From Hymenobacteraceae bacterium (GTDB taxonomy: Bacteria > Bacteroidota > Bacteroidia > Cytophagales > Flexibacteraceae), in the NCBI GenBank assembly GCA_947459175.1, contig CANHCT010000004.1, positions 1 through 48,536 on the forward strand: a stretch of 48,536 nt of DNA. The letters are read 5' to 3'. Both the position numbers and the translations under genes were made by a program. Numbering within the stretch: position 1 is the first letter of the stretch; each line of letters starts with the position of its first letter. Under the pieces are notes generated by a model. The model was not told the origin of the DNA. It did not search any database and saw only the letters and a program-made list of their open reading frames with translations. Shown here piece by piece: positions 1-48,536 of this stretch.

Positions 1-89
1 AAACCTGAGCTTTATCCCCATTTTGCAGATGAAAGGGGTAGTGCACGGGTAAGATAATTCGGGTCAAGCCCCAAAAACAGATCCACGGA

Positions 90-260
90 TCAATACTTAG
101 GTTTCGGGTCGGTGAGGGCGCGGAGGAAGGCTTCGAGCTGGACTTTTTCTTTTTCGTTCAGCACGATGCCTTTGGCAATGGTGGTGTCGGTGCCGATGGC
201 ATCGGGTAAAAATTTTTTCGGATCTATATAGAAATCAATGACTTCCCTCAGTGTTCTGAA
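90..260 (-). pseudogene. Duplicated 3' fragment of the di-haem cytochrome c peroxidase gene
   Basis: Positions 91-260 match 1257-1426, the 3' end of the intact peroxidase gene, in the same orientation and 1166 bp apart. I count four mismatches in 170 bp. The copy holds only the last 56-57 codons and the stop; homology stops abruptly at 260, and neither haem motif is present. The reading frame stays open to 341, so a hybrid 83-residue frame exists whose first 26 or so residues come from DNA antisense to the transposase. Three of the four differences change residues, as expected if selection is relaxed. The high identity suggests a recent duplication. I see no sign that it makes a functional protein. 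Confidence 0.85.
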
Positions 261-280
261 CATAGAAATGGTGTCTCGAA

Positions 281-292
281 GGGCTTTAGCCC
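281..292. repeat. REP-like palindrome GGGCTTTAGCCC, copy 1
   Basis: Five-base stem with a TT centre. The transposase stop codon (286-288) lies inside it. The 17-base stretch 281-297 recurs exactly at 1190-1206. Confidence 0.7.
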
Positions 293-717
293 TGACTATT
301 GAAGCCATAGCTTTTAATAAATCGCTCATATTCATCCTCAAAAGACTCCTTTTTATGATGTTCAGCTTGATTTTCTATGTATTTTCTTACCCTTGACTTT
401 GCAGATTCGCTGACGGATGCCGCAAAGTATTCATCTGCCCATTCAAATCTGGACCTGGTCAGTTTTTCTTTATTGATCCAATGGGCAGATTCCCCTTTCA
501 CCAATTGCAAGGCTTTGCTAAGGGGCATATCGGTGTTTAGGTGAAAAAGGCAATGCAAATGCTCTTCTGCCCCATTCAAGCGGTCAATATAAATCCCCTT
601 TTTCTTTGCGTTTTCTCTTATGTGTGTGATTACAATTGGTAAAATTTCTTTCGAAAGGAAAGGGTATCTGTTTTTGGTTCCCCAAACAGCGTGAATAAGG
701 ATTTGAACAAAAGGCAT
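286..717 (-). CDS. IS200/IS605-like Y1 transposase (RAYT-type)
   Basis: The 143-residue product has the size and motifs of single-domain Y1 HUH transposases. An HLH motif (EEHLHCLFHL, about residues 51-60) supplies the metal-binding histidines. A C-terminal RKYIENQAEHH segment carries the probable nucleophilic tyrosine on a helix, followed by the SFEDEY tail common in this group. These enzymes cut and rejoin single-stranded DNA at hairpins. The start is an ATG at 717 with no obvious Shine-Dalgarno. The TAA stop lies inside the palindrome at 281-292. No TnpB or IscB partner is present. Many REP-like palindromes lie nearby, which suits a REP-associated (RAYT) member, though classical insertion-sequence behaviour is also possible. 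Confidence 0.85.
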   Translation of the reverse strand: MPFVQILIHAVWGTKNRYPFLSKEILPIVITHIRENAKKKGIYIDRLNGAEEHLHCLFHLNTDMPLSKALQLVKGESAHWINKEKLTRSRFEWADEYFAASVSESAKSRVRKYIENQAEHHKKESFEDEYERFIKSYGFNSQG

Positions 718-801
718 AGAGTTGTCAGGTCATTTAATGTCAAATGAAGTCATTTTTTTTAATGCCAATGACTGAAAGCAAATTCTTGCCAATTTAATTC
801 A

Positions 802-813
802 GGGCTAAAGCCC
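802..813. repeat. REP-like palindrome GGGCTAAAGCCC, inverted copy
   Basis: Reverse complement of the palindrome at 281-292, placed 85 bp upstream of the transposase start codon. Together they bracket the transposase gene. Confidence 0.65.
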
Positions 814-836
814 GCTTGGCTTATGCTATTTCTGTT

Positions 837-856
837 CCCCGGCTTAAAAGCCGGGG
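837..856. repeat. REP-like palindrome CCCCGGCTTAAAAGCCGGGG
   Basis: A 9-bp stem with an AA centre, followed by a GGTTATGG-type tail. It is the longest-stemmed copy and opens the tandem array. The same core with a 7-bp stem recurs at 903-918 and 967-982, and with one change (CCGGTTT) near 1031. Confidence 0.75.
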
Positions 857-1059
857 TTATGGGTTTCGGGATTGTCATTTAGCTTTACTTCTTGCCTGCT
901 TACCGGCTTAAAAGCCGGGGTTATGGGTTTCGGGATTGTCATTTGGCTTTACTTCTTGCCTGCTTACCGGCTTAAAAGCCGGGGTTATGGGTTTCGGGAT
1001 TGTCATTTGGCTTTACTTCTTGCCTGCTTACCGGTTTAAAAGCCGGGGTTATGGGTTCT
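841..1059. repeat. 64-bp tandem repeat, about 3.4 copies, each with a REP-like hairpin
   Basis: Units start at 841, 905, 969 and 1033 (partial, ending near 1059). Units two and three are identical and unit one differs at a single base, so the array expanded recently. Each unit begins GGCTTAAAAGCCGGGG and continues with a TTATGGGTTTCGGG segment and a pyrimidine-rich tail. It is not a CRISPR array, because the whole unit is conserved and nothing behaves as a spacer. Open frames across it are a by-product of the repeat. Confidence 0.9.
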
Positions 1060-1147
1060 CCTTATGCTTGCAATTTTTAAAGCACGATTTTTCGCTTTGT
1101 CCGAAGTTATGGCTGGCTGCAAAGCGGTTTGGGAAGCCCAACCATAA

Positions 1148-1167
1148 CCCCAGCCTTCAGGCTGGGG
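1148..1167. repeat. REP-like palindrome CCCCAGCCTTCAGGCTGGGG
   Basis: A 9-bp stem with a TC centre, preceded by CCATAA. That is the reverse complement of the TTATGG tail on the other repeats, so this copy is inverted relative to them. The stem differs by compensating changes from the GGCTT family (GGCTT/AAGCC against AGCCT/AGGCT), which argues that the hairpin, not the base sequence, is conserved. Confidence 0.7.
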
Positions 1168-1189
1168 TGGATAACCGGGAAATGGTGCC

Positions 1190-1201
1190 GGGCTTTAGCC
1201 C
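1190..1201. repeat. REP-like palindrome GGGCTTTAGCCC, copy 2
   Basis: Same orientation as the copy at 281-292, with the 17-base match continuing to 1206. This pair flanks the whole transposase plus repeat array. Confidence 0.65.
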
Positions 1202-1224
1202 TGACTTATCCTCTCATTCATACT

Positions 1225-1236
1225 GGCTTGAAAGCC
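1225..1236. repeat. REP-like palindrome GGCTTGAAAGCC
   Basis: A 5-bp stem with a GA centre, followed by GGGGTTATGG like the tandem units. It lies 20 bp past the stop codon of the intact peroxidase gene, that is, in the 3' flank where REP hairpins often sit. Confidence 0.6.
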
Positions 1237-1255
1237 GGGGTTATGGATTATCCTT

Positions 1256-2209
1256 TCAATACTTAGGTTTCGGGTCGGTGAGGGCGCGGAGGAAGGCTTC
1301 GAGCTGGTCTATTTCTTTTTCGTTCAGCACGATGCCTTTGGCAATGGTGGTGTCGGTGCCGATGGCATCGGGTACAAATTTTTTCGGATCTATATAGAAA
1401 TCAATGACTTCCCTCAGTGTTCGGAATCGGCCGTCGTGCATGTAGGGGGCGGTTTTGGCGATGTTTCGCAGCCCCGGGGTTTTGAATTTGCCCAGGTCGC
1501 TGCTGTCTTTGGTAATCGCAAACCGGCCCGGATCCCGGTTTAATTTGCCGTCGTACAGTCCTACATTTTTGAATTCATCGTCGGTAAAGTCGGGCCCGAA
1601 ATGGCAATCGAAACACTTGCCCTTGCCGATAAAGATTTTTTGCCCTGCAATTTCATCTGCCGTCATTTCGCCCTTGTTTCTGTTGTACAGGTCAAAGCGG
1701 GAGTTGGAGGTTTCCAGTGTGGCCTCGTAAGCGGCAATGGCCTCGCCCAGCAATTTTTCGGCCGGCGGTGCTTTGAATACCTGCCAAAACCATTTTCTGT
1801 ATTTTTTGCTCCGGCGGAGTTTGGCCATGGCGTCGTGAATGGGCAGGTTCATTTCGTTGTGGTCCCGGATGGGAAACAAAGCCTGTTCTTCCAGCGAGGC
1901 AGCCCTTCCGTCCCAGAACATGAGTCCGCGGCTTGCCATATTCAGCACCGAAGGGGTGTTTCGGGCGGTGCGTTTTCCGCCAATGCCGATGCTGAAGGCA
2001 TTGGTATCGGCAAAGTAAAACTCCGGCTTGTGGCAGCTGGCGCAACTCACTGAACTGTCGGCAGAAAGGATGGGGTCGAAAAATAATTTTTTTCCCAGTT
2101 CGGCTTTGCTTAAGGGCTTTGATTTTGGTTTTTCCTGATTGGAGAAACCCATCATTGCCATGCCCAGTACCGCCAGCAGGCCCAATGTGCAGAGGCTTTT
2201 TGAATTCAT
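1256..2209 (-). CDS. Di-haem cytochrome c peroxidase (CCP/MauG family)
   Basis: The 317-residue protein begins with a signal peptide (hydrophobic residues 7-22) and has two c-type haem motifs, CASCH (56-60) and CFDCH (199-203). That is the layout of bacterial CCP/MauG peroxidases, which reduce hydrogen peroxide in the periplasm with electrons from small cytochromes. Length is normal for the family. The ATG at 2209 is preferred over an in-frame TTG at 2227, because the TTG falls within the probable -7 promoter box (2225-2232). The last 57 codons are duplicated at 90-260. The gene is monocistronic and divergent from the exosortase operon. Physiological electron donors cannot be deduced. Confidence 0.93.
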   Translation of the reverse strand: MNSKSLCTLGLLAVLGMAMMGFSNQEKPKSKPLSKAELGKKLFFDPILSADSSVSCASCHKPEFYFADTNAFSIGIGGKRTARNTPSVLNMASRGLMFWDGRAASLEEQALFPIRDHNEMNLPIHDAMAKLRRSKKYRKWFWQVFKAPPAEKLLGEAIAAYEATLETSNSRFDLYNRNKGEMTADEIAGQKIFIGKGKCFDCHFGPDFTDDEFKNVGLYDGKLNRDPGRFAITKDSSDLGKFKTPGLRNIAKTAPYMHDGRFRTLREVIDFYIDPKKFVPDAIGTDTTIAKGIVLNEKEIDQLEAFLRALTDPKPKY

Positions 2210-2224
2210 GCTGTTTGTGCTGTG

Positions 2225-2255
2225 CAAAAATGGTCTTTCCTGTTCTGTTCACCAA
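2225..2255 (-). promoter_or_regulatory. Candidate promoter for the peroxidase gene
   Basis: On the minus strand TTGG (2255-2252) is followed after 19 bp by CATTTTTG (2232-2225), one mismatch from the Bacteroidota -7 box TAnnTTTG. A start near 2221 would leave a leader of about 12 nt before the ATG at 2209. Confidence 0.45.
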
Positions 2256-2299
2256 CTTTTGCTTTTTATTGGCCTATCAAAATAAAAACGCCCTGCCGG

Positions 2300-2330
2300 T
2301 TTGCCTGCTCAGAAATTTTATCAAATTTTG
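2300..2330 (+). promoter_or_regulatory. Candidate promoter for the exosortase operon
   Basis: TTTG (2300-2303), 19 bp, then AAATTTTG (2323-2330), one mismatch from TAnnTTTG. The -7 box ends only 5 nt before the ATG at 2336, implying an almost leaderless transcript. Confidence 0.5.
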
Positions 2331-2335
2331 CCGTG

Positions 2336-2875
2336 ATGAATCTGAATAAACCGCTGACTCGCTTTCTGTTGAAAGCTGTGGCCTTGTATCTGGGCTGGCA
2401 TTTGCTTTGGTACAACTGGATTGAGCCCGATGGTACGGTCAATCATTACCTAACCTATCATACGGCTTCGGTTGCTGCCCTGGTTCTGAATGCATTTTCC
2501 GATTCCGAATTCCGGCTTTCGCCCTTTGAGGAGCAAAATACCTATCTTTTCAAAGACGGAACAGCTGTAGTGCTCATCGAGCATGGTTGCAACGGATTGA
2601 TTCTGATGGTTCTTTTTGCGGCCTTCATCATTGCCTTTCCCGGGCCATGGAAAAAGAAAGTTTGGTTTATTCCTGCGGGGGTGCTGGCCATTTACATCAT
2701 CAATGCTATACGGGTTATTGGACTGGCAGTCAATCATATATACTCAAAATCGTCTTTCGATTTCAACCACAAATACACTTTCACCATACTGATTTACGGC
2801 GCCATCTTCTATTTCTGGATGGTGTGGGTAAACCGTTATTCGGGCATCAATGCAAAGAAGGTCGCTGCCAAATAA
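2336..2875 (+). CDS. Exosortase/archaeosortase family membrane protein
   Basis: The 179-residue, multi-spanning membrane protein carries the three invariant exosortase residues in family contexts: Cys85 in EHGCNGL, Arg126 in NAIRVIGL and His145 in FNHKYTF. Exosortases are transpeptidase-like enzymes thought to process C-terminal sorting tails of exported proteins. It overlaps the next gene by 26 bp. Bacteroidota encode several short exosortase types; the neighbour looks like the membrane protein that accompanies one of them (possibly the XrtX type), but I cannot settle the subtype by eye. No substrate with a recognisable sorting tail is in the window. The ATG at 2336 is chosen because upstream in-frame sequence contains the promoter and a non-membrane extension. 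Confidence 0.85.
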   Translation: MNLNKPLTRFLLKAVALYLGWHLLWYNWIEPDGTVNHYLTYHTASVAALVLNAFSDSEFRLSPFEEQNTYLFKDGTAVVLIEHGCNGLILMVLFAAFIIAFPGPWKKKVWFIPAGVLAIYIINAIRVIGLAVNHIYSKSSFDFNHKYTFTILIYGAIFYFWMVWVNRYSGINAKKVAAK

Positions 2876-3338
2876 GCTGGGCCTTGCCTTCAGCCTGCTG
2901 GTTTGGGTATTGCTCTACCAGTTTTCCAAGGAAATTTTTGAATGGGCCCGTCCTTTGGTCTTTCAATTCTACGCTACCGGACCAGGTACTTTGCTGCTTC
3001 GGTTTTTTAAGGATACCCTGCATTTCACAGCCGATAATCCCGACTTTTTTATCAAAATTGGTTTTTCTATTCTCTACATTTTCAGCTACTTATGGTTTAT
3101 GGGATTGTATTTTGGCTTCAAAAGTATCCGGCCTTTGATTCTTACCGTGTTTGCAGGATTTCTGGTTTTGTCCATTGGATTGAATGTGCTGGGCAAAGTG
3201 TTGCGGATAGAATCAGCCGTACTTTTGTCCAGGAATACCAATGATTTGATGGTTTCTCCGTTTATGCTGGTGTTTCTCTTTCCCGTGGTGAAGCTTTATT
3301 TTGCCGACCTGGGAAAAAATCCTGATGAACAAAAGTAA
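2850..3338 (+). CDS. Exosortase-associated integral membrane protein
   Basis: The 162-residue protein has about four hydrophobic segments (near residues 11-26, 67-88, 93-115 and 135-150). It lacks catalytic motifs I know. Its start lies inside the exosortase gene and its stop overlaps the next gene by 14 bp, so the three are probably translated together. Small membrane proteins of this kind sit beside certain Bacteroidota exosortases, and the position here is the main argument for a shared role. The family assignment is from context and general resemblance, not a decisive motif. Confidence 0.65.
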   Translation: MQRRSLPNKLGLAFSLLVWVLLYQFSKEIFEWARPLVFQFYATGPGTLLLRFFKDTLHFTADNPDFFIKIGFSILYIFSYLWFMGLYFGFKSIRPLILTVFAGFLVLSIGLNVLGKVLRIESAVLLSRNTNDLMVSPFMLVFLFPVVKLYFADLGKNPDEQK

Positions 3339-4347
3339 GCTGATCTTCGTCTTTTGCTTTTTTTGGAGCCTCGGCTCTGCGGCACAGGATTTTCAGTTTG
3401 GTCAGTTTTATGCCGTTCCTCTTTACTACAATCCTGCTTTTGCGGGTTCTAATTTAAATTCCAGGTTTACAGCGGGTTACCGGAGTCAGTGGACCGGCCT
3501 GCAGGGCTGGCGGGGCTGGCTTGCTTCCTTCGATTTGTATTTGAAAAATGCCAGTTCCGGTGCAGGAATTTACCTGAGCAACAACAGTATAGACCGGCTT
3601 GGATATTCCCACAGCACGGCCATGGTTCAGTATGCCTACAGGTCTAAGATTTCAAAAAAAATCAGGCTATCTACCGGCATCGGGCTGGGTTTCGGGCAGG
3701 TGGGTTTAAATTTTTCCGGGCTCACTTTTGGCGATCAGCTGGAAGGCGACCCTGTGGCTCCCTTCAGTGCCGACCAGGTTGCAGGCCGCAGTCTTTCGGC
3801 TTTTTATCCTGATATTCAGATTGGTTTTTTGGTTTATTCTCAAAAATGGTGGGTTTCGCTCTCCAACCTTCATCCCCACAGCCCTACTTTCGAACTGAAC
3901 GGAGAAAACCAGATTCAGCGGCGCATCAACCTGTCTTTCGGCTATCGCTTTGAAATGAAAAAGCCCACCGATTACAAAGGGGAAATTTCACCCAATGCCA
4001 TTACCCCGGCCATCCTCATCCGCAATCAGGGTTCGGCCAGCCAACTCGACCTGGGCATTTACATGCACTATGTTCCTTTTGTTTTTGGGCTGTGGTACAG
4101 GGGCTTACCCACCTCTTTTGCGGTAAAAGACGGAAAGAAAACTCTGAATCAGGATGCCCTTACGGCATTGGTGGGCATTAAACAAAACAACCTTTCCATC
4201 GGGTATTCCTATGATGTAAACCTGTCGGGGCTGGTCGGTGTACTGGGCGGAAGCCACGAGATATCGGTGACCTACGAATTCAAAACCAAATATCTCAGCC
4301 TCAAAGGTTTGAAGCACAGCAAGGCACTGCCTTGCCCTTCTTTTTAG
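3325..4347 (+). CDS. PorP/SprF family type IX secretion-associated outer-membrane protein
   Basis: The 340-residue protein begins with a signal peptide ending near SAAQ (residues 17-20), followed by the YYNPAFAGS motif that marks PorP/SprF proteins. The rest alternates in the manner of an outer-membrane beta-barrel with many aromatic strand ends. PorP/SprF members help type IX secretion clients reach or stay on the cell surface. The start at 3325 overlaps the previous gene, suggesting coupling. Its place in an exosortase operon is unusual, since PorP/SprF genes more often follow large adhesin genes. The last codons overlap a terminator hairpin. Confidence 0.85.
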   Translation: MNKSKLIFVFCFFWSLGSAAQDFQFGQFYAVPLYYNPAFAGSNLNSRFTAGYRSQWTGLQGWRGWLASFDLYLKNASSGAGIYLSNNSIDRLGYSHSTAMVQYAYRSKISKKIRLSTGIGLGFGQVGLNFSGLTFGDQLEGDPVAPFSADQVAGRSLSAFYPDIQIGFLVYSQKWWVSLSNLHPHSPTFELNGENQIQRRINLSFGYRFEMKKPTDYKGEISPNAITPAILIRNQGSASQLDLGIYMHYVPFVFGLWYRGLPTSFAVKDGKKTLNQDALTALVGIKQNNLSIGYSYDVNLSGLVGVLGGSHEISVTYEFKTKYLSLKGLKHSKALPCPSF

Positions 4348-4354
4348 TTTTTTT
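4319..4354 (+). terminator. Rho-independent terminator overlapping the PorP gene end
   Basis: GCAAGGC (4319-4325) pairs with GCCTTGC (4329-4335) around a 3-base loop, followed by a T-rich run to 4354. The stem lies within the last coding codons and the T tract spans the stop, leaving room for the convergent gene that ends at 4367. Confidence 0.6.
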
Positions 4355-4366
4355 CCAATCGGGTAA

Positions 4367-5590
4367 TCAGGCCCCGATTTTCCTGATCAGCCATTCGGCA
4401 GCTTCTCTGCCGCTCCGGAGGGCACCGTTCAGCGAGGGATAAATGCAGTGGTCTCCTATGCTCAGTTTTCTGCCTTCTGTTCTGAAAGCCAGTGAATTGC
4501 CTTGAGGAAAAGCCGGAAGGGCGTAGGGGATTTCAATAGTTTCAAGGAGCGAAAATTCTTCCCAGTTTACTTTAGGATAAATAGCCTGCAGTCCTGACCG
4601 CATTACGGCCATGGCATCTTCCTCTGGGGGCAGGGGAGAAGATAGGGTAATGGAGCACAGACATTTGCCCGGCGGGGCATAGCTGTTTTGGGTGGCCGAA
4701 GGAAAACAGAGATGCAGGATCGGCGAAAAGGGGTCGGCATTCAAAATCAGGCTTTGGGGCAAGTCCTTCTGTGCGGGTCCTTCCAGATACAAGGTGAGGG
4801 TATTTCTGAAATTTCCTTTTTCTCCTTTATCCTGAAAAGAGCGTGCATCCACAATCCAGTCGGCTTCAAGTATCTCTTTGTTTTCCAGCAAGATGGTACC
4901 TTCATTTATTTCCCTAACGGGAGTATTCAGGCGAATCTCCCCTGCTGTTTTGGCCATAAGGGCGGGCAGGGCCGCCATGCCTTTTTCGGGCAGGCAGGCG
5001 CTTCCTGAAAAAAATTTGGCCAGGAGCCAGCGGAAATATGCGGCCGGCAGTCCGAGATTGGGGTCGAGAAATACACCGCCAAAAAAAGGCCTGAGAAACC
5101 CCAGATAAAACGATGGACTGAAATGGGCACCGGCGATAAAAGTGGCTGTGGTTTCCTTCTGTACATTTTTCCAGAAATCAGGATGGGCATGGCGATACTT
5201 CAGGGCCATCCATCCCATTTTCAGCATATCCGAAAGGGTACCCGGAAAGCGAAACAAAGTATAAAAAAGCCTGTCCGGATGGCGAAGGGGATGAAAGGCA
5301 TAGCGGAGATTTCCACTCCCTGCAGCAACCAAAGCCCCTGAATCAAAGGTCTTTGTATGGAGTTCGGCAAAGGGTATGGCGCGGCGGACCTCTTCGTAGG
5401 AATCGAGCAAGACCTGAAATCCCTCATCGAGCAAGAAGCCATTTTTTTCCCGGGTGCGAATTCGTCCTCCTGCCTCAGACTCCTTTTCTATGATCAGGGT
5501 TTGGATGCCTTTTTGATGCAAAACCTGCGCACAGCGAAGACCGGCAATGCCTGCCCCTATGATGATAACCTGATGTCGTTGTTGGCTCAT
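4367..5590 (-). CDS. FAD-dependent oxidoreductase (amine oxidase/phytoene desaturase-like)
   Basis: The 407-residue protein opens with a Rossmann dinucleotide motif, GAGIAG at residues 12-17, a glutamate at the end of strand two, and GGRIRT shortly after. This is the FAD-binding pattern of the amine oxidase/protoporphyrinogen oxidase/carotenoid desaturase superfamily. The C-terminal NGALRSGREAAEWL segment is the usual second FAD contact. No membrane segment or signal peptide is seen, so it is likely cytoplasmic. The substrate cannot be read from sequence; there is no carotenoid gene beside it. It lies downstream of priA with a 130-bp gap in which I see no gene. Confidence 0.8.
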   Translation of the reverse strand: MSQQRHQVIIIGAGIAGLRCAQVLHQKGIQTLIIEKESEAGGRIRTREKNGFLLDEGFQVLLDSYEEVRRAIPFAELHTKTFDSGALVAAGSGNLRYAFHPLRHPDRLFYTLFRFPGTLSDMLKMGWMALKYRHAHPDFWKNVQKETTATFIAGAHFSPSFYLGFLRPFFGGVFLDPNLGLPAAYFRWLLAKFFSGSACLPEKGMAALPALMAKTAGEIRLNTPVREINEGTILLENKEILEADWIVDARSFQDKGEKGNFRNTLTLYLEGPAQKDLPQSLILNADPFSPILHLCFPSATQNSYAPPGKCLCSITLSSPLPPEEDAMAVMRSGLQAIYPKVNWEEFSLLETIEIPYALPAFPQGNSLAFRTEGRKLSIGDHCIYPSLNGALRSGREAAEWLIRKIGA

Positions 5591-5720
5591 AATTGACTCA
5601 ACCGGGGTTGATTCGGATTTTCTTTTATGGGTTCAGCTGCTGCCGCAGGGTTGCAAAACAAAGCTTCCATTTGATCATTTTCTTCAAATTTTTTTTTGGA
5701 TTGCCTGCTGGTTTTGGTGC

Positions 5721-8198
5721 TCAGACGGGGTCCACATCCAATATCCACTGTACCCCCGGTAAGGTTTTTTCCACCTGCAGTTGCCATACTTCCGCTTTTA
5801 CCATTTGCTTTACCCTTGCAGCCGAAATACCCTCCGGAATTTTGATCATCACATTGAAAATAAACTGATTGCGCAATCGGGAAATCGGCGGAATCTCCGG
5901 CCCGAATACCATCTGAGGCCCCAGTTTCGGCATCAGCCGAAGGGTAAGTTCGAGGGCTGCCTTTCCCGCATTTTCCTGGTTTTTGTGGCGGGTGGTGATT
6001 TTTATCAGCTTCGAAAAGGGCGGAAACTGAAAATCTTTCCGGTGCAAAATTTCAGCTTCATAAAACAAAATCAATTCACCTTTGGCCACCATGGTGTAGA
6101 TGGGGTGGTAGGGTTTACTGGTTTGCACCATCACCAGGCCCTTGTGTTTTCTTCTGCCCGCCCTGCCCGAAATTTGGCTGAGCAACTGAAAAGTCCGCTC
6201 ATTGGCCCTGAAGTCCGGGTAATGCAAAACCCTGTCGATGTCGAACACAGAAACGAAGGTAACATCCTCGAAATCAAGTCCTTTTGTTACCATTTGGGTG
6301 CCCACCAGGGCATCGAGGTCGTGGTTGCGCATTTGGCTGAGCAACTGCTCGTAGCTTTTGCGGCTGGAGGTGGTATCCTGGTCCATGCGGGCTACCCGCA
6401 TGCCGGGCAGCAATTGCATGAGCGATTCTTCCAGTTTTTCGGTGCCATAGCCCACCGTTTGCACCTGTACCGAGCCACAGGCCGGACAACTTTTGGGAAT
6501 GGCATCGGAATGGCCGCAGTAGTGGCAACTGATTTTCTTTTTGGATTGGTGGTAGGTGAGCGAAACATCGCAATTGGGGCAATAGGCAATCCAGCCGCAG
6601 TCTTTGCACTGCAGGTAGGGGGCATATCCACGCCGATTCTGAAAAATGATGGATTGGCGGCCTTCGTCTTTTGTGCTTTGAATCTTGTCGAGTACCAGGG
6701 TAGAAAAATCCAGTTTTACCTTCAGGGTCTTTTCGGCCTGCTTCATGTCTATGTACTCAATATCAGGCAGTTCTGCCCCTCCGAATCGCTCCGTCAGGGA
6801 TACAAAGTGCCATTTGCCATAGCGGGCTTTGTAGTAGCTTTCTACCGAAGGTGTGGCCGAACCCAGCAATACTTTGGCCTGATAGAGAGAGGCCAGATAA
6901 ATTCCCGCATCCCGGCCATGGTAGCGGGGAGGGGGCTCGGCCTGCTTGTAGGAAGCGTCGTGTTCTTCGTCCACTATGAGCAGGCCCAGATGATGGAAGG
7001 GCAGAAAAATAGCCGACCGTACGCCCACCACAATTTGCAATTTTCCGGAGTCGGCACCTTCCCATACTTCCATTCTTTCGGGAAGGGAAGATTTGGAATG
7101 AAATACCCCAAGGCGGTCACCAAAAACCAGGCGCAGGCGGTATACAATCTGAACCGAAATGGCGATTTCGGGTAACATGAGGAGGCATTGCTTGCCTTCA
7201 GCTATCGTTTTGGTAATAAGGGAGATGTAAATTTCCGTTTTGCCGCTTCCGGTTACCCCAAGCAGCAATACCGGTTTGTTTACGGCAAATCCGGCCAGGG
7301 TTTGTTCGAGGGCTGTTTGCTGTGCTGCCGACAGTTCGGATGGCGGTGGCAAGTCTGCTGTTTCCTCATAAAATGGTTTGATTCTGACTTTTTCAGAAAC
7401 CAAAATGCCCTTGCGGATCAGTTTGAGGAGAATTTTTTTGTCGTCCTCCGAAAGCTGCAAATCTGTTTTTCTGATTTTCCATGATGTGTGTTCGGGATCC
7501 GAGAAGCCTGTTTTACTTAAAAATTTAAGCATAAAAGCCTCTTCATCAGGTCTGTTGGCCAGCATATCGAAGCATTTTTCAATGGCTTCTTCGCTTTGGA
7601 ATTTCTCCGGCAGGCCTATCCGGATTTCGGTGCGGGGCTTATATTGATCCGGCAGTTCGTCAAAAATGAGGACCTTGTTTTCGCTCTGCCATTTCCTGAA
7701 AATGCGCATCCAGGTGCCGGGTTTGGGGAGTGCTTTCAGCAAATCGGCCAGCGATACTTTGTGCTGCTTTTCCAGAAGGGTGAAAACCCAGATTTCTTCG
7801 CTTCCGAGTTCCTCCCGTTTCCAGTCAAAATCCGGATGAATTTGCATAAACGATTCCGAACTGAGCCGGAACGGTGCCGGAATGGCCGCCAGCAGCACTT
7901 CCCCTATGGTACACATGTAGTAGCCCGCCATCCATTCCAGAAACTGCATCCGCAAATTCGAGATAAAGGGCTGTTCATCAATGATTTCTATTACATGTTT
8001 CACCTCATAGGTCTTGGGTACTTCCTTAGCTTCTGCCCAAATGATGCCGGTGTAGAGTTTTTTTCCTTTCAGGGGTACCACCACCCGCATCCCTGGTTTC
8101 GGCACAATGGGCCCGGAGTAACGGTAGGTGAGGGTCGCCGGCAGGGCAAGGGGGATGGCCACCTCCAGCAAAAAATCGGACTCGTTTAGTAAAGACAT
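5721..8198 (-). CDS. priA: Primosomal protein N', replication restart helicase PriA
   Basis: The 825-residue protein has the full PriA architecture: an N-terminal 3'-DNA-binding domain, a superfamily 2 helicase core with Walker A GVTGSGKT (314-321) and a DEEH box, and paired-cysteine zinc motifs (CKDCG, CPNC, CHYCG, CPACG) inserted in the core. A C-terminal domain follows. PriA recognises stalled or collapsed replication forks and reloads the replicative helicase. The length is typical for Bacteroidota. Its ATG (8198-8196) shares one base with the stop of the upstream glycosyltransferase, so the two are probably translationally coupled although unrelated in function. Confidence 0.97.
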   Translation of the reverse strand: MSLLNESDFLLEVAIPLALPATLTYRYSGPIVPKPGMRVVVPLKGKKLYTGIIWAEAKEVPKTYEVKHVIEIIDEQPFISNLRMQFLEWMAGYYMCTIGEVLLAAIPAPFRLSSESFMQIHPDFDWKREELGSEEIWVFTLLEKQHKVSLADLLKALPKPGTWMRIFRKWQSENKVLIFDELPDQYKPRTEIRIGLPEKFQSEEAIEKCFDMLANRPDEEAFMLKFLSKTGFSDPEHTSWKIRKTDLQLSEDDKKILLKLIRKGILVSEKVRIKPFYEETADLPPPSELSAAQQTALEQTLAGFAVNKPVLLLGVTGSGKTEIYISLITKTIAEGKQCLLMLPEIAISVQIVYRLRLVFGDRLGVFHSKSSLPERMEVWEGADSGKLQIVVGVRSAIFLPFHHLGLLIVDEEHDASYKQAEPPPRYHGRDAGIYLASLYQAKVLLGSATPSVESYYKARYGKWHFVSLTERFGGAELPDIEYIDMKQAEKTLKVKLDFSTLVLDKIQSTKDEGRQSIIFQNRRGYAPYLQCKDCGWIAYCPNCDVSLTYHQSKKKISCHYCGHSDAIPKSCPACGSVQVQTVGYGTEKLEESLMQLLPGMRVARMDQDTTSSRKSYEQLLSQMRNHDLDALVGTQMVTKGLDFEDVTFVSVFDIDRVLHYPDFRANERTFQLLSQISGRAGRRKHKGLVMVQTSKPYHPIYTMVAKGELILFYEAEILHRKDFQFPPFSKLIKITTRHKNQENAGKAALELTLRLMPKLGPQMVFGPEIPPISRLRNQFIFNVMIKIPEGISAARVKQMVKAEVWQLQVEKTLPGVQWILDVDPV

Positions 8199-9208
8199 CA
8201 GCCGGCCGTTAGATAATTTTCGATGGCTTCCTGAATAAATTTCTGTAAATCAGCCGATTGGATATCCTGTTTTTGCATGCAATCAAAGTGATTCCGGGGG
8301 CAGCTGTTGTAGCCGATTTTGGAACATGGCCTGCATGAAAGTCCGTTTACCTCCATGTTGAAGTGTGCCGTGCGGAAGGGTGCCATGCCCAGTTTGGGGC
8401 TGGTATTTCCCCATATGGCTACAATCGGTTTTTGAAAAGCTGCCGCAATGTGCATCATGCCGGTATCGTGGCTCAGCACCAAAGCCGATTGGCGGATGAG
8501 GTGGGCCGAGCCTCCTATGGAAAACAAACCGGCAGCATTCCATATTTTTTTTCCAAGTTTCTTCAGGTTTTCGGAGAGTTGCCAGCCATTTTCCATGTCT
8601 TCTTTTCCTCCCACAATTACCATGGGAAGGGGTATTTTTTTTCCCAGTTCAATCCACTTTGAAGCGGGCATTTTTTTGGTGAAATGGGTTCCTCCGATGG
8701 ACAGTACCACATAGGGGCTTCCTTTGATTTCCTCCGGAAATTCTTCAGCATCAGGGAGATCGCAATCGCAGGGGTAAAATTCAAGGCCTTGCCCGTCGTC
8801 CTTCACTCCCAGGGACTTTGTGGTTTCCAGATAGCGTTGCACGATGTGGATATCGGGCATCCGGTCCATTTTCAGATTTACCCACAGCCATTTTTTTATA
8901 TTCAGTTTGTCGAACGAAAAAGAAGGCTTGAAAAGCATCATCTTCACCCGGAGGCTCCTGAGATTGTGGTGCAGGTCTATCACCACATCGTAGTTTTCTT
9001 TACGGAGTTCGGCAATGGTGTGCCGCAGCACTTTGTCAGCTGCTACTATTTTGGTAATGTGCGGATTATGCTCAAGAAGTCCGGCAAATCTCTTTTTGGT
9101 TAAAAAATGGATTTCAGCTCCGGGAATCTGGTTTTTCAGACAACGAAGCACCGGTGAAGTGAGCACAATGTCGCCAATGGAGGAGAAGCGGATGACCAGA
9201 ATTTTCAC
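8198..9208 (-). CDS. Glycosyltransferase family 9 (heptosyltransferase-like)
   Basis: The 336-residue protein has the GT-B fold hallmarks of ADP-heptose:LPS heptosyltransferases. These are an N-terminal RFSSIGDIVL motif, the conserved SHDTGMMHIAAAF segment of the C-terminal nucleotide-sugar domain, and WGNTSP beyond it. A cysteine-rich patch (SCRPCSKIG) near the C-terminus is common in the family. It probably adds a sugar to the lipopolysaccharide core at the inner face of the cytoplasmic membrane. The start is taken as GTG at 9208, since the protein then begins directly at the first Rossmann strand. A TTG at 9277 would add 23 residues of unlikely sequence. The stop is fused to the priA start. 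Confidence 0.88.
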   Translation of the reverse strand: MKILVIRFSSIGDIVLTSPVLRCLKNQIPGAEIHFLTKKRFAGLLEHNPHITKIVAADKVLRHTIAELRKENYDVVIDLHHNLRSLRVKMMLFKPSFSFDKLNIKKWLWVNLKMDRMPDIHIVQRYLETTKSLGVKDDGQGLEFYPCDCDLPDAEEFPEEIKGSPYVVLSIGGTHFTKKMPASKWIELGKKIPLPMVIVGGKEDMENGWQLSENLKKLGKKIWNAAGLFSIGGSAHLIRQSALVLSHDTGMMHIAAAFQKPIVAIWGNTSPKLGMAPFRTAHFNMEVNGLSCRPCSKIGYNSCPRNHFDCMQKQDIQSADLQKFIQEAIENYLTAG

Positions 9209-9311
9209 TCCTGCAAAAGAAAAACTTTCGGGGCAATAATTCACCCGGAAATACTGAAAATGCCGGCCACGCCCCAAACTTCAGGGTTAAGTCCGAAAAG
9301 CAGAATAATGG

Positions 9312-9566
9312 TCAGTCGCTGCTGCCGGCTCCGGCTCTGCTTTCCAGTAAGGGGTCCAGTTTTTGGGTGATGATATAGTAAATCCCATAGAATAGGAAAC
9401 CCGGAACCGGAACCAGATAAACGAGGAAGGAGGGGTCCTCCATTTCACCCATCAGGTAAAAGGTGGTAAGAATGGCCGCAGTAAATCCTGCCAGATAGAG
9501 GGCGAAGCAGTAAAAAACGGAGGGCCATACCCAGTTTTTGAACTTCAGTTGCGATTGTTTTTTCAT
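9312..9566 (-). CDS. Small two-span membrane protein, unknown function
   Basis: The 84-residue product starts with a basic KKQ segment and has two hydrophobic stretches, about residues 15-36 and 47-66, joined by an acidic loop (GEMEDP). I do not recognise a family. It lies about 100 bp upstream of the GT9 gene on the same strand and could be co-transcribed. Coding potential is supported by a good ATG, the coherent membrane pattern and no competing frame. Homologues would be needed to confirm it. Confidence 0.55.
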   Translation of the reverse strand: MKKQSQLKFKNWVWPSVFYCFALYLAGFTAAILTTFYLMGEMEDPSFLVYLVPVPGFLFYGIYYIITQKLDPLLESRAGAGSSD

Positions 9567-9816
9567 TTTTTGTGCGGTTTCAGGTGGTAAAGTGCTGGCT
9601 CATGCCGGCTTATGTCATGTCAAACTTCTGAATTAAATTTCACTTTTAAAAGAAATATATATAAATATTTTTAGAAAAAGGTTTGGTACTCTGAAAGGTT
9701 TTGGGTGAATTTTTTCTGTTTTTCTGCCTGAAGACCCTAATTTTGTACCCTCAGGATATGAATCTGCCTGCAGGGCCGTGTAAGAAATTTTCCATTATTT
9801 TGAACTTAAACTTCCC

Positions 9817-10974
9817 TTGAAAAAGCTGATTTCCAACCGGGTATGCATTCTCACCATCGGCGATGAGATTCTTTTTGGCCAGATTACCGATACCAATTCG
9901 GCTTTTCTTGCTTCCAGCCTTTCCGCAGCCGGACTGGAAGTGGTAATGAAACTGGTGGCCGGCGATACCCGGGAGCGTATTCTGGATGCCTTTGCCCTGG
10001 GCTTTGAACGGGCTGATATTCTGGTGATTACCGGTGGATTGGGACCTACCTCCGACGACCTGACAAAGCCCCTGCTGGCCCATTGGTTTCATGACCGTTT
10101 GGAACTCCGGCAGCAGGCACTCGACCATCTGGAGGTGCTCATGAAAAAGCGGGGCCGCGAAATGTCGGAAATGACCCGTTCCCAGGCTTTTCTTCCGCTT
10201 AAAGCCGAATACCTTGAAAATGAAATCGGTACCGCCCCCGGTATGTGGATTCAGGAAAACGGCAAAGTGGCGGTAGCCTTGCCCGGCGTGCCCTATGAAA
10301 TGAAAAATTTGGTGCTTCGTCAGGTTTTGCCCCGATTGCAGGAAAGGGTTGGTCTCAGACCAGCAGTGCATGCCTGGTTTCGCACAGTGGGAATACCTGA
10401 GTCGCAGCTCGCCCAAAAAATAGCAGGCTGGGAAAAGCAACTCCCGCCGGACCTGAAACTGGCCTACCTCCCTTCCGGTGGTCAGGTAAAACTGCGCCTG
10501 ACAGGTCAGGGCGATGACCTTCGGGAAACGGAAGCCTTGGTGAAGAAAGAGGCCGATAAACTTTTTCCGCTCATCGCTTCGGATGTGTATGCCCGGGAAG
10601 ACATGGAACTGGAGGAGGTGGTTTGTCCCATGATGATTTCGGGCGGATACGATTTTTTTGCAGAGGATGAACTGAGCAAGGGAAGGCTGAATAGCATGGT
10701 CCTCCGGGTGCCGGGCATGGAGAAAAGGATAAAGCCTGTATCTGAGGCTGTTCACTGCCCAAAAGGCATTCTGCTCCGGATGGTTCCCGGCCCGGAAGAG
10801 GCGGACCATCCCACGCAGGTGATAGAATTGATGGAGGTAAACGGCGGAATCATCCGACCGGCAGAGAAAAAGTTGATGCGCATCTTCCAACAGCCGGAGA
10901 TCAACCAAAATATGGTGTCGCTGCAGGCGCTGAACATGGTTCGCTTGTGGATTTTAGGGCAAAAGGCAAAATAA
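9817..10974 (+). CDS. cinA: CinA family protein with degenerate amidase domain
   Basis: The 385-residue protein has a clear N-terminal MoaB/CinA-type domain: TIGDEILFGQITDTN near residue 13, ITGGLGPTSDD and ALPGVPYEMK. This half acts on nucleotide substrates such as ADP-ribose in studied CinA proteins. The C-terminal half should be a PncC-like nicotinamide mononucleotide deamidase with an AESCTGG active-site loop. The aligned stretch reads FFAEDELSKGR, so the nucleophilic serine is lost, and the GGVxxY and TGIAGP motifs are missing or altered. The protein is about 30 residues shorter than full CinA. The frame is intact, so this looks like stable decay rather than a fresh mutation. Start is a TTG at 9817, giving the usual distance to the first strand. 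Confidence 0.88.
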   Translation: MKKLISNRVCILTIGDEILFGQITDTNSAFLASSLSAAGLEVVMKLVAGDTRERILDAFALGFERADILVITGGLGPTSDDLTKPLLAHWFHDRLELRQQALDHLEVLMKKRGREMSEMTRSQAFLPLKAEYLENEIGTAPGMWIQENGKVAVALPGVPYEMKNLVLRQVLPRLQERVGLRPAVHAWFRTVGIPESQLAQKIAGWEKQLPPDLKLAYLPSGGQVKLRLTGQGDDLRETEALVKKEADKLFPLIASDVYAREDMELEEVVCPMMISGGYDFFAEDELSKGRLNSMVLRVPGMEKRIKPVSEAVHCPKGILLRMVPGPEEADHPTQVIELMEVNGGIIRPAEKKLMRIFQQPEINQNMVSLQALNMVRLWILGQKAK

Positions 10975-11060
10975 GCCCCGTAAAAACAGTCAAAAATGCC
11001 TAAAATTGCGCCCTGCCTTTTATACACCTTAACAGAAAATAAAAAACTCTTTTTTTAGAA

Positions 11061-12356
11061 ATGGCTCAAGTTCAAATGGTTATGCCCAAAATGGGGGAAA
11101 GCATTATGGAGGGTACCATACTCAATTGGCTTAAAAAAGTGGGCGACAAAATCGAACAGGACGAATCTGTGCTCGAAGTTGCCACCGATAAAGTAGATAC
11201 CGAAGTGCCTTCCACCCATGCTGGTGTGATAGTGGAAATTTTGGCCAAAGAGGGCGATGTAGTGCCCATCGGCAAGCCCATTCTTGTAATCGAAACAGAG
11301 GGCAGTGCAGTTGCTTCAAGCCCTTCACCCGCTCAAAGTCTGGCTTCTGTTCCGGTTGCTCCGAACGGTATTGCATCGGCCGAGGTGGTTGCTCAGTTGA
11401 CTTCCCCTGTGTTGCAGGCTGCTCCGGCCTCCTCCTCTTCCGATAAATTTTATTCTCCTCTGGTAAAGAATATTGCCAAAGCAGAACGCATCAGTTTCCA
11501 GGAATTGGATCAAATCAACGGTACCGGCAAAGACAAGCGGGTAACCAAGAACGACCTGATTTCCTATCTCCAAAACCGCAAATCGGCTGCTGCAGCTCCC
11601 CTGGCGCCGGCTCCGCAAGTGGCCGCTCCCGCCCGTTCGTTTTCGGGCGATGTGGAAATCGTGGAGATGGACCGCATGCGCAAAATGATTGCCCAGCGCA
11701 TGGTCGACAGCAAGCGCATTTCTCCCCATGTTACCTCTTTTGTGGAAGCCGATGTGACCAATCTGGCCATATGGAGAAACAAAATGAAAGGCGAGTTCCA
11801 GAAAAAATACGGACAGACCCTCACTTTTACTCCCATTTTTCTGGAAGCGGTAATCAAAGCCCTGCGTGACTACCCGATGATGAATGCCTCTGTTGACGGC
11901 GACCGCATCATTGTAAAAAAAGACATCAACATCGGGATGGCTGTGGCCTTGCCTTCCGGCAACCTCATTGTGCCTGTAATTAAAAAAGCAGATCAGTATA
12001 ACCTGCTGGGCCTCACCGAAAAAGTAAACGATCTGGCCAACCGGGCAAGGGAAAATAAACTGAGTCCCGACGACCTGTCCGACGGCACCTACACCGTTTC
12101 CAATGTGGGCTCTTTTGGAAATGTGATGGGTACACCCATCATCCTGCAGCCGCAAATTGGCATTCTCGCCCTGGGTGCAGTACGTAAAAAACCGGCTGTC
12201 ATCGAAACTCCGCAGGGGGATACGCTGGGCATCCGGCATATGATGTTCCTTTCGCACAGCTACGACCACCGCGTGGTAGATGGTTCACTCGGCGGCATGT
12301 TTGTGCGCCGGGTAGCCGATTATCTGGAGCAGTTCGAGATCGACCGGAAGCTGTAA
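11061..12356 (+). CDS. Dihydrolipoamide acyltransferase, E2 of a 2-oxoacid dehydrogenase complex
   Basis: The 431-residue protein has one N-terminal lipoyl domain (residues 1-78, lipoyl lysine K44 in TDKVDTE). An Ala/Pro/Ser linker follows, then a peripheral-subunit-binding domain (about 131-170) and a catalytic core. The catalytic His403 and Asp407 lie in HRVVDG. E2 transfers an acyl group from lipoamide to CoA. One lipoyl domain and the general layout fit branched-chain or 2-oxoglutarate/pyruvate complexes; the substrate cannot be chosen by eye. No E1 or E3 genes are adjacent. A promoter-like TAAAATTG sits at 11001-11008 and a terminator follows at 12386. Confidence 0.93.
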   Translation: MAQVQMVMPKMGESIMEGTILNWLKKVGDKIEQDESVLEVATDKVDTEVPSTHAGVIVEILAKEGDVVPIGKPILVIETEGSAVASSPSPAQSLASVPVAPNGIASAEVVAQLTSPVLQAAPASSSSDKFYSPLVKNIAKAERISFQELDQINGTGKDKRVTKNDLISYLQNRKSAAAAPLAPAPQVAAPARSFSGDVEIVEMDRMRKMIAQRMVDSKRISPHVTSFVEADVTNLAIWRNKMKGEFQKKYGQTLTFTPIFLEAVIKALRDYPMMNASVDGDRIIVKKDINIGMAVALPSGNLIVPVIKKADQYNLLGLTEKVNDLANRARENKLSPDDLSDGTYTVSNVGSFGNVMGTPIILQPQIGILALGAVRKKPAVIETPQGDTLGIRHMMFLSHSYDHRVVDGSLGGMFVRRVADYLEQFEIDRKL

Positions 12357-12385
12357 GCACGGCGGCCACTTTTTCTTATCTCACC

Positions 12386-12410
12386 AAAGCCTGTGAAAAC
12401 AGGTTTTTTT
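12386..12410 (+). terminator. Rho-independent terminator after the E2 gene
   Basis: CCTGT (12390-12394) and ACAGG (12399-12403) pair around a GAAA loop, followed by seven T. Flanking AAAG can pair partly into the T run and lengthen the stem. Confidence 0.8.
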
Positions 12411-12485
12411 GTTGGAAACAAAGGGCCATTTCTGCGGCATGGTTTTTGACCTTCCGGCATCAGGTTTTGTGCTTGATATCAGCCA

Positions 12486-12520
12486 TTTGACCCATTTATC
12501 AGGTAAAAAAGTTATCTTTG
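12486..12520 (+). promoter_or_regulatory. Promoter of the L,D-transpeptidase pair
   Basis: TATCTTTG at 12513-12520 is an exact match to the Bacteroidota -7 box TAnnTTTG. TTTG lies at 12486-12489, a slightly long 23-bp spacer. The box ends 4 nt before the ATG at 12525, so transcription should begin at or next to the start codon. Confidence 0.6.
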
Positions 12521-12524
12521 CCAT

Positions 12525-13175
12525 ATGTTCATTTTCCTGTATCTGTATCTGACCTGCTTTTCTGCGTTTCATCCCTCGCCTGCAGGCCGGTTGGAAAAAG
12601 TGGCACCCGATTCCATCAAGGTCATGTACAGAGCCTGCGGGGCCAGTCGACATATTCCTTTTTCCTTGTTCAAAAAATCGGTGAAGGGATTTTTGAAATT
12701 TCAGCCCCGCAAATCCATCCTGGCCATAGCCGATATGAGTAAGCCCTCAGACCAAAAGCGCCTTTTTGTTTTTGATCTGAAGGAAAGAAAAATGCTGGAA
12801 GCGACCTGGGTGGCCCATGGCAGAAATTCAGGAATGAGAAAAGCCCGGCTTTTTTCCAATAAACCAAACTCATACCAAACCAGTCCGGGATTTTATCTGG
12901 TTGGAAATCAAATTTATAGCCCAAAGCATGGACAGGCTCTCGTGCTTGACGGATTGGAAAAAGGCATCAACGACAAGGCCCGCCAAAGAGAAATCATCAT
13001 GCACGGAGCCGAATATGTAGCTGAAGATTTTATCCGAAAATATGGCCGCTGCGGCCGCAGCCATGGTTGCCCCGCCGTTGCCCCGGAAATGATCAAAAAA
13101 CTGGCCCCCGTTCTGCAGGGAGGTAGTCTTTTGTATATCCATGCGGCAGGGAAATTTTCGGATTCAGCAGATTGA
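12525..13175 (+). CDS. Murein L,D-transpeptidase catalytic domain protein
   Basis: The 216-residue protein starts with a hydrophobic export signal (about residues 1-14, with a possible lipobox cysteine at 11). It contains the short variant YkuD-like domain: HGAEYV around His160 and a GRSHGCPA motif with catalytic Cys182. Proteins of this type form or remodel 3-3 peptidoglycan cross-links in the periplasm, or attach proteins to the wall. The stop TGA overlaps the TTG start of the next gene, also an L,D-transpeptidase, so both are probably made together. Which activity it has (cross-linking, carboxypeptidase or anchoring) cannot be told. Confidence 0.87.
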   Translation: MFIFLYLYLTCFSAFHPSPAGRLEKVAPDSIKVMYRACGASRHIPFSLFKKSVKGFLKFQPRKSILAIADMSKPSDQKRLFVFDLKERKMLEATWVAHGRNSGMRKARLFSNKPNSYQTSPGFYLVGNQIYSPKHGQALVLDGLEKGINDKARQREIIMHGAEYVAEDFIRKYGRCGRSHGCPAVAPEMIKKLAPVLQGGSLLYIHAAGKFSDSAD

Positions 13176-14854
13176 AAAAGCAGTCATTTGTCAGGCGGGT
13201 CTTCCGTTTTTGCTTCGGCTTTCTTGTATTGCTTTCTGCCTGTCAGTCCGAAAAGGCAGACCGCCTGGCCGAAGCCCCGCCGGCTAATCCGCCCGACAGC
13301 ATTTATTTTTCTGAAGAAAAATTTTCGCTCCTCAGCCTCGACAGCAACCGGCTTTTCCGCTTTCTCGATTCTTCTGCTGAGCCACCTTCCGGAAAAAAAG
13401 CCCTGATTACCTTTTACCGCAAAAGAAACTTTCAGTTTGCCTGGTTGGAAAAGGGATCCATAAGTCCGGCAGCGCAGGATTTTTTTCTGCAATACCGCGG
13501 TTTCCTCAGCGACTATTCCGACACCTTGCTACCCGACCCGGTTTTGGATTCTTTGCTCTACCAATTGGCCTCCGATGGTTTTGAAAAACAAGGACAAGGC
13601 CCTCTGGAAGAGCTGGAGATGCGGCTTTCTCTCGCCTTTCTGCGCTATGCCCGAAAGGAGTTTACAGGGCTGATAGACAGACCTGAATTGCTGAATTGGC
13701 ACATTCCCAAGTACAAAAAAAACTATCCGGCCCTGCTGGATTCGCTGGCAGCCGGCAAACGCCCGGGCAATTTTATGGAGCCGGTCAATGCCTATTATAC
13801 CAGCCTGAAAGCCGCTTTGGGTCAATATAAAAGACTGGAACAATCGGGGCAATGGCCCAAAGTGCCGGATTGGAATCCCCCGCCCGGAGCCAAATCCATG
13901 GATCTCAGGGCAGTTTGGCTGAAGAAATGCCTTTTGCTCGCCGGCGATCTCCGGCCTGCCGACACCCTTACAGCTACCGACTCCGCTGTAGCCGGCGCTC
14001 TCCGGAGTTTTCAGAATCGGATGGGTTTACCGGAAACCGGGCAAGCCGATCAGGCGACCATCGAACAGATGCGGGTGCCCCTCCGGAAAAGGCTCAGGCA
14101 GATCATGGTGAATCTGGAACGGATGCGCTGGCTTCCCGAAAAAATTAAAGGCGACTTTCTGTTGGTCAACATCCCCGAATTTACACTCCATGTTTTCAGA
14201 GACGGCAATCCAATTTGGGATTCGAAGCTGGTGGTGGGCAAGCAGGCGAGTAAGACCCAGATATTCAGAGGGAAAATATCCCACATCATCCTCAATCCCA
14301 TCTGGTCTCTGCCTCCGGGGATTATCAAAAAGGAAATCCTGCCCGGCATAAAAAAACATCCCGATTATCTGAGGCGACACCACATGCAGGTTTTTTCCGG
14401 CAGCAGCCGGGTGAATGCCGCCCGAATCAACTGGCACCGTTACACCAACCGGATTCCCTACAGCATCCGGCAGATGCCGGGTCCGGATAATCCTTTGGGA
14501 AGAATTAAATTCCTCTTTCCCAATTCATTTTGGATTTTTCTCCACGACTCCAACGAACCCTGGTTTTTTGATGCCCGGAAACGCACATTCAGCCACGGCT
14601 GCATTCGGATGGAGAAAGCAGAACAGCTGGCAGAATACCTCTTGAAAAAAAATGCGGGCATGACGGATATGCAGATCAGGAAAGCCCTAGGAGGAAAGAA
14701 GGAGGCCTATTACAAGTTGCGGAAGCAGGAACCCGTGTACATCATCTACCTTACGGCTTGGGTCGACGAAAGGGGAAAACTCAACTTCAGGCCCGATGTG
14801 TATGGTCGGGATGCCCTGTTGTACAAGGCTGTTTTCGGCAATTCGGGCGAGTAG
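13172..14854 (+). CDS. L,D-transpeptidase, YcbB/LdtD-type lipoprotein
   Basis: The 560-residue protein has a lipoprotein signal (LVLLSAC, lipid-modified Cys24). An N-terminal scaffold domain is followed by a peptidoglycan-binding-like segment near 270-300, then a YkuD catalytic domain with the HD..SHGCIR pattern (catalytic Cys477). This order matches E. coli YcbB (LdtD), which makes 3-3 cross-links. The C-terminal 80 or so residues close the catalytic domain, as in YcbB. The start is the TTG at 13172, which overlaps the previous stop by 4 bp and gives a proper signal peptide; no ATG is available nearby. Likely site of action is the periplasm, tethered to a membrane. Confidence 0.9.
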   Translation: MKKQSFVRRVFRFCFGFLVLLSACQSEKADRLAEAPPANPPDSIYFSEEKFSLLSLDSNRLFRFLDSSAEPPSGKKALITFYRKRNFQFAWLEKGSISPAAQDFFLQYRGFLSDYSDTLLPDPVLDSLLYQLASDGFEKQGQGPLEELEMRLSLAFLRYARKEFTGLIDRPELLNWHIPKYKKNYPALLDSLAAGKRPGNFMEPVNAYYTSLKAALGQYKRLEQSGQWPKVPDWNPPPGAKSMDLRAVWLKKCLLLAGDLRPADTLTATDSAVAGALRSFQNRMGLPETGQADQATIEQMRVPLRKRLRQIMVNLERMRWLPEKIKGDFLLVNIPEFTLHVFRDGNPIWDSKLVVGKQASKTQIFRGKISHIILNPIWSLPPGIIKKEILPGIKKHPDYLRRHHMQVFSGSSRVNAARINWHRYTNRIPYSIRQMPGPDNPLGRIKFLFPNSFWIFLHDSNEPWFFDARKRTFSHGCIRMEKAEQLAEYLLKKNAGMTDMQIRKALGGKKEAYYKLRKQEPVYIIYLTAWVDERGKLNFRPDVYGRDALLYKAVFGNSGE

Positions 14855-14992
14855 GAGAGGGCATAAGTTTCTGATCCGGGAAAGGCAGATATTGGGTTTC
14901 CGAAAACAGATCGGGCCGGATGTATGGTATATGGAGATACCTGCCCTTTACCATTTCATAGTTTTGGCTGTAATGATTTGCTTGCCCTTCGT

Positions 14993-16054
14993 TTACTTCA
15001 TGAGCTTTAACAGGCCTTCTTCCCTGATTTTCAGGGGATAATGGGCTGTAATTTGTTGCCTTGCCAAAGCAGATTTTTGCCTCAGCCCGGGATCTTGCTC
15101 CATTCGGTAAACCAGTTTTTCCAATGCACCGGGGTCTCTTTTGTCCAGAATAAAACCGGCCTCTCCTGCGATTTCGGGCATACTCGCTACCCGGCTCACC
15201 AGAGGAATACAGCCGCAGGCCATCGCTTCGCAGAGGGCATTCGGAAATCCTTCGGAAATAGATAGTTGAAAATAAAAGCGGTGCCGGTTATACAATGCTG
15301 CCAGTTCATGGTTCGGCATGAATGGCATAAGTAACACATTTTCAGGAATTTCTAAAATACTTTCCTTGGCTGCTCCCACAAGGGTAAAGTTGCAGTCAGG
15401 CCTTTTGCGGGCCAGTTCCAGTACCATGTCCACCCCTTTCAGTTTCATGCGGATGGGGTCGTCGAGGGATGCCGAAATGGTGATGAAACTTTTTTCGGGC
15501 CGGTCTTCCCACGATTGTGAAATTGAAAATGTCTGCGTATCGTACCCATTGGGTATCACATTGCGCTCAAAAGGGGCATTGGGAAGGAAATGCAAAATAC
15601 CCTGCCGGCTTTCGGACTCCAGATAATAATGGTCTTCGCGGAAAAACAGGCAGGCATGAACAGCGGATACAATGCCGGCCATCCGGTACGATTGGGCAGT
15701 AAACCAGGCTAGCAATTTTTTATGGAAGTGTCCGTAAGAAAGAGAGGGAAAGGATACACAATCCGTTCCGCCGGCTATAATGATGGATTTATTGCCGGTA
15801 ATTTTTCCCCAAAGGCAGGGAACAAAACTGTGATATCCTGCAAATTGCACCACGGCCACGGCGCCTTTCCAATGGCGTATCAAACCCAGGAGAAAGAAGG
15901 CCTGACTCAGAAAAAGCAGGGGAGTTTTCCACTTTTCGGGAGCCGGAAACCGGTGTTCAAAAACCCTGAATTCCTTCCTGAGGATTTGGAGGTCTTTTTC
16001 AATAAAACTGGTAGACCGGATGTAGAAGTATAAAATGGTTTTTCTGCCTTTCAA
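14993..16054 (-). CDS. Glycosyltransferase family 4 (group 1)
   Basis: The 353-residue protein has the GT-B layout. The C-terminal domain carries the SEGFPNALCEAMACG segment with the spaced glutamates (E-x7-E) that bind the nucleotide sugar in family 4. The middle has the usual strand region NFTLVGA. It probably adds a sugar from UDP- or GDP-sugar to a polysaccharide or glycolipid. It follows the polyphosphate kinase gene by 21 bp on the same strand and is convergent with the YcbB-like gene, with 138 bp between in which I see no gene. Acceptor and donor are not predictable. Confidence 0.87.
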   Translation of the reverse strand: MKGRKTILYFYIRSTSFIEKDLQILRKEFRVFEHRFPAPEKWKTPLLFLSQAFFLLGLIRHWKGAVAVVQFAGYHSFVPCLWGKITGNKSIIIAGGTDCVSFPSLSYGHFHKKLLAWFTAQSYRMAGIVSAVHACLFFREDHYYLESESRQGILHFLPNAPFERNVIPNGYDTQTFSISQSWEDRPEKSFITISASLDDPIRMKLKGVDMVLELARKRPDCNFTLVGAAKESILEIPENVLLMPFMPNHELAALYNRHRFYFQLSISEGFPNALCEAMACGCIPLVSRVASMPEIAGEAGFILDKRDPGALEKLVYRMEQDPGLRQKSALARQQITAHYPLKIREEGLLKLMK

Positions 16055-16075
16055 AAATCAAGTAGAAATTAGGTC

Positions 16076-18268
16076 TCAGAAAAGGCCTGTTTCCAGAACC
16101 TGGTCCTCCCTGAGGCTGTAAAACAACTGGTGAATGTTGACCTCCTTTTCATTTGCCTGCAGTTGGTATTTGACATAGGAGCCATCTTCGGTCATAACAT
16201 AACTGTTTACATTATCCTGCAGATTGAAATGCAAAATGCTGATGGCCAGCTTTTTTAGATTTTCGTCCGCCAGAAGGAACAGTGATTCCAGCCTTCGGTC
16301 GAAGGAGCGGTTCATCATATCGGCGCTGCCGCCGTACACCTTCGGAGATCCTGCATTGTGAAAATAATAAAGCCGGGTATGTTCCAGAAAATCGCCCACC
16401 ACAGAATTGACGCTGATGTTTTCACTCAAGCCTTGTCTGCCCGGGCGGAGGCAGCAGATTCCCCGGATAATCAGTCTGATTTTTACCCCTGCCTGGCTGG
16501 CTTTATACAATTCTTCAATGCATCGCTGGTCTTCCAATGAATTGATTTTCAAAACGATACTTGAAGGAATTCCCTTTGAGGCATTGTCTGCCTCTTGTCT
16601 GATCATGGCAATAAGTTGATTGCGCATGTCTCTGGGTGAGGTAATCAGATACTGGTAGGTATCGGGCTTGCTGTGGCCGGTGATTACATTGAAAAATTCA
16701 GATACATCATTGGCATAAATTTCCTTGGAAGAGAGCAAGCCAATATCTGTGTAGATCTTGGAGGTTTCTTCGTTGTAGTTGCCGCTTGCCAGGTGCACAT
16801 AGCGGGTAACCTTGTCGTCCTCTTTTCGCACAATGAGACACAACTTGGTGTGGGTCTTGTAGTTGCCCAGTCCGTAGATAACAAAGCAACCGGCTTTTTG
16901 GAGCCGCTGGGCCTGCCGGATGTTGTTTTCTTCGTCAAATCGGGCTTTCACCTCAAACAATACCGACACATACTTGCCGTTCTCTGCAGCCTTCAGAAGA
17001 GATTCAACGATACGGCTGTTTCGGGCGAGTCGGTAAATGGTTACCTTGATGGACAAAACATTCGGGTCTGCCGCAGCATCTTCCAGCAGTTTCAGCACCA
17101 GTTCCATGCTGTTGAAGGGATGGTGCAGCAGGATGTCCTGTTTCTTCAGAATCTCAAACATGCTCACATTTCTGCCGTCTGCGGGGAAAAACATCGGCCG
17201 CACCGGAGAAGGGAAAATAGGTAGTTTCTCCCTGAAATCCACATGGTTGATTATTTGCCAAAGGCAGGTAAAATCAATGAGATTGCTGGTTACAAAGATG
17301 TTGTCGTTGTCTATGTCCCACCTTTCTTTCAAAATCTTCATCATGTGGGCCGAGTAGTTTTGCTCGGCTTCCACCCGTACCACCCGGCCGGTTTTCCGGT
17401 TGCTCAGTTGCCTTTTTACTTCATCCACCAGATCGGCTTCCACATCATCGCTTTCTTCTATGGAGATATCACCGTTTCGGATAATGCGGAAAAGATTGAT
17501 ACTCACAATCTCAATGTTGCGGAACAATTTGTCCATCTGCCAGCGAATGATTTCTTCCAAGGGCAGCAAAATTTTCAAATCTGGCCTGCTGATTTCGTAA
17601 AATCGGGGCAGATTTTGGGGCACCTGCACAAAAGACAGCCGCAGGGGATTTTTCGGGTTGTCCTCCATTCGGGTGATTACCCCGAAGGTGAGGGTTTTGT
17701 TCAATACAATGGGAAAGGTGTGGTACACATCCAGCAGCATGGGGGTGAGCATGGGATGAACCGTCTTTTTGAAATATTCAAATACATCCTCCTTTTCGGC
17801 TTCCAGCAGGTTGTCGATTCCGGCTATTTCAAATCCGCTTTTCTTGAAAGTAGGCTTGAGTTCTTTTTCAAAAACTTCATTTTGGGCTCTGTAAAACTCT
17901 TGACTTTCAGATAGTAAGGTGGTTTTGAATTGATTCTCCCGAAGTCCGGAGTAGTCGATGCGCTCCCTTCCGTAATCGAGGTAATTGTATAGCGACCCCA
18001 CCCGAATCATAAAAAATTCGTCGAAGTTAGAGGCTGTAATGGCCAGAAATTTAAGCTTTTCGAACACATTGCGCTTGCCGGAGCGACACTGGTCCAGCAC
18101 CCGGTAATTGAATTGAATCCAACTCAGATCCCGGCTGATGAAATCCGATTCGTCAATAGATTGGTTTACTTTTTCCGGGTTTTTTCCCCTTGTATAGGAT
18201 AAAATCCGGTCAATAAATTGGGTTAATGGCTTGGTTACCAGTTCTTCTGTTTGCTCTTTCAACGACAT
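16076..18268 (-). CDS. ppk1: Polyphosphate kinase 1
   Basis: The 730-residue protein is a full-length PPK1. It has the N-terminal helical domain (SRDLSWIQFNYRVL), the head domain, and two C-terminal phospholipase-D-like domains. The histidine-bearing motifs are both present: NYKTHTKL (phosphohistidine site) and LEHTRLYYFHN, the latter followed by GSADMMNRSFDRR. The enzyme reversibly transfers the terminal phosphate of ATP to polyphosphate. The ATG at 18268 gives a standard N-terminus. The 158-bp gap to the upstream kynurenine monooxygenase gene could hold its own promoter, but I see no convincing TAnnTTTG box there. Confidence 0.96.
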   Translation of the reverse strand: MSLKEQTEELVTKPLTQFIDRILSYTRGKNPEKVNQSIDESDFISRDLSWIQFNYRVLDQCRSGKRNVFEKLKFLAITASNFDEFFMIRVGSLYNYLDYGRERIDYSGLRENQFKTTLLSESQEFYRAQNEVFEKELKPTFKKSGFEIAGIDNLLEAEKEDVFEYFKKTVHPMLTPMLLDVYHTFPIVLNKTLTFGVITRMEDNPKNPLRLSFVQVPQNLPRFYEISRPDLKILLPLEEIIRWQMDKLFRNIEIVSINLFRIIRNGDISIEESDDVEADLVDEVKRQLSNRKTGRVVRVEAEQNYSAHMMKILKERWDIDNDNIFVTSNLIDFTCLWQIINHVDFREKLPIFPSPVRPMFFPADGRNVSMFEILKKQDILLHHPFNSMELVLKLLEDAAADPNVLSIKVTIYRLARNSRIVESLLKAAENGKYVSVLFEVKARFDEENNIRQAQRLQKAGCFVIYGLGNYKTHTKLCLIVRKEDDKVTRYVHLASGNYNEETSKIYTDIGLLSSKEIYANDVSEFFNVITGHSKPDTYQYLITSPRDMRNQLIAMIRQEADNASKGIPSSIVLKINSLEDQRCIEELYKASQAGVKIRLIIRGICCLRPGRQGLSENISVNSVVGDFLEHTRLYYFHNAGSPKVYGGSADMMNRSFDRRLESLFLLADENLKKLAISILHFNLQDNVNSYVMTEDGSYVKYQLQANEKEVNIHQLFYSLREDQVLETGLF

Positions 18269-18426
18269 GTTAAAAAAATTAGAAACCGGCCCCTATCGGG
18301 CATGGCAATGCGTAAAAAGTTGGACTTATTAAGAGCCCGTCAAAAATCGGGTGGGTCAAATTTCGCAAAAGCCTTACCCAAAAAAAAGGCCGTGTGATAT
18401 TTAATTGAAAATCAGCCCTTAAATTT

Positions 18427-19788
18427 TTATTCAGGCCAGAGCAAAGCCATGTGAACCCTGACTTTTTCGGGCCAAAGTTCCTTCGGTAGTTTCTCCCAGT
18501 TTTCCATATTCTTCAGTTGATCCAGTACCCGAGCTTGCTTACGACCTTTTTCCAATGCCTCGTGGTAGGGCAAATCTGAAAAAGTAACCATGGTGTATTG
18601 CGGAATCCAATTGGTAATGCCCTCATTTACAATGTAATTTTCCAGTTTCTTCTTGATTTGAAAGGCAGGGTCGGTTACCAGGTCTCGCATCTCTACGAAG
18701 TTCTCCAGGGCCAGTTCGCTGATGGCATCAGCATCTTTTCTCCTGTTTTCATAAAAATCACGAAAAAGATCCTTCCAGCAGGTATGATTTTCCAGCATTT
18801 CGCTCAGGATTCTGCAATCTTCGAATCCTGCGTTCATGCCCTGGCCGTAGAAAGGTACAATGGCATGGGCCGCATCACCGATGAGCAGAAAATTCTCATT
18901 GTTCCATGGAGCGCACCGGATGGTAACCAGGGAGGCCACCGGATGATTTTGATATTGCCACTGATAATCAGGTATTAAATCAATCAAATCCGGGAATTCA
19001 CTTTCAAAAAATGCCTGAATTTCTTCGTTTTTTTTCAGGCCGGCGAAAGAGTGGTTGCCTTCAAAAGGGAAAAATAAGGTGCAGGTGAAGGTATGATCGG
19101 TATTGGGCAGGGCAATCATCATAAACGATTTTCTTGGCCAGATGTGGAGGCCGTCGTTCCGCATTTTCCATGTGCCCTCCGCCGAAGCCGGAATGGTAAA
19201 TTCCTTATAGCCATGCTCGATGTAATGCTGCTGGTAGAAGAACTTGTCTTCCCGCATCATTTCGTAGCGCAGGGCCGAAAAAGCCCCGTCTGAGCCAATA
19301 AATGCCTGTGCTTCAATTCTTTGTCTTAGTCCTTCGATGTCAGCTACATAGGCCAGTGATTTGTCGAAGGCAAATTTCTCGGCCTTGCTCTCAAAATAAA
19401 TCCGGATACCGGGCTGTTTTTCGGCTTCATCCAAGAGAAAGCAATTCAGGGCATGCCGTGAAATGGAATAAATTGCTTGATTTTCAAGTCCGTATGGAGA
19501 AAATGAAGTTTCGCCCCCAAGCGGGTGCACCACCCTTCCGTACATGGGCAAAGCAATTTCTTTCATAGCTTCGGCTATGCCGGCCTCTTCCAGAGCATGC
19601 CATCCCCGGTGGCTCAGGGCCAGATTGATGGACCTCAGGTTGGCGTAGGATTTATACCGGAGGTCGGGTCGCTTTTCGTGGATTTCTACTTTAAAACCCT
19701 TTCGGGCCAGCACAATACCCAGCAGGGAGCCTACCAATCCGGCACCGAATATCACCACTTTATCGCCCTCCTGAATGCGGTTTATCAT
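18427..19788 (-). CDS. kmo: Kynurenine 3-monooxygenase
   Basis: The 453-residue flavoprotein starts with an FAD Rossmann motif (GAGLVG, about residues 15-20). It has the LRSINLALSHRGWHAL stretch typical of kynurenine 3-monooxygenase, then the second FAD motif LLIGDAAHAIVPFYGQGMNAGFED. It hydroxylates kynurenine to 3-hydroxykynurenine using NADPH and oxygen, a step of tryptophan breakdown and, in some Bacteroidota, of NAD synthesis from tryptophan. No kynureninase, tryptophan dioxygenase or 3-hydroxyanthranilate dioxygenase gene is in the window. It follows the COG3014-like gene by 16 bp, so it is probably in the same transcript. Confidence 0.95.
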   Translation of the reverse strand: MINRIQEGDKVVIFGAGLVGSLLGIVLARKGFKVEIHEKRPDLRYKSYANLRSINLALSHRGWHALEEAGIAEAMKEIALPMYGRVVHPLGGETSFSPYGLENQAIYSISRHALNCFLLDEAEKQPGIRIYFESKAEKFAFDKSLAYVADIEGLRQRIEAQAFIGSDGAFSALRYEMMREDKFFYQQHYIEHGYKEFTIPASAEGTWKMRNDGLHIWPRKSFMMIALPNTDHTFTCTLFFPFEGNHSFAGLKKNEEIQAFFESEFPDLIDLIPDYQWQYQNHPVASLVTIRCAPWNNENFLLIGDAAHAIVPFYGQGMNAGFEDCRILSEMLENHTCWKDLFRDFYENRRKDADAISELALENFVEMRDLVTDPAFQIKKKLENYIVNEGITNWIPQYTMVTFSDLPYHEALEKGRKQARVLDQLKNMENWEKLPKELWPEKVRVHMALLWPE

Positions 19789-19804
19789 CGTTATGTGTTT
19801 TCGT

Positions 19805-21244
19805 TCAGAATGTTTGCACCGTGTACACCGTGGTTTGACCCGGGCGGATGTCCAGTTCGATCGTTTGTTCCGGATTGCTCCCTGATTTTCCCGAAGCCCT
19901 CAGTTTCACTACATGCTTTCCTACCGGCAGGGGAATTTTCAACACTTCAATCTCAGCAGGAAGGGTTTGCCAGTTGCGGGTGTCGGCTACTTCGGTGGCA
20001 GTATTGGCAATGGTAAAGGCCAGATTCACCAGTGACCCTGCGAGGTCGGCCTGTGAGGCTTTTTTGTCTTTGTCGCCTTTGCCGCTTTTGATGCTCTCTT
20101 CCGTTGCTCTCGTGGCTGCATATTGTACGGCCTGTTTTATGGCTACACGGCTGATTGAAGTGGCCATTTCTTTTAACATCCTGTCTTTCAGGTCGGCGGC
20201 CGCTATTTTTTCAATGCTGCTTGCCTTTTGAAAACCCAGATTTTTGCCGTTTACCTGAGCGCTCATGGTCTGAAAGTAAGTTTGCCGGTTGGTGTATTTC
20301 GGCCATGCCATGGTGATGATTTTCAGATTGTCCAACCGGCCCGGATTGTTGGCTTCACCGGGTGGAAGGAAAAAAGGGAAATTCAGCCCCCATTCTTCGT
20401 TCGTAAAAAATACTTGTCCTCCCGCACCTTTGACCAGCTGAAAAACTATCCGGTTTTCAGCTTTTACAGGACCCGGACCCTTGTGCCAAATCAGAAAGGC
20501 CATCCCCTCATCCGGGTTCAGCGGTTTGTTTTTGATGCCCAGTTTGGTTTCAAACATCTGTCCCTCAGTCTCAAATCCGCTCAGGTAAGCGGTTCTCACC
20601 AGGTCTTCTTTCAATTGCTGCGGCACTGAAGCCTGAACCAGTGACCCGAAGTTTTTCTCGTAGGCCTCCTGGCTTTTTTTGTAGTAGATGTAGGCATTGT
20701 TTACCTCTCCGGCGGCCTCGAAAATGCTGCCGATCATCCAGAGCAGAAAACCATCTGAGCGGTAGTTTTTTTTGCTTTGGTCTTCCAGCACATTCATTTT
20801 ACGAATCAGGCGGCGGGCTTCTATCAGCGCAGTTTCATTTTGCCTCAATTTCAAGAGGTTAATGGCTTTAAAATAACTGATCAGATACTGCTCATGCCTT
20901 TCGCCCGCATAGGTAATGCGCTTGGGATTGGTGAGCAGGGCGGCCACATTTTCGCCGGCTTTCTGCTGGAAATCTTCAGCCAGCAAAAAGGACTTTTCGA
21001 AAAATATATTGCTGCTGTCTTCCTTGTTCAGCAGAAAGTTGACCATGCCGGAGTTGGCATAGTACAAAAATTTGTCTTTCGCTCTTTTTCTGGGTTTATG
21101 CTTGGCCAGCCACTTTCTGCAATAGCCAAAGTCGCTCCTTTGAAAAGCAGAATTGAATTCTTCGTTCGCATAATAATAGGTCTGACAGCCTGTAAAAAAA
21201 CAAGCTGCCAGCCACAGGCACAGAAGAACAATCTTCTTTTCCAA
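19805..21244 (-). CDS. COG3014-like lipoprotein with helical repeats
   Basis: The 479-residue protein has a lipoprotein signal (lipobox FTGC, Cys near residue 20). A TPR-like helical N-terminal half covers about residues 30-210, and the C-terminal half is mostly beta with a GKHVVKLRASG segment near the end. It resembles the COG3014 group, whose role is unknown. It lies 27 bp downstream of the LpoB-like lipoprotein gene, and a shared function in envelope or peptidoglycan synthesis is reasonable but not demonstrated. Family assignment rests on overall resemblance and neighbourhood. Confidence 0.75.
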   Translation of the reverse strand: MEKKIVLLCLWLAACFFTGCQTYYYANEEFNSAFQRSDFGYCRKWLAKHKPRKRAKDKFLYYANSGMVNFLLNKEDSSNIFFEKSFLLAEDFQQKAGENVAALLTNPKRITYAGERHEQYLISYFKAINLLKLRQNETALIEARRLIRKMNVLEDQSKKNYRSDGFLLWMIGSIFEAAGEVNNAYIYYKKSQEAYEKNFGSLVQASVPQQLKEDLVRTAYLSGFETEGQMFETKLGIKNKPLNPDEGMAFLIWHKGPGPVKAENRIVFQLVKGAGGQVFFTNEEWGLNFPFFLPPGEANNPGRLDNLKIITMAWPKYTNRQTYFQTMSAQVNGKNLGFQKASSIEKIAAADLKDRMLKEMATSISRVAIKQAVQYAATRATEESIKSGKGDKDKKASQADLAGSLVNLAFTIANTATEVADTRNWQTLPAEIEVLKIPLPVGKHVVKLRASGKSGSNPEQTIELDIRPGQTTVYTVQTF

Positions 21245-21271
21245 AAGATTGAATAAATTCCTGAAAATGAA

Positions 21272-21871
21272 TTAGTTGGTGATGTATTTCTTGTTGATTT
21301 TCTGACCCGACCAAACCAATTCATTGGTTTCCATATCGGCCAGGGTGAGGTCAACCTGATACACATTCAGTTTTCTTTTTCCCTCCTGATCCGGGGTGTT
21401 GATGATGGTACCGAACATCATAAAGTCGGCGCCCAGCTCTTTCCCGAATTTCTTGGCAGTTTCCTGCGAAGCAAATTGCTGCTGATCGCCTCTTTCCTTT
21501 CTGATGGCTTCCCGCAAAACAGAATTCTGCACAATCCGAACCAGGCCGGAGTTGATCAGTTCCCGTTGAATGTCATTGATAAAGGTCTCAGGCTGAATGT
21601 ATTCATCTGTTTTGTTGGAAATGATGCCCACAATCACCACCGGCTGTTTGCCTTTACTTTTTACAAAATTGCCAAGCCAGGGCCTGCCCAAAACTTCTTT
21701 CACCATTTCGTTGGCAGTAAGCTTGGAATCGGTATCGTTCCAGCGGCCGCTCAGGTCCACCTGCTTGCCCGGGTCGATGCGGGTTACCGTTTTTCTTGCA
21801 CAACCACCCAGGATCAGCAGGGCGGAGAACAGCAACAGGGTGCTTTTTTGGATTAAACCGGAATGTCTCAT
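21272..21871 (-). CDS. LpoB-like penicillin-binding-protein activator lipoprotein
   Basis: The 199-residue protein has a lipobox (LGGC) at the end of its signal. It then shows the LpoB family pattern: DLSGRWNDTDSKL, a PVVIVG strand, RELINSGLVRIV, an ASQETAKKFGKELGADFMM helix-strand, and a terminal LVWSGQKINKK. In E. coli LpoB is an outer-membrane lipoprotein that activates the synthase PBP1B; for Bacteroidota members the partner is not established. ATG at 21871 is preferred over a TTG at 21898, because the signal peptide then starts at a natural distance. It heads the string lpoB-like, COG3014-like, kmo. Confidence 0.85.
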   Translation of the reverse strand: MRHSGLIQKSTLLLFSALLILGGCARKTVTRIDPGKQVDLSGRWNDTDSKLTANEMVKEVLGRPWLGNFVKSKGKQPVVIVGIISNKTDEYIQPETFINDIQRELINSGLVRIVQNSVLREAIRKERGDQQQFASQETAKKFGKELGADFMMFGTIINTPDQEGKRKLNVYQVDLTLADMETNELVWSGQKINKKYITN

Positions 21872-22004
21872 GTTTCTTTGTTTTTTATTCGCTTGCAAAT
21901 TGGTACTTCATTTCCTTTTCTGAAAAGGGAACGGGTATTTTTAACTAAAATTAACCCGATTTTTATCCCGTGTTTCAATCTTTTGGAGCGCCGAAGCCAC
22001 ATTT

Positions 22005-22036
22005 TTTGTCAGCCTTGGGCGGCCTTTCCATATTTG
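22005..22036 (+). promoter_or_regulatory. Candidate promoter for the secreted protein gene
   Basis: TTTG (22005-22008), 20 bp, then CATATTTG (22029-22036), one mismatch from TAnnTTTG. It ends 2 nt before the ATG at 22039. A second exact box, TAGATTTG (22107-22114), lies inside the proposed reading frame and would fit a later start. Confidence 0.45.
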
Positions 22037-22038
22037 CA

Positions 22039-23505
22039 ATGACAAATACATGTTTACCTCAAATAAATTTCGGAGACCGGGATAATAAGTTATTGAAAAT
22101 CAATTATTTAGATTTGCTGCCCGTTTCATTCTTTATTTTTCCTGCCTCCATCCGGCGTTTCTTTCCCGGCTTGGTTGTCTCCGCATTTTTTGTTTTCCCC
22201 TGCCTGGCCCAGAAAGATTGGAATCAGCTGAGGCCTGACATTCAAAAGGCGCTCGCCAAAAGGGATACCGCCCGCTTGCAACAACTTTGGAAAGATGCCA
22301 AAAACAGGCGTGCTTTTGATCTCGGCAGGGCCGATGTAGAAATTATGTACCCTGTTCCCGATTCCGGCGGTATCGATGAAGAATCTGTGGAAAAAGCATG
22401 GAGCCAAAGCCTGGACAATTTGATGGCCTGGGAATTGAAATGCCCTGAGGCTGCTACGGAAACACCGCTTGCCCTGCTGGGTTTGTGCTACGCACAGCGG
22501 GCTGAAAACCAACTTGTTCCGGCAGAAAAAGCCAAAGATATCATACAAATGCTTCTGGGTCAGCAATTTACGGGAAAGGAAGACCCGATTGCATCCGGCC
22601 TTCAGCCGGGAAGTTTTGGTTTGGTGGTAGCTCAATCCCTGGATTCCTGCGGTTTTTCGGGCCCGCTTCAGAAAAATATCTTGAGTACTGCCAAAAAATA
22701 CCCTGCCTGGAAGCGGAAATATGTGCAAGGCCCCTTTGCCGGTATGACTTTTCTGGTGGCCGATCAGGGACCTGGTTTCGAAAAGACCGAAGCCTGGATG
22801 GGAAATCATGTTTCCTGGGCTGTGGCTGAATGTATTGCCTTTCATCGGGTATTCCCCGACACGGCCGTTTTAGGTGCCGCCCTCCTGGCAGGCAATTGGT
22901 TGGAAAAGGAAATGCCGGTTACTAGTTTCCATTTCAATGCCCGACTGATTACAGGATTGGCCTTGTTATACGCCGAAACCGGGAATCACCGCTGGCGTGA
23001 CCGGCTGATTTGGTTGCTGAATGGTGCCCTCGGACCGGGTCAATTGCTGGATGAAGACCAAAACGGGCTGGTAGATGGCACCACCATTCCTTTTGATAGT
23101 CTGGTGCCTGTTGCCCGGCAGCCGGGTCGTTTTTTTGATGGACAGAATGCAAGTTCCTGGAATACTGCCGTTTGTGCAAATGCCATGCTTCAGGCCCATT
23201 TGGCATTCAAAAAAAGAGGCAATGCAGAAGAGTCAAGTCAATGGAAAATTCGCACCGAAGCTGCTTTGGAAAATTTGTGCCGGGAGATTTGCCGCTATGG
23301 CATTCCTCCTGCCGGAACCGGATTCAGAGAATTGGCTTTTGTCATTTTTGAAGCGCTCAATTTTCTGGAAAACCCCTCACCCGCTCTTCGTTCCCAACTT
23401 GAAAAATCTGCCCGAATCATTTGGAATTCAGGGGTTTTGCAAAATGGAAATCTCTACACTGTAAATCTCGGCCAAATGATGCTTTGGTTAAAGGGAAGGC
23501 CCTGA
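22039..23505 (+). CDS. Secreted protein, alpha-helical toroid-like, unknown function
   Basis: The frame gives up to 488 residues from the ATG at 22039. I do not recognise the family. A signal-peptide-like stretch (GLVVSAFFVFPCLAQ) occurs only at about residues 44-58, an unusual position. The true start may therefore be later, for example a TTG near 22165, served by the exact -7 box at 22107. The mature part is rich in regularly spaced helices with aromatic residues (MGNHVSWAVAEC, FNARLITGLALLYAETG, SSWNTAVCANAMLQ), which recalls alpha/alpha-toroid glycosidase or lyase folds. No catalytic residues can be assigned. It converges on the lamin-tail gene with 26 bp between. Confidence 0.75.
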   Translation: MTNTCLPQINFGDRDNKLLKINYLDLLPVSFFIFPASIRRFFPGLVVSAFFVFPCLAQKDWNQLRPDIQKALAKRDTARLQQLWKDAKNRRAFDLGRADVEIMYPVPDSGGIDEESVEKAWSQSLDNLMAWELKCPEAATETPLALLGLCYAQRAENQLVPAEKAKDIIQMLLGQQFTGKEDPIASGLQPGSFGLVVAQSLDSCGFSGPLQKNILSTAKKYPAWKRKYVQGPFAGMTFLVADQGPGFEKTEAWMGNHVSWAVAECIAFHRVFPDTAVLGAALLAGNWLEKEMPVTSFHFNARLITGLALLYAETGNHRWRDRLIWLLNGALGPGQLLDEDQNGLVDGTTIPFDSLVPVARQPGRFFDGQNASSWNTAVCANAMLQAHLAFKKRGNAEESSQWKIRTEAALENLCREICRYGIPPAGTGFRELAFVIFEALNFLENPSPALRSQLEKSARIIWNSGVLQNGNLYTVNLGQMMLWLKGRP

Positions 23506-23531
23506 GCTCTCGCTGATTCAAAATACCAGCA

Positions 23532-26500
23532 CTACCTTTCTGCTGCTATCGCCACCGGCACCTTGAAGATACGCGTGCCTGATCCCAGTTCGGTAACCTC
23601 AAAAACAGCCAGATACAATCCAATTCTGCATTTGCGGCCCTGTTCATTTACACCGTCCCACTTCCAGACTCCCTTTGCCCCGAGGTTGGCGCTTTCGGCC
23701 ACATTATTTACCAAATCTCCTTCCGCAGAAAAAATCCTCAAATTCCCGGTCAAACCGGTTTTTTCGGTGCTGTAAGAAAACAGGGTGAAATCTTTGTTCC
23801 CGTCGCCGTTGGGCGAAAATGTCGCCGGGTCTGCGCTGAAATCTGCACCCGGACTTGGGTTGCGGCTTTGGGAATTTTCATAACCCGGTGTGCCAAACCC
23901 GGCATCTGAGCTCGCCGATTGCCATGAATTCGGATCATTTACAGGCAATTGGGCGGAGATTCTTTCCAGCGAAACACCCTTGGTTTCATCCAAAATCCGG
24001 GCATGGAATTTTTCCGAGTAAAAAAACTTTTGCCAAACCTCACCCTTCGGACCCAGCAAACGGACAGTTCCGCTGTCGGCATTGAACGAAGGCAGGGTCA
24101 TTTCAAGGAAATGCTCTGACTTTCCCTTGGGATAATCGCGGAGGGTAAGGCCGCTTGCACCGGTCAGCAGTACAATGCCCCCCGGCGGAACGGGATAATT
24201 CAGATCTGTAATTACCTTTTCTTCTGCATCGTTGGCAATGCGGAGGTCTTTCAAATCACGAAAACCGGCACTGACATTTTTCAATTCAATGTAATCGGTT
24301 CCCCCTGTTTTGGGATCAAACAATATTTCATTCAGGCACCAGGTGGCGGCATCCGAATCGGCCGGCCTTGCGGTTTCTGCGGTCTGAACCTGACTTTGAT
24401 TGCCTGCACAATCCCGAACCGGACCCAGATTGATGGTTACCAAATCATCAAATTTCAAAACAGGCGAAACCCCGATTTTCATGGCAGCAAAATCGCGGTT
24501 GCTGATTTTTCTTCCCGTAATCTGATAGCCTTTGTCTATACTCAGGCTGGCTGAAGCGAGGGCCAGGCTATCTATCAATTCGTCGAATTCCAGACGGATA
24601 GAATCAGGACTCAAGACCAGTGCTCTTTCAAAAACAGGTGTATTTTGATCTGGTTTTGAGGCCTTTACACTGTTTTCTTTTCCTGGTGTTCCTCCGTTTG
24701 GCGACAAGCTGATGGCCCAGTTGCTGAATGCATCGCAGGGATTGCCGGTGTCAATCATTTCCAAAGACCAGCCATCCAGCCATTGGCTGTAAGGCGAAAA
24801 TGCATTCGAGCGAAATTTAAACTGATGAATCCAGGCCCCGTTGGCAGCCAGAAGATTCAGGTTATCCCCTTCGGTATTTAAGGTTGGAAAACTGGTCAGT
24901 CCCAAAACGCGGATGTCCGGGATGGAACTGAATTTTTCAGCGCCCGATGTTCCCGTCAAAACCAGATATTCTCCGGGTGCCAGTGCATAGGCCGGCATTC
25001 TGGCCGTAGAACTGCCATCGCTGATTTGAACCCCGTTCAGGTCAATCAATGAGGCCCCTGCATTGAAAATTTCTATGTATTCGGCAGCCGGCAGGCTGTT
25101 TTCCGGGGTATCATCGGCCTGCACCTCGGTTATCAGCAAGTCAAAACGACCCGGTGCTTTGCCTTTTCCGAATGAAAAGCGGCTTTCCAATCCCGGATTT
25201 CCGGCACAATCTTTTATCTGGCTGAATTTCAGCCGGTAAGTTTCTCCGGCGGTAAAGGCTTTATTGAAGACCAGGGTAATATTTTCAGGCTGGGGAAAGC
25301 GGTTCAGCACATTTACCAATTGAATATTACCGGTTATTTCAAAGGGAGAAATACCCGGGGTTTGGGCGTTCAGCGGTTCTGAAAAGCTAAGCCGGATGGC
25401 ATTGGAGTCGCTTAAAACATAATCTGTAAACAGAGGGCCTGTGGCATCCGGTGTATTGTTCAATATGCTGTTTGCAGACCCGGGAGTTCCTCCCATTACC
25501 GAATTGGAAGCCAGCCAGTTGCTCTTGCTGCTGCATACCAGAAAGGGATTGATTTGCTCCAGCGTATAGCCTCCGTTTTGCTTTTGGGTACTTCCGTACC
25601 AACTTGTCTTATAGTCAATTACATCAATTACATTGCCATTGTTGTCTTTCAGGGTAAGCAGATCACCGGTATTGTTCAGCGAGGGCAGCGTGACGCCCAA
25701 AGTGGGCCCGAAGGCTTTGTAAGCGATGGTATCAGCCCGATTGCATAATATCAGAAATCCTCCCCCGGGAATGGAAACATTGGGTAGGGTAATGGAGGAT
25801 GTGGCATCCGAAAATGTCCAGTCTTTTATGGACACTGCACCAGAACCCGGGTTGAAAAACTCCGCAAATTCACCCGCCGGCAAATCTACCGGCGGATCGG
25901 GGTCTGCCAGTATTTCGTTGATTACCAAGGTCCTCGGACCAGCAGCAGCGGTCACAGTCAGCAAGACTTGCTGCGGATTACTCTGAATATTGCCCGCCAG
26001 ATCTTTCGATTGACTGACAGCAATGGTGTAAGTGCCGGGACTTACATCTGAGGCCAGCGTCAGCCTGACCACCGAAAAGTTGCCTGCCGCCCTTGCTGCG
26101 CTGCTGATGGAAAGGGCAGGGGAGATGTTGTACAGATTGAGTTGTGAGGCAAAATTTTCATCCACCGGCTCATTGAAGTTCAGGTCCGCCTGATTCGGTG
26201 AAATCAGAGATGCCGACAATAAATTCGGGGGTGTGAGGTCGGGTCCGGCCGGAAGGTCGGCTTTGATGTCGTCGAAATAATGCCGGCTTCGGTTGGTTTT
26301 GGTTGAACGAATCAGGATGCCTAAGCCTGCCGAACTGCTCAGGGCATTGTCCGTACCCGAGCCGAAGGATACGAAATTGCTGCCGGTTATTTTTTCAAAA
26401 ATTTCCCAGTTTCCTGATTCTGAACGGGTTACTTTTATTGTTCCCTGATTGTTACTGCTTCCGTTTACCAGATTATTGCTTTGCGGAATGATTTCGGAAA

Positions 26501-26900
26501 TGGTGCCGCCCAGCATTTTAAACAATCCGATGCCATCACCGGTATTGCCACCCAGTCTGACGAAATAACCGTTTTGCGCATCCGCCAGATTGAGGTTATC
26601 GGCGGTCAGCCAGAACTCCATAAAGTTTTGGCTTGAAGGATTGAAAGCCATCCGGAAGAAAAATTCCCAGGAGGTAAAATTCTGATTGGTAGCAGAGGAT
26701 AAGTATAAAACTGCGGCGGATGCATTCCCTGTGGTGGTCCTCAGTTGTCCGCTGCTCACCTGAAAAGAATCGCTGGTTCCGATCCAGGCAGGATTTTGGT
26801 TGAAATTTCCATCTGAAAAATCATCCGAAAACTGGGCATATCCGGAAATGGGGAAGCAGAATGGAATCAGAAGAAAAAGGCCAAAAACAAAATATTTCAT
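23532..26900 (-). CDS. Large lamin-tail-domain surface protein with FlgD-like C-terminus
   Basis: The 1122-residue protein starts with a signal peptide ending near SGYAQ (residue 23). An N-terminal jelly-roll-like region follows (about 24-210). After this come at least three lamin tail domains, each with the cues INEI/LITEV..D and AEFFNPG, AEYIEIFNAG or DYIELKNVS, plus Ig-like SbsA-type segments (for example NQADLNFNEPVDENF) between them. The C-terminus has FSPNGDGNKDFTLF and a FlgD-like sandwich (WKWDGVNEQGRKC..GLYLAVFEV), as in gliding-motility/type IX secreted proteins. It is probably cell-surface or extracellular; binding partner unknown. ATG at 26900 is chosen over a TTG at 26918. Confidence 0.88.
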   Translation of the reverse strand: MKYFVFGLFLLIPFCFPISGYAQFSDDFSDGNFNQNPAWIGTSDSFQVSSGQLRTTTGNASAAVLYLSSATNQNFTSWEFFFRMAFNPSSQNFMEFWLTADNLNLADAQNGYFVRLGGNTGDGIGLFKMLGGTISEIIPQSNNLVNGSSNNQGTIKVTRSESGNWEIFEKITGSNFVSFGSGTDNALSSSAGLGILIRSTKTNRSRHYFDDIKADLPAGPDLTPPNLLSASLISPNQADLNFNEPVDENFASQLNLYNISPALSISSAARAAGNFSVVRLTLASDVSPGTYTIAVSQSKDLAGNIQSNPQQVLLTVTAAAGPRTLVINEILADPDPPVDLPAGEFAEFFNPGSGAVSIKDWTFSDATSSITLPNVSIPGGGFLILCNRADTIAYKAFGPTLGVTLPSLNNTGDLLTLKDNNGNVIDVIDYKTSWYGSTQKQNGGYTLEQINPFLVCSSKSNWLASNSVMGGTPGSANSILNNTPDATGPLFTDYVLSDSNAIRLSFSEPLNAQTPGISPFEITGNIQLVNVLNRFPQPENITLVFNKAFTAGETYRLKFSQIKDCAGNPGLESRFSFGKGKAPGRFDLLITEVQADDTPENSLPAAEYIEIFNAGASLIDLNGVQISDGSSTARMPAYALAPGEYLVLTGTSGAEKFSSIPDIRVLGLTSFPTLNTEGDNLNLLAANGAWIHQFKFRSNAFSPYSQWLDGWSLEMIDTGNPCDAFSNWAISLSPNGGTPGKENSVKASKPDQNTPVFERALVLSPDSIRLEFDELIDSLALASASLSIDKGYQITGRKISNRDFAAMKIGVSPVLKFDDLVTINLGPVRDCAGNQSQVQTAETARPADSDAATWCLNEILFDPKTGGTDYIELKNVSAGFRDLKDLRIANDAEEKVITDLNYPVPPGGIVLLTGASGLTLRDYPKGKSEHFLEMTLPSFNADSGTVRLLGPKGEVWQKFFYSEKFHARILDETKGVSLERISAQLPVNDPNSWQSASSDAGFGTPGYENSQSRNPSPGADFSADPATFSPNGDGNKDFTLFSYSTEKTGLTGNLRIFSAEGDLVNNVAESANLGAKGVWKWDGVNEQGRKCRIGLYLAVFEVTELGSGTRIFKVPVAIAAER

Positions 26901-26997
26901 TTCTTCAAGAATGCCCAAATTTGCTTTTCTTCGCCGTGATTAGCAACAGGGCCGGAATAATTCCTTGTATTTCCTTTGCTCTCGGGCATCATTCAAC

Positions 26998-28044
26998 ATG
27001 ATCAGAAAAGAATTTCTTTGTTTTATACTCATTTTCAGCCTGTTGGCTTCAGAGGCCGGGGCCTGGGGTTTTTTTGCACACCAGCGCATCAACCGGCTTG
27101 CGGTGTTTTGCCTTCCTCCGGGAATGCTTCCTTTTTTCAAGCACCATATCGTTTACCTCACCGAAAATGCCGTAAATCCTGACCGGCGCCGCTATGCCGT
27201 GAAAGGAGAAGCCCCCCGCCATTTTATTGATATTGATGTGTATGGCGACTCAGCCCTATGGAAAATGCCCCGCCGCTGGAACGATGCAGTTGCAAAATAT
27301 TCGGAAGATACGCTGATGGAATACGGCATTGTACCCTGGGAGGTAAACCGGATGAAATATGTCTTGCAGAGGGCTTTTGAAACCAAAAATGTAAATGCCA
27401 TTCTGCGGACTGCTGCCGATTTGGGCCATTACATTGCCGATTCCAATGTGCCACTCCACACCACCCAAAATTACAACGGCCAAATGACCGGTCAGAAAGG
27501 TATCCATGGATTCTGGGAAAGCCGCTTGCCGGAGTTGTTTTCAGAGGATTACGACTTTTTTGTGGGTCAGGCTGAATATGAAAAGCGCGTTTTGGACAGG
27601 GCATGGCGCGGGGTTATTGAGGCCCATTCTGCCCTCGATTCCGTTTTGAAATTTGAGAAACAACTCGATGCCCGGTTTTCTCCCGACCGGAAATATGGCT
27701 ACGAGCAGCGGGGCAATGTCACCACACAGGTTTACAGCCGGGAATACTCGAGTGCTTATCATGAAATGCTTGGAAATCAGGTAGAAAGGCGAATGCGGGC
27801 CAGCATCAGGGAGGTAGCAGATTTATGGTATACGGCCTGGGTTGATGCCGGACAACCCGACCTGACCGCCCTTTTGGACTATCGGTTTTCAGAAAAGGAA
27901 CAGCAGGAAATGGAGGAAGAAAGGAAACAATGGCAAAAGAAAACCATCGAGGTCAGGACAGAAGAATCGGCGCAGATAAATTTGGAGGAATTCCTTTACG
28001 GAGTTTGCTGCAACCATTCTGAAAAGGGACATTGCAGCAAGTAG
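26998..28044 (+). CDS. Zinc-dependent phospholipase C/S1-P1 nuclease-like secreted protein
   Basis: The 348-residue protein has a signal peptide predicted to be cut before Trp23 (SEAGA/WGFFAHQ). A mature N-terminal Trp and a His five residues later are zinc ligands in this superfamily. Further ligand motifs follow in order: HFIDIDVYGD, DLGHYIADSNVPLHT and GIHGFWESRLPE. The fold is an all-helical trinuclear zinc hydrolase. By motif spacing it could cleave nucleic acids or phospholipids. ATG at 26998 is favoured, since an upstream start at 26965 adds 11 residues before the signal. A cysteine-containing tail (YGVCCNHSEKGHC) closes the protein. It is divergent from the lamin-tail gene. Confidence 0.87.
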   Translation: MIRKEFLCFILIFSLLASEAGAWGFFAHQRINRLAVFCLPPGMLPFFKHHIVYLTENAVNPDRRRYAVKGEAPRHFIDIDVYGDSALWKMPRRWNDAVAKYSEDTLMEYGIVPWEVNRMKYVLQRAFETKNVNAILRTAADLGHYIADSNVPLHTTQNYNGQMTGQKGIHGFWESRLPELFSEDYDFFVGQAEYEKRVLDRAWRGVIEAHSALDSVLKFEKQLDARFSPDRKYGYEQRGNVTTQVYSREYSSAYHEMLGNQVERRMRASIREVADLWYTAWVDAGQPDLTALLDYRFSEKEQQEMEEERKQWQKKTIEVRTEESAQINLEEFLYGVCCNHSEKGHCSK

Positions 28045-28159
28045 CCTCTAAAATATTGGTTTTTGTATGGCTTAGTCAGGACAAGGGATTTGAATTATTC
28101 AAAAGGTTGACATTCAGCCTCAATTCTCTATGTTTTTTATCGACACCAAAGATTAACCT

Positions 28160-28786
28160 TTACTGAGGGGCCTGTCTGCCCATTCCGCCGGAGTCCAGAA
28201 AGTTTTCATTGATAACCACTTTCCAATCCTGCTGAAGCCGCATGGGATGGATAGAAAATGGTCCGGCAATCCGCTTTTTTATTTTTTGCTTTCCTGCAAA
28301 TCCTTCCAAAATGATTTCTCCCTGCATGTGGGGCGAGGTGGCAGCTTTGTTTTTGTATTTGATTTGGTCCCCTTTGGCAATTCCGGGAAGCGTCATGGTA
28401 TCAGGTTTCAGGAATATGGTTCCTGAGCCATAGATTTTTACGGAGTGCAGCGGCCTGGATTCATTTTCGATTACCACCGTAATTTTGGTTCTGGCTTCAT
28501 CTGTTACCATCAGGTAGCAATAGCAAAGCGGGAGAAAAGCCAGAATGTAGGAAGAAGCGCTGATGCCTTTGCCTTCATTGTTTTCAACATTCGCATTTTT
28601 CAGCCAGCCCCATAAAAACCAAACCACAGACAGAACCCAAACCAATACACCCGCTACCAGTAAGGGCAGGGTCAAATCTTCAAGATCTTCTACCGCAAAG
28701 TAGGCGATTAGGGTAGCAAGCGTGCACAAAATAATGGCCGTCCAGGCCATCCATTTTGAGGTATTTAACAAGTCTCTGTATATCAT
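28160..28786 (-). CDS. Membrane protein of unknown function
   Basis: The 208-residue protein has three hydrophobic segments (about residues 12-30, 39-62 and 80-95) followed by a soluble beta-rich C-terminal domain (KITVVIENES, GSGTIFLKPDTMTLPG) that is probably periplasmic. No family recognised. Its ATG overlaps the stop of the upstream barrel gene by 4 bp (ATGA), so it is likely co-translated and may work with it in the envelope. A 115-bp convergent gap separates it from the zinc hydrolase gene, with nothing supported in it. Confidence 0.7.
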   Translation of the reverse strand: MIYRDLLNTSKWMAWTAIILCTLATLIAYFAVEDLEDLTLPLLVAGVLVWVLSVVWFLWGWLKNANVENNEGKGISASSYILAFLPLCYCYLMVTDEARTKITVVIENESRPLHSVKIYGSGTIFLKPDTMTLPGIAKGDQIKYKNKAATSPHMQGEIILEGFAGKQKIKKRIAGPFSIHPMRLQQDWKVVINENFLDSGGMGRQAPQ

Positions 28787-29508
28787 TTTTGATTTTCGTC
28801 TGGTACCTGGTATTCAAAGGGACAAATAATTTCTTTGATGGTGTAGGTGATGTTAATGCCCAAAAAGGTGTAAATATCCTTGTCATACAAATTGCCCCTT
28901 TGTTGCCCGGTCTGAACATCGCGGTCACTCACATTATCCAGATAATCGGTAAACAGGAATCTGGCCCCAAATTCAAAACCCACATTCCAAAATTGATTGA
29001 TTTGTTGCTTATAGCCAAATCCGAGATTTATGGCTGGCTGTACCATTGAAACTGCGGCATTTTTTTCTACCGGGTCCGAGTTGAAAACAAAAACAGAGGG
29101 ACCTCCGAAAAGATATGGTGAGCCGAAAATGAAACGGTTTTTCGGATTTCGGAAATTGAAGAAATTATACTCGCCCATCGCCGAAAACTCCACAATGCTG
29201 GATCTGAAGGAATTGGGTTGGATTTTTGATGTGTACAAGTTGGGAGAAAGTGCTCCGTCTCCGGCCAGATTTCCCAAAACCAGATTGGCCCTTCCCACCA
29301 GGGCCATGCTGAAGTTATAGCGAAAAAGCAATTGTACTCCCGGTCTTGACAAAACGGGATTGAGCTGCGGATTAAGATCGCCCTTGTAATTCAGTGCTCC
29401 GAGTCCTGCGCCAAATTCAAACCGCTGAGCAATAAGATTTTGGGAAATTGAAAAAATAAAAAAAATGAGGGCTGTAAGCCCTCGGATAACAAATATTTTG
29501 ATACTCAT
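28783..29508 (-). CDS. DUF6089-like outer-membrane beta-barrel protein
   Basis: The 241-residue protein has a signal peptide ending near LIAQ. It then shows repeated amphipathic strands with the GxGxxNYKGDL opening and FGARFLFTDYLDNVS near the end, a pattern of DUF6089/outer-membrane barrel proteins common in Bacteroidota. Function unknown. It lies 21-30 bp after a paralogous, larger barrel gene and overlaps the following membrane-protein gene. Two ATGs are possible (29517 and 29508); the second is used because the signal begins there. Confidence 0.8.
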   Translation of the reverse strand: MSIKIFVIRGLTALIFFIFSISQNLIAQRFEFGAGLGALNYKGDLNPQLNPVLSRPGVQLLFRYNFSMALVGRANLVLGNLAGDGALSPNLYTSKIQPNSFRSSIVEFSAMGEYNFFNFRNPKNRFIFGSPYLFGGPSVFVFNSDPVEKNAAVSMVQPAINLGFGYKQQINQFWNVGFEFGARFLFTDYLDNVSDRDVQTGQQRGNLYDKDIYTFLGINITYTIKEIICPFEYQVPDENQK

Positions 29509-29538
29509 CCCTGCCATAACGCTTCCGGATGAAAAATA

Positions 29539-30705
29539 TTAACGGAATTTTGGTGGCTTCTGTTTGATTTCCAGAATATACGCCAGGTGAAAAGCCGTGA
29601 CCATCCAATAATCCCGCCTTTTATTTCCTCTTGGCGGTGGCTGCCCCACTCCTTCGGAAGTTTCAAAAGCCTTAAATCTTTGAAACGGCTTTCCTGTTTC
29701 CGGATTTAAAATGAGATCGCCTGTTACAGGGTCTTTTAAATCTATTGAAGTAGTGTTGTTGATGTTCCATGTACTACCCCATGGTCTTGTAGTCAGGTTT
29801 CTTCTGTCCCCTGTAACGGCTGCGTTTGCCTCTGCACTGCGGTCAGACATTTCGATACCAAGGAAATTGCCTTGCTCAGCCATCCGCTGATATACCTCAT
29901 CTGTTGGATACTTTGAACTAACATCATCGATGTAGTCGGTGAATACGAAACGATAGCACATTTCAAAACTCAAGTCCCATTTATCAGCCAGACGGTATCG
30001 GAGTCCGAAGCCAAGTGGTACACCCAATTGCCAAAGAGAATATGGTGAGGGTGTTCCGGGAATTCCTGTATTTTGACCTTCTGTACCAAGGGGTTGCAAG
30101 CTTACCCAATCATTGCTTTGACCTGGCCGGATGGGTGTCATGGCTTTGGGGTTATGATGAAAGAAGCAAAGTCCCAGAATTCCGTAAGGGTTGAGAAAGT
30201 TCCTTCTCAGATACCCCCTGTTGGTTGGAAAAAGATCAAAAACACCAACACCGGCTATTTCAAAAATGTCGTTTCTGAAATGAAGATTCCGAACAAACCT
30301 TCCTTTATCTGTGGCCTCCGGACTGGTAATCCTTGAAACGGAAAAATCATCTCCTCTCAGCCTCATCCAGGTGAGAGAACCCCTGAGGGTAATATTCGGG
30401 TGAATTCTCTGGAGGTAGAATCCGGTAAGATAACTTCGGGTATACCGCATGTCGGAACTACCCCTTCTTGTTCTGGGGGCCAAATCTCCAAAGTAGTTGG
30501 AAATACCTGTTCCGCCTCCGTAGGAAACATATTTCTTCGATTTACTAAAGTCAGTTCTCACTGTAAATCGGGAGATCTGCCTGTTTCGGGTCTTTAAAGC
30601 AGCCCTTTTTGCCCGCTTCCCAAAAAGTAACTGCGCTTCAGCAGAAAGCGAAACTGAAAAAATTAAAAGGACTAAAAATCCAAACAGCAAGGATTTACGC
30701 TGCAT
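29539..30705 (-). CDS. DUF6089-like outer-membrane beta-barrel protein, larger paralogue
   Basis: The 388-residue protein has a signal peptide (FGFLVLLIFSVSLSAEAQ). A basic linker rich in Arg and Lys follows (KRAKRAALKTRNRQ), then barrel strands beginning YVSYGGGTGISNYFGDLAP. CYRFVFTDYIDDVSSKYP matches the last-strand motif of the smaller neighbour, so the two are related. About 100 residues separate that strand from the C-terminal one, including a loop with DPVTGDLILNPETGKPF. ATG at 30705 is favoured over a GTG at 30744. In Bacteroidota such genes sit near nadK, as here. Role unknown. Confidence 0.8.
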   Translation of the reverse strand: MQRKSLLFGFLVLLIFSVSLSAEAQLLFGKRAKRAALKTRNRQISRFTVRTDFSKSKKYVSYGGGTGISNYFGDLAPRTRRGSSDMRYTRSYLTGFYLQRIHPNITLRGSLTWMRLRGDDFSVSRITSPEATDKGRFVRNLHFRNDIFEIAGVGVFDLFPTNRGYLRRNFLNPYGILGLCFFHHNPKAMTPIRPGQSNDWVSLQPLGTEGQNTGIPGTPSPYSLWQLGVPLGFGLRYRLADKWDLSFEMCYRFVFTDYIDDVSSKYPTDEVYQRMAEQGNFLGIEMSDRSAEANAAVTGDRRNLTTRPWGSTWNINNTTSIDLKDPVTGDLILNPETGKPFQRFKAFETSEGVGQPPPRGNKRRDYWMVTAFHLAYILEIKQKPPKFR

Positions 30706-30800
30706 AGCTATCTTTTCATTTGTAATGTACTGTTTAACAAACACTCTAACCGCAAAACTAACTGAAAAAAAATCAACAAAAAAGTCTGTATTTCTTTTTA

Positions 30801-31679
30801 TTAATTTCTAAGGTCCTTGCCCCAAAAAAGTTTTTCCCGGATGGCATTTCCAAAGGAATAGCCTGGGTACTGAATGAAAAGAGCCTCCCGGTCAGATTTC
30901 CTGATTTTCAGCGTTTGATGACTGGGAAAAGTTCGGGAGCGCGAATCCATTGAAACCATTATTTTTTGATGCCTGCTCTTAGGTTTCAACTCCAGTGAAA
31001 TGTGGTCGGGCAAAACCAATGGCCGCATAGATAAATTATGCGGGCTAATCGGGGTAATTACAATACTTTGATTATCAGGAAGTAAAATAGGGCCGCCGCA
31101 ACTCAGCGAATAGCCTGTTGAGCCGGTAGCTGTAGAAATAATCAATCCATCTCCCCAGTATTCATTCAGAAATTCTCCTTCTATCCGTGTTTCAACAGTA
31201 ATCATAGAAGCCGTATCGCGTTTGGCCACTGTGATTTCATTTAATGCAAAGTTTTCGCTGAAAAGGGGTCCTTCCTCACTTTCAAGCGAAAGCAATGGTC
31301 TGGAAAAAATTTCGGGATCTCCTTTTTTCAGAAAGGCGATAATCCCGTCGGTTTCGGCCGAATTCGCAATGGCCAAAAAACCCATCCTCCCAAAATTTAC
31401 ACCCAAAACAGGAATTTTTGCGGGTACCGAATACAAAAGGGTATCCAAAATGGTACCATCGCCGCCCAAACTCAAGAGAATATCCAGATCAGAAATGTCA
31501 TCTCCCTGTTCAAAAATTCCACTGCTTGAAAATTCAAGGCCTGTTCCTTTTTCGTACGGCTTCAGCAATGCCCTTGATACCAGGATTTCAAAGCCGGCCT
31601 CTTCCAGCTTTTTTCCGAATTGGTCCAGTTCGTTTTTGGGAATACGATGAAATCCCAGAGAATGAAGACCTACTTTCAT
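30801..31679 (-). CDS. nadK: NAD kinase
   Basis: The 292-residue protein has the NAD kinase signature GGDGT (residues 72-76), the NE pair at 147-148 (FALNEIT) and the [16 protein letters not shown] segment that binds NAD. It phosphorylates NAD to NADP in the cytoplasm. Length is normal. The start ATG at 31679 lies 7 bp after the stop of the CBS-domain gene. The arrangement CBS protein, nadK, DUF6089 barrels is familiar from Bacteroidota genomes; a functional link is not known. Confidence 0.96.
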
Positions 31680-31686
31680 ACCTGTT

Positions 31687-32352
31687 TCAGATTCCTAAAT
31701 ACTTCATCAGCAAATCCAATCTTTCCTGGTCGAGAGATGTGGATTCACTCTTGTGGTGGACTTCAACTACTTGGTAGTCAAATCTTTCAAGTGTAGCCAC
31801 AATTCGGGAAAGATCTTTTTGATTGATTTTGAGGTGAACAATTAACCTCTCCTGAGCCAGCGGGTCTGCCTCGGCTACTACGGCCAAAATCTTCGATTGA
31901 TTGGCTTCCACCAATCTTGAAATTTCAGAAAGGGAGTAGTCGTTCATCATCACAGATAAGACAATCACGCCGCCCTCTGTCTGGAAAGCATAACTGTCGC
32001 TGAGTGCCTCCAAAGCCTGACCCAGCAAAATGAATCCATCATAATCTCCTTTTTCATCCAATACAGGCAGTACCGGCAAATTGGCCTTTCGAAAAAGCAC
32101 CAAAACCTCAAAAAAATGCTGACCTGCTGTGGCTGGTTTGTCTACTTTTTCAAGGTCACACTCGCCGACATTTTTGTTGATTTCCTTTTCTGTTTCCAAA
32201 TCTGCAAGGGGCAGAAAACCAAGGAACTTGTTTTCCTCCACAACCGCCAGATAATCAATTCCTTCTTCAAAATCCTCTCGAAACAGATCCGCCAATTCGT
32301 CTTTAGGCGAAAGGGGACCGGGAACTTTCCTGACGATTTCGGATACAAGCAT
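31687..32352 (-). CDS. CBS domain-containing protein
   Basis: The 221-residue protein has two CBS motifs in its first 120 residues ([20 protein letters not shown] and [23 protein letters not shown]) and a C-terminal ACT-like or ferredoxin-like part (about 130-215; [22 protein letters not shown], then [20 protein letters not shown]). Such proteins usually sense adenine nucleotides. Next to nadK, a regulatory role in nucleotide-cofactor metabolism is possible but unproven. Its ATG shares one base with the stop of the upstream hydrolase gene. Confidence 0.85.
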
Positions 32353-33107
32353 CAGTTTTTAACAAGAAAATCGTGTAAAAGTTGGTTGAATCTTTCAGGC
32401 TGCTCCATCATCGGGGCATGGCAGCAGTGATCAATAAAATAGAGGGTGCTGTTTTTTATCAGCCGGTTAAATTCATGGGCCACATGCGGTGGGGTAATTG
32501 TATCGTTCAGCCCCCAAATCAGAAGTGTCGGAACTTTTATTTTTTCTAAATCCCCTGCCAGATTATGCCGCTGGGCAGATTTGGCAATGGCCACAATTGC
32601 CATACATTTGGAAACACTTTTTGTGATATCGAACACCTCCTGTACCAATTCATCCGATGCTACATTGGGGTCATAAAAGGTGTAGCCAACGCGTTCCTTG
32701 ATGTATTCGAAACTTCCTCTTTTCGGGAAGGAACCTCCCATGGAGTTTTCAAACAGGCCTGAACTTCCTGTCAGGATGAGGGTTTTTACTTTACCCGGAT
32801 TGGCAAGGGTATACACCAATGCAATATGTCCGCCAAGGGAATTTCCCATCAAATGAAACTCTCTGATGTCGGTTGCTTTCACAAATCCCTCCACATATTT
32901 CCTCAGACCATCGATAGTGGCCGAAAGAAGGGGCATTTCGTAAATGGGCAATACCGGCACCACCACCCTAAACCGATCTTTCAAGGCTGAAACAGTTGGC
33001 TCCCAGTTGCTTAAAGCGCCAAAAAGACCATGCAGCATCACCACCACCGGCCCATTTCCGGCATCCAGATATTTGTACTCTCCGAGTGTTTTAAGGTGTT
33101 CGTTCAA
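32352..33107 (-). CDS. Alpha/beta hydrolase
   Basis: The 251-residue enzyme has the complete alpha/beta hydrolase triad in standard places: nucleophile Ser90 in GNSLGG, Asp202 in GLNDTITPP and His230 in HCCHAPMM. An oxyanion-hole HG motif (MLHGLFG) is at residues 25-29. No signal peptide, so cytoplasmic. It resembles the MhpC/BphD-type carbon-carbon hydrolase and general esterase group; the substrate is unknown. It is coupled to the CBS gene through a TGATG overlap. The 73-bp gap upstream separates it from the amidotransferase gene. Confidence 0.9.
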   Translation of the reverse strand: MNEHLKTLGEYKYLDAGNGPVVVMLHGLFGALSNWEPTVSALKDRFRVVVPVLPIYEMPLLSATIDGLRKYVEGFVKATDIREFHLMGNSLGGHIALVYTLANPGKVKTLILTGSSGLFENSMGGSFPKRGSFEYIKERVGYTFYDPNVASDELVQEVFDITKSVSKCMAIVAIAKSAQRHNLAGDLEKIKVPTLLIWGLNDTITPPHVAHEFNRLIKNSTLYFIDHCCHAPMMEQPERFNQLLHDFLVKN

Positions 33108-33180
33108 TTTCGTTTACCGGTTTTGGAATGCCGGCAAATAAGGCAATAATTCAATTTTTTCCACCATACTCAAAAAAGAA

Positions 33181-33747
33181 TCATATTATCTTAATCCAGT
33201 TTTTTAAAAGTTGCAGACCATATTCCGACAAATGGGCTTCCGGATGAAATTGAAATCCGCTGATTTTCATGCTTTCATGCTCAAATCCCATCAATTCTCC
33301 TTTTTCTGTAAGCAGATTCGGCAACAATGGGCGAGGCAGGTTTTCCACCTGCAGGGAGTGGTACCGCACCACCCGGAACCGGTCGGGAATATCCGAAAAT
33401 AGCGTACTACGCCGTACCATAATGACAATGTCTGTTTTCCCGTGTTTGGGTTCTTTTTTTACGATTTTTGCTCCGTAAGTAAGGGCTATTGCCTGAAAAC
33501 CAAGACAAATGCCCAACAAGGGTTTCCTCGCAATCACAGCAATTGTAAAGTCAAGCAGGTCCGGCATAGACCCGGGATTGCCGGGTCCGGGACCCAAAAC
33601 AATGGCATCATAATCCATCCATTTTCCTGATTCTTTGACACTTGCAAAATTACTTACAGTTACCTCAGCACCGGTCATGCAAAGATAATCCCGTATGTTC
33701 AGTGTAAAAGAGTCATCATTGTCCACCAGCAGAATCCGTTTCGCCAT
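33181..33747 (-). CDS. pabA: Glutamine amidotransferase, aminodeoxychorismate/anthranilate synthase component II
   Basis: The 188-residue protein is a class I glutamine amidotransferase. It has DNDDSFT at the start, PGPGNPGS, catalytic Cys81 in GICLGFQ, and His168/Glu170 in FHPEA. It supplies ammonia to a chorismate-using partner for folate (PabA) or tryptophan (TrpG) synthesis. No PabB, TrpE or other trp gene is adjacent, so the symbol is tentative, chosen because an isolated copy is more often PabA. It follows nuoN by 7 bp. Confidence 0.88.
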   Translation of the reverse strand: MAKRILLVDNDDSFTLNIRDYLCMTGAEVTVSNFASVKESGKWMDYDAIVLGPGPGNPGSMPDLLDFTIAVIARKPLLGICLGFQAIALTYGAKIVKKEPKHGKTDIVIMVRRSTLFSDIPDRFRVVRYHSLQVENLPRPLLPNLLTEKGELMGFEHESMKISGFQFHPEAHLSEYGLQLLKNWIKII

Positions 33748-33754
33748 CCTGGAG

Positions 33755-35188
33755 TTAAGAAAATACCGGAAAGAAAAATTTGGGAGCGAAGAAGGCCACT
33801 ACAGCGAAAATACCGGCGACAATTAACCAGAAAAAAGAATAAGCCGAACCTCTAAGGGGAATGTCTTCCAGCGTTTTTGGCTTGAATATCAATTGGTAAG
33901 GGATCCTGTAGAAATAACCCAAAGACAAAACGGATGATGCAATCAGGGCTGCAAACAGAATGTAGGAAATGGTTCCGCTCCAATCTCCTACAAGTGGAAG
34001 AAGGGTGGAGAAAAGGAGAAGTTTCGATGAAAATCCAATGGTAGGAGGGAGGCCAATCAGCGAAACAATCAATACGATAAATGCCAGCACAGGCAGTGGC
34101 TGAACTGAAAAATGACCAGCCAAATCTTTAATTTTGAGTTCATCCTGAAGATGGTTTTCAAAATACTGAATGGCGCAAAATGCCCCCTGATTCACAATGC
34201 CATAGGCAATGGCATAGATGAGCAGTTGATTTTCAGTATTGGGCATTCTTTGACAAAAAACAGAGGGCACCAGCAAAAATGCAGCCTGTGCCACAGCAGA
34301 ATAACCAAAAAGATTTTTTAGCTTTTCTGATTGAAAGGCGGCAAGATTGCCAATGAGCAAGCCTGAAATGCACAGGACAAACAGAGGCAACGATACGGGC
34401 AGCGAAAACATTTTGGTCAGCCCCAATATGCAGAAGGCTGCTGCAATTTTTGGGGCGGCGGAGATGTAGCCAATCCAGGGCGTAGGCGCTTTTTCGTAGA
34501 GTTGCGGAACCCAGAAATGAAATGGAAAACTACCCGACTTAAACAATAAAAAACCTGCAAAAAGCATGTATCCAGCTATTCTAAGGCCTTGAAAAACAGC
34601 TCCTTCAAATGAAAAGGTTTCCAAACCGCTAAACTCGAAGCCAAGCAACCAACTGAGGCCGAATATGGCAAGAGCCGAAGCCAATGCCCCGGTGCCGAAA
34701 TACCGCACCACCGACAATATGGATTCTTCATCTCTTCCCGAAGGCCTGGCCAATGCATAAGAACTCAGAGAAAAAACCTCTGCGGCCAAAAACATCAGCC
34801 ACAGCGACTGAGCCGATACCATCACCATCAATCCCATCAGACTCAGGAGGAGAAGGATGAAAATTTCCGGTCTGGCTGCTTCGTTTCTTCCGCTGCGCCA
34901 TTCCAGATACCCGAAAAAGCCCACAGCGCCCGATATCAGAAAAAATCTTTTAAGTATGGGTGTATAGTATTGAAAATGAAGGCTTTGAAAACTTCCGTCA
35001 ACAGGACAATATTCTGAAAGATAAAAAGCAGCTGCCAGCGAAAAAAGGCAAATCCAAATAGAAAGACCAAAGGACTGTCCCGGCAAAACCAGGTAGCAAA
35101 AAACTATCAGGACAATTCCCGAAAAAAGGGCAGTTTCTGCTCCAAGACCGGATTTCAGGATAAATTCATGAAAATCATACCAGTCCAT
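33755..35188 (-). CDS. nuoN: NADH-quinone oxidoreductase subunit N
   Basis: The 477-residue, about 13-14-span protein has the antiporter-like core of NuoN: KSGSFPFHFWVPQLYEKAPTP with its conserved lysine and histidine, IGYISAAPKIAA, YSAVAQAAFLL and the C-terminal LIGLPPTIGFSSKLLLF. As a proton-pumping subunit of complex I in the inner membrane it should act with NuoM and NuoL. No other nuo gene is in the window, although nuoN usually ends a nuo operon. It sits between sugar-nucleotide genes and pabA. A related antiporter subunit is possible, but the sequence features favour NuoN. Confidence 0.88.
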   Translation of the reverse strand: MDWYDFHEFILKSGLGAETALFSGIVLIVFCYLVLPGQSFGLSIWICLFSLAAAFYLSEYCPVDGSFQSLHFQYYTPILKRFFLISGAVGFFGYLEWRSGRNEAARPEIFILLLLSLMGLMVMVSAQSLWLMFLAAEVFSLSSYALARPSGRDEESILSVVRYFGTGALASALAIFGLSWLLGFEFSGLETFSFEGAVFQGLRIAGYMLFAGFLLFKSGSFPFHFWVPQLYEKAPTPWIGYISAAPKIAAAFCILGLTKMFSLPVSLPLFVLCISGLLIGNLAAFQSEKLKNLFGYSAVAQAAFLLVPSVFCQRMPNTENQLLIYAIAYGIVNQGAFCAIQYFENHLQDELKIKDLAGHFSVQPLPVLAFIVLIVSLIGLPPTIGFSSKLLLFSTLLPLVGDWSGTISYILFAALIASSVLSLGYFYRIPYQLIFKPKTLEDIPLRGSAYSFFWLIVAGIFAVVAFFAPKFFFPVFS

Positions 35189-35203
35189 TTCGGGCAGTAA
35201 AGC

Positions 35204-36145
35204 TTAGCTTTTTTGCAATTCCTTCTTAAAGTATTCCAAAGTGAGTTTCAATCCATCTGAGCGGGAAACTTTTGGTTCCCAACCCAATTTCTCCTTTGCA
35301 AGAGAGATGTCGGGTTGCCTTTGTTTCGGGTCATCCTGGGGCAATGGCTTGTAAATGATTTTGGATTTAGATCCCGTCAGGTTTATGATTTCCTCACCAA
35401 ACTGGTTGATGGTGATTTCGGCCGGATTCCCAATGTTTACCGGGAAGGAATAGTCACTTAGCAGAAGGCGATAGATTCCTTCCACCAAATCCGCAACATA
35501 ACAAAATGAACGGGTCTGGCTTCCGTCTCCAAAAGCAGTTAAGTTTTCCCCCCTCAGCGCCTGGCTGATAAAAGCAGGCAATACACGGCCATCGTCAAGT
35601 CGCATCCGGGGACCGTAGGTATTGAAAATTCTGGCAATTCTGATTTCCAGACCATGATAAGTGTGGTATGCCATAGTGATGGCTTCCTGAAAACGCTTGG
35701 CCTCATCATAAACGCCTCTTGGACCAATTGGATTTACATTACCCCAATAGTCTTCATATTGAGGATGTACCAAAGGATCGCCGTAAACCTCTGAAGTGGA
35801 GGCAATCAGAAATCTGGCTTGTTTCGCTTTTGCCAAACCCAACAGATTGTGCGTTCCCAAAGAGCCTACTTTCAGGGTTTGAATGGGAACTTTCAGGTAA
35901 TCGATGGGAGAGGCCGGAGAGGCAAAATGCAGGATGTAATCCAGGTGTCCGGGTACATGTACAAATTTGGAGACATCATGATGATAAAATTCGAACTCTT
36001 TCAGGCCAAACAGGTGTTCGATATTCGCCAGATTGCCGGTAATCAGGTTGTCCATGGCAATCACATGGTATCCCTCGTTCAGAAAGCGGTCGCATAAATG
36101 AGAGCCCAAAAAGCCCGCTCCTCCTGTGATTAGTACACTTTTCAT
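35204..36145 (-). CDS. uxs: UDP-glucuronate decarboxylase (UDP-xylose synthase), SDR family
   Basis: The 313-residue extended SDR enzyme has GGAGFLG (residues 8-14), the [11 protein letters not shown] motif of UDP-glucuronate decarboxylases, STSEVYGDP, and a [19 protein letters not shown] stretch with the catalytic Tyr146/Lys150 pair. It converts UDP-glucuronate to UDP-xylose. The gene directly upstream encodes UDP-glucose 6-dehydrogenase, which makes its substrate, and the two overlap by one base (TAATG). That pairing strengthens the call. Products probably feed surface polysaccharide. Confidence 0.95.
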
Positions 36146-37470
36146 TAGATTTTGGAATTAAAAAAAATAGGTTGGCGACCAATGGAATAATAATCAAATC
36201 CGAATTCTTCCATTTGGATCGGTTCAAATACATTTCGGCCGTCAAAAATCACCTTATTTTTCAGAAGTTTTTGAATTTTTTCAAATTCAGGGGTTCTGAA
36301 TTCTGGCCATTCGGTTACCACCAATAAGGCATCGGCACCTTCCAGTGTTTCATAAAGGTCTTGTCCGAATTCTATGGTTTCGCCTAAAATCCGTTTTACA
36401 TTTTCCTGTGCTTCAGGGTCATAGGCTTTGATTTTAGCCCCTTCCGCCAAAAGAACTCTTATGTTTTCCAGAGAAGGTGCTTCGCGGATGTCATCTGTAT
36501 AAGGCTTGAATGCCAGACCCCATACCGCAATTTTCTTGCCCTTTAAATCACCTTTGAAATAATTTTTTATTGCCGGAATCAGTTTGGTCTTCTGTATCTG
36601 ATTGACACCCATTACCGATTCAAGGATTTTAAAATCATACTGGTATTCGGAAGAAGTTTTGGCCAAAGCCTGCACATCTTTCGGGAAGCAACTTCCGCCG
36701 TATCCAATACCAGCAAACAAGAATCTCTTTCCAATCCTGCTGTCTGAACCTATTCCTTTTCGGACCTCATCCACATTGGCCCCCACCTTTTCGCAAAGAT
36801 TGGCAATCTCATTCATAAAGGTGATTTTGGTAGCAAGAAAAGCATTGGCAGCGTACTTGGTGAGTTCCGCAGAGCGTTCATCCATAAACAAAACCGGATT
36901 TCCTTGCCGAACAAGCGGAGCGTACAAACGCTCCATGACTTTCTTTGCCTTTTCGGACCTGGTGCCTATGACCACCCGGTCTGGCTTCATAAAATCTTCT
37001 ACAGCAACGCCTTCCCGGAGAAACTCAGGATTTGAAACCACATCAAATTCAACAGTGGCTTTTTCTGCAATTCTGGCACTCACCAATTCTGCAGTTCCCA
37101 CTGGTACTGTGGACTTGTCTACCACCACCACATATTGGTTCAGCAAGGGGCCAAGGTCGGAGGCAACACCCAGGATATAGCTTAGGTCGGCAGAACCGTC
37201 TTCGCCGGGAGGTGTAGGCAAGGCAAGAAATATCACAGATGCGTCAGCAATGCCTTCTGCCAAATGGGTTGTAAATTTTAGTCTCCCCTGTTCAATATTC
37301 CGGTGGAACAAAACATCCAGCCCGGGCTCATAAATGGGGATAACTCCTGATTGTAAACTTTTAACCTTTTCCTGGTTGATATCGATGCAGGTTACCGAAT
37401 TGCCGGTTTCGGCAAAACATGTGCCGGTAACCAAGCCTACATATCCGGTTCCCACTACTGCTATTTTCAT
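36145..37470 (-). CDS. ugd: UDP-glucose 6-dehydrogenase
   Basis: The 441-residue enzyme starts with a Rossmann motif (VGTGYVG, residues 6-12). It shows the family marks CSNPEF-like [11 protein letters not shown] (145-153), GSD near 241, and catalytic Cys261 in YGGSCFPKD. It oxidises UDP-glucose twice to UDP-glucuronate with NAD. ATG at 37470 is selected because the first codons then encode the typical [10 protein letters not shown]. An open frame to 37689 adds 73 unrelated residues. It heads the minus-strand string down to the DUF6089 genes and is divergent from the barrel gene at 37584. Confidence 0.96.
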
Positions 37471-37583
37471 TCTGAATTTTTTTCGAGGTGCAAAACTGGC
37501 AGTAAAATGGGATTGAGCCAATCCATTTTCAAAATATTCTTTGAAAACTTCCCATATTTCGGGATAAACAGGTTCTTTGCACT

Positions 37584-38372
37584 TTGAATGCCGAAAAATT
37601 GAATCGAAGTATTTGTATTGTTTTGTTATTTTTCTTTTTCGGTCCGGAAATTTCAGGCGCAAGACACTCGCCTGATTCCACCGGTACAAATGGCCAGCGC
37701 ATCCTTATGTTTTCGGGATTTGCAGGCTTATGCATTCCGGGAATGGACCTGAAAAAGGATTATGGAAATTATGGTGAAATAGGAGGTGCCATTCAATTCC
37801 AAACAAAAAAAAGGTTATTTTTCAGTTTGGAATATGGATACCTCTTTGGCAGCGGGGTGAAAAATGATCCGGTTTCCAACCTCAGGGACAAGGATGGGCA
37901 GATTATCGGCTCCAATGGCAGTTATGCCACATTCAAGGTTTTTCAAAGAGGCTTTATGTTTCCATTGATGAAAATGGGTTATACCCTGAAAATCAATAAA
38001 AAAGCGGTTTGGAATACCTTGGGAGGGCTTAATGTATCCCTGGGCGGGGGATATTTTGGCAACTGGACCTATATTCAGGATCTTAGTAAAAAAACACCGC
38101 AGTTTCAGGACCAATACCGCGAAGGCTACGACCGCTACCGGTCCGGTCCCGGGCTCGGATTGTGGATGGGCTATCTGTATTTGCCGGAAGCCGGAAAGAT
38201 CAATTTTCATATAGAAGCCGGTTACTGCCGCTTCTTTACCGAAACAAAGCGTTTCGATTTTGTCAGTCTTGAACCGGCAGGACAAAGGCGAAATGAAGCT
38301 GTATTTCAATTGAGACTCAAAATTTGTTTCACCATACGGTCACGGTCTCAGGAAACTTTTTATTACTATTAA
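37584..38372 (+). CDS. Probable outer-membrane beta-barrel protein, unknown function
   Basis: The up to 262-residue protein has a signal-like stretch (ICIVLLFFFFGPEISG). Alternating strands with Gly and aromatic residues follow (FFSLEYGYLFGSG, LNVSLGGGYFGNW, IEAGYCRFF) and a terminal strand FQLRLKICFTI, consistent with a barrel in the outer membrane. No family recognised. The start is uncertain: a TTG at 37584 or a TTG at 37599, with no good ATG. It is 9 bp from ppa, so probably co-transcribed with it, though the connection is not obvious. Confidence 0.65.
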   Translation: MNAEKLNRSICIVLLFFFFGPEISGARHSPDSTGTNGQRILMFSGFAGLCIPGMDLKKDYGNYGEIGGAIQFQTKKRLFFSLEYGYLFGSGVKNDPVSNLRDKDGQIIGSNGSYATFKVFQRGFMFPLMKMGYTLKINKKAVWNTLGGLNVSLGGGYFGNWTYIQDLSKKTPQFQDQYREGYDRYRSGPGLGLWMGYLYLPEAGKINFHIEAGYCRFFTETKRFDFVSLEPAGQRRNEAVFQLRLKICFTIRSRSQETFYYY

Positions 38373-38381
38373 ATCTGCGTA

Positions 38382-38942
38382 ATGCCCATCCAATCTCAGG
38401 CTACTTCCAATTTCAATCCATGGCACCATGTACATTTTGGTGACCATGCCCCCGAACTTGTCAATGCCATCATCGAAATACCCTCTGGTTCAAAGGGAAA
38501 ATTTGAGCTTGATAAAACGACCGGACTGCTCAAGCTCGACCGGGTTCTTTTTTCTGCGGTACACTATCCTGCAAATTACGGATTTATTCCCCGCACCTAT
38601 TGTGACGACAAAGATCCGCTCGATATTCTGGTGATTACATCCATCGAACTTCCCCATTTGTGCCAGGTAGAAGCCAAAGTGGTTGGCGTAATGCGCATGG
38701 TAGACCAGGGCGAGGCCGACGACAAAATTATTGCTGTGGCAGCAAAAGACCAGTCAGTCAATCACATAGAAGAAATCAGCCAATTGCCTGTGCACACCAT
38801 CAACCAAATCCAGAGATTTTTTGAAGATTACAAAAAACTGGAGCACAAGGAGGTAGTGGTAGAAAACTTTATGGACAGGCAGGAAGCCTACCGAATCATC
38901 AGAGACAGCATCCGTTTGTATAAGGATACATTCCTTTGGTGA
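38382..38942 (+). CDS. ppa: Inorganic pyrophosphatase, family I
   Basis: The 186-residue enzyme has the family I metal-binding pattern: DDKDPLD (D76, D78 and D81 being the equivalents of the E. coli triad), YGFIPRTYC before it, and [14 protein letters not shown] after it. It hydrolyses pyrophosphate released by biosynthetic reactions in the cytoplasm. Length is near normal. ATG at 38382 lies 9 bp after the previous gene. It converges with the bacilliredoxin gene with only 10 bp between. Confidence 0.94.
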
Positions 38943-38952
38943 GGTCTCTGAA

Positions 38953-39369
38953 TCAAAGTACCTCTTCAAAAACCCCCTCCAGATGGGTGGCAATCACCTC
39001 GGCAGAGCGGCCTTCAATGTGCTGACGCTGAACAAAATGGATCAATTCTCCGTCTTTAAACAAGGCAATGGAGGGAGAACTTGGCGGATAGGGAAGGGTA
39101 AACTCCCGAACCTTTGCGGTTGCTTCCTGATCTACGCCTGCAAATACAGTAAGCAGCCTTTCAGGTTTTTTCGCAGACCTGCTCAGTGCAAGTTTCACTC
39201 CGGGTCTGGCGGTTCCTGCCGCACAACCGCACACAGAGTTGATGACCACCAGAGCAGTTCCTTTGCTCTCGGTCAGTTCATGGTTTACTTCACCAGCCGA
39301 TTTCATTTCTCTGAAGCCGGCGTTTGTTAAATCAAGGCGCATGGGCGCCACCAAATGTTCTGGATACAT
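38953..39369 (-). CDS. Bacilliredoxin, BrxA/BrxB (YphP/YqiW) family
   Basis: The 138-residue protein has the family CGC active site (Cys47 and Cys49 in NSVCGCAAG) within a thioredoxin-like fold, with ARPGVKLAL after it and [10 protein letters not shown] near the end. In Firmicutes these proteins remove bacillithiol from mixed disulfides; in Bacteroidota they are also widespread and probably handle a low-molecular-weight thiol. It follows the DUF59 gene by 12 bp and probably shares its transcript. Start ATG at 39369. Confidence 0.9.
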
Positions 39370-39381
39370 GTCTTTATGTTG

Positions 39382-39699
39382 TTATAAAAAACCCAATTCA
39401 AGTTTGGCCGCCTCCGACATCATATCCTGATGGTAAGGAGGATCAAAAGTAAGCTCTACATGGACTTCACCCATGCCTTCCATAGCCTGAACTTTCGATC
39501 TCACTTCCTCCGGAATGGTTCCCGCTGAAGGACAGTTGGGTGAGGTCAGGGTCATTTTGACATACACATTGTTGACCGGGTAAACCTCAATCTCGTAAAT
39601 CAGCCCCAGCTCATAAATGTCTACCGGAATCTCCGGATCGTAAATGGTCTTTATGGTCTTACGAACCTCCTCCTTCAGCTCTTCGTCAGTAAGGGTCAT
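39382..39699 (-). CDS. DUF59/MIP18 family iron-sulfur assembly protein (SufT-like)
   Basis: The 105-residue protein matches the DUF59 family: TIYDPEIPVDIYELGLIY and MTLTSPNCPSAGTIPEEV, with the conserved cysteine in the latter motif, and ELTFDPPYHQDMMSE near the end. Members such as SufT and PaaD help mature iron-sulfur proteins. No other suf gene is present. Its start lies 68 bp from the end of rplQ, past the terminator at 39732-39760, so it should have its own promoter in that short gap, though I see no exact TAnnTTTG box. Confidence 0.88.
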   Translation of the reverse strand: MTLTDEELKEEVRKTIKTIYDPEIPVDIYELGLIYEIEVYPVNNVYVKMTLTSPNCPSAGTIPEEVRSKVQAMEGMGEVHVELTFDPPYHQDMMSEAAKLELGFL

Positions 39700-39731
39700 G
39701 GCTAAAAAACTTGGGCAAATGCCAAAATGTT

Positions 39732-39760
39732 CAAAAAAAAAGGGAACCGAGGTCCCCTTT
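39732..39760 (-). terminator. Rho-independent terminator of the ribosomal operon
   Basis: On the minus strand AAAGGGGACC (39760-39751) pairs with GGTTCCCTTT (39748-39739), with one G-T wobble and the inner base pair open, followed by a T run (to 39733). It lies 8 bp after the rplQ stop. Confidence 0.85.
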
Positions 39761-39767
39761 TCGAAAA

Positions 39768-40454
39768 TTATTCTTCTTTTTTTGGTTCCTCTTCGTCAGC
39801 TGAAGCTTCAGGGGCTTCGTCAGCTGAAGATTCCGGTTCTGCCGGAGTTTCTGATTCTGTGGCAGGAATTTCATCTGCAGTTTCGGTTTCGACAACTTCA
39901 GCGGTTGGTTCTGCAATGATTTCTTCTGTTTTTTCTACCTCATCGGCCACGATTTCTGCTGCAGGTGTTTCCTCAATTGCCTCATCGGCTACCACTACGG
40001 CTTCTGCCACAGGAGTTCCTTCAGTTTTTCTCGAACCGGCCCGGCGGGTCCTTTTGGCTTTCGCCGGGGCCTGAGATTTGACAGTGAGCAACAACTCATT
40101 GTAGTCCACCAATTCGATAAGCGCAGTCTCAGCAGCATCTCCTGAACGGGTTCCCAATTTGATAATTCGGGTGTATCCTCCGTTGCGGCTGGCAATTTTT
40201 TCAGAGATTTCTCCGAAAAGAATTTTGATGGCTTCTTTGTTTTTCAAATAAGAAAAAGCCGTCCTGCGGTTGTGCGTGGTGTCGTCTTTAGATTTTGTCA
40301 AAATAGGCTCCACATATTTGCGCAGCTCTTTTGCCTTGGCCAGTGTAGTAACGATTCTTTTATTCAATATCAGGGAGTTGGCCATGTTCGAAAGCATGGC
40401 TTTCCTGTGAGAGGCGGTTCTGCCAAGGTGGTTGTCTTTTTTTCCGTGTCTCAT
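39768..40454 (-). CDS. rplQ: 50S ribosomal protein L17 with a long acidic tail
   Basis: The first 122 or so residues are normal L17 ([38 protein letters not shown]). The next 106 residues form a low-complexity tail: a short basic linker ([12 protein letters not shown]), then a run dominated by Ala, Glu, Pro and Asp. L17 is usually 115-130 residues, while many Bacteroidota have longer tails. L17 sits at the peptide exit region of the large subunit, so the tail may project from the ribosome. It is the last gene of the operon. Confidence 0.96.
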
Positions 40455-40456
40455 GA

Positions 40457-41449
40457 TTAATCTTCATCTAAGCGGTACTTGCTGATGTCCATTCCAAAGG
40501 TCAGACCTTTTTCTGCAATCAGTTGTTCCAGTTCTGTTAATGATTTTTTACCAAAGTTTCTGAACTTCATCATGTCAGAAACTTCCAATGCCGCCAGGTC
40601 GCCGAGTGTTTTGATATCAGCGGCTTTGAGGCAATTGTATGCCCGCACCGAAAGATCAAGGTCGGTAAGGGATGTTTTGAGAAGCTTGCGCATTTGCAGC
40701 CATTCTTCATCCACTGTTTCTTCCTCTTGTGGTCTGGCAATTTCAAAGGTCATGGCCTGATCGCTGAACAGCATGAAGTGTTGAATCAGAATGTAGGCAG
40801 CTCCTTTGAGTGCATCCTCTGGGTGAATGGAGCCATCGGTTTTGATTTCGATGATGAGTTTCTCAAAATCGGTCTTTTGCTCCACCCGGGTGTTTTCTAC
40901 CCGGTAGGTTACATTTTTTATAGGCGTGAATATGGCGTCAATAGGAATGACACCGGTATTCGAGTCGGCATTCTTGTTTTCCTCGGCCGGAACATAACCT
41001 CTTCCTTTTTCGATGGTCAGTTCGATTTCGAACGAAAAAGCCGGGTCAATGCGACAAATCACATAATCCGGATTCAGGATAGCAAAAGAGGAAGTAAAGT
41101 TGGCAATGTCTCCGGCAGTAAATACATCCTTGTTTTTCAAAAAGATGTTGATTTTCTGATCGGGTCCGTCTACCAATTTTTTAAACCGTACCTGCTTCAG
41201 GTTGAGGATGATTTCAGTAACATCTTCCACCACCCCTTCGATATTGGAAAATTCGTGCAGAACACCCGGAATCTTTATGGAAGTGATGGCATAGCCGTCG
41301 AGGGAGCTCAAAAGAATTCTTCTCAGTGCGTTGCCGATGGTTACTCCAAATCCTTTTTCAAGGGGTTTGAACTCAAAAAGACCGTGAAAGTCGTCGGCTT
41401 TCTCCATGACGACTTTGTCGGGAATTTGAAATGCTAAAATGGATGACAT
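40457..41449 (-). CDS. rpoA: DNA-directed RNA polymerase subunit alpha
   Basis: The 330-residue alpha subunit has the N-terminal dimerisation domain ([35 protein letters not shown]) and a C-terminal domain of helix-hairpin-helix type ([33 protein letters not shown]) that contacts activators and upstream DNA. Length and order are standard. It is 2 bp upstream of rplQ in the alpha operon. Confidence 0.98.
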
Positions 41450-41458
41450 GTTTAGGAA

Positions 41459-42064
41459 TTATTTGGAGTAAAGTTCTACAATAAGTTGTTCCTGAATGTT
41501 TTCCGGAATCTGATCCCTTTGAGGATAGGAGATGAATTTACCGGAGAGTTCTTTTCCGTCCCACTCCAGCCAATTGAATTTTCTGGCGCTGCGACCAGAA
41601 AGGCTGTCTGAAATAGCAGAAAGAGATTTTGATTTCTCTCTTACGGCAATCACATCTCCGGGCTTTACGCTAAAAGAAGGAATATTCACCACCTCACCGT
41701 TTACGGTAATGTGCTTGTGCAATACGAGTTGGCGTGCACCTGCACGGGTGGGAGAAATACCGAATCTGAAAACTACATTGTCGAGGCGGGCCTCCAGCAA
41801 TTTCAGAAGATTTTCACCGGTGATACCCTCTTTACGGGCTGCTTTGGAAAACAAATTGGAGAATTGACGCTCCAGTACACCATAGGTATATTTTGCTTTC
41901 TGCTTGGCAGCCAGCTGTATCGCGTATTCCGATTGTTTTCTCCTTTTGCCTCGGCCGTGCTGACCGGGACCGTAATTTTTCTTTTGTAATGCTCTGCTGG
42001 GACCAAAAATGGCGTCTCCAAACCGACGGGCAATCTTTGTGGTCGCTCCTGTATACCTTGCCAT
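41459..42064 (-). CDS. rpsD: 30S ribosomal protein S4
   Basis: The 201-residue protein has the S4 N-terminus ([21 protein letters not shown]), the [20 protein letters not shown] stretch, and the S4 RNA-binding domain with [27 protein letters not shown]. It nucleates small-subunit assembly. No N-terminal zinc-binding cysteines are present, as expected for the C-minus form. It lies between rpsK and rpoA, the usual place. Confidence 0.98.
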
Positions 42065-42066
42065 AA

Positions 42067-42459
42067 TTATACTCTTCTCTTTTTAGGTGGACGGCATCCG
42101 TTGTGCGGAAGCGGTGTAACATCTTTTATAACTGCCACTTCAAGGCCACAGTTCTGAATGGTGCGGATGGCAGATTCTCTTCCAGCACCTGGACCTTTGA
42201 CAAATACATCAACTTTGCGCATTCCCAATTCATAGGCTACCTGAGAGCAGTTTTCTGCAGCTTTCTGGGCAGCATACGGTGTGTTTTTCTTGGAACCTTT
42301 AAAGCCCATTTTACCGGCTGAGGCCCAGGAAACCACTTCCCCGTTGTTGTTGGTAATGGAAATGATGATGTTGTTGAAAGAAGCTTTGATGTGGGCCTGT
42401 CCGATAGCTTCTACTACCACAACCCTTTTCTTTCCTTTGTCCTTTCTCTTTTGATTCAT
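42067..42459 (-). CDS. rpsK: 30S ribosomal protein S11
   Basis: The 130-residue protein shows the S11 pattern: [53 protein letters not shown] and the C-terminal [15 protein letters not shown]. It is part of the small-subunit platform. The N-terminus is basic ([13 protein letters not shown]). Confidence 0.98.
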
Positions 42460-42467
42460 CTTAGCTA

Positions 42468-42845
42468 TTATTTAGTGGCTTTTTTCTTGTTGGCCACAGT
42501 TTTTCTCTTTCCTTTCCTTGTTCTGGAATTGTTTTTCGTCCTCTGTCCTCTCACAGGCAGACCTTTTCTGTGGCGAAGCCCGCGATAGCAACCAATGTCC
42601 ATCAAGCGCTTGATGGATAGCTGAATCTCAGATTTCAGCACGCCTTCTACCTTGAACTCGCCGCTGATGACGGAGCGGATGGCATTCGACTCGTCTTCAG
42701 ACCATTCGTTAGCCTTTTTGTCTTTGTGAACTCCGGCTTTGCTCAATATGGTCGTGGCGGAACTCCTCCCGATACCATAGATATAAGTCAAAGCAATTTC
42801 TCCCCTCTTGTTTCCGGGGATGTCTACTCCAGCAATCCTTGCCAT
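42468..42845 (-). CDS. rpsM: 30S ribosomal protein S13
   Basis: The 125-residue protein has [34 protein letters not shown] and the [19 protein letters not shown] stretch of S13, which sits in the head of the small subunit and contacts the P-site tRNA. Its ATG overlaps the rpmJ stop by one base (TAATG). Confidence 0.98.
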
Positions 42846-42961
42846 TATCCTTGTCTTTGTTTAAACCTTGGATTCTTTTTATTGATGACGAAAAGTTTCC
42901 CTTTCCGCCGGATGATTTTGCAGTCTTCACTGCGTTTTTTAACAGATGCCTTTACTTTCAT
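42845..42961 (-). CDS. rpmJ: 50S ribosomal protein L36, zinc-free form
   Basis: This 38-residue protein begins [20 protein letters not shown] and ends NPRFKQRQG. It keeps only one cysteine, in DCK, and lacks the CxxC...C..H zinc site of the standard protein, so it is the C-minus form. It lies between infA and rpsM in the normal order. The ATG is at 42961 and the TAA shares a base with the rpsM start. Confidence 0.95.
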
Positions 42962-42964
42962 GGC

Positions 42965-43183
42965 TTATTTATAACGATAAACAATTCTTCCTTTTGTCAG
43001 ATCGTAAGGCGAAATTTCCAACCTTACTTTGTCTCCGGGCAATATTTTGATGTAGTGCATCCTCATTTTGCCGGAAATGTGTGCAATCAACTGATGTCCG
43101 TTGCCCAGTTCCACCCGGAACATGGCATTGGACAAAGCTTCCAAAATGGTTCCGTCCTGCTCTATGGATGATTGTTTAGGCAT
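42965..43183 (-). CDS. infA: Translation initiation factor IF-1
   Basis: The 72-residue single OB-fold protein has the IF-1 pattern: [38 protein letters not shown], and [18 protein letters not shown] at its end. It binds the A site of the small subunit during initiation. Its start overlaps the end of map by 8 bp. Confidence 0.98.
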
Positions 43184-43985
43184 GGGCGGTTATTTGTTGA
43201 GATTCTACAATGTATTCGAAGGAGGTCAGTACTTCCGGCTTTCCCTCCACTATGGCTACCGTGTGCTCATAATGAGCCGAAGGCAAGCCATCCTGAGTAC
43301 GGATGGTCCAGCCATCACGATCCTGCTTGACAGTTCTTTTGCCCATGGTTACCATTGGTTCGATAGCAATCACCATACCATTCTCCAGTTTCGGGCCTTT
43401 TCCCTGTTTCCCGAAGTTCGGTACCTCAGGTGGTTCGTGCAGGTATTTTCCTACGCCATGACCTACAAGTTCTCTTACCACGCCGTATCCAAACTGCTCC
43501 ACATACCGCTGAATTTCATAAGAAATATCACCAACCCGGTTGCCGGATTTACACTTGGCAATGCCGCGAAAAAGGGATTCGTAGGTCTCTTTCAGCAGGT
43601 TTTGTTTTTCTTCCGAAATGCTTCCGACCCGGTAGGTAAATGCACTGTCGGCATGAAAGCCATTGTAATACACTCCGCAATCGATGGAAATAATATCTCC
43701 ATCTTTCAGGATGTAGTGGTTTGGTATGCCGTGTACCACCACATTGTTCACCGAAATGCAAAGGGTAGCAGGAAAATCCCGATATCCTTTAAACGAAGGC
43801 TTGGCTCCATTTTTCAGAATGTAGTTCTCTGCAAAAGCATCCAGTTCGATGGTTTTTACACCGGTTTCAATCCTGGAGGAAAGCGCACCATGAAGCTGGG
43901 ACAAAATCTTTCCACTCTCCCGAATGGCTTCAATTTCGGCAGCTGTTTTCAGGTAAATCTGTTTGCTTTCCTTTACTTTCAGCAT
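43176..43985 (-). CDS. map: Methionine aminopeptidase, type I
   Basis: The 269-residue enzyme has the pita-bread fold motifs and the metal ligands of type I methionine aminopeptidase: [20 protein letters not shown], then [24 protein letters not shown] and the final glutamate in [10 protein letters not shown]. It removes the initiator methionine from new proteins. The location between secY and infA is usual in Bacteroidota. No N-terminal extension is present. Confidence 0.97.
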
Positions 43986-43993
43986 AAATCAGG

Positions 43994-45325
43994 TCAGGCA
44001 ACGGCCACTTTTTCAGAGGCTTCGTTGAATTTTCCGGTTTTCATCAAACCTTCATAATGTTTCATCAGCAGATAGCTTTCCACCTGCTGCAATGTATCAA
44101 GGATTACACCTACCATAATCAGAAGGGATGTTCCGCCAAAGAATTGGCTGAAATCGCGGGTTACATTGAATTTGACTGCAATGGAGGGGAGTATTGCGAT
44201 GATGGCGAGAAATACCGCTCCGGGCAGGGTGATTCTGTCAATCACTCCGGCAATGTGCTCGCTGGTTTGAGGACCTGGTTTTATGCCGGGTACAAAGCCA
44301 TTGTTACGTTTCATATCATCCGCAATCTGATTCGGGTTGATGGCAATGGCAGTGTAGAAGAAGGTAAATACAATAATCAGCGTAGCGAACACCACATTGT
44401 ATTGCCAGCTGGTAAAGTCGGCAAATGTGACACCTATGGAATTGGCAATATCACTTGACTCCCTGAACAAGCCGGCAATGAAAGCCGGAATAAACATCAG
44501 CGACTGAGCAAAAATGATGGGCATAACACCAGCAGAATTGACCTTGATCGGCAAATACTGGCGCTGACCTCCGTACACTTTGTTTCCAATGATTTGCTTT
44601 GCATACTGAATGGGAATTTGCCTCACAGCCTGGGTAATGATAACCACGCCCATGACCACAAAAAACAGCACAAACAATTCCAAAATAAAAATTAAAGCGC
44701 CGTTTACTCCCTGTGTGCGGGCCTCATTCATCAATGCGCCGGGGAATCTGGAAATAATACCCACCATAATGAGGAGGGAAATTCCGTTACCGATACCTCT
44801 GTCTGTAATTTTTTCTCCCATCCACATACAGAAAACAGTTCCTGCCGTGAGGATGATCATGGAGGAAACATTGAACAATGTTCCCTGAAACTCAGGATAG
44901 ATGAACTCAGCGGGAATATTGGATGCGATGTAGGCCGCAGACTGTGCTAAACATATTCCGATAGTCAGAACACGGGTATATTGATTGATTTTCTTTCTGC
45001 CGGATTCGCCTTCTTTCTGAAGCTTTTGAAAATACGGCACCGCAACGGTGAGGAGTTGCAGAACAATGGAAGCTGATATGTAGGGCATGATGCTCAATCC
45101 GAAAATGGAAGCATTGTTGAATGCACCTCCGAGGAGTGTGTTCAACAGCCCGAAAATTCCTTCGGCGTTGTTTTCATTTTGCAGCATTCTACCACCGTCA
45201 ACACCTGGCAATACGATGTATGAGCCCAACCGGTAGACAGCTAAAAATAACAAAGTATTAAGGATTCGCTCCCGCAAATCCTCAATTGAAAAAATATCCC
45301 GGAATGTTTTTATCAGTTTGTTCAT
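43994..45325 (-). CDS. secY: Protein translocase subunit SecY
   Basis: The 443-residue, ten-span membrane protein is the channel of the Sec translocon. It has the N-terminal LRERILNTLLFLAVYRLGSYI, the plug region, GGQRQYLPIKVNSAGVMPIIFA (the conserved cytoplasmic loop), and GFVPGIKPG. Its ATG overlaps the rplO stop by one base. Confidence 0.98.
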   Translation of the reverse strand: MNKLIKTFRDIFSIEDLRERILNTLLFLAVYRLGSYIVLPGVDGGRMLQNENNAEGIFGLLNTLLGGAFNNASIFGLSIMPYISASIVLQLLTVAVPYFQKLQKEGESGRKKINQYTRVLTIGICLAQSAAYIASNIPAEFIYPEFQGTLFNVSSMIILTAGTVFCMWMGEKITDRGIGNGISLLIMVGIISRFPGALMNEARTQGVNGALIFILELFVLFFVVMGVVIITQAVRQIPIQYAKQIIGNKVYGGQRQYLPIKVNSAGVMPIIFAQSLMFIPAFIAGLFRESSDIANSIGVTFADFTSWQYNVVFATLIIVFTFFYTAIAINPNQIADDMKRNNGFVPGIKPGPQTSEHIAGVIDRITLPGAVFLAIIAILPSIAVKFNVTRDFSQFFGGTSLLIMVGVILDTLQQVESYLLMKHYEGLMKTGKFNEASEKVAVA

Positions 45326-45774
45326 CAGGAGACAAGACTTATTGTTCCGCCCTCTTTTTCTATGATTTGTTTGGCAGTTTCAGAAAAGGCATGTGCAGAA
45401 ATGTTAAGTTTTCCGGCAAATTCTCCTCTTCCTAAGATTTTCACTTTGTCTTTTTTGGATACCAAACCATGGTTGAGGAAGAAATCCAGATCCAGAGTGT
45501 TGGTGCTGTGCGCTTCAGCCAGTTTTCTGAGGTCATCCAGGTTCAAAACCTTGAATACCACTTTGTTTGGATTTTTGAAACCAAACTTGGGAACACGACG
45601 CTGCAATGGCATCTGTCCGCCTTCAAATCCGGCTTTCCTTGAATACCCCGAGCGGGATTTTGCACCCTTGTGTCCGCGGGTCGATGTTCCTCCTTTTCCT
45701 GAACCGGGACCCCGACCAATTCTTTTGGCCGATTTTACTGATCCTGCGGCTGGCTTTAAATTATGAAGTTTCAT
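45325..45774 (-). CDS. rplO: 50S ribosomal protein L15
   Basis: The 149-residue protein has the L15 N-terminus (MKLHNLKPAAGSVKSAKRIG), the glycine-rich RGPGSGKGGTSTRGHKGAKS and the FEGGQMPLQRRVPKFGF stretch. It is only 5 bp from rpsE, so the rpmD (L30) gene that usually lies between is absent. Confidence 0.98.
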   Translation of the reverse strand: MKLHNLKPAAGSVKSAKRIGRGPGSGKGGTSTRGHKGAKSRSGYSRKAGFEGGQMPLQRRVPKFGFKNPNKVVFKVLNLDDLRKLAEAHSTNTLDLDFFLNHGLVSKKDKVKILGRGEFAGKLNISAHAFSETAKQIIEKEGGTISLVS

Positions 45775-45779
45775 TTTTA

Positions 45780-46295
45780 TTAGCCGTTGAAAACTTTTTG
45801 AAGTGAAATGCCTCTGTTTTTAGCAATTTCCGCGGGATCTTTCATATTGATAAGTGCATCAACGGTGGCTTTCACCACATTGTGCGGATTTGAAGACCCT
45901 TTGGATTTGGCCAGAATATCGCGTATGCCTGCGCTTTCCAAAACGGCACGCATGGCACCACCGGCAATGATTCCGGTTCCGGGAGCGGCCGGCTTCAGAA
46001 ATACATATCCACCGGAATATTTTCCATGCAAAGGATGGGGAACGGTGTGCTTGTACATCGGAATTTTAACCAGATTTTTTCTGGCATCTTCAATGCCCTT
46101 TTGGATTGCATCGGTTACCTCATTGGCTTTGCCAAGACCGTATCCGACAATACCGTTTCCGTCTCCAACCACCACAATGGCTGAAAATGAGAATCTGCGT
46201 CCTCCTTTTACCACTTTGGCTACCCGGTTGATGGCAACCACTTTTTCCTTTAATGAATCGCCTTCTACTACGCGAACTATTCTGTTGCTGTTCAT
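45780..46295 (-). CDS. rpsE: 30S ribosomal protein S5
   Basis: The 171-residue protein has the S5 double-stranded-RNA-binding-like domain ([39 protein letters not shown]) and the C-terminal [21 protein letters not shown]. It acts in decoding accuracy. The stop is followed directly by rplO. Confidence 0.98.
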
Positions 46296-46298
46296 TCC

Positions 46299-46649
46299 TT
46301 AAAATTTTAATCCACCCTCACGGGCTCCTTCTGCCAATGCTTTTACCCTTCCGTGAAACAGGTAGCCTCCCCTGTCAAAAACTACATTTGATATGCCTGC
46401 GGCCATCGCTTTTTCAGCAAGGGCTTTACCTACTTGGGTAGCTGCATCGGTTTTGGTAGCTTTATTTTTTCCCAGCTCGAGTGAAGAAGCTGCAGCAAGG
46501 GTCTTGCCGGCTACATCATCGATAATCTGGGCATATATCTGAGAGTTGCTTCTGAATACGCTGATTCTGGGCAATTCTGCGGAACCAGAAATTTTCTTTC
46601 TGATCCGCATTTTAATTCTGTCTCTGCGAGCTGATTTTGTTAGTGACAT
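46299..46649 (-). CDS. rplR: 50S ribosomal protein L18
   Basis: The 116-residue protein has the L18 pattern: [58 protein letters not shown] and ARE-GGL at its end. It binds 5S rRNA. Three base pairs from rpsE. Confidence 0.98.
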
Positions 46650-46651
46650 AG

Positions 46652-47209
46652 TTATTTTGCAGATGTTTTACCGGCTTTTCTTCTGACAACTTCGCCCACA
46701 AAGCGAATACCTTTTCCTTTGTAAGGTTCTACCTCTCTCAAACTTCTCAGTTTGGCGGCAACCTGACCAATCAGTTGTTTGTCAATTCCTTCCAGGGTGA
46801 CAATCGGGTTTTTACCTTTTTCTGTAATTGTAGAAACCTTGATTTCCTGAGGAAGTCCGATGATCAGATTGTGTGAATAGCCCAAAGAAAGTTCCAATGC
46901 ATTTGGTCCCTGAAGAGTAGATTTATAACCAACCCCTACCAATTCCAAATCAACACGGAAACCCTCGTTTACTCCTTTTATCATATTGGCAATCAGTGCA
47001 CGATAAAGACCATGCATTGCTTTGTGCCTTTTTTGTTCGGTTGGCCGTGTTACGGTGAGCGTAGAGTCCTCAATTGATATGGAAATATCAGGATCTACTG
47101 CTTGATGCAATGTGCCTTTCGGACCTTTAACGGTCACCACATTTGATTTATCAACACTGACTTCGACCTTGGCCGGAAGCTCAATGGGTAATTTTCCGAT
47201 TCTTGACAT
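46652..47209 (-). CDS. rplF: 50S ribosomal protein L6
   Basis: The 185-residue protein has the L6 start ([17 protein letters not shown]), VKGPKGTL, and the C-terminal [20 protein letters not shown]. It sits at the base of the stalk near the sarcin-ricin loop. Two base pairs from rplR. Confidence 0.98.
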
Positions 47210-47221
47210 TTCAGCTGTGAA

Positions 47222-47620
47222 TTAATATACGTAACACAAAACTTCACCTCCCACTTTGTGCAATCTGGCTTCCTTGTCAGACATCACGCCCTTGGAAGTA
47301 GAAAGAATGGCAATACCCAAACCATTTAATACACGGGGAAGCTTGTTGGCTCCCGTATATTTGCGAAGTCCGGACTTGCTTATCCGCTCCAGTTTCATGA
47401 TGGCGGGCTCTTTTGACGGGTAAGAGTACTTCAGGGCAATCTTGATTTTGCCTTGGGGACCTTCATCTTCGAACTTGTAGCTCAAAATGTACCCTTTCTC
47501 GAAAAGAATCTCTGTAATGCGCTTCTTCATGTTGGAGGCCGGAACCTCAACTACCAGATGCCTGGCTTTGATGGCGTTGCGCAATCTTGTGAGATAGTCT
47601 GCTATTGGATCTATAACCAT
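47222..47620 (-). CDS. rpsH: 30S ribosomal protein S8
   Basis: The 132-residue protein has [13 protein letters not shown], a central variable region and the [25 protein letters not shown]-terminus of S8. It is the first gene of this cluster. In the canonical spc operon it is preceded by rpsN and rplE, but here a PLP-enzyme gene lies upstream. An exact -7 box and a TTTG 19 bp upstream lie at 47660-47691, giving a leader of roughly 36 nt. Confidence 0.98.
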
Positions 47621-47659
47621 AATTTACAACAAAATGCACCCCTTTTTCAAAAGGGAGTG

Positions 47660-47691
47660 CAAAAGTAGAGGTTTTGAACGGAAACTCAAAA
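47660..47691 (-). promoter_or_regulatory. Promoter of the rpsH-rplQ operon
   Basis: On the minus strand TTTTG (47691-47687), a 19-bp spacer and TACTTTTG (47667-47660) match the Bacteroidota consensus TTTG-N19-TAnnTTTG exactly. It overlaps the 3' end of the PLP-enzyme gene. An imperfect hairpin (47636-47660) lies at the expected start of the transcript. Confidence 0.75.
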
Positions 47692-48536
47692 CTTGACTTC
47701 AAAAATATTTTCAAATTCTTTTAAAGTCCGCAAAAGGTCTTCTATTTCTTCCGGCTGGTTATAGCTGTGCAGACTTACCCGCAGTCCTTCTTCACCGGCT
47801 TTTACCGTAGGACTTAGCATCGCTTTGATCTGAAAGCCCCTCTCTTGGAGTCTTTTTGATATCCCAAGGGCAGATTCATTACCGGCAATACGGATAAACT
47901 GCACCGGAGATTTTTCATTTTTTGAAAATCTTTCACTTTCCTTTTCCGCCCGCCGGCACCAGAAATCAATGATTCTCTGCAATGCCTCAATTTGGCTGCG
48001 GCTGTTTTGCAGTTCCCTGAGCTGAATGCGGCATAGTTTTACCTGAAGCGGAAGTATGGACGTGGAATAAATGAGGGGAAATGAAAAGTTGGTCAGGAAA
48101 TCTCTGGCTGTGGCTGAAAGGGCAAGAAAGGCTCCTGAAGCACCGAGTGCTTTTCCGAAGGTATAGTGCCTCACCCAGATTCGTTTCTCCAGATTCTTTG
48201 CGATGGCAAGGCCTTCTCCCTCTTCTCCCGCCACACCTGCCGAGTGGGCTTCATCTATTATAAGGACTGCCCCTGCTTCATCGCATACCTGCAAAAGTTC
48301 CTCCAACCGGGCAATATGACCGGACATGGAATAGATGCCTTCGATGGCTACAAATTTTTTTCCGGAGCTGTTTTTCAGCTTTTTATAAAGATCTTCGTGG
48401 TCGTTGTGGCGAAAGGAGAATGACCTGGCCGGCGAGAGCCTGATTCCTTCCTTGATGCTCACATGGGCCTGTTCATCATATATAATGGTATCATGACGGC
48501 CGGCGATACAGGAAAAGAGTGCCAGATTGGCCATGA
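47686..48536 (-). CDS. Pyridoxal-phosphate aminoacyl-CoA transferase family (AONS/KBL-like), partial
   Basis: About 283 C-terminal residues are present; the N-terminal part lies beyond the window, since the first visible codons correspond to the internal SGYxAN region. Family features are the FRHND stretch, IIDEAHSAGV with the PLP-contacting Asp and His, and the Schiff-base lysine in HYTFGKALGASGAF, all typical of alpha-oxoamine synthases such as BioF (8-amino-7-oxononanoate synthase) and 2-amino-3-ketobutyrate CoA ligase. The C-terminal SLHSYNQPEEIEDLL is standard. BioF is likely, but without the N-terminus or neighbours the member cannot be fixed. Confidence 0.88.
   Translation of the reverse strand, partial: MANLALFSCIAGRHDTIIYDEQAHVSIKEGIRLSPARSFSFRHNDHEDLYKKLKNSSGKKFVAIEGIYSMSGHIARLEELLQVCDEAGAVLIIDEAHSAGVAGEEGEGLAIAKNLEKRIWVRHYTFGKALGASGAFLALSATARDFLTNFSFPLIYSTSILPLQVKLCRIQLRELQNSRSQIEALQRIIDFWCRRAEKESERFSKNEKSPVQFIRIAGNESALGISKRLQERGFQIKAMLSPTVKAGEEGLRVSLHSYNQPEEIEDLLRTLKEFENIFEVKF

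Follow-up and report, generated by a model that had tools for sequence, protein, structure and literature searches.

A duplicated peroxidase gene end beside a Y1 transposase looks like a one-off recombination scar

Introduction

How does the end of a gene come to stand twice, in the same direction, on either side of a transposase? The question is raised by the draft genome of a Hymenobacteraceae bacterium (3.01 Mb in 243 contigs), where two copies of a peroxidase gene tail sit either side of a Y1 (HUH) transposase gene, here called tnpA, and a field of REP-like hairpins. The window, meaning the whole stretch of 48,536 nucleotides that was analysed, comes from contig C4, and its position 1 is the end of that contig.

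Results

The gene tail is duplicated with sharp edges

Positions 90-260 and 1256-1426 form a gap-free direct repeat of 171 bp with 97.7% identity, and an E-value of 4e-82 excludes a chance origin. The four mismatches lie at 142, 145, 209 and 257, and the longest exact run between the two tails is 63 bp. The inner copy (1256-1426) is the end of an intact minus-strand gene of 323 aa (1256-2227) for a di-haem cytochrome c peroxidase or MauG-like protein (PF03150, 5.6e-52). The outer copy (90-260, minus strand) comprises the last 57 codons of the gene including the TGA, with no frameshift. The identity begins abruptly at the last base of that stop codon (TCA at 90-92 and 1256-1258) and ends just as abruptly at 260/1426. 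The duplication is therefore confirmed as real in the assembly. The original prediction had placed it at 91-260 and 1257-1426 with four mismatches, which proved right to 1 bp, and its description of a copy that starts at the stop codon and ends cleanly inside the gene agrees with the sharp edges on both sides.

A search of the whole genome found no third copy of the peroxidase tail and no further copy of the outer flank (1-89). Only 89 bp of this non-repeated sequence lie beyond the outer copy because the contig ends there; its plus-strand frame from position 1 reads KPELYPHFADERGSARVR and then a stop, and is possibly the end of a convergent gene. At other contigs, too, ends lie in or near short tandem repeats (L196 15580-15845, L198 1-159 and L168 197-387), which in L196 take in the end of a gene-like frame; strain mixture or breaks in the assembly are possible there.

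Three of the four differences between the tails change an amino acid. Compared with relatives, the outer tail carries a derived residue (V to L) and so does the inner tail (K to I). Since each holds a residue absent from relatives, both tails have diverged; two alleles or two gene copies would show this pattern, whereas one merely decaying copy would not.

Relatives with two full peroxidase genes at this locus and no element, which the original prediction had named as counting against it, were not seen among four congeneric genomes; each of these has a single orthologous peroxidase (62-71% protein identity) with no adjoining transposase. To judge by their sequences, these four genomes are too distant to reveal the ancestral state of the locus, and a genome with either parental allele was not found among those compared. 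The L19 ribosomal protein gene, which lies 3' of the peroxidase in two congeners, is found here on a different contig (C230), and neither the tail nor the module is near it. On the other side of the gene, window positions 2336-4347 hold an exosortase-like gene (PF09721, just under the cut-off), a small gene and a PorP/SprF type IX secretion gene (PF11751), an order that is kept beside the peroxidase in three congeners. A related transposase in one congener (G001) was considered for a comparison of filled and empty sites and set aside, as it occupies an unrelated site and is without the stop-codon hairpin.

The transposase resembles TnpA_Y1 subclass 1.2

The tnpA gene (286-717, minus strand) encodes a Y1 HUH transposase of 143 aa with the motifs EHLH and YIENQAEHH. 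Its product matches PF01797 (Y1_Tnp; 92.8 bits, 2e-26) and scores above the cut-off of the IS200/IS605 model NF033573 (61.2 against 55), but falls far below that of the REP-associated NCBIfam model NF047646 (26.7 bits against 80). Related solved structures are 2xm3 and 2a6m, the IS608 transposase among them. We read the anatomy of the family from 65 tnpA relatives with flanking DNA, giving 66 loci with the window. The Y motif follows the pattern Y---Q--HH in 61 of the 66 loci, the window included, while the W motif is WA in 56 of them (WADEYFAASVS in the window) and not WQ.

TnpA_Y1 subclass 1.2 is described with the Y motif Y---Q--HH, the W motif WQ and no REP listed (Quentin et al. 2018, PMC6006769, Table 1). 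Our family shares with it the Y motif, a short protein (143 aa here against a median of 148), an occurrence mostly in Bacteroidota and a low copy number, but differs in having WA and a conserved hairpin module. Because of the W motif we describe tnpA as subclass-1.2-like rather than as a member. The remaining Y1 genes in the source genome are only 31-35% identical to tnpA. Related genomes have long flanks in common at several tnpA loci (L133/L135, L123/L129, L085/L095, L096/L103 and others), and from this pattern the genes concerned look domesticated and inherited at fixed sites.

The family carries a two-hairpin 3' end

In the window, hairpin 1 (281-296, minus strand) reads TCAGGGC-TAAA-GCCC, and the tnpA stop codon TAA (286-288) supplies the first three bases of its loop. 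The same arrangement, with the stop TAA within GCTAAAGC as part of the TAAA loop, is found at 41 of the 66 loci, the window among them. A second hairpin with at least 7 of 8 pairs follows at 49 of the 57 loci that have an intact tnpA end, mostly about 26-32 nt past the stop. Hairpin 2 is 20 nt long (8+4+8), with a loop that is mostly TAAA or TGAA and a foot that is mostly TTA. Across 20 distinct hairpin 2 sequences, 98.1% of cells are paired, a percentage biased upward by the choice of hairpins for their pairing; the variety of stems is unaffected by this choice, and both sides have changed in 7 of the 8 pairs, in compensatory fashion. The covariation score is 0.80; shuffles give 0.21, and sliding the pairing gives no more than 0.10. 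Upstream of tnpA, too, 46 of 56 loci have a hairpin of equal size with at least 7 pairs; chance may account for a few of them, which are AT-rich. This little-studied Y1 clade near subclass 1.2 carries a conserved, strict two-hairpin module with the stop codon in a loop.

The window holds several further units of this kind. Upstream of tnpA is a complete two-hairpin unit on the plus strand (795-866; hairpin 1 core 800-811, hairpin 2 837-856, foot TTATGG), and overlapping it are tandem 64-nt units with one hairpin 2 apiece (832-1057, plus strand), of which 839-1057 contain 155 bp at 98.7% identity. A complete unit in inverted orientation follows (1142-1206, minus strand), and then a last, degenerate hairpin-2 unit (1221-1255, plus strand), whose similarity to the unit at 1029-1063 stops at 1255. 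No hairpin units were found away from the tnpA locus in this genome, every exact copy being at that locus, so the dispersed cognate REPs by which RAYTs are recognized are absent. Like RAYT/REP systems (REPtrons, REPINs), the locus combines a lone tnpA with palindromes in inverted orientation; unlike them, it has no GTAG/GTGG foot, its hairpins are restricted to the tnpA locus and its protein misses the REP-associated model. With the IS200/IS605 elements (IS608, ISDra2) it shares the protein family and hairpins near both ends, but it differs in its single copy, in the inheritance in place of several loci and in the stop codon within a hairpin loop.

The tail begins where hairpin 2 should be

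On the 3' side of tnpA in the window, hairpin 1 is present but hairpin 2 is not: at its expected start, 29 nt past the last coding base of tnpA, the peroxidase tail begins instead. The part that is missing can be read from the complete units at 795-866 and 1142-1206. A spacer (261-280, minus strand) separates hairpin 1 from the place of the missing hairpin 2 and is partly homologous to the spacer of the 1142-1206 unit. The spacer of the upstream unit ends in ATTTCTGTTC before its hairpin, and the broken end reads ATTTCTATGTTC and then runs into the gene. The TTC at 258-260 (minus strand) belongs to the gene and, by comparison with the upstream unit, is also expected at the hairpin 2 foot; this shared triplet may represent microhomology. 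Since hairpin 2 is present at 49 of 57 loci, whereas the window is without it and the tail starts in its place, this inner junction is a broken, non-canonical module end. At the other boundary (1255/1256), the degenerate hairpin-2 unit directly adjoins the peroxidase stop codon.

Relatives of the transposase have no copied gene ends

The original prediction had called for a search for other genes with a copied 3' end beside this transposase family. We compared the flanks of 62 transposase relatives for which each side extends at least 150 bp, checking direct and inverted repeats and their coding content. None of the 62 has a duplicated neighbouring gene end, and their flanking repeats are the family's own hairpin units; a repeated gene end was likewise not found in 15 further loci. 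One apparent coding repeat (L115) proved to be a hairpin array inside an over-called reading frame. In addition, 81 stretches of the source genome (1.27 Mb) contain no other gene-tail repeat across a transposase, and the lone transposase-flanking repeats in them are palindromic and surround a second tnpA. Gene-end capture as a property of the transposase family is thus not supported.

A second, distant Y1 transposase of the source genome (L169, G000:C12) is flanked by repeats of about 100 bp (4475-4572 and 5311-5409, 85%) that hold palindromes of their own, namely GACCCGCAGAGCGGGTC and a GACCCC..GGGGTC form. Elsewhere, a transposase relative (L064) in the closely assembled genome G081 is flanked by large repeat arrays (598-1476 and 1985-2822; 886 bp, 89% between sides). 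An integrase-type attachment site, in which an island restores the 3' end of a gene, was considered for the peroxidase locus and set aside, as there is no integrase in the 1.2 kb.

Discussion

The duplication looks like a one-off recombination scar of an ordinary kind. Our preferred reading, to which we tentatively give a probability of slightly under one half, is that illegitimate recombination at a hairpin foot joined the tnpA/hairpin module to a second copy or allele of the peroxidase gene. In this chance join, codon 268 of a second, slightly diverged peroxidase copy would have been fused to the module on its 3' side, where the terminal hairpin has its foot. We infer that the likeliest donor was an element-free allele of this locus on a sister chromosome or from a related strain, running spacer, stop, tail, gene, whereas the element-bearing allele would have had the module inserted immediately past the stop codon. 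A single join of these alleles would give spacer, tail, module, tail, gene, leaving the intact gene unharmed and the outer tail as a dead scar. With the module placed exactly after the stop, as suggested by unit similarity that runs to 1255 and a gene that starts at 1256, the repeat boundary at the stop codon would need no second coincidence. We favour recombination between alleles because one join accounts at once for the boundary at the stop codon, for the divergence of the tails and for the broken hairpin; that the 62 relatives have no gene-end repeat also counts for a one-off recombination event. Bacteria are documented to undergo recombination in which one end is homologous and the other illegitimate (PMC3240628), and also to acquire duplications by transformation (PMC3784515). 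The locus resembles these in being a partial duplication that has homology at one edge and meets unrelated sequence at the other, but differs in that the event is read here from its scar. Weighing against allele recombination, the TTC microhomology is just 3 bp, the replacement of an amino acid by three of four differences is unusual for two functional alleles, the parental alleles were not found, the congeners are distant and the locus ends a contig.

An identical final structure, with the identical broken module end, could also arise if the whole peroxidase gene had been duplicated in tandem with the module in the middle, and a deletion starting at the hairpin-2 foot had then trimmed the outer copy to its last 57 codons. 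Neighbouring peroxidase paralogues do occur elsewhere in the order (for instance at G025:C41, G009:C1 and G016:C20), and a dead copy would be expected to gather amino-acid changes. However, the inner, functional copy has a derived residue as well, congeneric genomes have a single copy at the locus, and this route works only if a duplication border or a module insertion fell precisely on the stop codon and a deletion took place as well, more steps than allele recombination takes to the same structure. We therefore regard it as unlikely. The original prediction had offered the erosion of a second gene copy as one of its two routes, and that part is compatible with our results. Its other route is capture by the element. 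In such a capture, the HUH transposase would have cut its terminal hairpin at the foot and joined it to an exposed single strand of the neighbouring gene, with the duplication as a rare by-product of its normal activity. The junction does lie at a cognate hairpin foot, and the protein belongs to a family of single-strand nucleases and ligases. Yet no second case exists among the 62 flanked relatives or the 15 further loci, and the junction hairpin, instead of serving as an end, was lost. IS200/IS605 enzymes insert beside a tetranucleotide without target duplication, which also speaks against capture, and we consider this route highly improbable.

It is improbable, too, that the contig end is a chimera produced by assembly or from mixed strains, in which sequences of two strains or loci met, for example, at the 64-nt hairpin units. 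In its favour, the repeat lies within the first 1.4 kb of a contig in a 243-contig draft, the units at 839-1057 are near-identical over 155 bp, the tails share an exact run of 63 bp, and short tandem repeats are found at other contig ends as well (C62, C64, C11). But the junction between tnpA and the tail (260/261) shares at most 3 bp, which makes a graph misjoin unlikely there, and a misjoin within the hairpin units would still leave a real tail beside tnpA. Also against a chimera, the 81 stretches surveyed hold no other such repeat.

Recombination between alleles remains our preferred account, and the scar should not count as evidence for gene-end capture by REP-type transposases. The more interesting outcome is the conserved hairpin module of this transposase clade, whose two-hairpin signature is a candidate recognition site and a candidate control of tnpA expression.

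Follow-up and report, generated by a model that had tools for sequence, protein, structure and literature searches.

The window (the whole 48,536-nucleotide stretch of DNA that was analysed, from a Hymenobacteraceae bacterium) carries three plus-strand reading frames that run into one another: 2336-2875 (179 aa), 2850-3338 (162 aa) and 3325-4347 (340 aa, counted from ATG). An earlier note on this DNA had put the overlaps at 26 bp between genes 1 and 2 and 14 bp between genes 2 and 3, and both values are exact. The features of the locus are these:

2336..2875, plus strand: exosortase X (XrtX), 179 aa, of the multi-pass inner-membrane cysteine protease/transpeptidase family (model NF046081)
2588..2590, plus strand: codon of the putative catalytic Cys85 (EHGCNG), Cys in 81/84 aligned exosortases
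2711..2713, plus strand: codon of the putative active-site Arg126 (NAIRV), Arg in 83/84
2768..2770, plus strand: codon of the putative active-site His145 (FNHKY), His in 79/84
2850..3338, plus strand: XrtX-associated membrane protein-like, 162 aa, about 4 TM helices (NF046082, 52.3 bits)
3325..4347, plus strand: PorP/SprF-family outer-membrane protein, 340 aa, overlapping gene 2 by 14 bp (TIGR03519, PF11751)
4319..4335, plus strand: terminator-like stem-loop followed by a T-run, within the 3' end of porP (5 such sites against 4.1 expected by chance from shuffled sequence)

The note had also given the three frames a single promoter and a single terminator, and neither element found backing. A sigma-70-type scan, whose model is ill-suited to Bacteroidota promoters, returned no promoter on the plus strand, and terminator-like sites of the kind found in porP are about as frequent as in shuffled sequence. 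The final porP codons (SKALPCPSF, 4319-4347) fall in that hairpin, and the peptide is kept in three aligned PorPs of the genus: protein and RNA constraint may overlap at this end of the gene. An Rfam scan of the window gave no match. On the minus strand the operon is flanked by a di-haem cytochrome c peroxidase gene and an amine oxidase-like gene. The window also holds an IS200-like Y1 transposase (286-717, minus strand; PF01797, 93 bits) and, beside it, palindromic CCGGCTTAAAAGCCGGGGTTATGGG repeats with a 64-bp period (832-1255). A 171-nt stretch from the 3' terminus of the cytochrome c peroxidase gene flanks them as a 98% identical copy (copies at 90-260 and 1256-1426), and transposase and array together look like a REP-type (RAYT) element that has duplicated a gene end.

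Gene 1 scores 198.1 bits against the exosortase X model NF046081 (E 9e-59, cut-off 170) and is the only XrtX match in the window's genome. It also passes the XrtF model TIGR04128 (98.1 bits, cut-off 90), and is filed under XrtX because that second score is 100 bits lower. The Cys, Arg and His of the active site are all present, and were aligned across 84 tabulated exosortase ORFs (two of them repeat copies of loci); Cys85 is presumably the catalytic residue, as in the exosortase family at large. A sequence search of solved structures with XrtX found no match. Gene 2 scores 52.3 bits against NF046082 (E 4.9e-14, cut-off 75): its position and TM pattern fit, and it is called "-like" only because the score lies under the cut-off. 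For 51 of the 84 exosortase ORFs, the adjacent downstream ORF has two or more TM segments. The AlphaFold model of gene 2, built from 3 sequences, has a pLDDT of 54, too low for use. Gene 3 lies far above both of its cut-offs (TIGR03519, 213.9 bits against 90.55; PF11751, 200.4 bits against 22.3) and is one of 8 PorP/SprF proteins above cut-off in this genome. Two of the gene families named earlier, exosortase and PorP/SprF, stand on these scores, and the partner membrane protein is assigned by resemblance.

The observation that no sorting-tail protein lies nearby was borne out by six-frame scans of the window, which found none. As the earlier note had expected, the candidate substrate is encoded elsewhere in the genome: a 71-aa protein on contig C34 (G000:C34:1515-1583, minus strand) with a PVDGG-TM-basic tail, which scores 44.4 bits against the PID-CTERM model NF046080 (cut-off 26) and is the sole protein of the genome above that cut-off. 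The first clue to this class came from second XrtX-like loci in three other genomes (G395, G396 and G399), where small proteins encoded immediately before the exosortase carry a C-terminal PIDGG motif followed by a hydrophobic helix and Lys/Arg. PID genes lie directly 5' of XrtX in several loci. The PID-CTERM mini-proteins are ORFs of about 50-140 aa in which a signal peptide is followed by a short stretch rich in Pro and Gly and then by the PI/VDGG-helix-basic tail, and at least one is carried by each of the 5 genomes of the window's genus. Another search near XrtX was for long proteins ending in a TM-basic tail, and its candidates were set aside: besides noise it turned up just a few proteins resembling those of polysaccharide export, and it missed the substrates because the true ones are mostly shorter than its 120-aa cut. 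Some Wza/EpsE-like proteins near exosortases do end in a hydrophobic helix and basic residues (L120 8580-9374, plus strand; L070 4574-5392, minus strand; L146 4364-6829, minus strand), probably an outer-membrane helix rather than a sorting tail.

Enzyme and tail travel together. Among 59 relatives, 21/21 PID-positive genomes fall within the 24 that have an XrtX-model match. In a sample of 395 genomes from this phylum the model matches 116 at E<=1e-3, and these include every one of the 62 that are PID-positive. Read the other way, 48 of the 51 genomes in that sample with a strong XrtX match (E<=1e-45) carry a PID protein. We take PID-CTERM to be the XrtX sorting signal, and from the behaviour of the exosortase family we infer that XrtX would cut or transpeptidate the PID tail. 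Enzyme and tail are already known as NCBIfam models: for gene 1 and the C34 protein the score clears the cut-off of the respective model in the trio NF046081/NF046082/NF046080, which gene 2 joins as a likeness below cut-off. The neighbouring accessions NF046080-NF046082 suggest that the curators view them as one system.

The company kept by the PID genes links them to the T9SS. The C34 gene lies 68 bp behind the gene of a 1675-aa protein that bears a type A sorting domain of the T9SS. The wider sample held 80 distinct PID ORFs, taken mainly from the best-scoring matches and not at random; L194 was dropped (too little upstream sequence), leaving 79, and the PID ORF of L240 is not listed separately, its tail being shared with another copy. 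In 52 of the 79 a T9SS-CTD gene on the same strand ends between -38 and 272 bp upstream (median 55 bp), compared with 7 of 471 control ORFs, which were mechanical ORFs of at least 100 aa from the same loci (Fisher p 7e-45, relatedness ignored). A T9SS-CTD gene lies downstream of the PID ORF in 2/79. Upstream neighbours matched TIGR04183 in 58/70 cases (two duplicates merged, from 72; 7/79 PID genes have no neighbour of at least 100 aa within 500 bp). As a yardstick, TIGR04183 has 100 matches at E<=1e-3 in the 3.0 Mb genome, the last listed of them under the cut-off; the genome does encode Por_Secre_tail CTD proteins, as type A cargo. By a tally from genome handles, the PID-cargo pairs span 12 GTDB families. 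In G395 and G396, and more loosely spaced in G399, the order is cargo, PID protein, exosortase and second cargo. In G396 and G395 a T9SS type A cargo of 972 aa starts -1 to 7 bp from the end of a second XrtX-like gene (L123 4520-7438 and L126 4288-7206, both minus strand).

The pairing is incomplete. By HMM, 27 of the 79 PID genes have no CTD gene within 300 bp upstream; for some of these, inspection by eye or TIGR04183 does reveal one. Three orthologous PID genes in the window's genus (L210, L212, L213) have as neighbour only a weakly CTD-like gene, at 257-347 bp, that is without the pre-CTD domain described below, and the window's own XrtX is not adjacent to a T9SS cargo gene. What the pairing indicates is shared function, not physical contact. 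The very short or overlapping gaps (median 55 bp, as above) would also be seen if the PID "genes" were read-through tails or remnants of the T9SS proteins upstream, a reading we regard as highly improbable: the mini-proteins have their own start codon and a signal peptide-like N terminus, they occur without upstream cargo and directly before xrtX as well, and the cargo already terminates in a T9SS CTD of its own.

The cargo proteins are also related to one another. Clustering of the 52 partners gave one linked component, related outside the CTD; the idea of separate, unrelated partner families was dropped on that result. The single component led to the finding of a common domain just before the CTD. 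No Pfam or NCBIfam model matched more than 1 of 51 members in this region. Searched against the PDB, a profile of the domain found RemA (3.4e-27) and RemZ (2.2e-24) of F. johnsoniae (cryo-EM structures 8gl6, 8gl8 and others). Because the partners served to train the profile, its 51/51 among them is by construction; in CTD-type neighbours of mini-proteins outside the training set it was found in 12/18, and in other CTD proteins sampled from the window's genome in 2/22, neither of which has a mini-protein beside it.

These observations lead to the reading we prefer: the operon does the processing for a dedicated sorting system whose mini-proteins serve adjacent RemA/RemZ-like T9SS adhesins, to which we give a probability of roughly 60%. 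It builds on sequence in the gene identities, the intact catalytic residues, the co-occurrence of signal and enzyme, the cargo pairing and the shared pre-CTD domain; cleavage, the acceptor, the tether role and any role of PorP are proposed beyond these. The dedicated sorting unit would consist of XrtX, the partner membrane protein and, in the window's genus only, PorP/SprF. XrtX would cut at or near the PIDGG motif on the periplasmic face of the inner membrane. Exosortases are thought to pass the cut product to an acceptor, and XrtX may likewise hand its short peptide to one. The processed peptide would then serve the large RemA/RemZ-like T9SS cargo encoded immediately upstream, most probably as a tether, an assembly partner or a retention factor for that cargo at the cell surface. 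In the window's genus, PorP/SprF might act as the outer-membrane component for the hand-over.

The third gene needs separate treatment. The order exosortase, membrane protein, PorP was found in 5/5 genomes searched from the genus; the PorP orthologues there are 63-71% identical and always lie within this operon. The closest PorP beyond the genus is 41% identical and unlinked. PorP adjoins 5 of the 84 tabulated exosortase ORFs, its matches in the fetched loci came only from genus loci or were the window genome's own PorPs, and it is absent at the XrtX locus of the other XrtX-bearing family members G399, G401, G402 and G404. The earlier note had asked whether pairs of exosortase and PorP/SprF recur: they do within the genus, and at every other XrtX locus examined they do not. 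PorP as a general XrtX partner was accordingly rejected, the adjacency ending at the genus boundary, and the overlap of exosortase and PorP on its own is a local arrangement.

Two accounts of that arrangement can be given. One holds that porP was captured behind a two-gene xrtX operon in an ancestor of the genus, so that transcription alone is shared and the operon is uninformative on the T9SS. This has close to an even chance: it explains the narrow distribution and the third genes behind the XrtX pair, which vary between families, and sits less well with the overlapping or near-overlapping arrangement retained in all five genus genomes and with a substrate system tied to the T9SS independently. 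The other makes PorP a working part of the sorting machine, with the overlap reflecting obligate coupling. The identical order and tight spacing or overlap in all five genomes, with PorP conserved as above, speak for coupling, and the T9SS link of the substrates lends it plausibility; we consider it rather unlikely, given that the other XrtX loci examined, four of them in the same family, have no PorP, and that none was found beside PID-CTERM genes with an HMM made from the genus and window-genome PorPs (which distant PorPs may escape). PorP/SprF joined the exosortase operon in the window's genus, which fits a T9SS link and is unnecessary for that link elsewhere. The link between exosortase sorting and the T9SS put forward in the earlier note survives chiefly through the substrate-cargo gene pairs, and not through PorP adjacency, which is genus-bound.

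A related arrangement is seen with XrtF (TIGR04128; Fjoh_1448/1449 in F. johnsoniae), which resembles the present system in having an exosortase with a partner membrane protein, gene 1 itself passing the XrtF cut-off, and differs in a looser tail and in cargo pairing that is rarer in Flavobacterium proper. We compared 30 XrtF-type genomes (a provisional label; 15 of them supplied the seeds of a tail model) with 20 genomes in which no exosortase was matched. Mini-proteins with PI[DN]-TM-basic tails occur in XrtF-type genomes that lack a PID match, and these tails are looser (PIDDH, PIDEN and PINED, compared with PIDGG). The tail model matched at E<=1e-3 in 9 of the 15 non-seed genomes, missing G202, G012 and G308 (none), G277 (0.022), G265 (0.0047) and G281 (0.0042), and in 0/20 genomes without exosortase, where the best value was 0.0036, in a 187-aa frame. 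Among 26 loci inspected, the mini-protein gene follows directly on one that encodes a type A or C domain of the T9SS in 9, and in 17 the CTD gene upstream is absent (L365 was not parsed). Genomes of family f7 (L364, L368, L371) have a mini-protein with an SPIDMY tail 5 bp behind a T9SS-CTD protein of about 450 aa and 60-61 bp ahead of a conserved secreted protein of 428-430 aa, resembling a fixed three-gene unit. Small Flavobacterium proteins that combine a CAMCRAAL motif with a TM-basic C terminus (L310, L311, L312) gave weak tail-model matches and are probably unrelated to this class.

In F. johnsoniae, deletion of xrtF or of its partner gene gave much less biofilm, no zorbs and less colonization of sand, like T9SS mutants, and the authors leave the XrtF substrates to later work (PMC10936215). 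A broader proposal is that in Bacteroidota XrtX and XrtF, both small exosortases, work in trans on behalf of the T9SS, each large RemA/RemZ-type adhesin having its own processed mini-protein that anchors or matures it at the surface, which would put names to the XrtF substrates and connect two systems regarded as unrelated. We hold this tentatively, at somewhat less than even odds.

The comparison with XrtA/EpsH and PEP-CTERM bears on the main competing explanation. The two systems share the exosortase fold family and a motif-TM-basic tail on exported proteins; here, by contrast, the enzyme is short (179 aa), the motif is PID (PVDGG in this genome's substrate, not PEP-type), the substrates are mini-proteins, and the neighbours are T9SS cargo rather than an EPS cluster; no EPS gene cluster lies among the immediate neighbours of this exosortase. 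XrtX/PID-CTERM could nonetheless serve polysaccharide or matrix export as XrtA/PEP-CTERM does, the T9SS pairing arising from adhesins that also bind matrix. Such a role would suit the Wza/EpsE-like export genes near some XrtX loci (L120, L146, L070) and a protein judged by eye to be sugar-transferase-like downstream of the triad in G395, as well as the history of the family, since exosortases were first linked to EPS (PMC1569441). We think it unlikely: there are no EPS genes among the examined neighbours of the window locus, and the recurrent direct neighbour of the substrate gene is T9SS cargo (58/70, as above), not an EPS gene.

The proposed system has partial parallels. In the T9SS with PorP/SprF, large SprB-type adhesins have an accessory gene directly downstream. 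The present system is similar in that gene 3 is a PorP/SprF member and an accessory gene stands directly behind a large adhesin, and differs on two points: the accessory gene that follows the type A cargo encodes a PID-CTERM mini-protein, and PorP is found beside the exosortase instead of an adhesin. Rhombosortase/GlyGly-CTERM with type II secretion likewise combines C-terminal processing at the inner membrane with an outer-membrane secretion machine; there it is the secreted protein that bears the tail (PMC7468200), whereas here a separate small neighbour does. The NCBIfam XrtX models as consulted state no T9SS partner, and the PorP third gene is genus-confined here. In the open-access full-text literature we found no statement of a T9SS pairing of exosortase substrates, though the NCBIfam curators may have noted it, and no PMC open-access paper containing the term "PID-CTERM".

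The gene pairs suggest that two surface-display systems considered separate act together. In F. johnsoniae XrtF is needed for biofilm formation and surface colonization (PMC10936215). The mini-proteins supply concrete candidate substrates for XrtX and XrtF and connect these with RemA/RemZ-class adhesins of the T9SS. If the reading of a dedicated sorting unit is true, exosortase processing and T9SS export would be two arms of one surface-display pathway, and the retention of RemA/RemZ-class adhesins would become testable.
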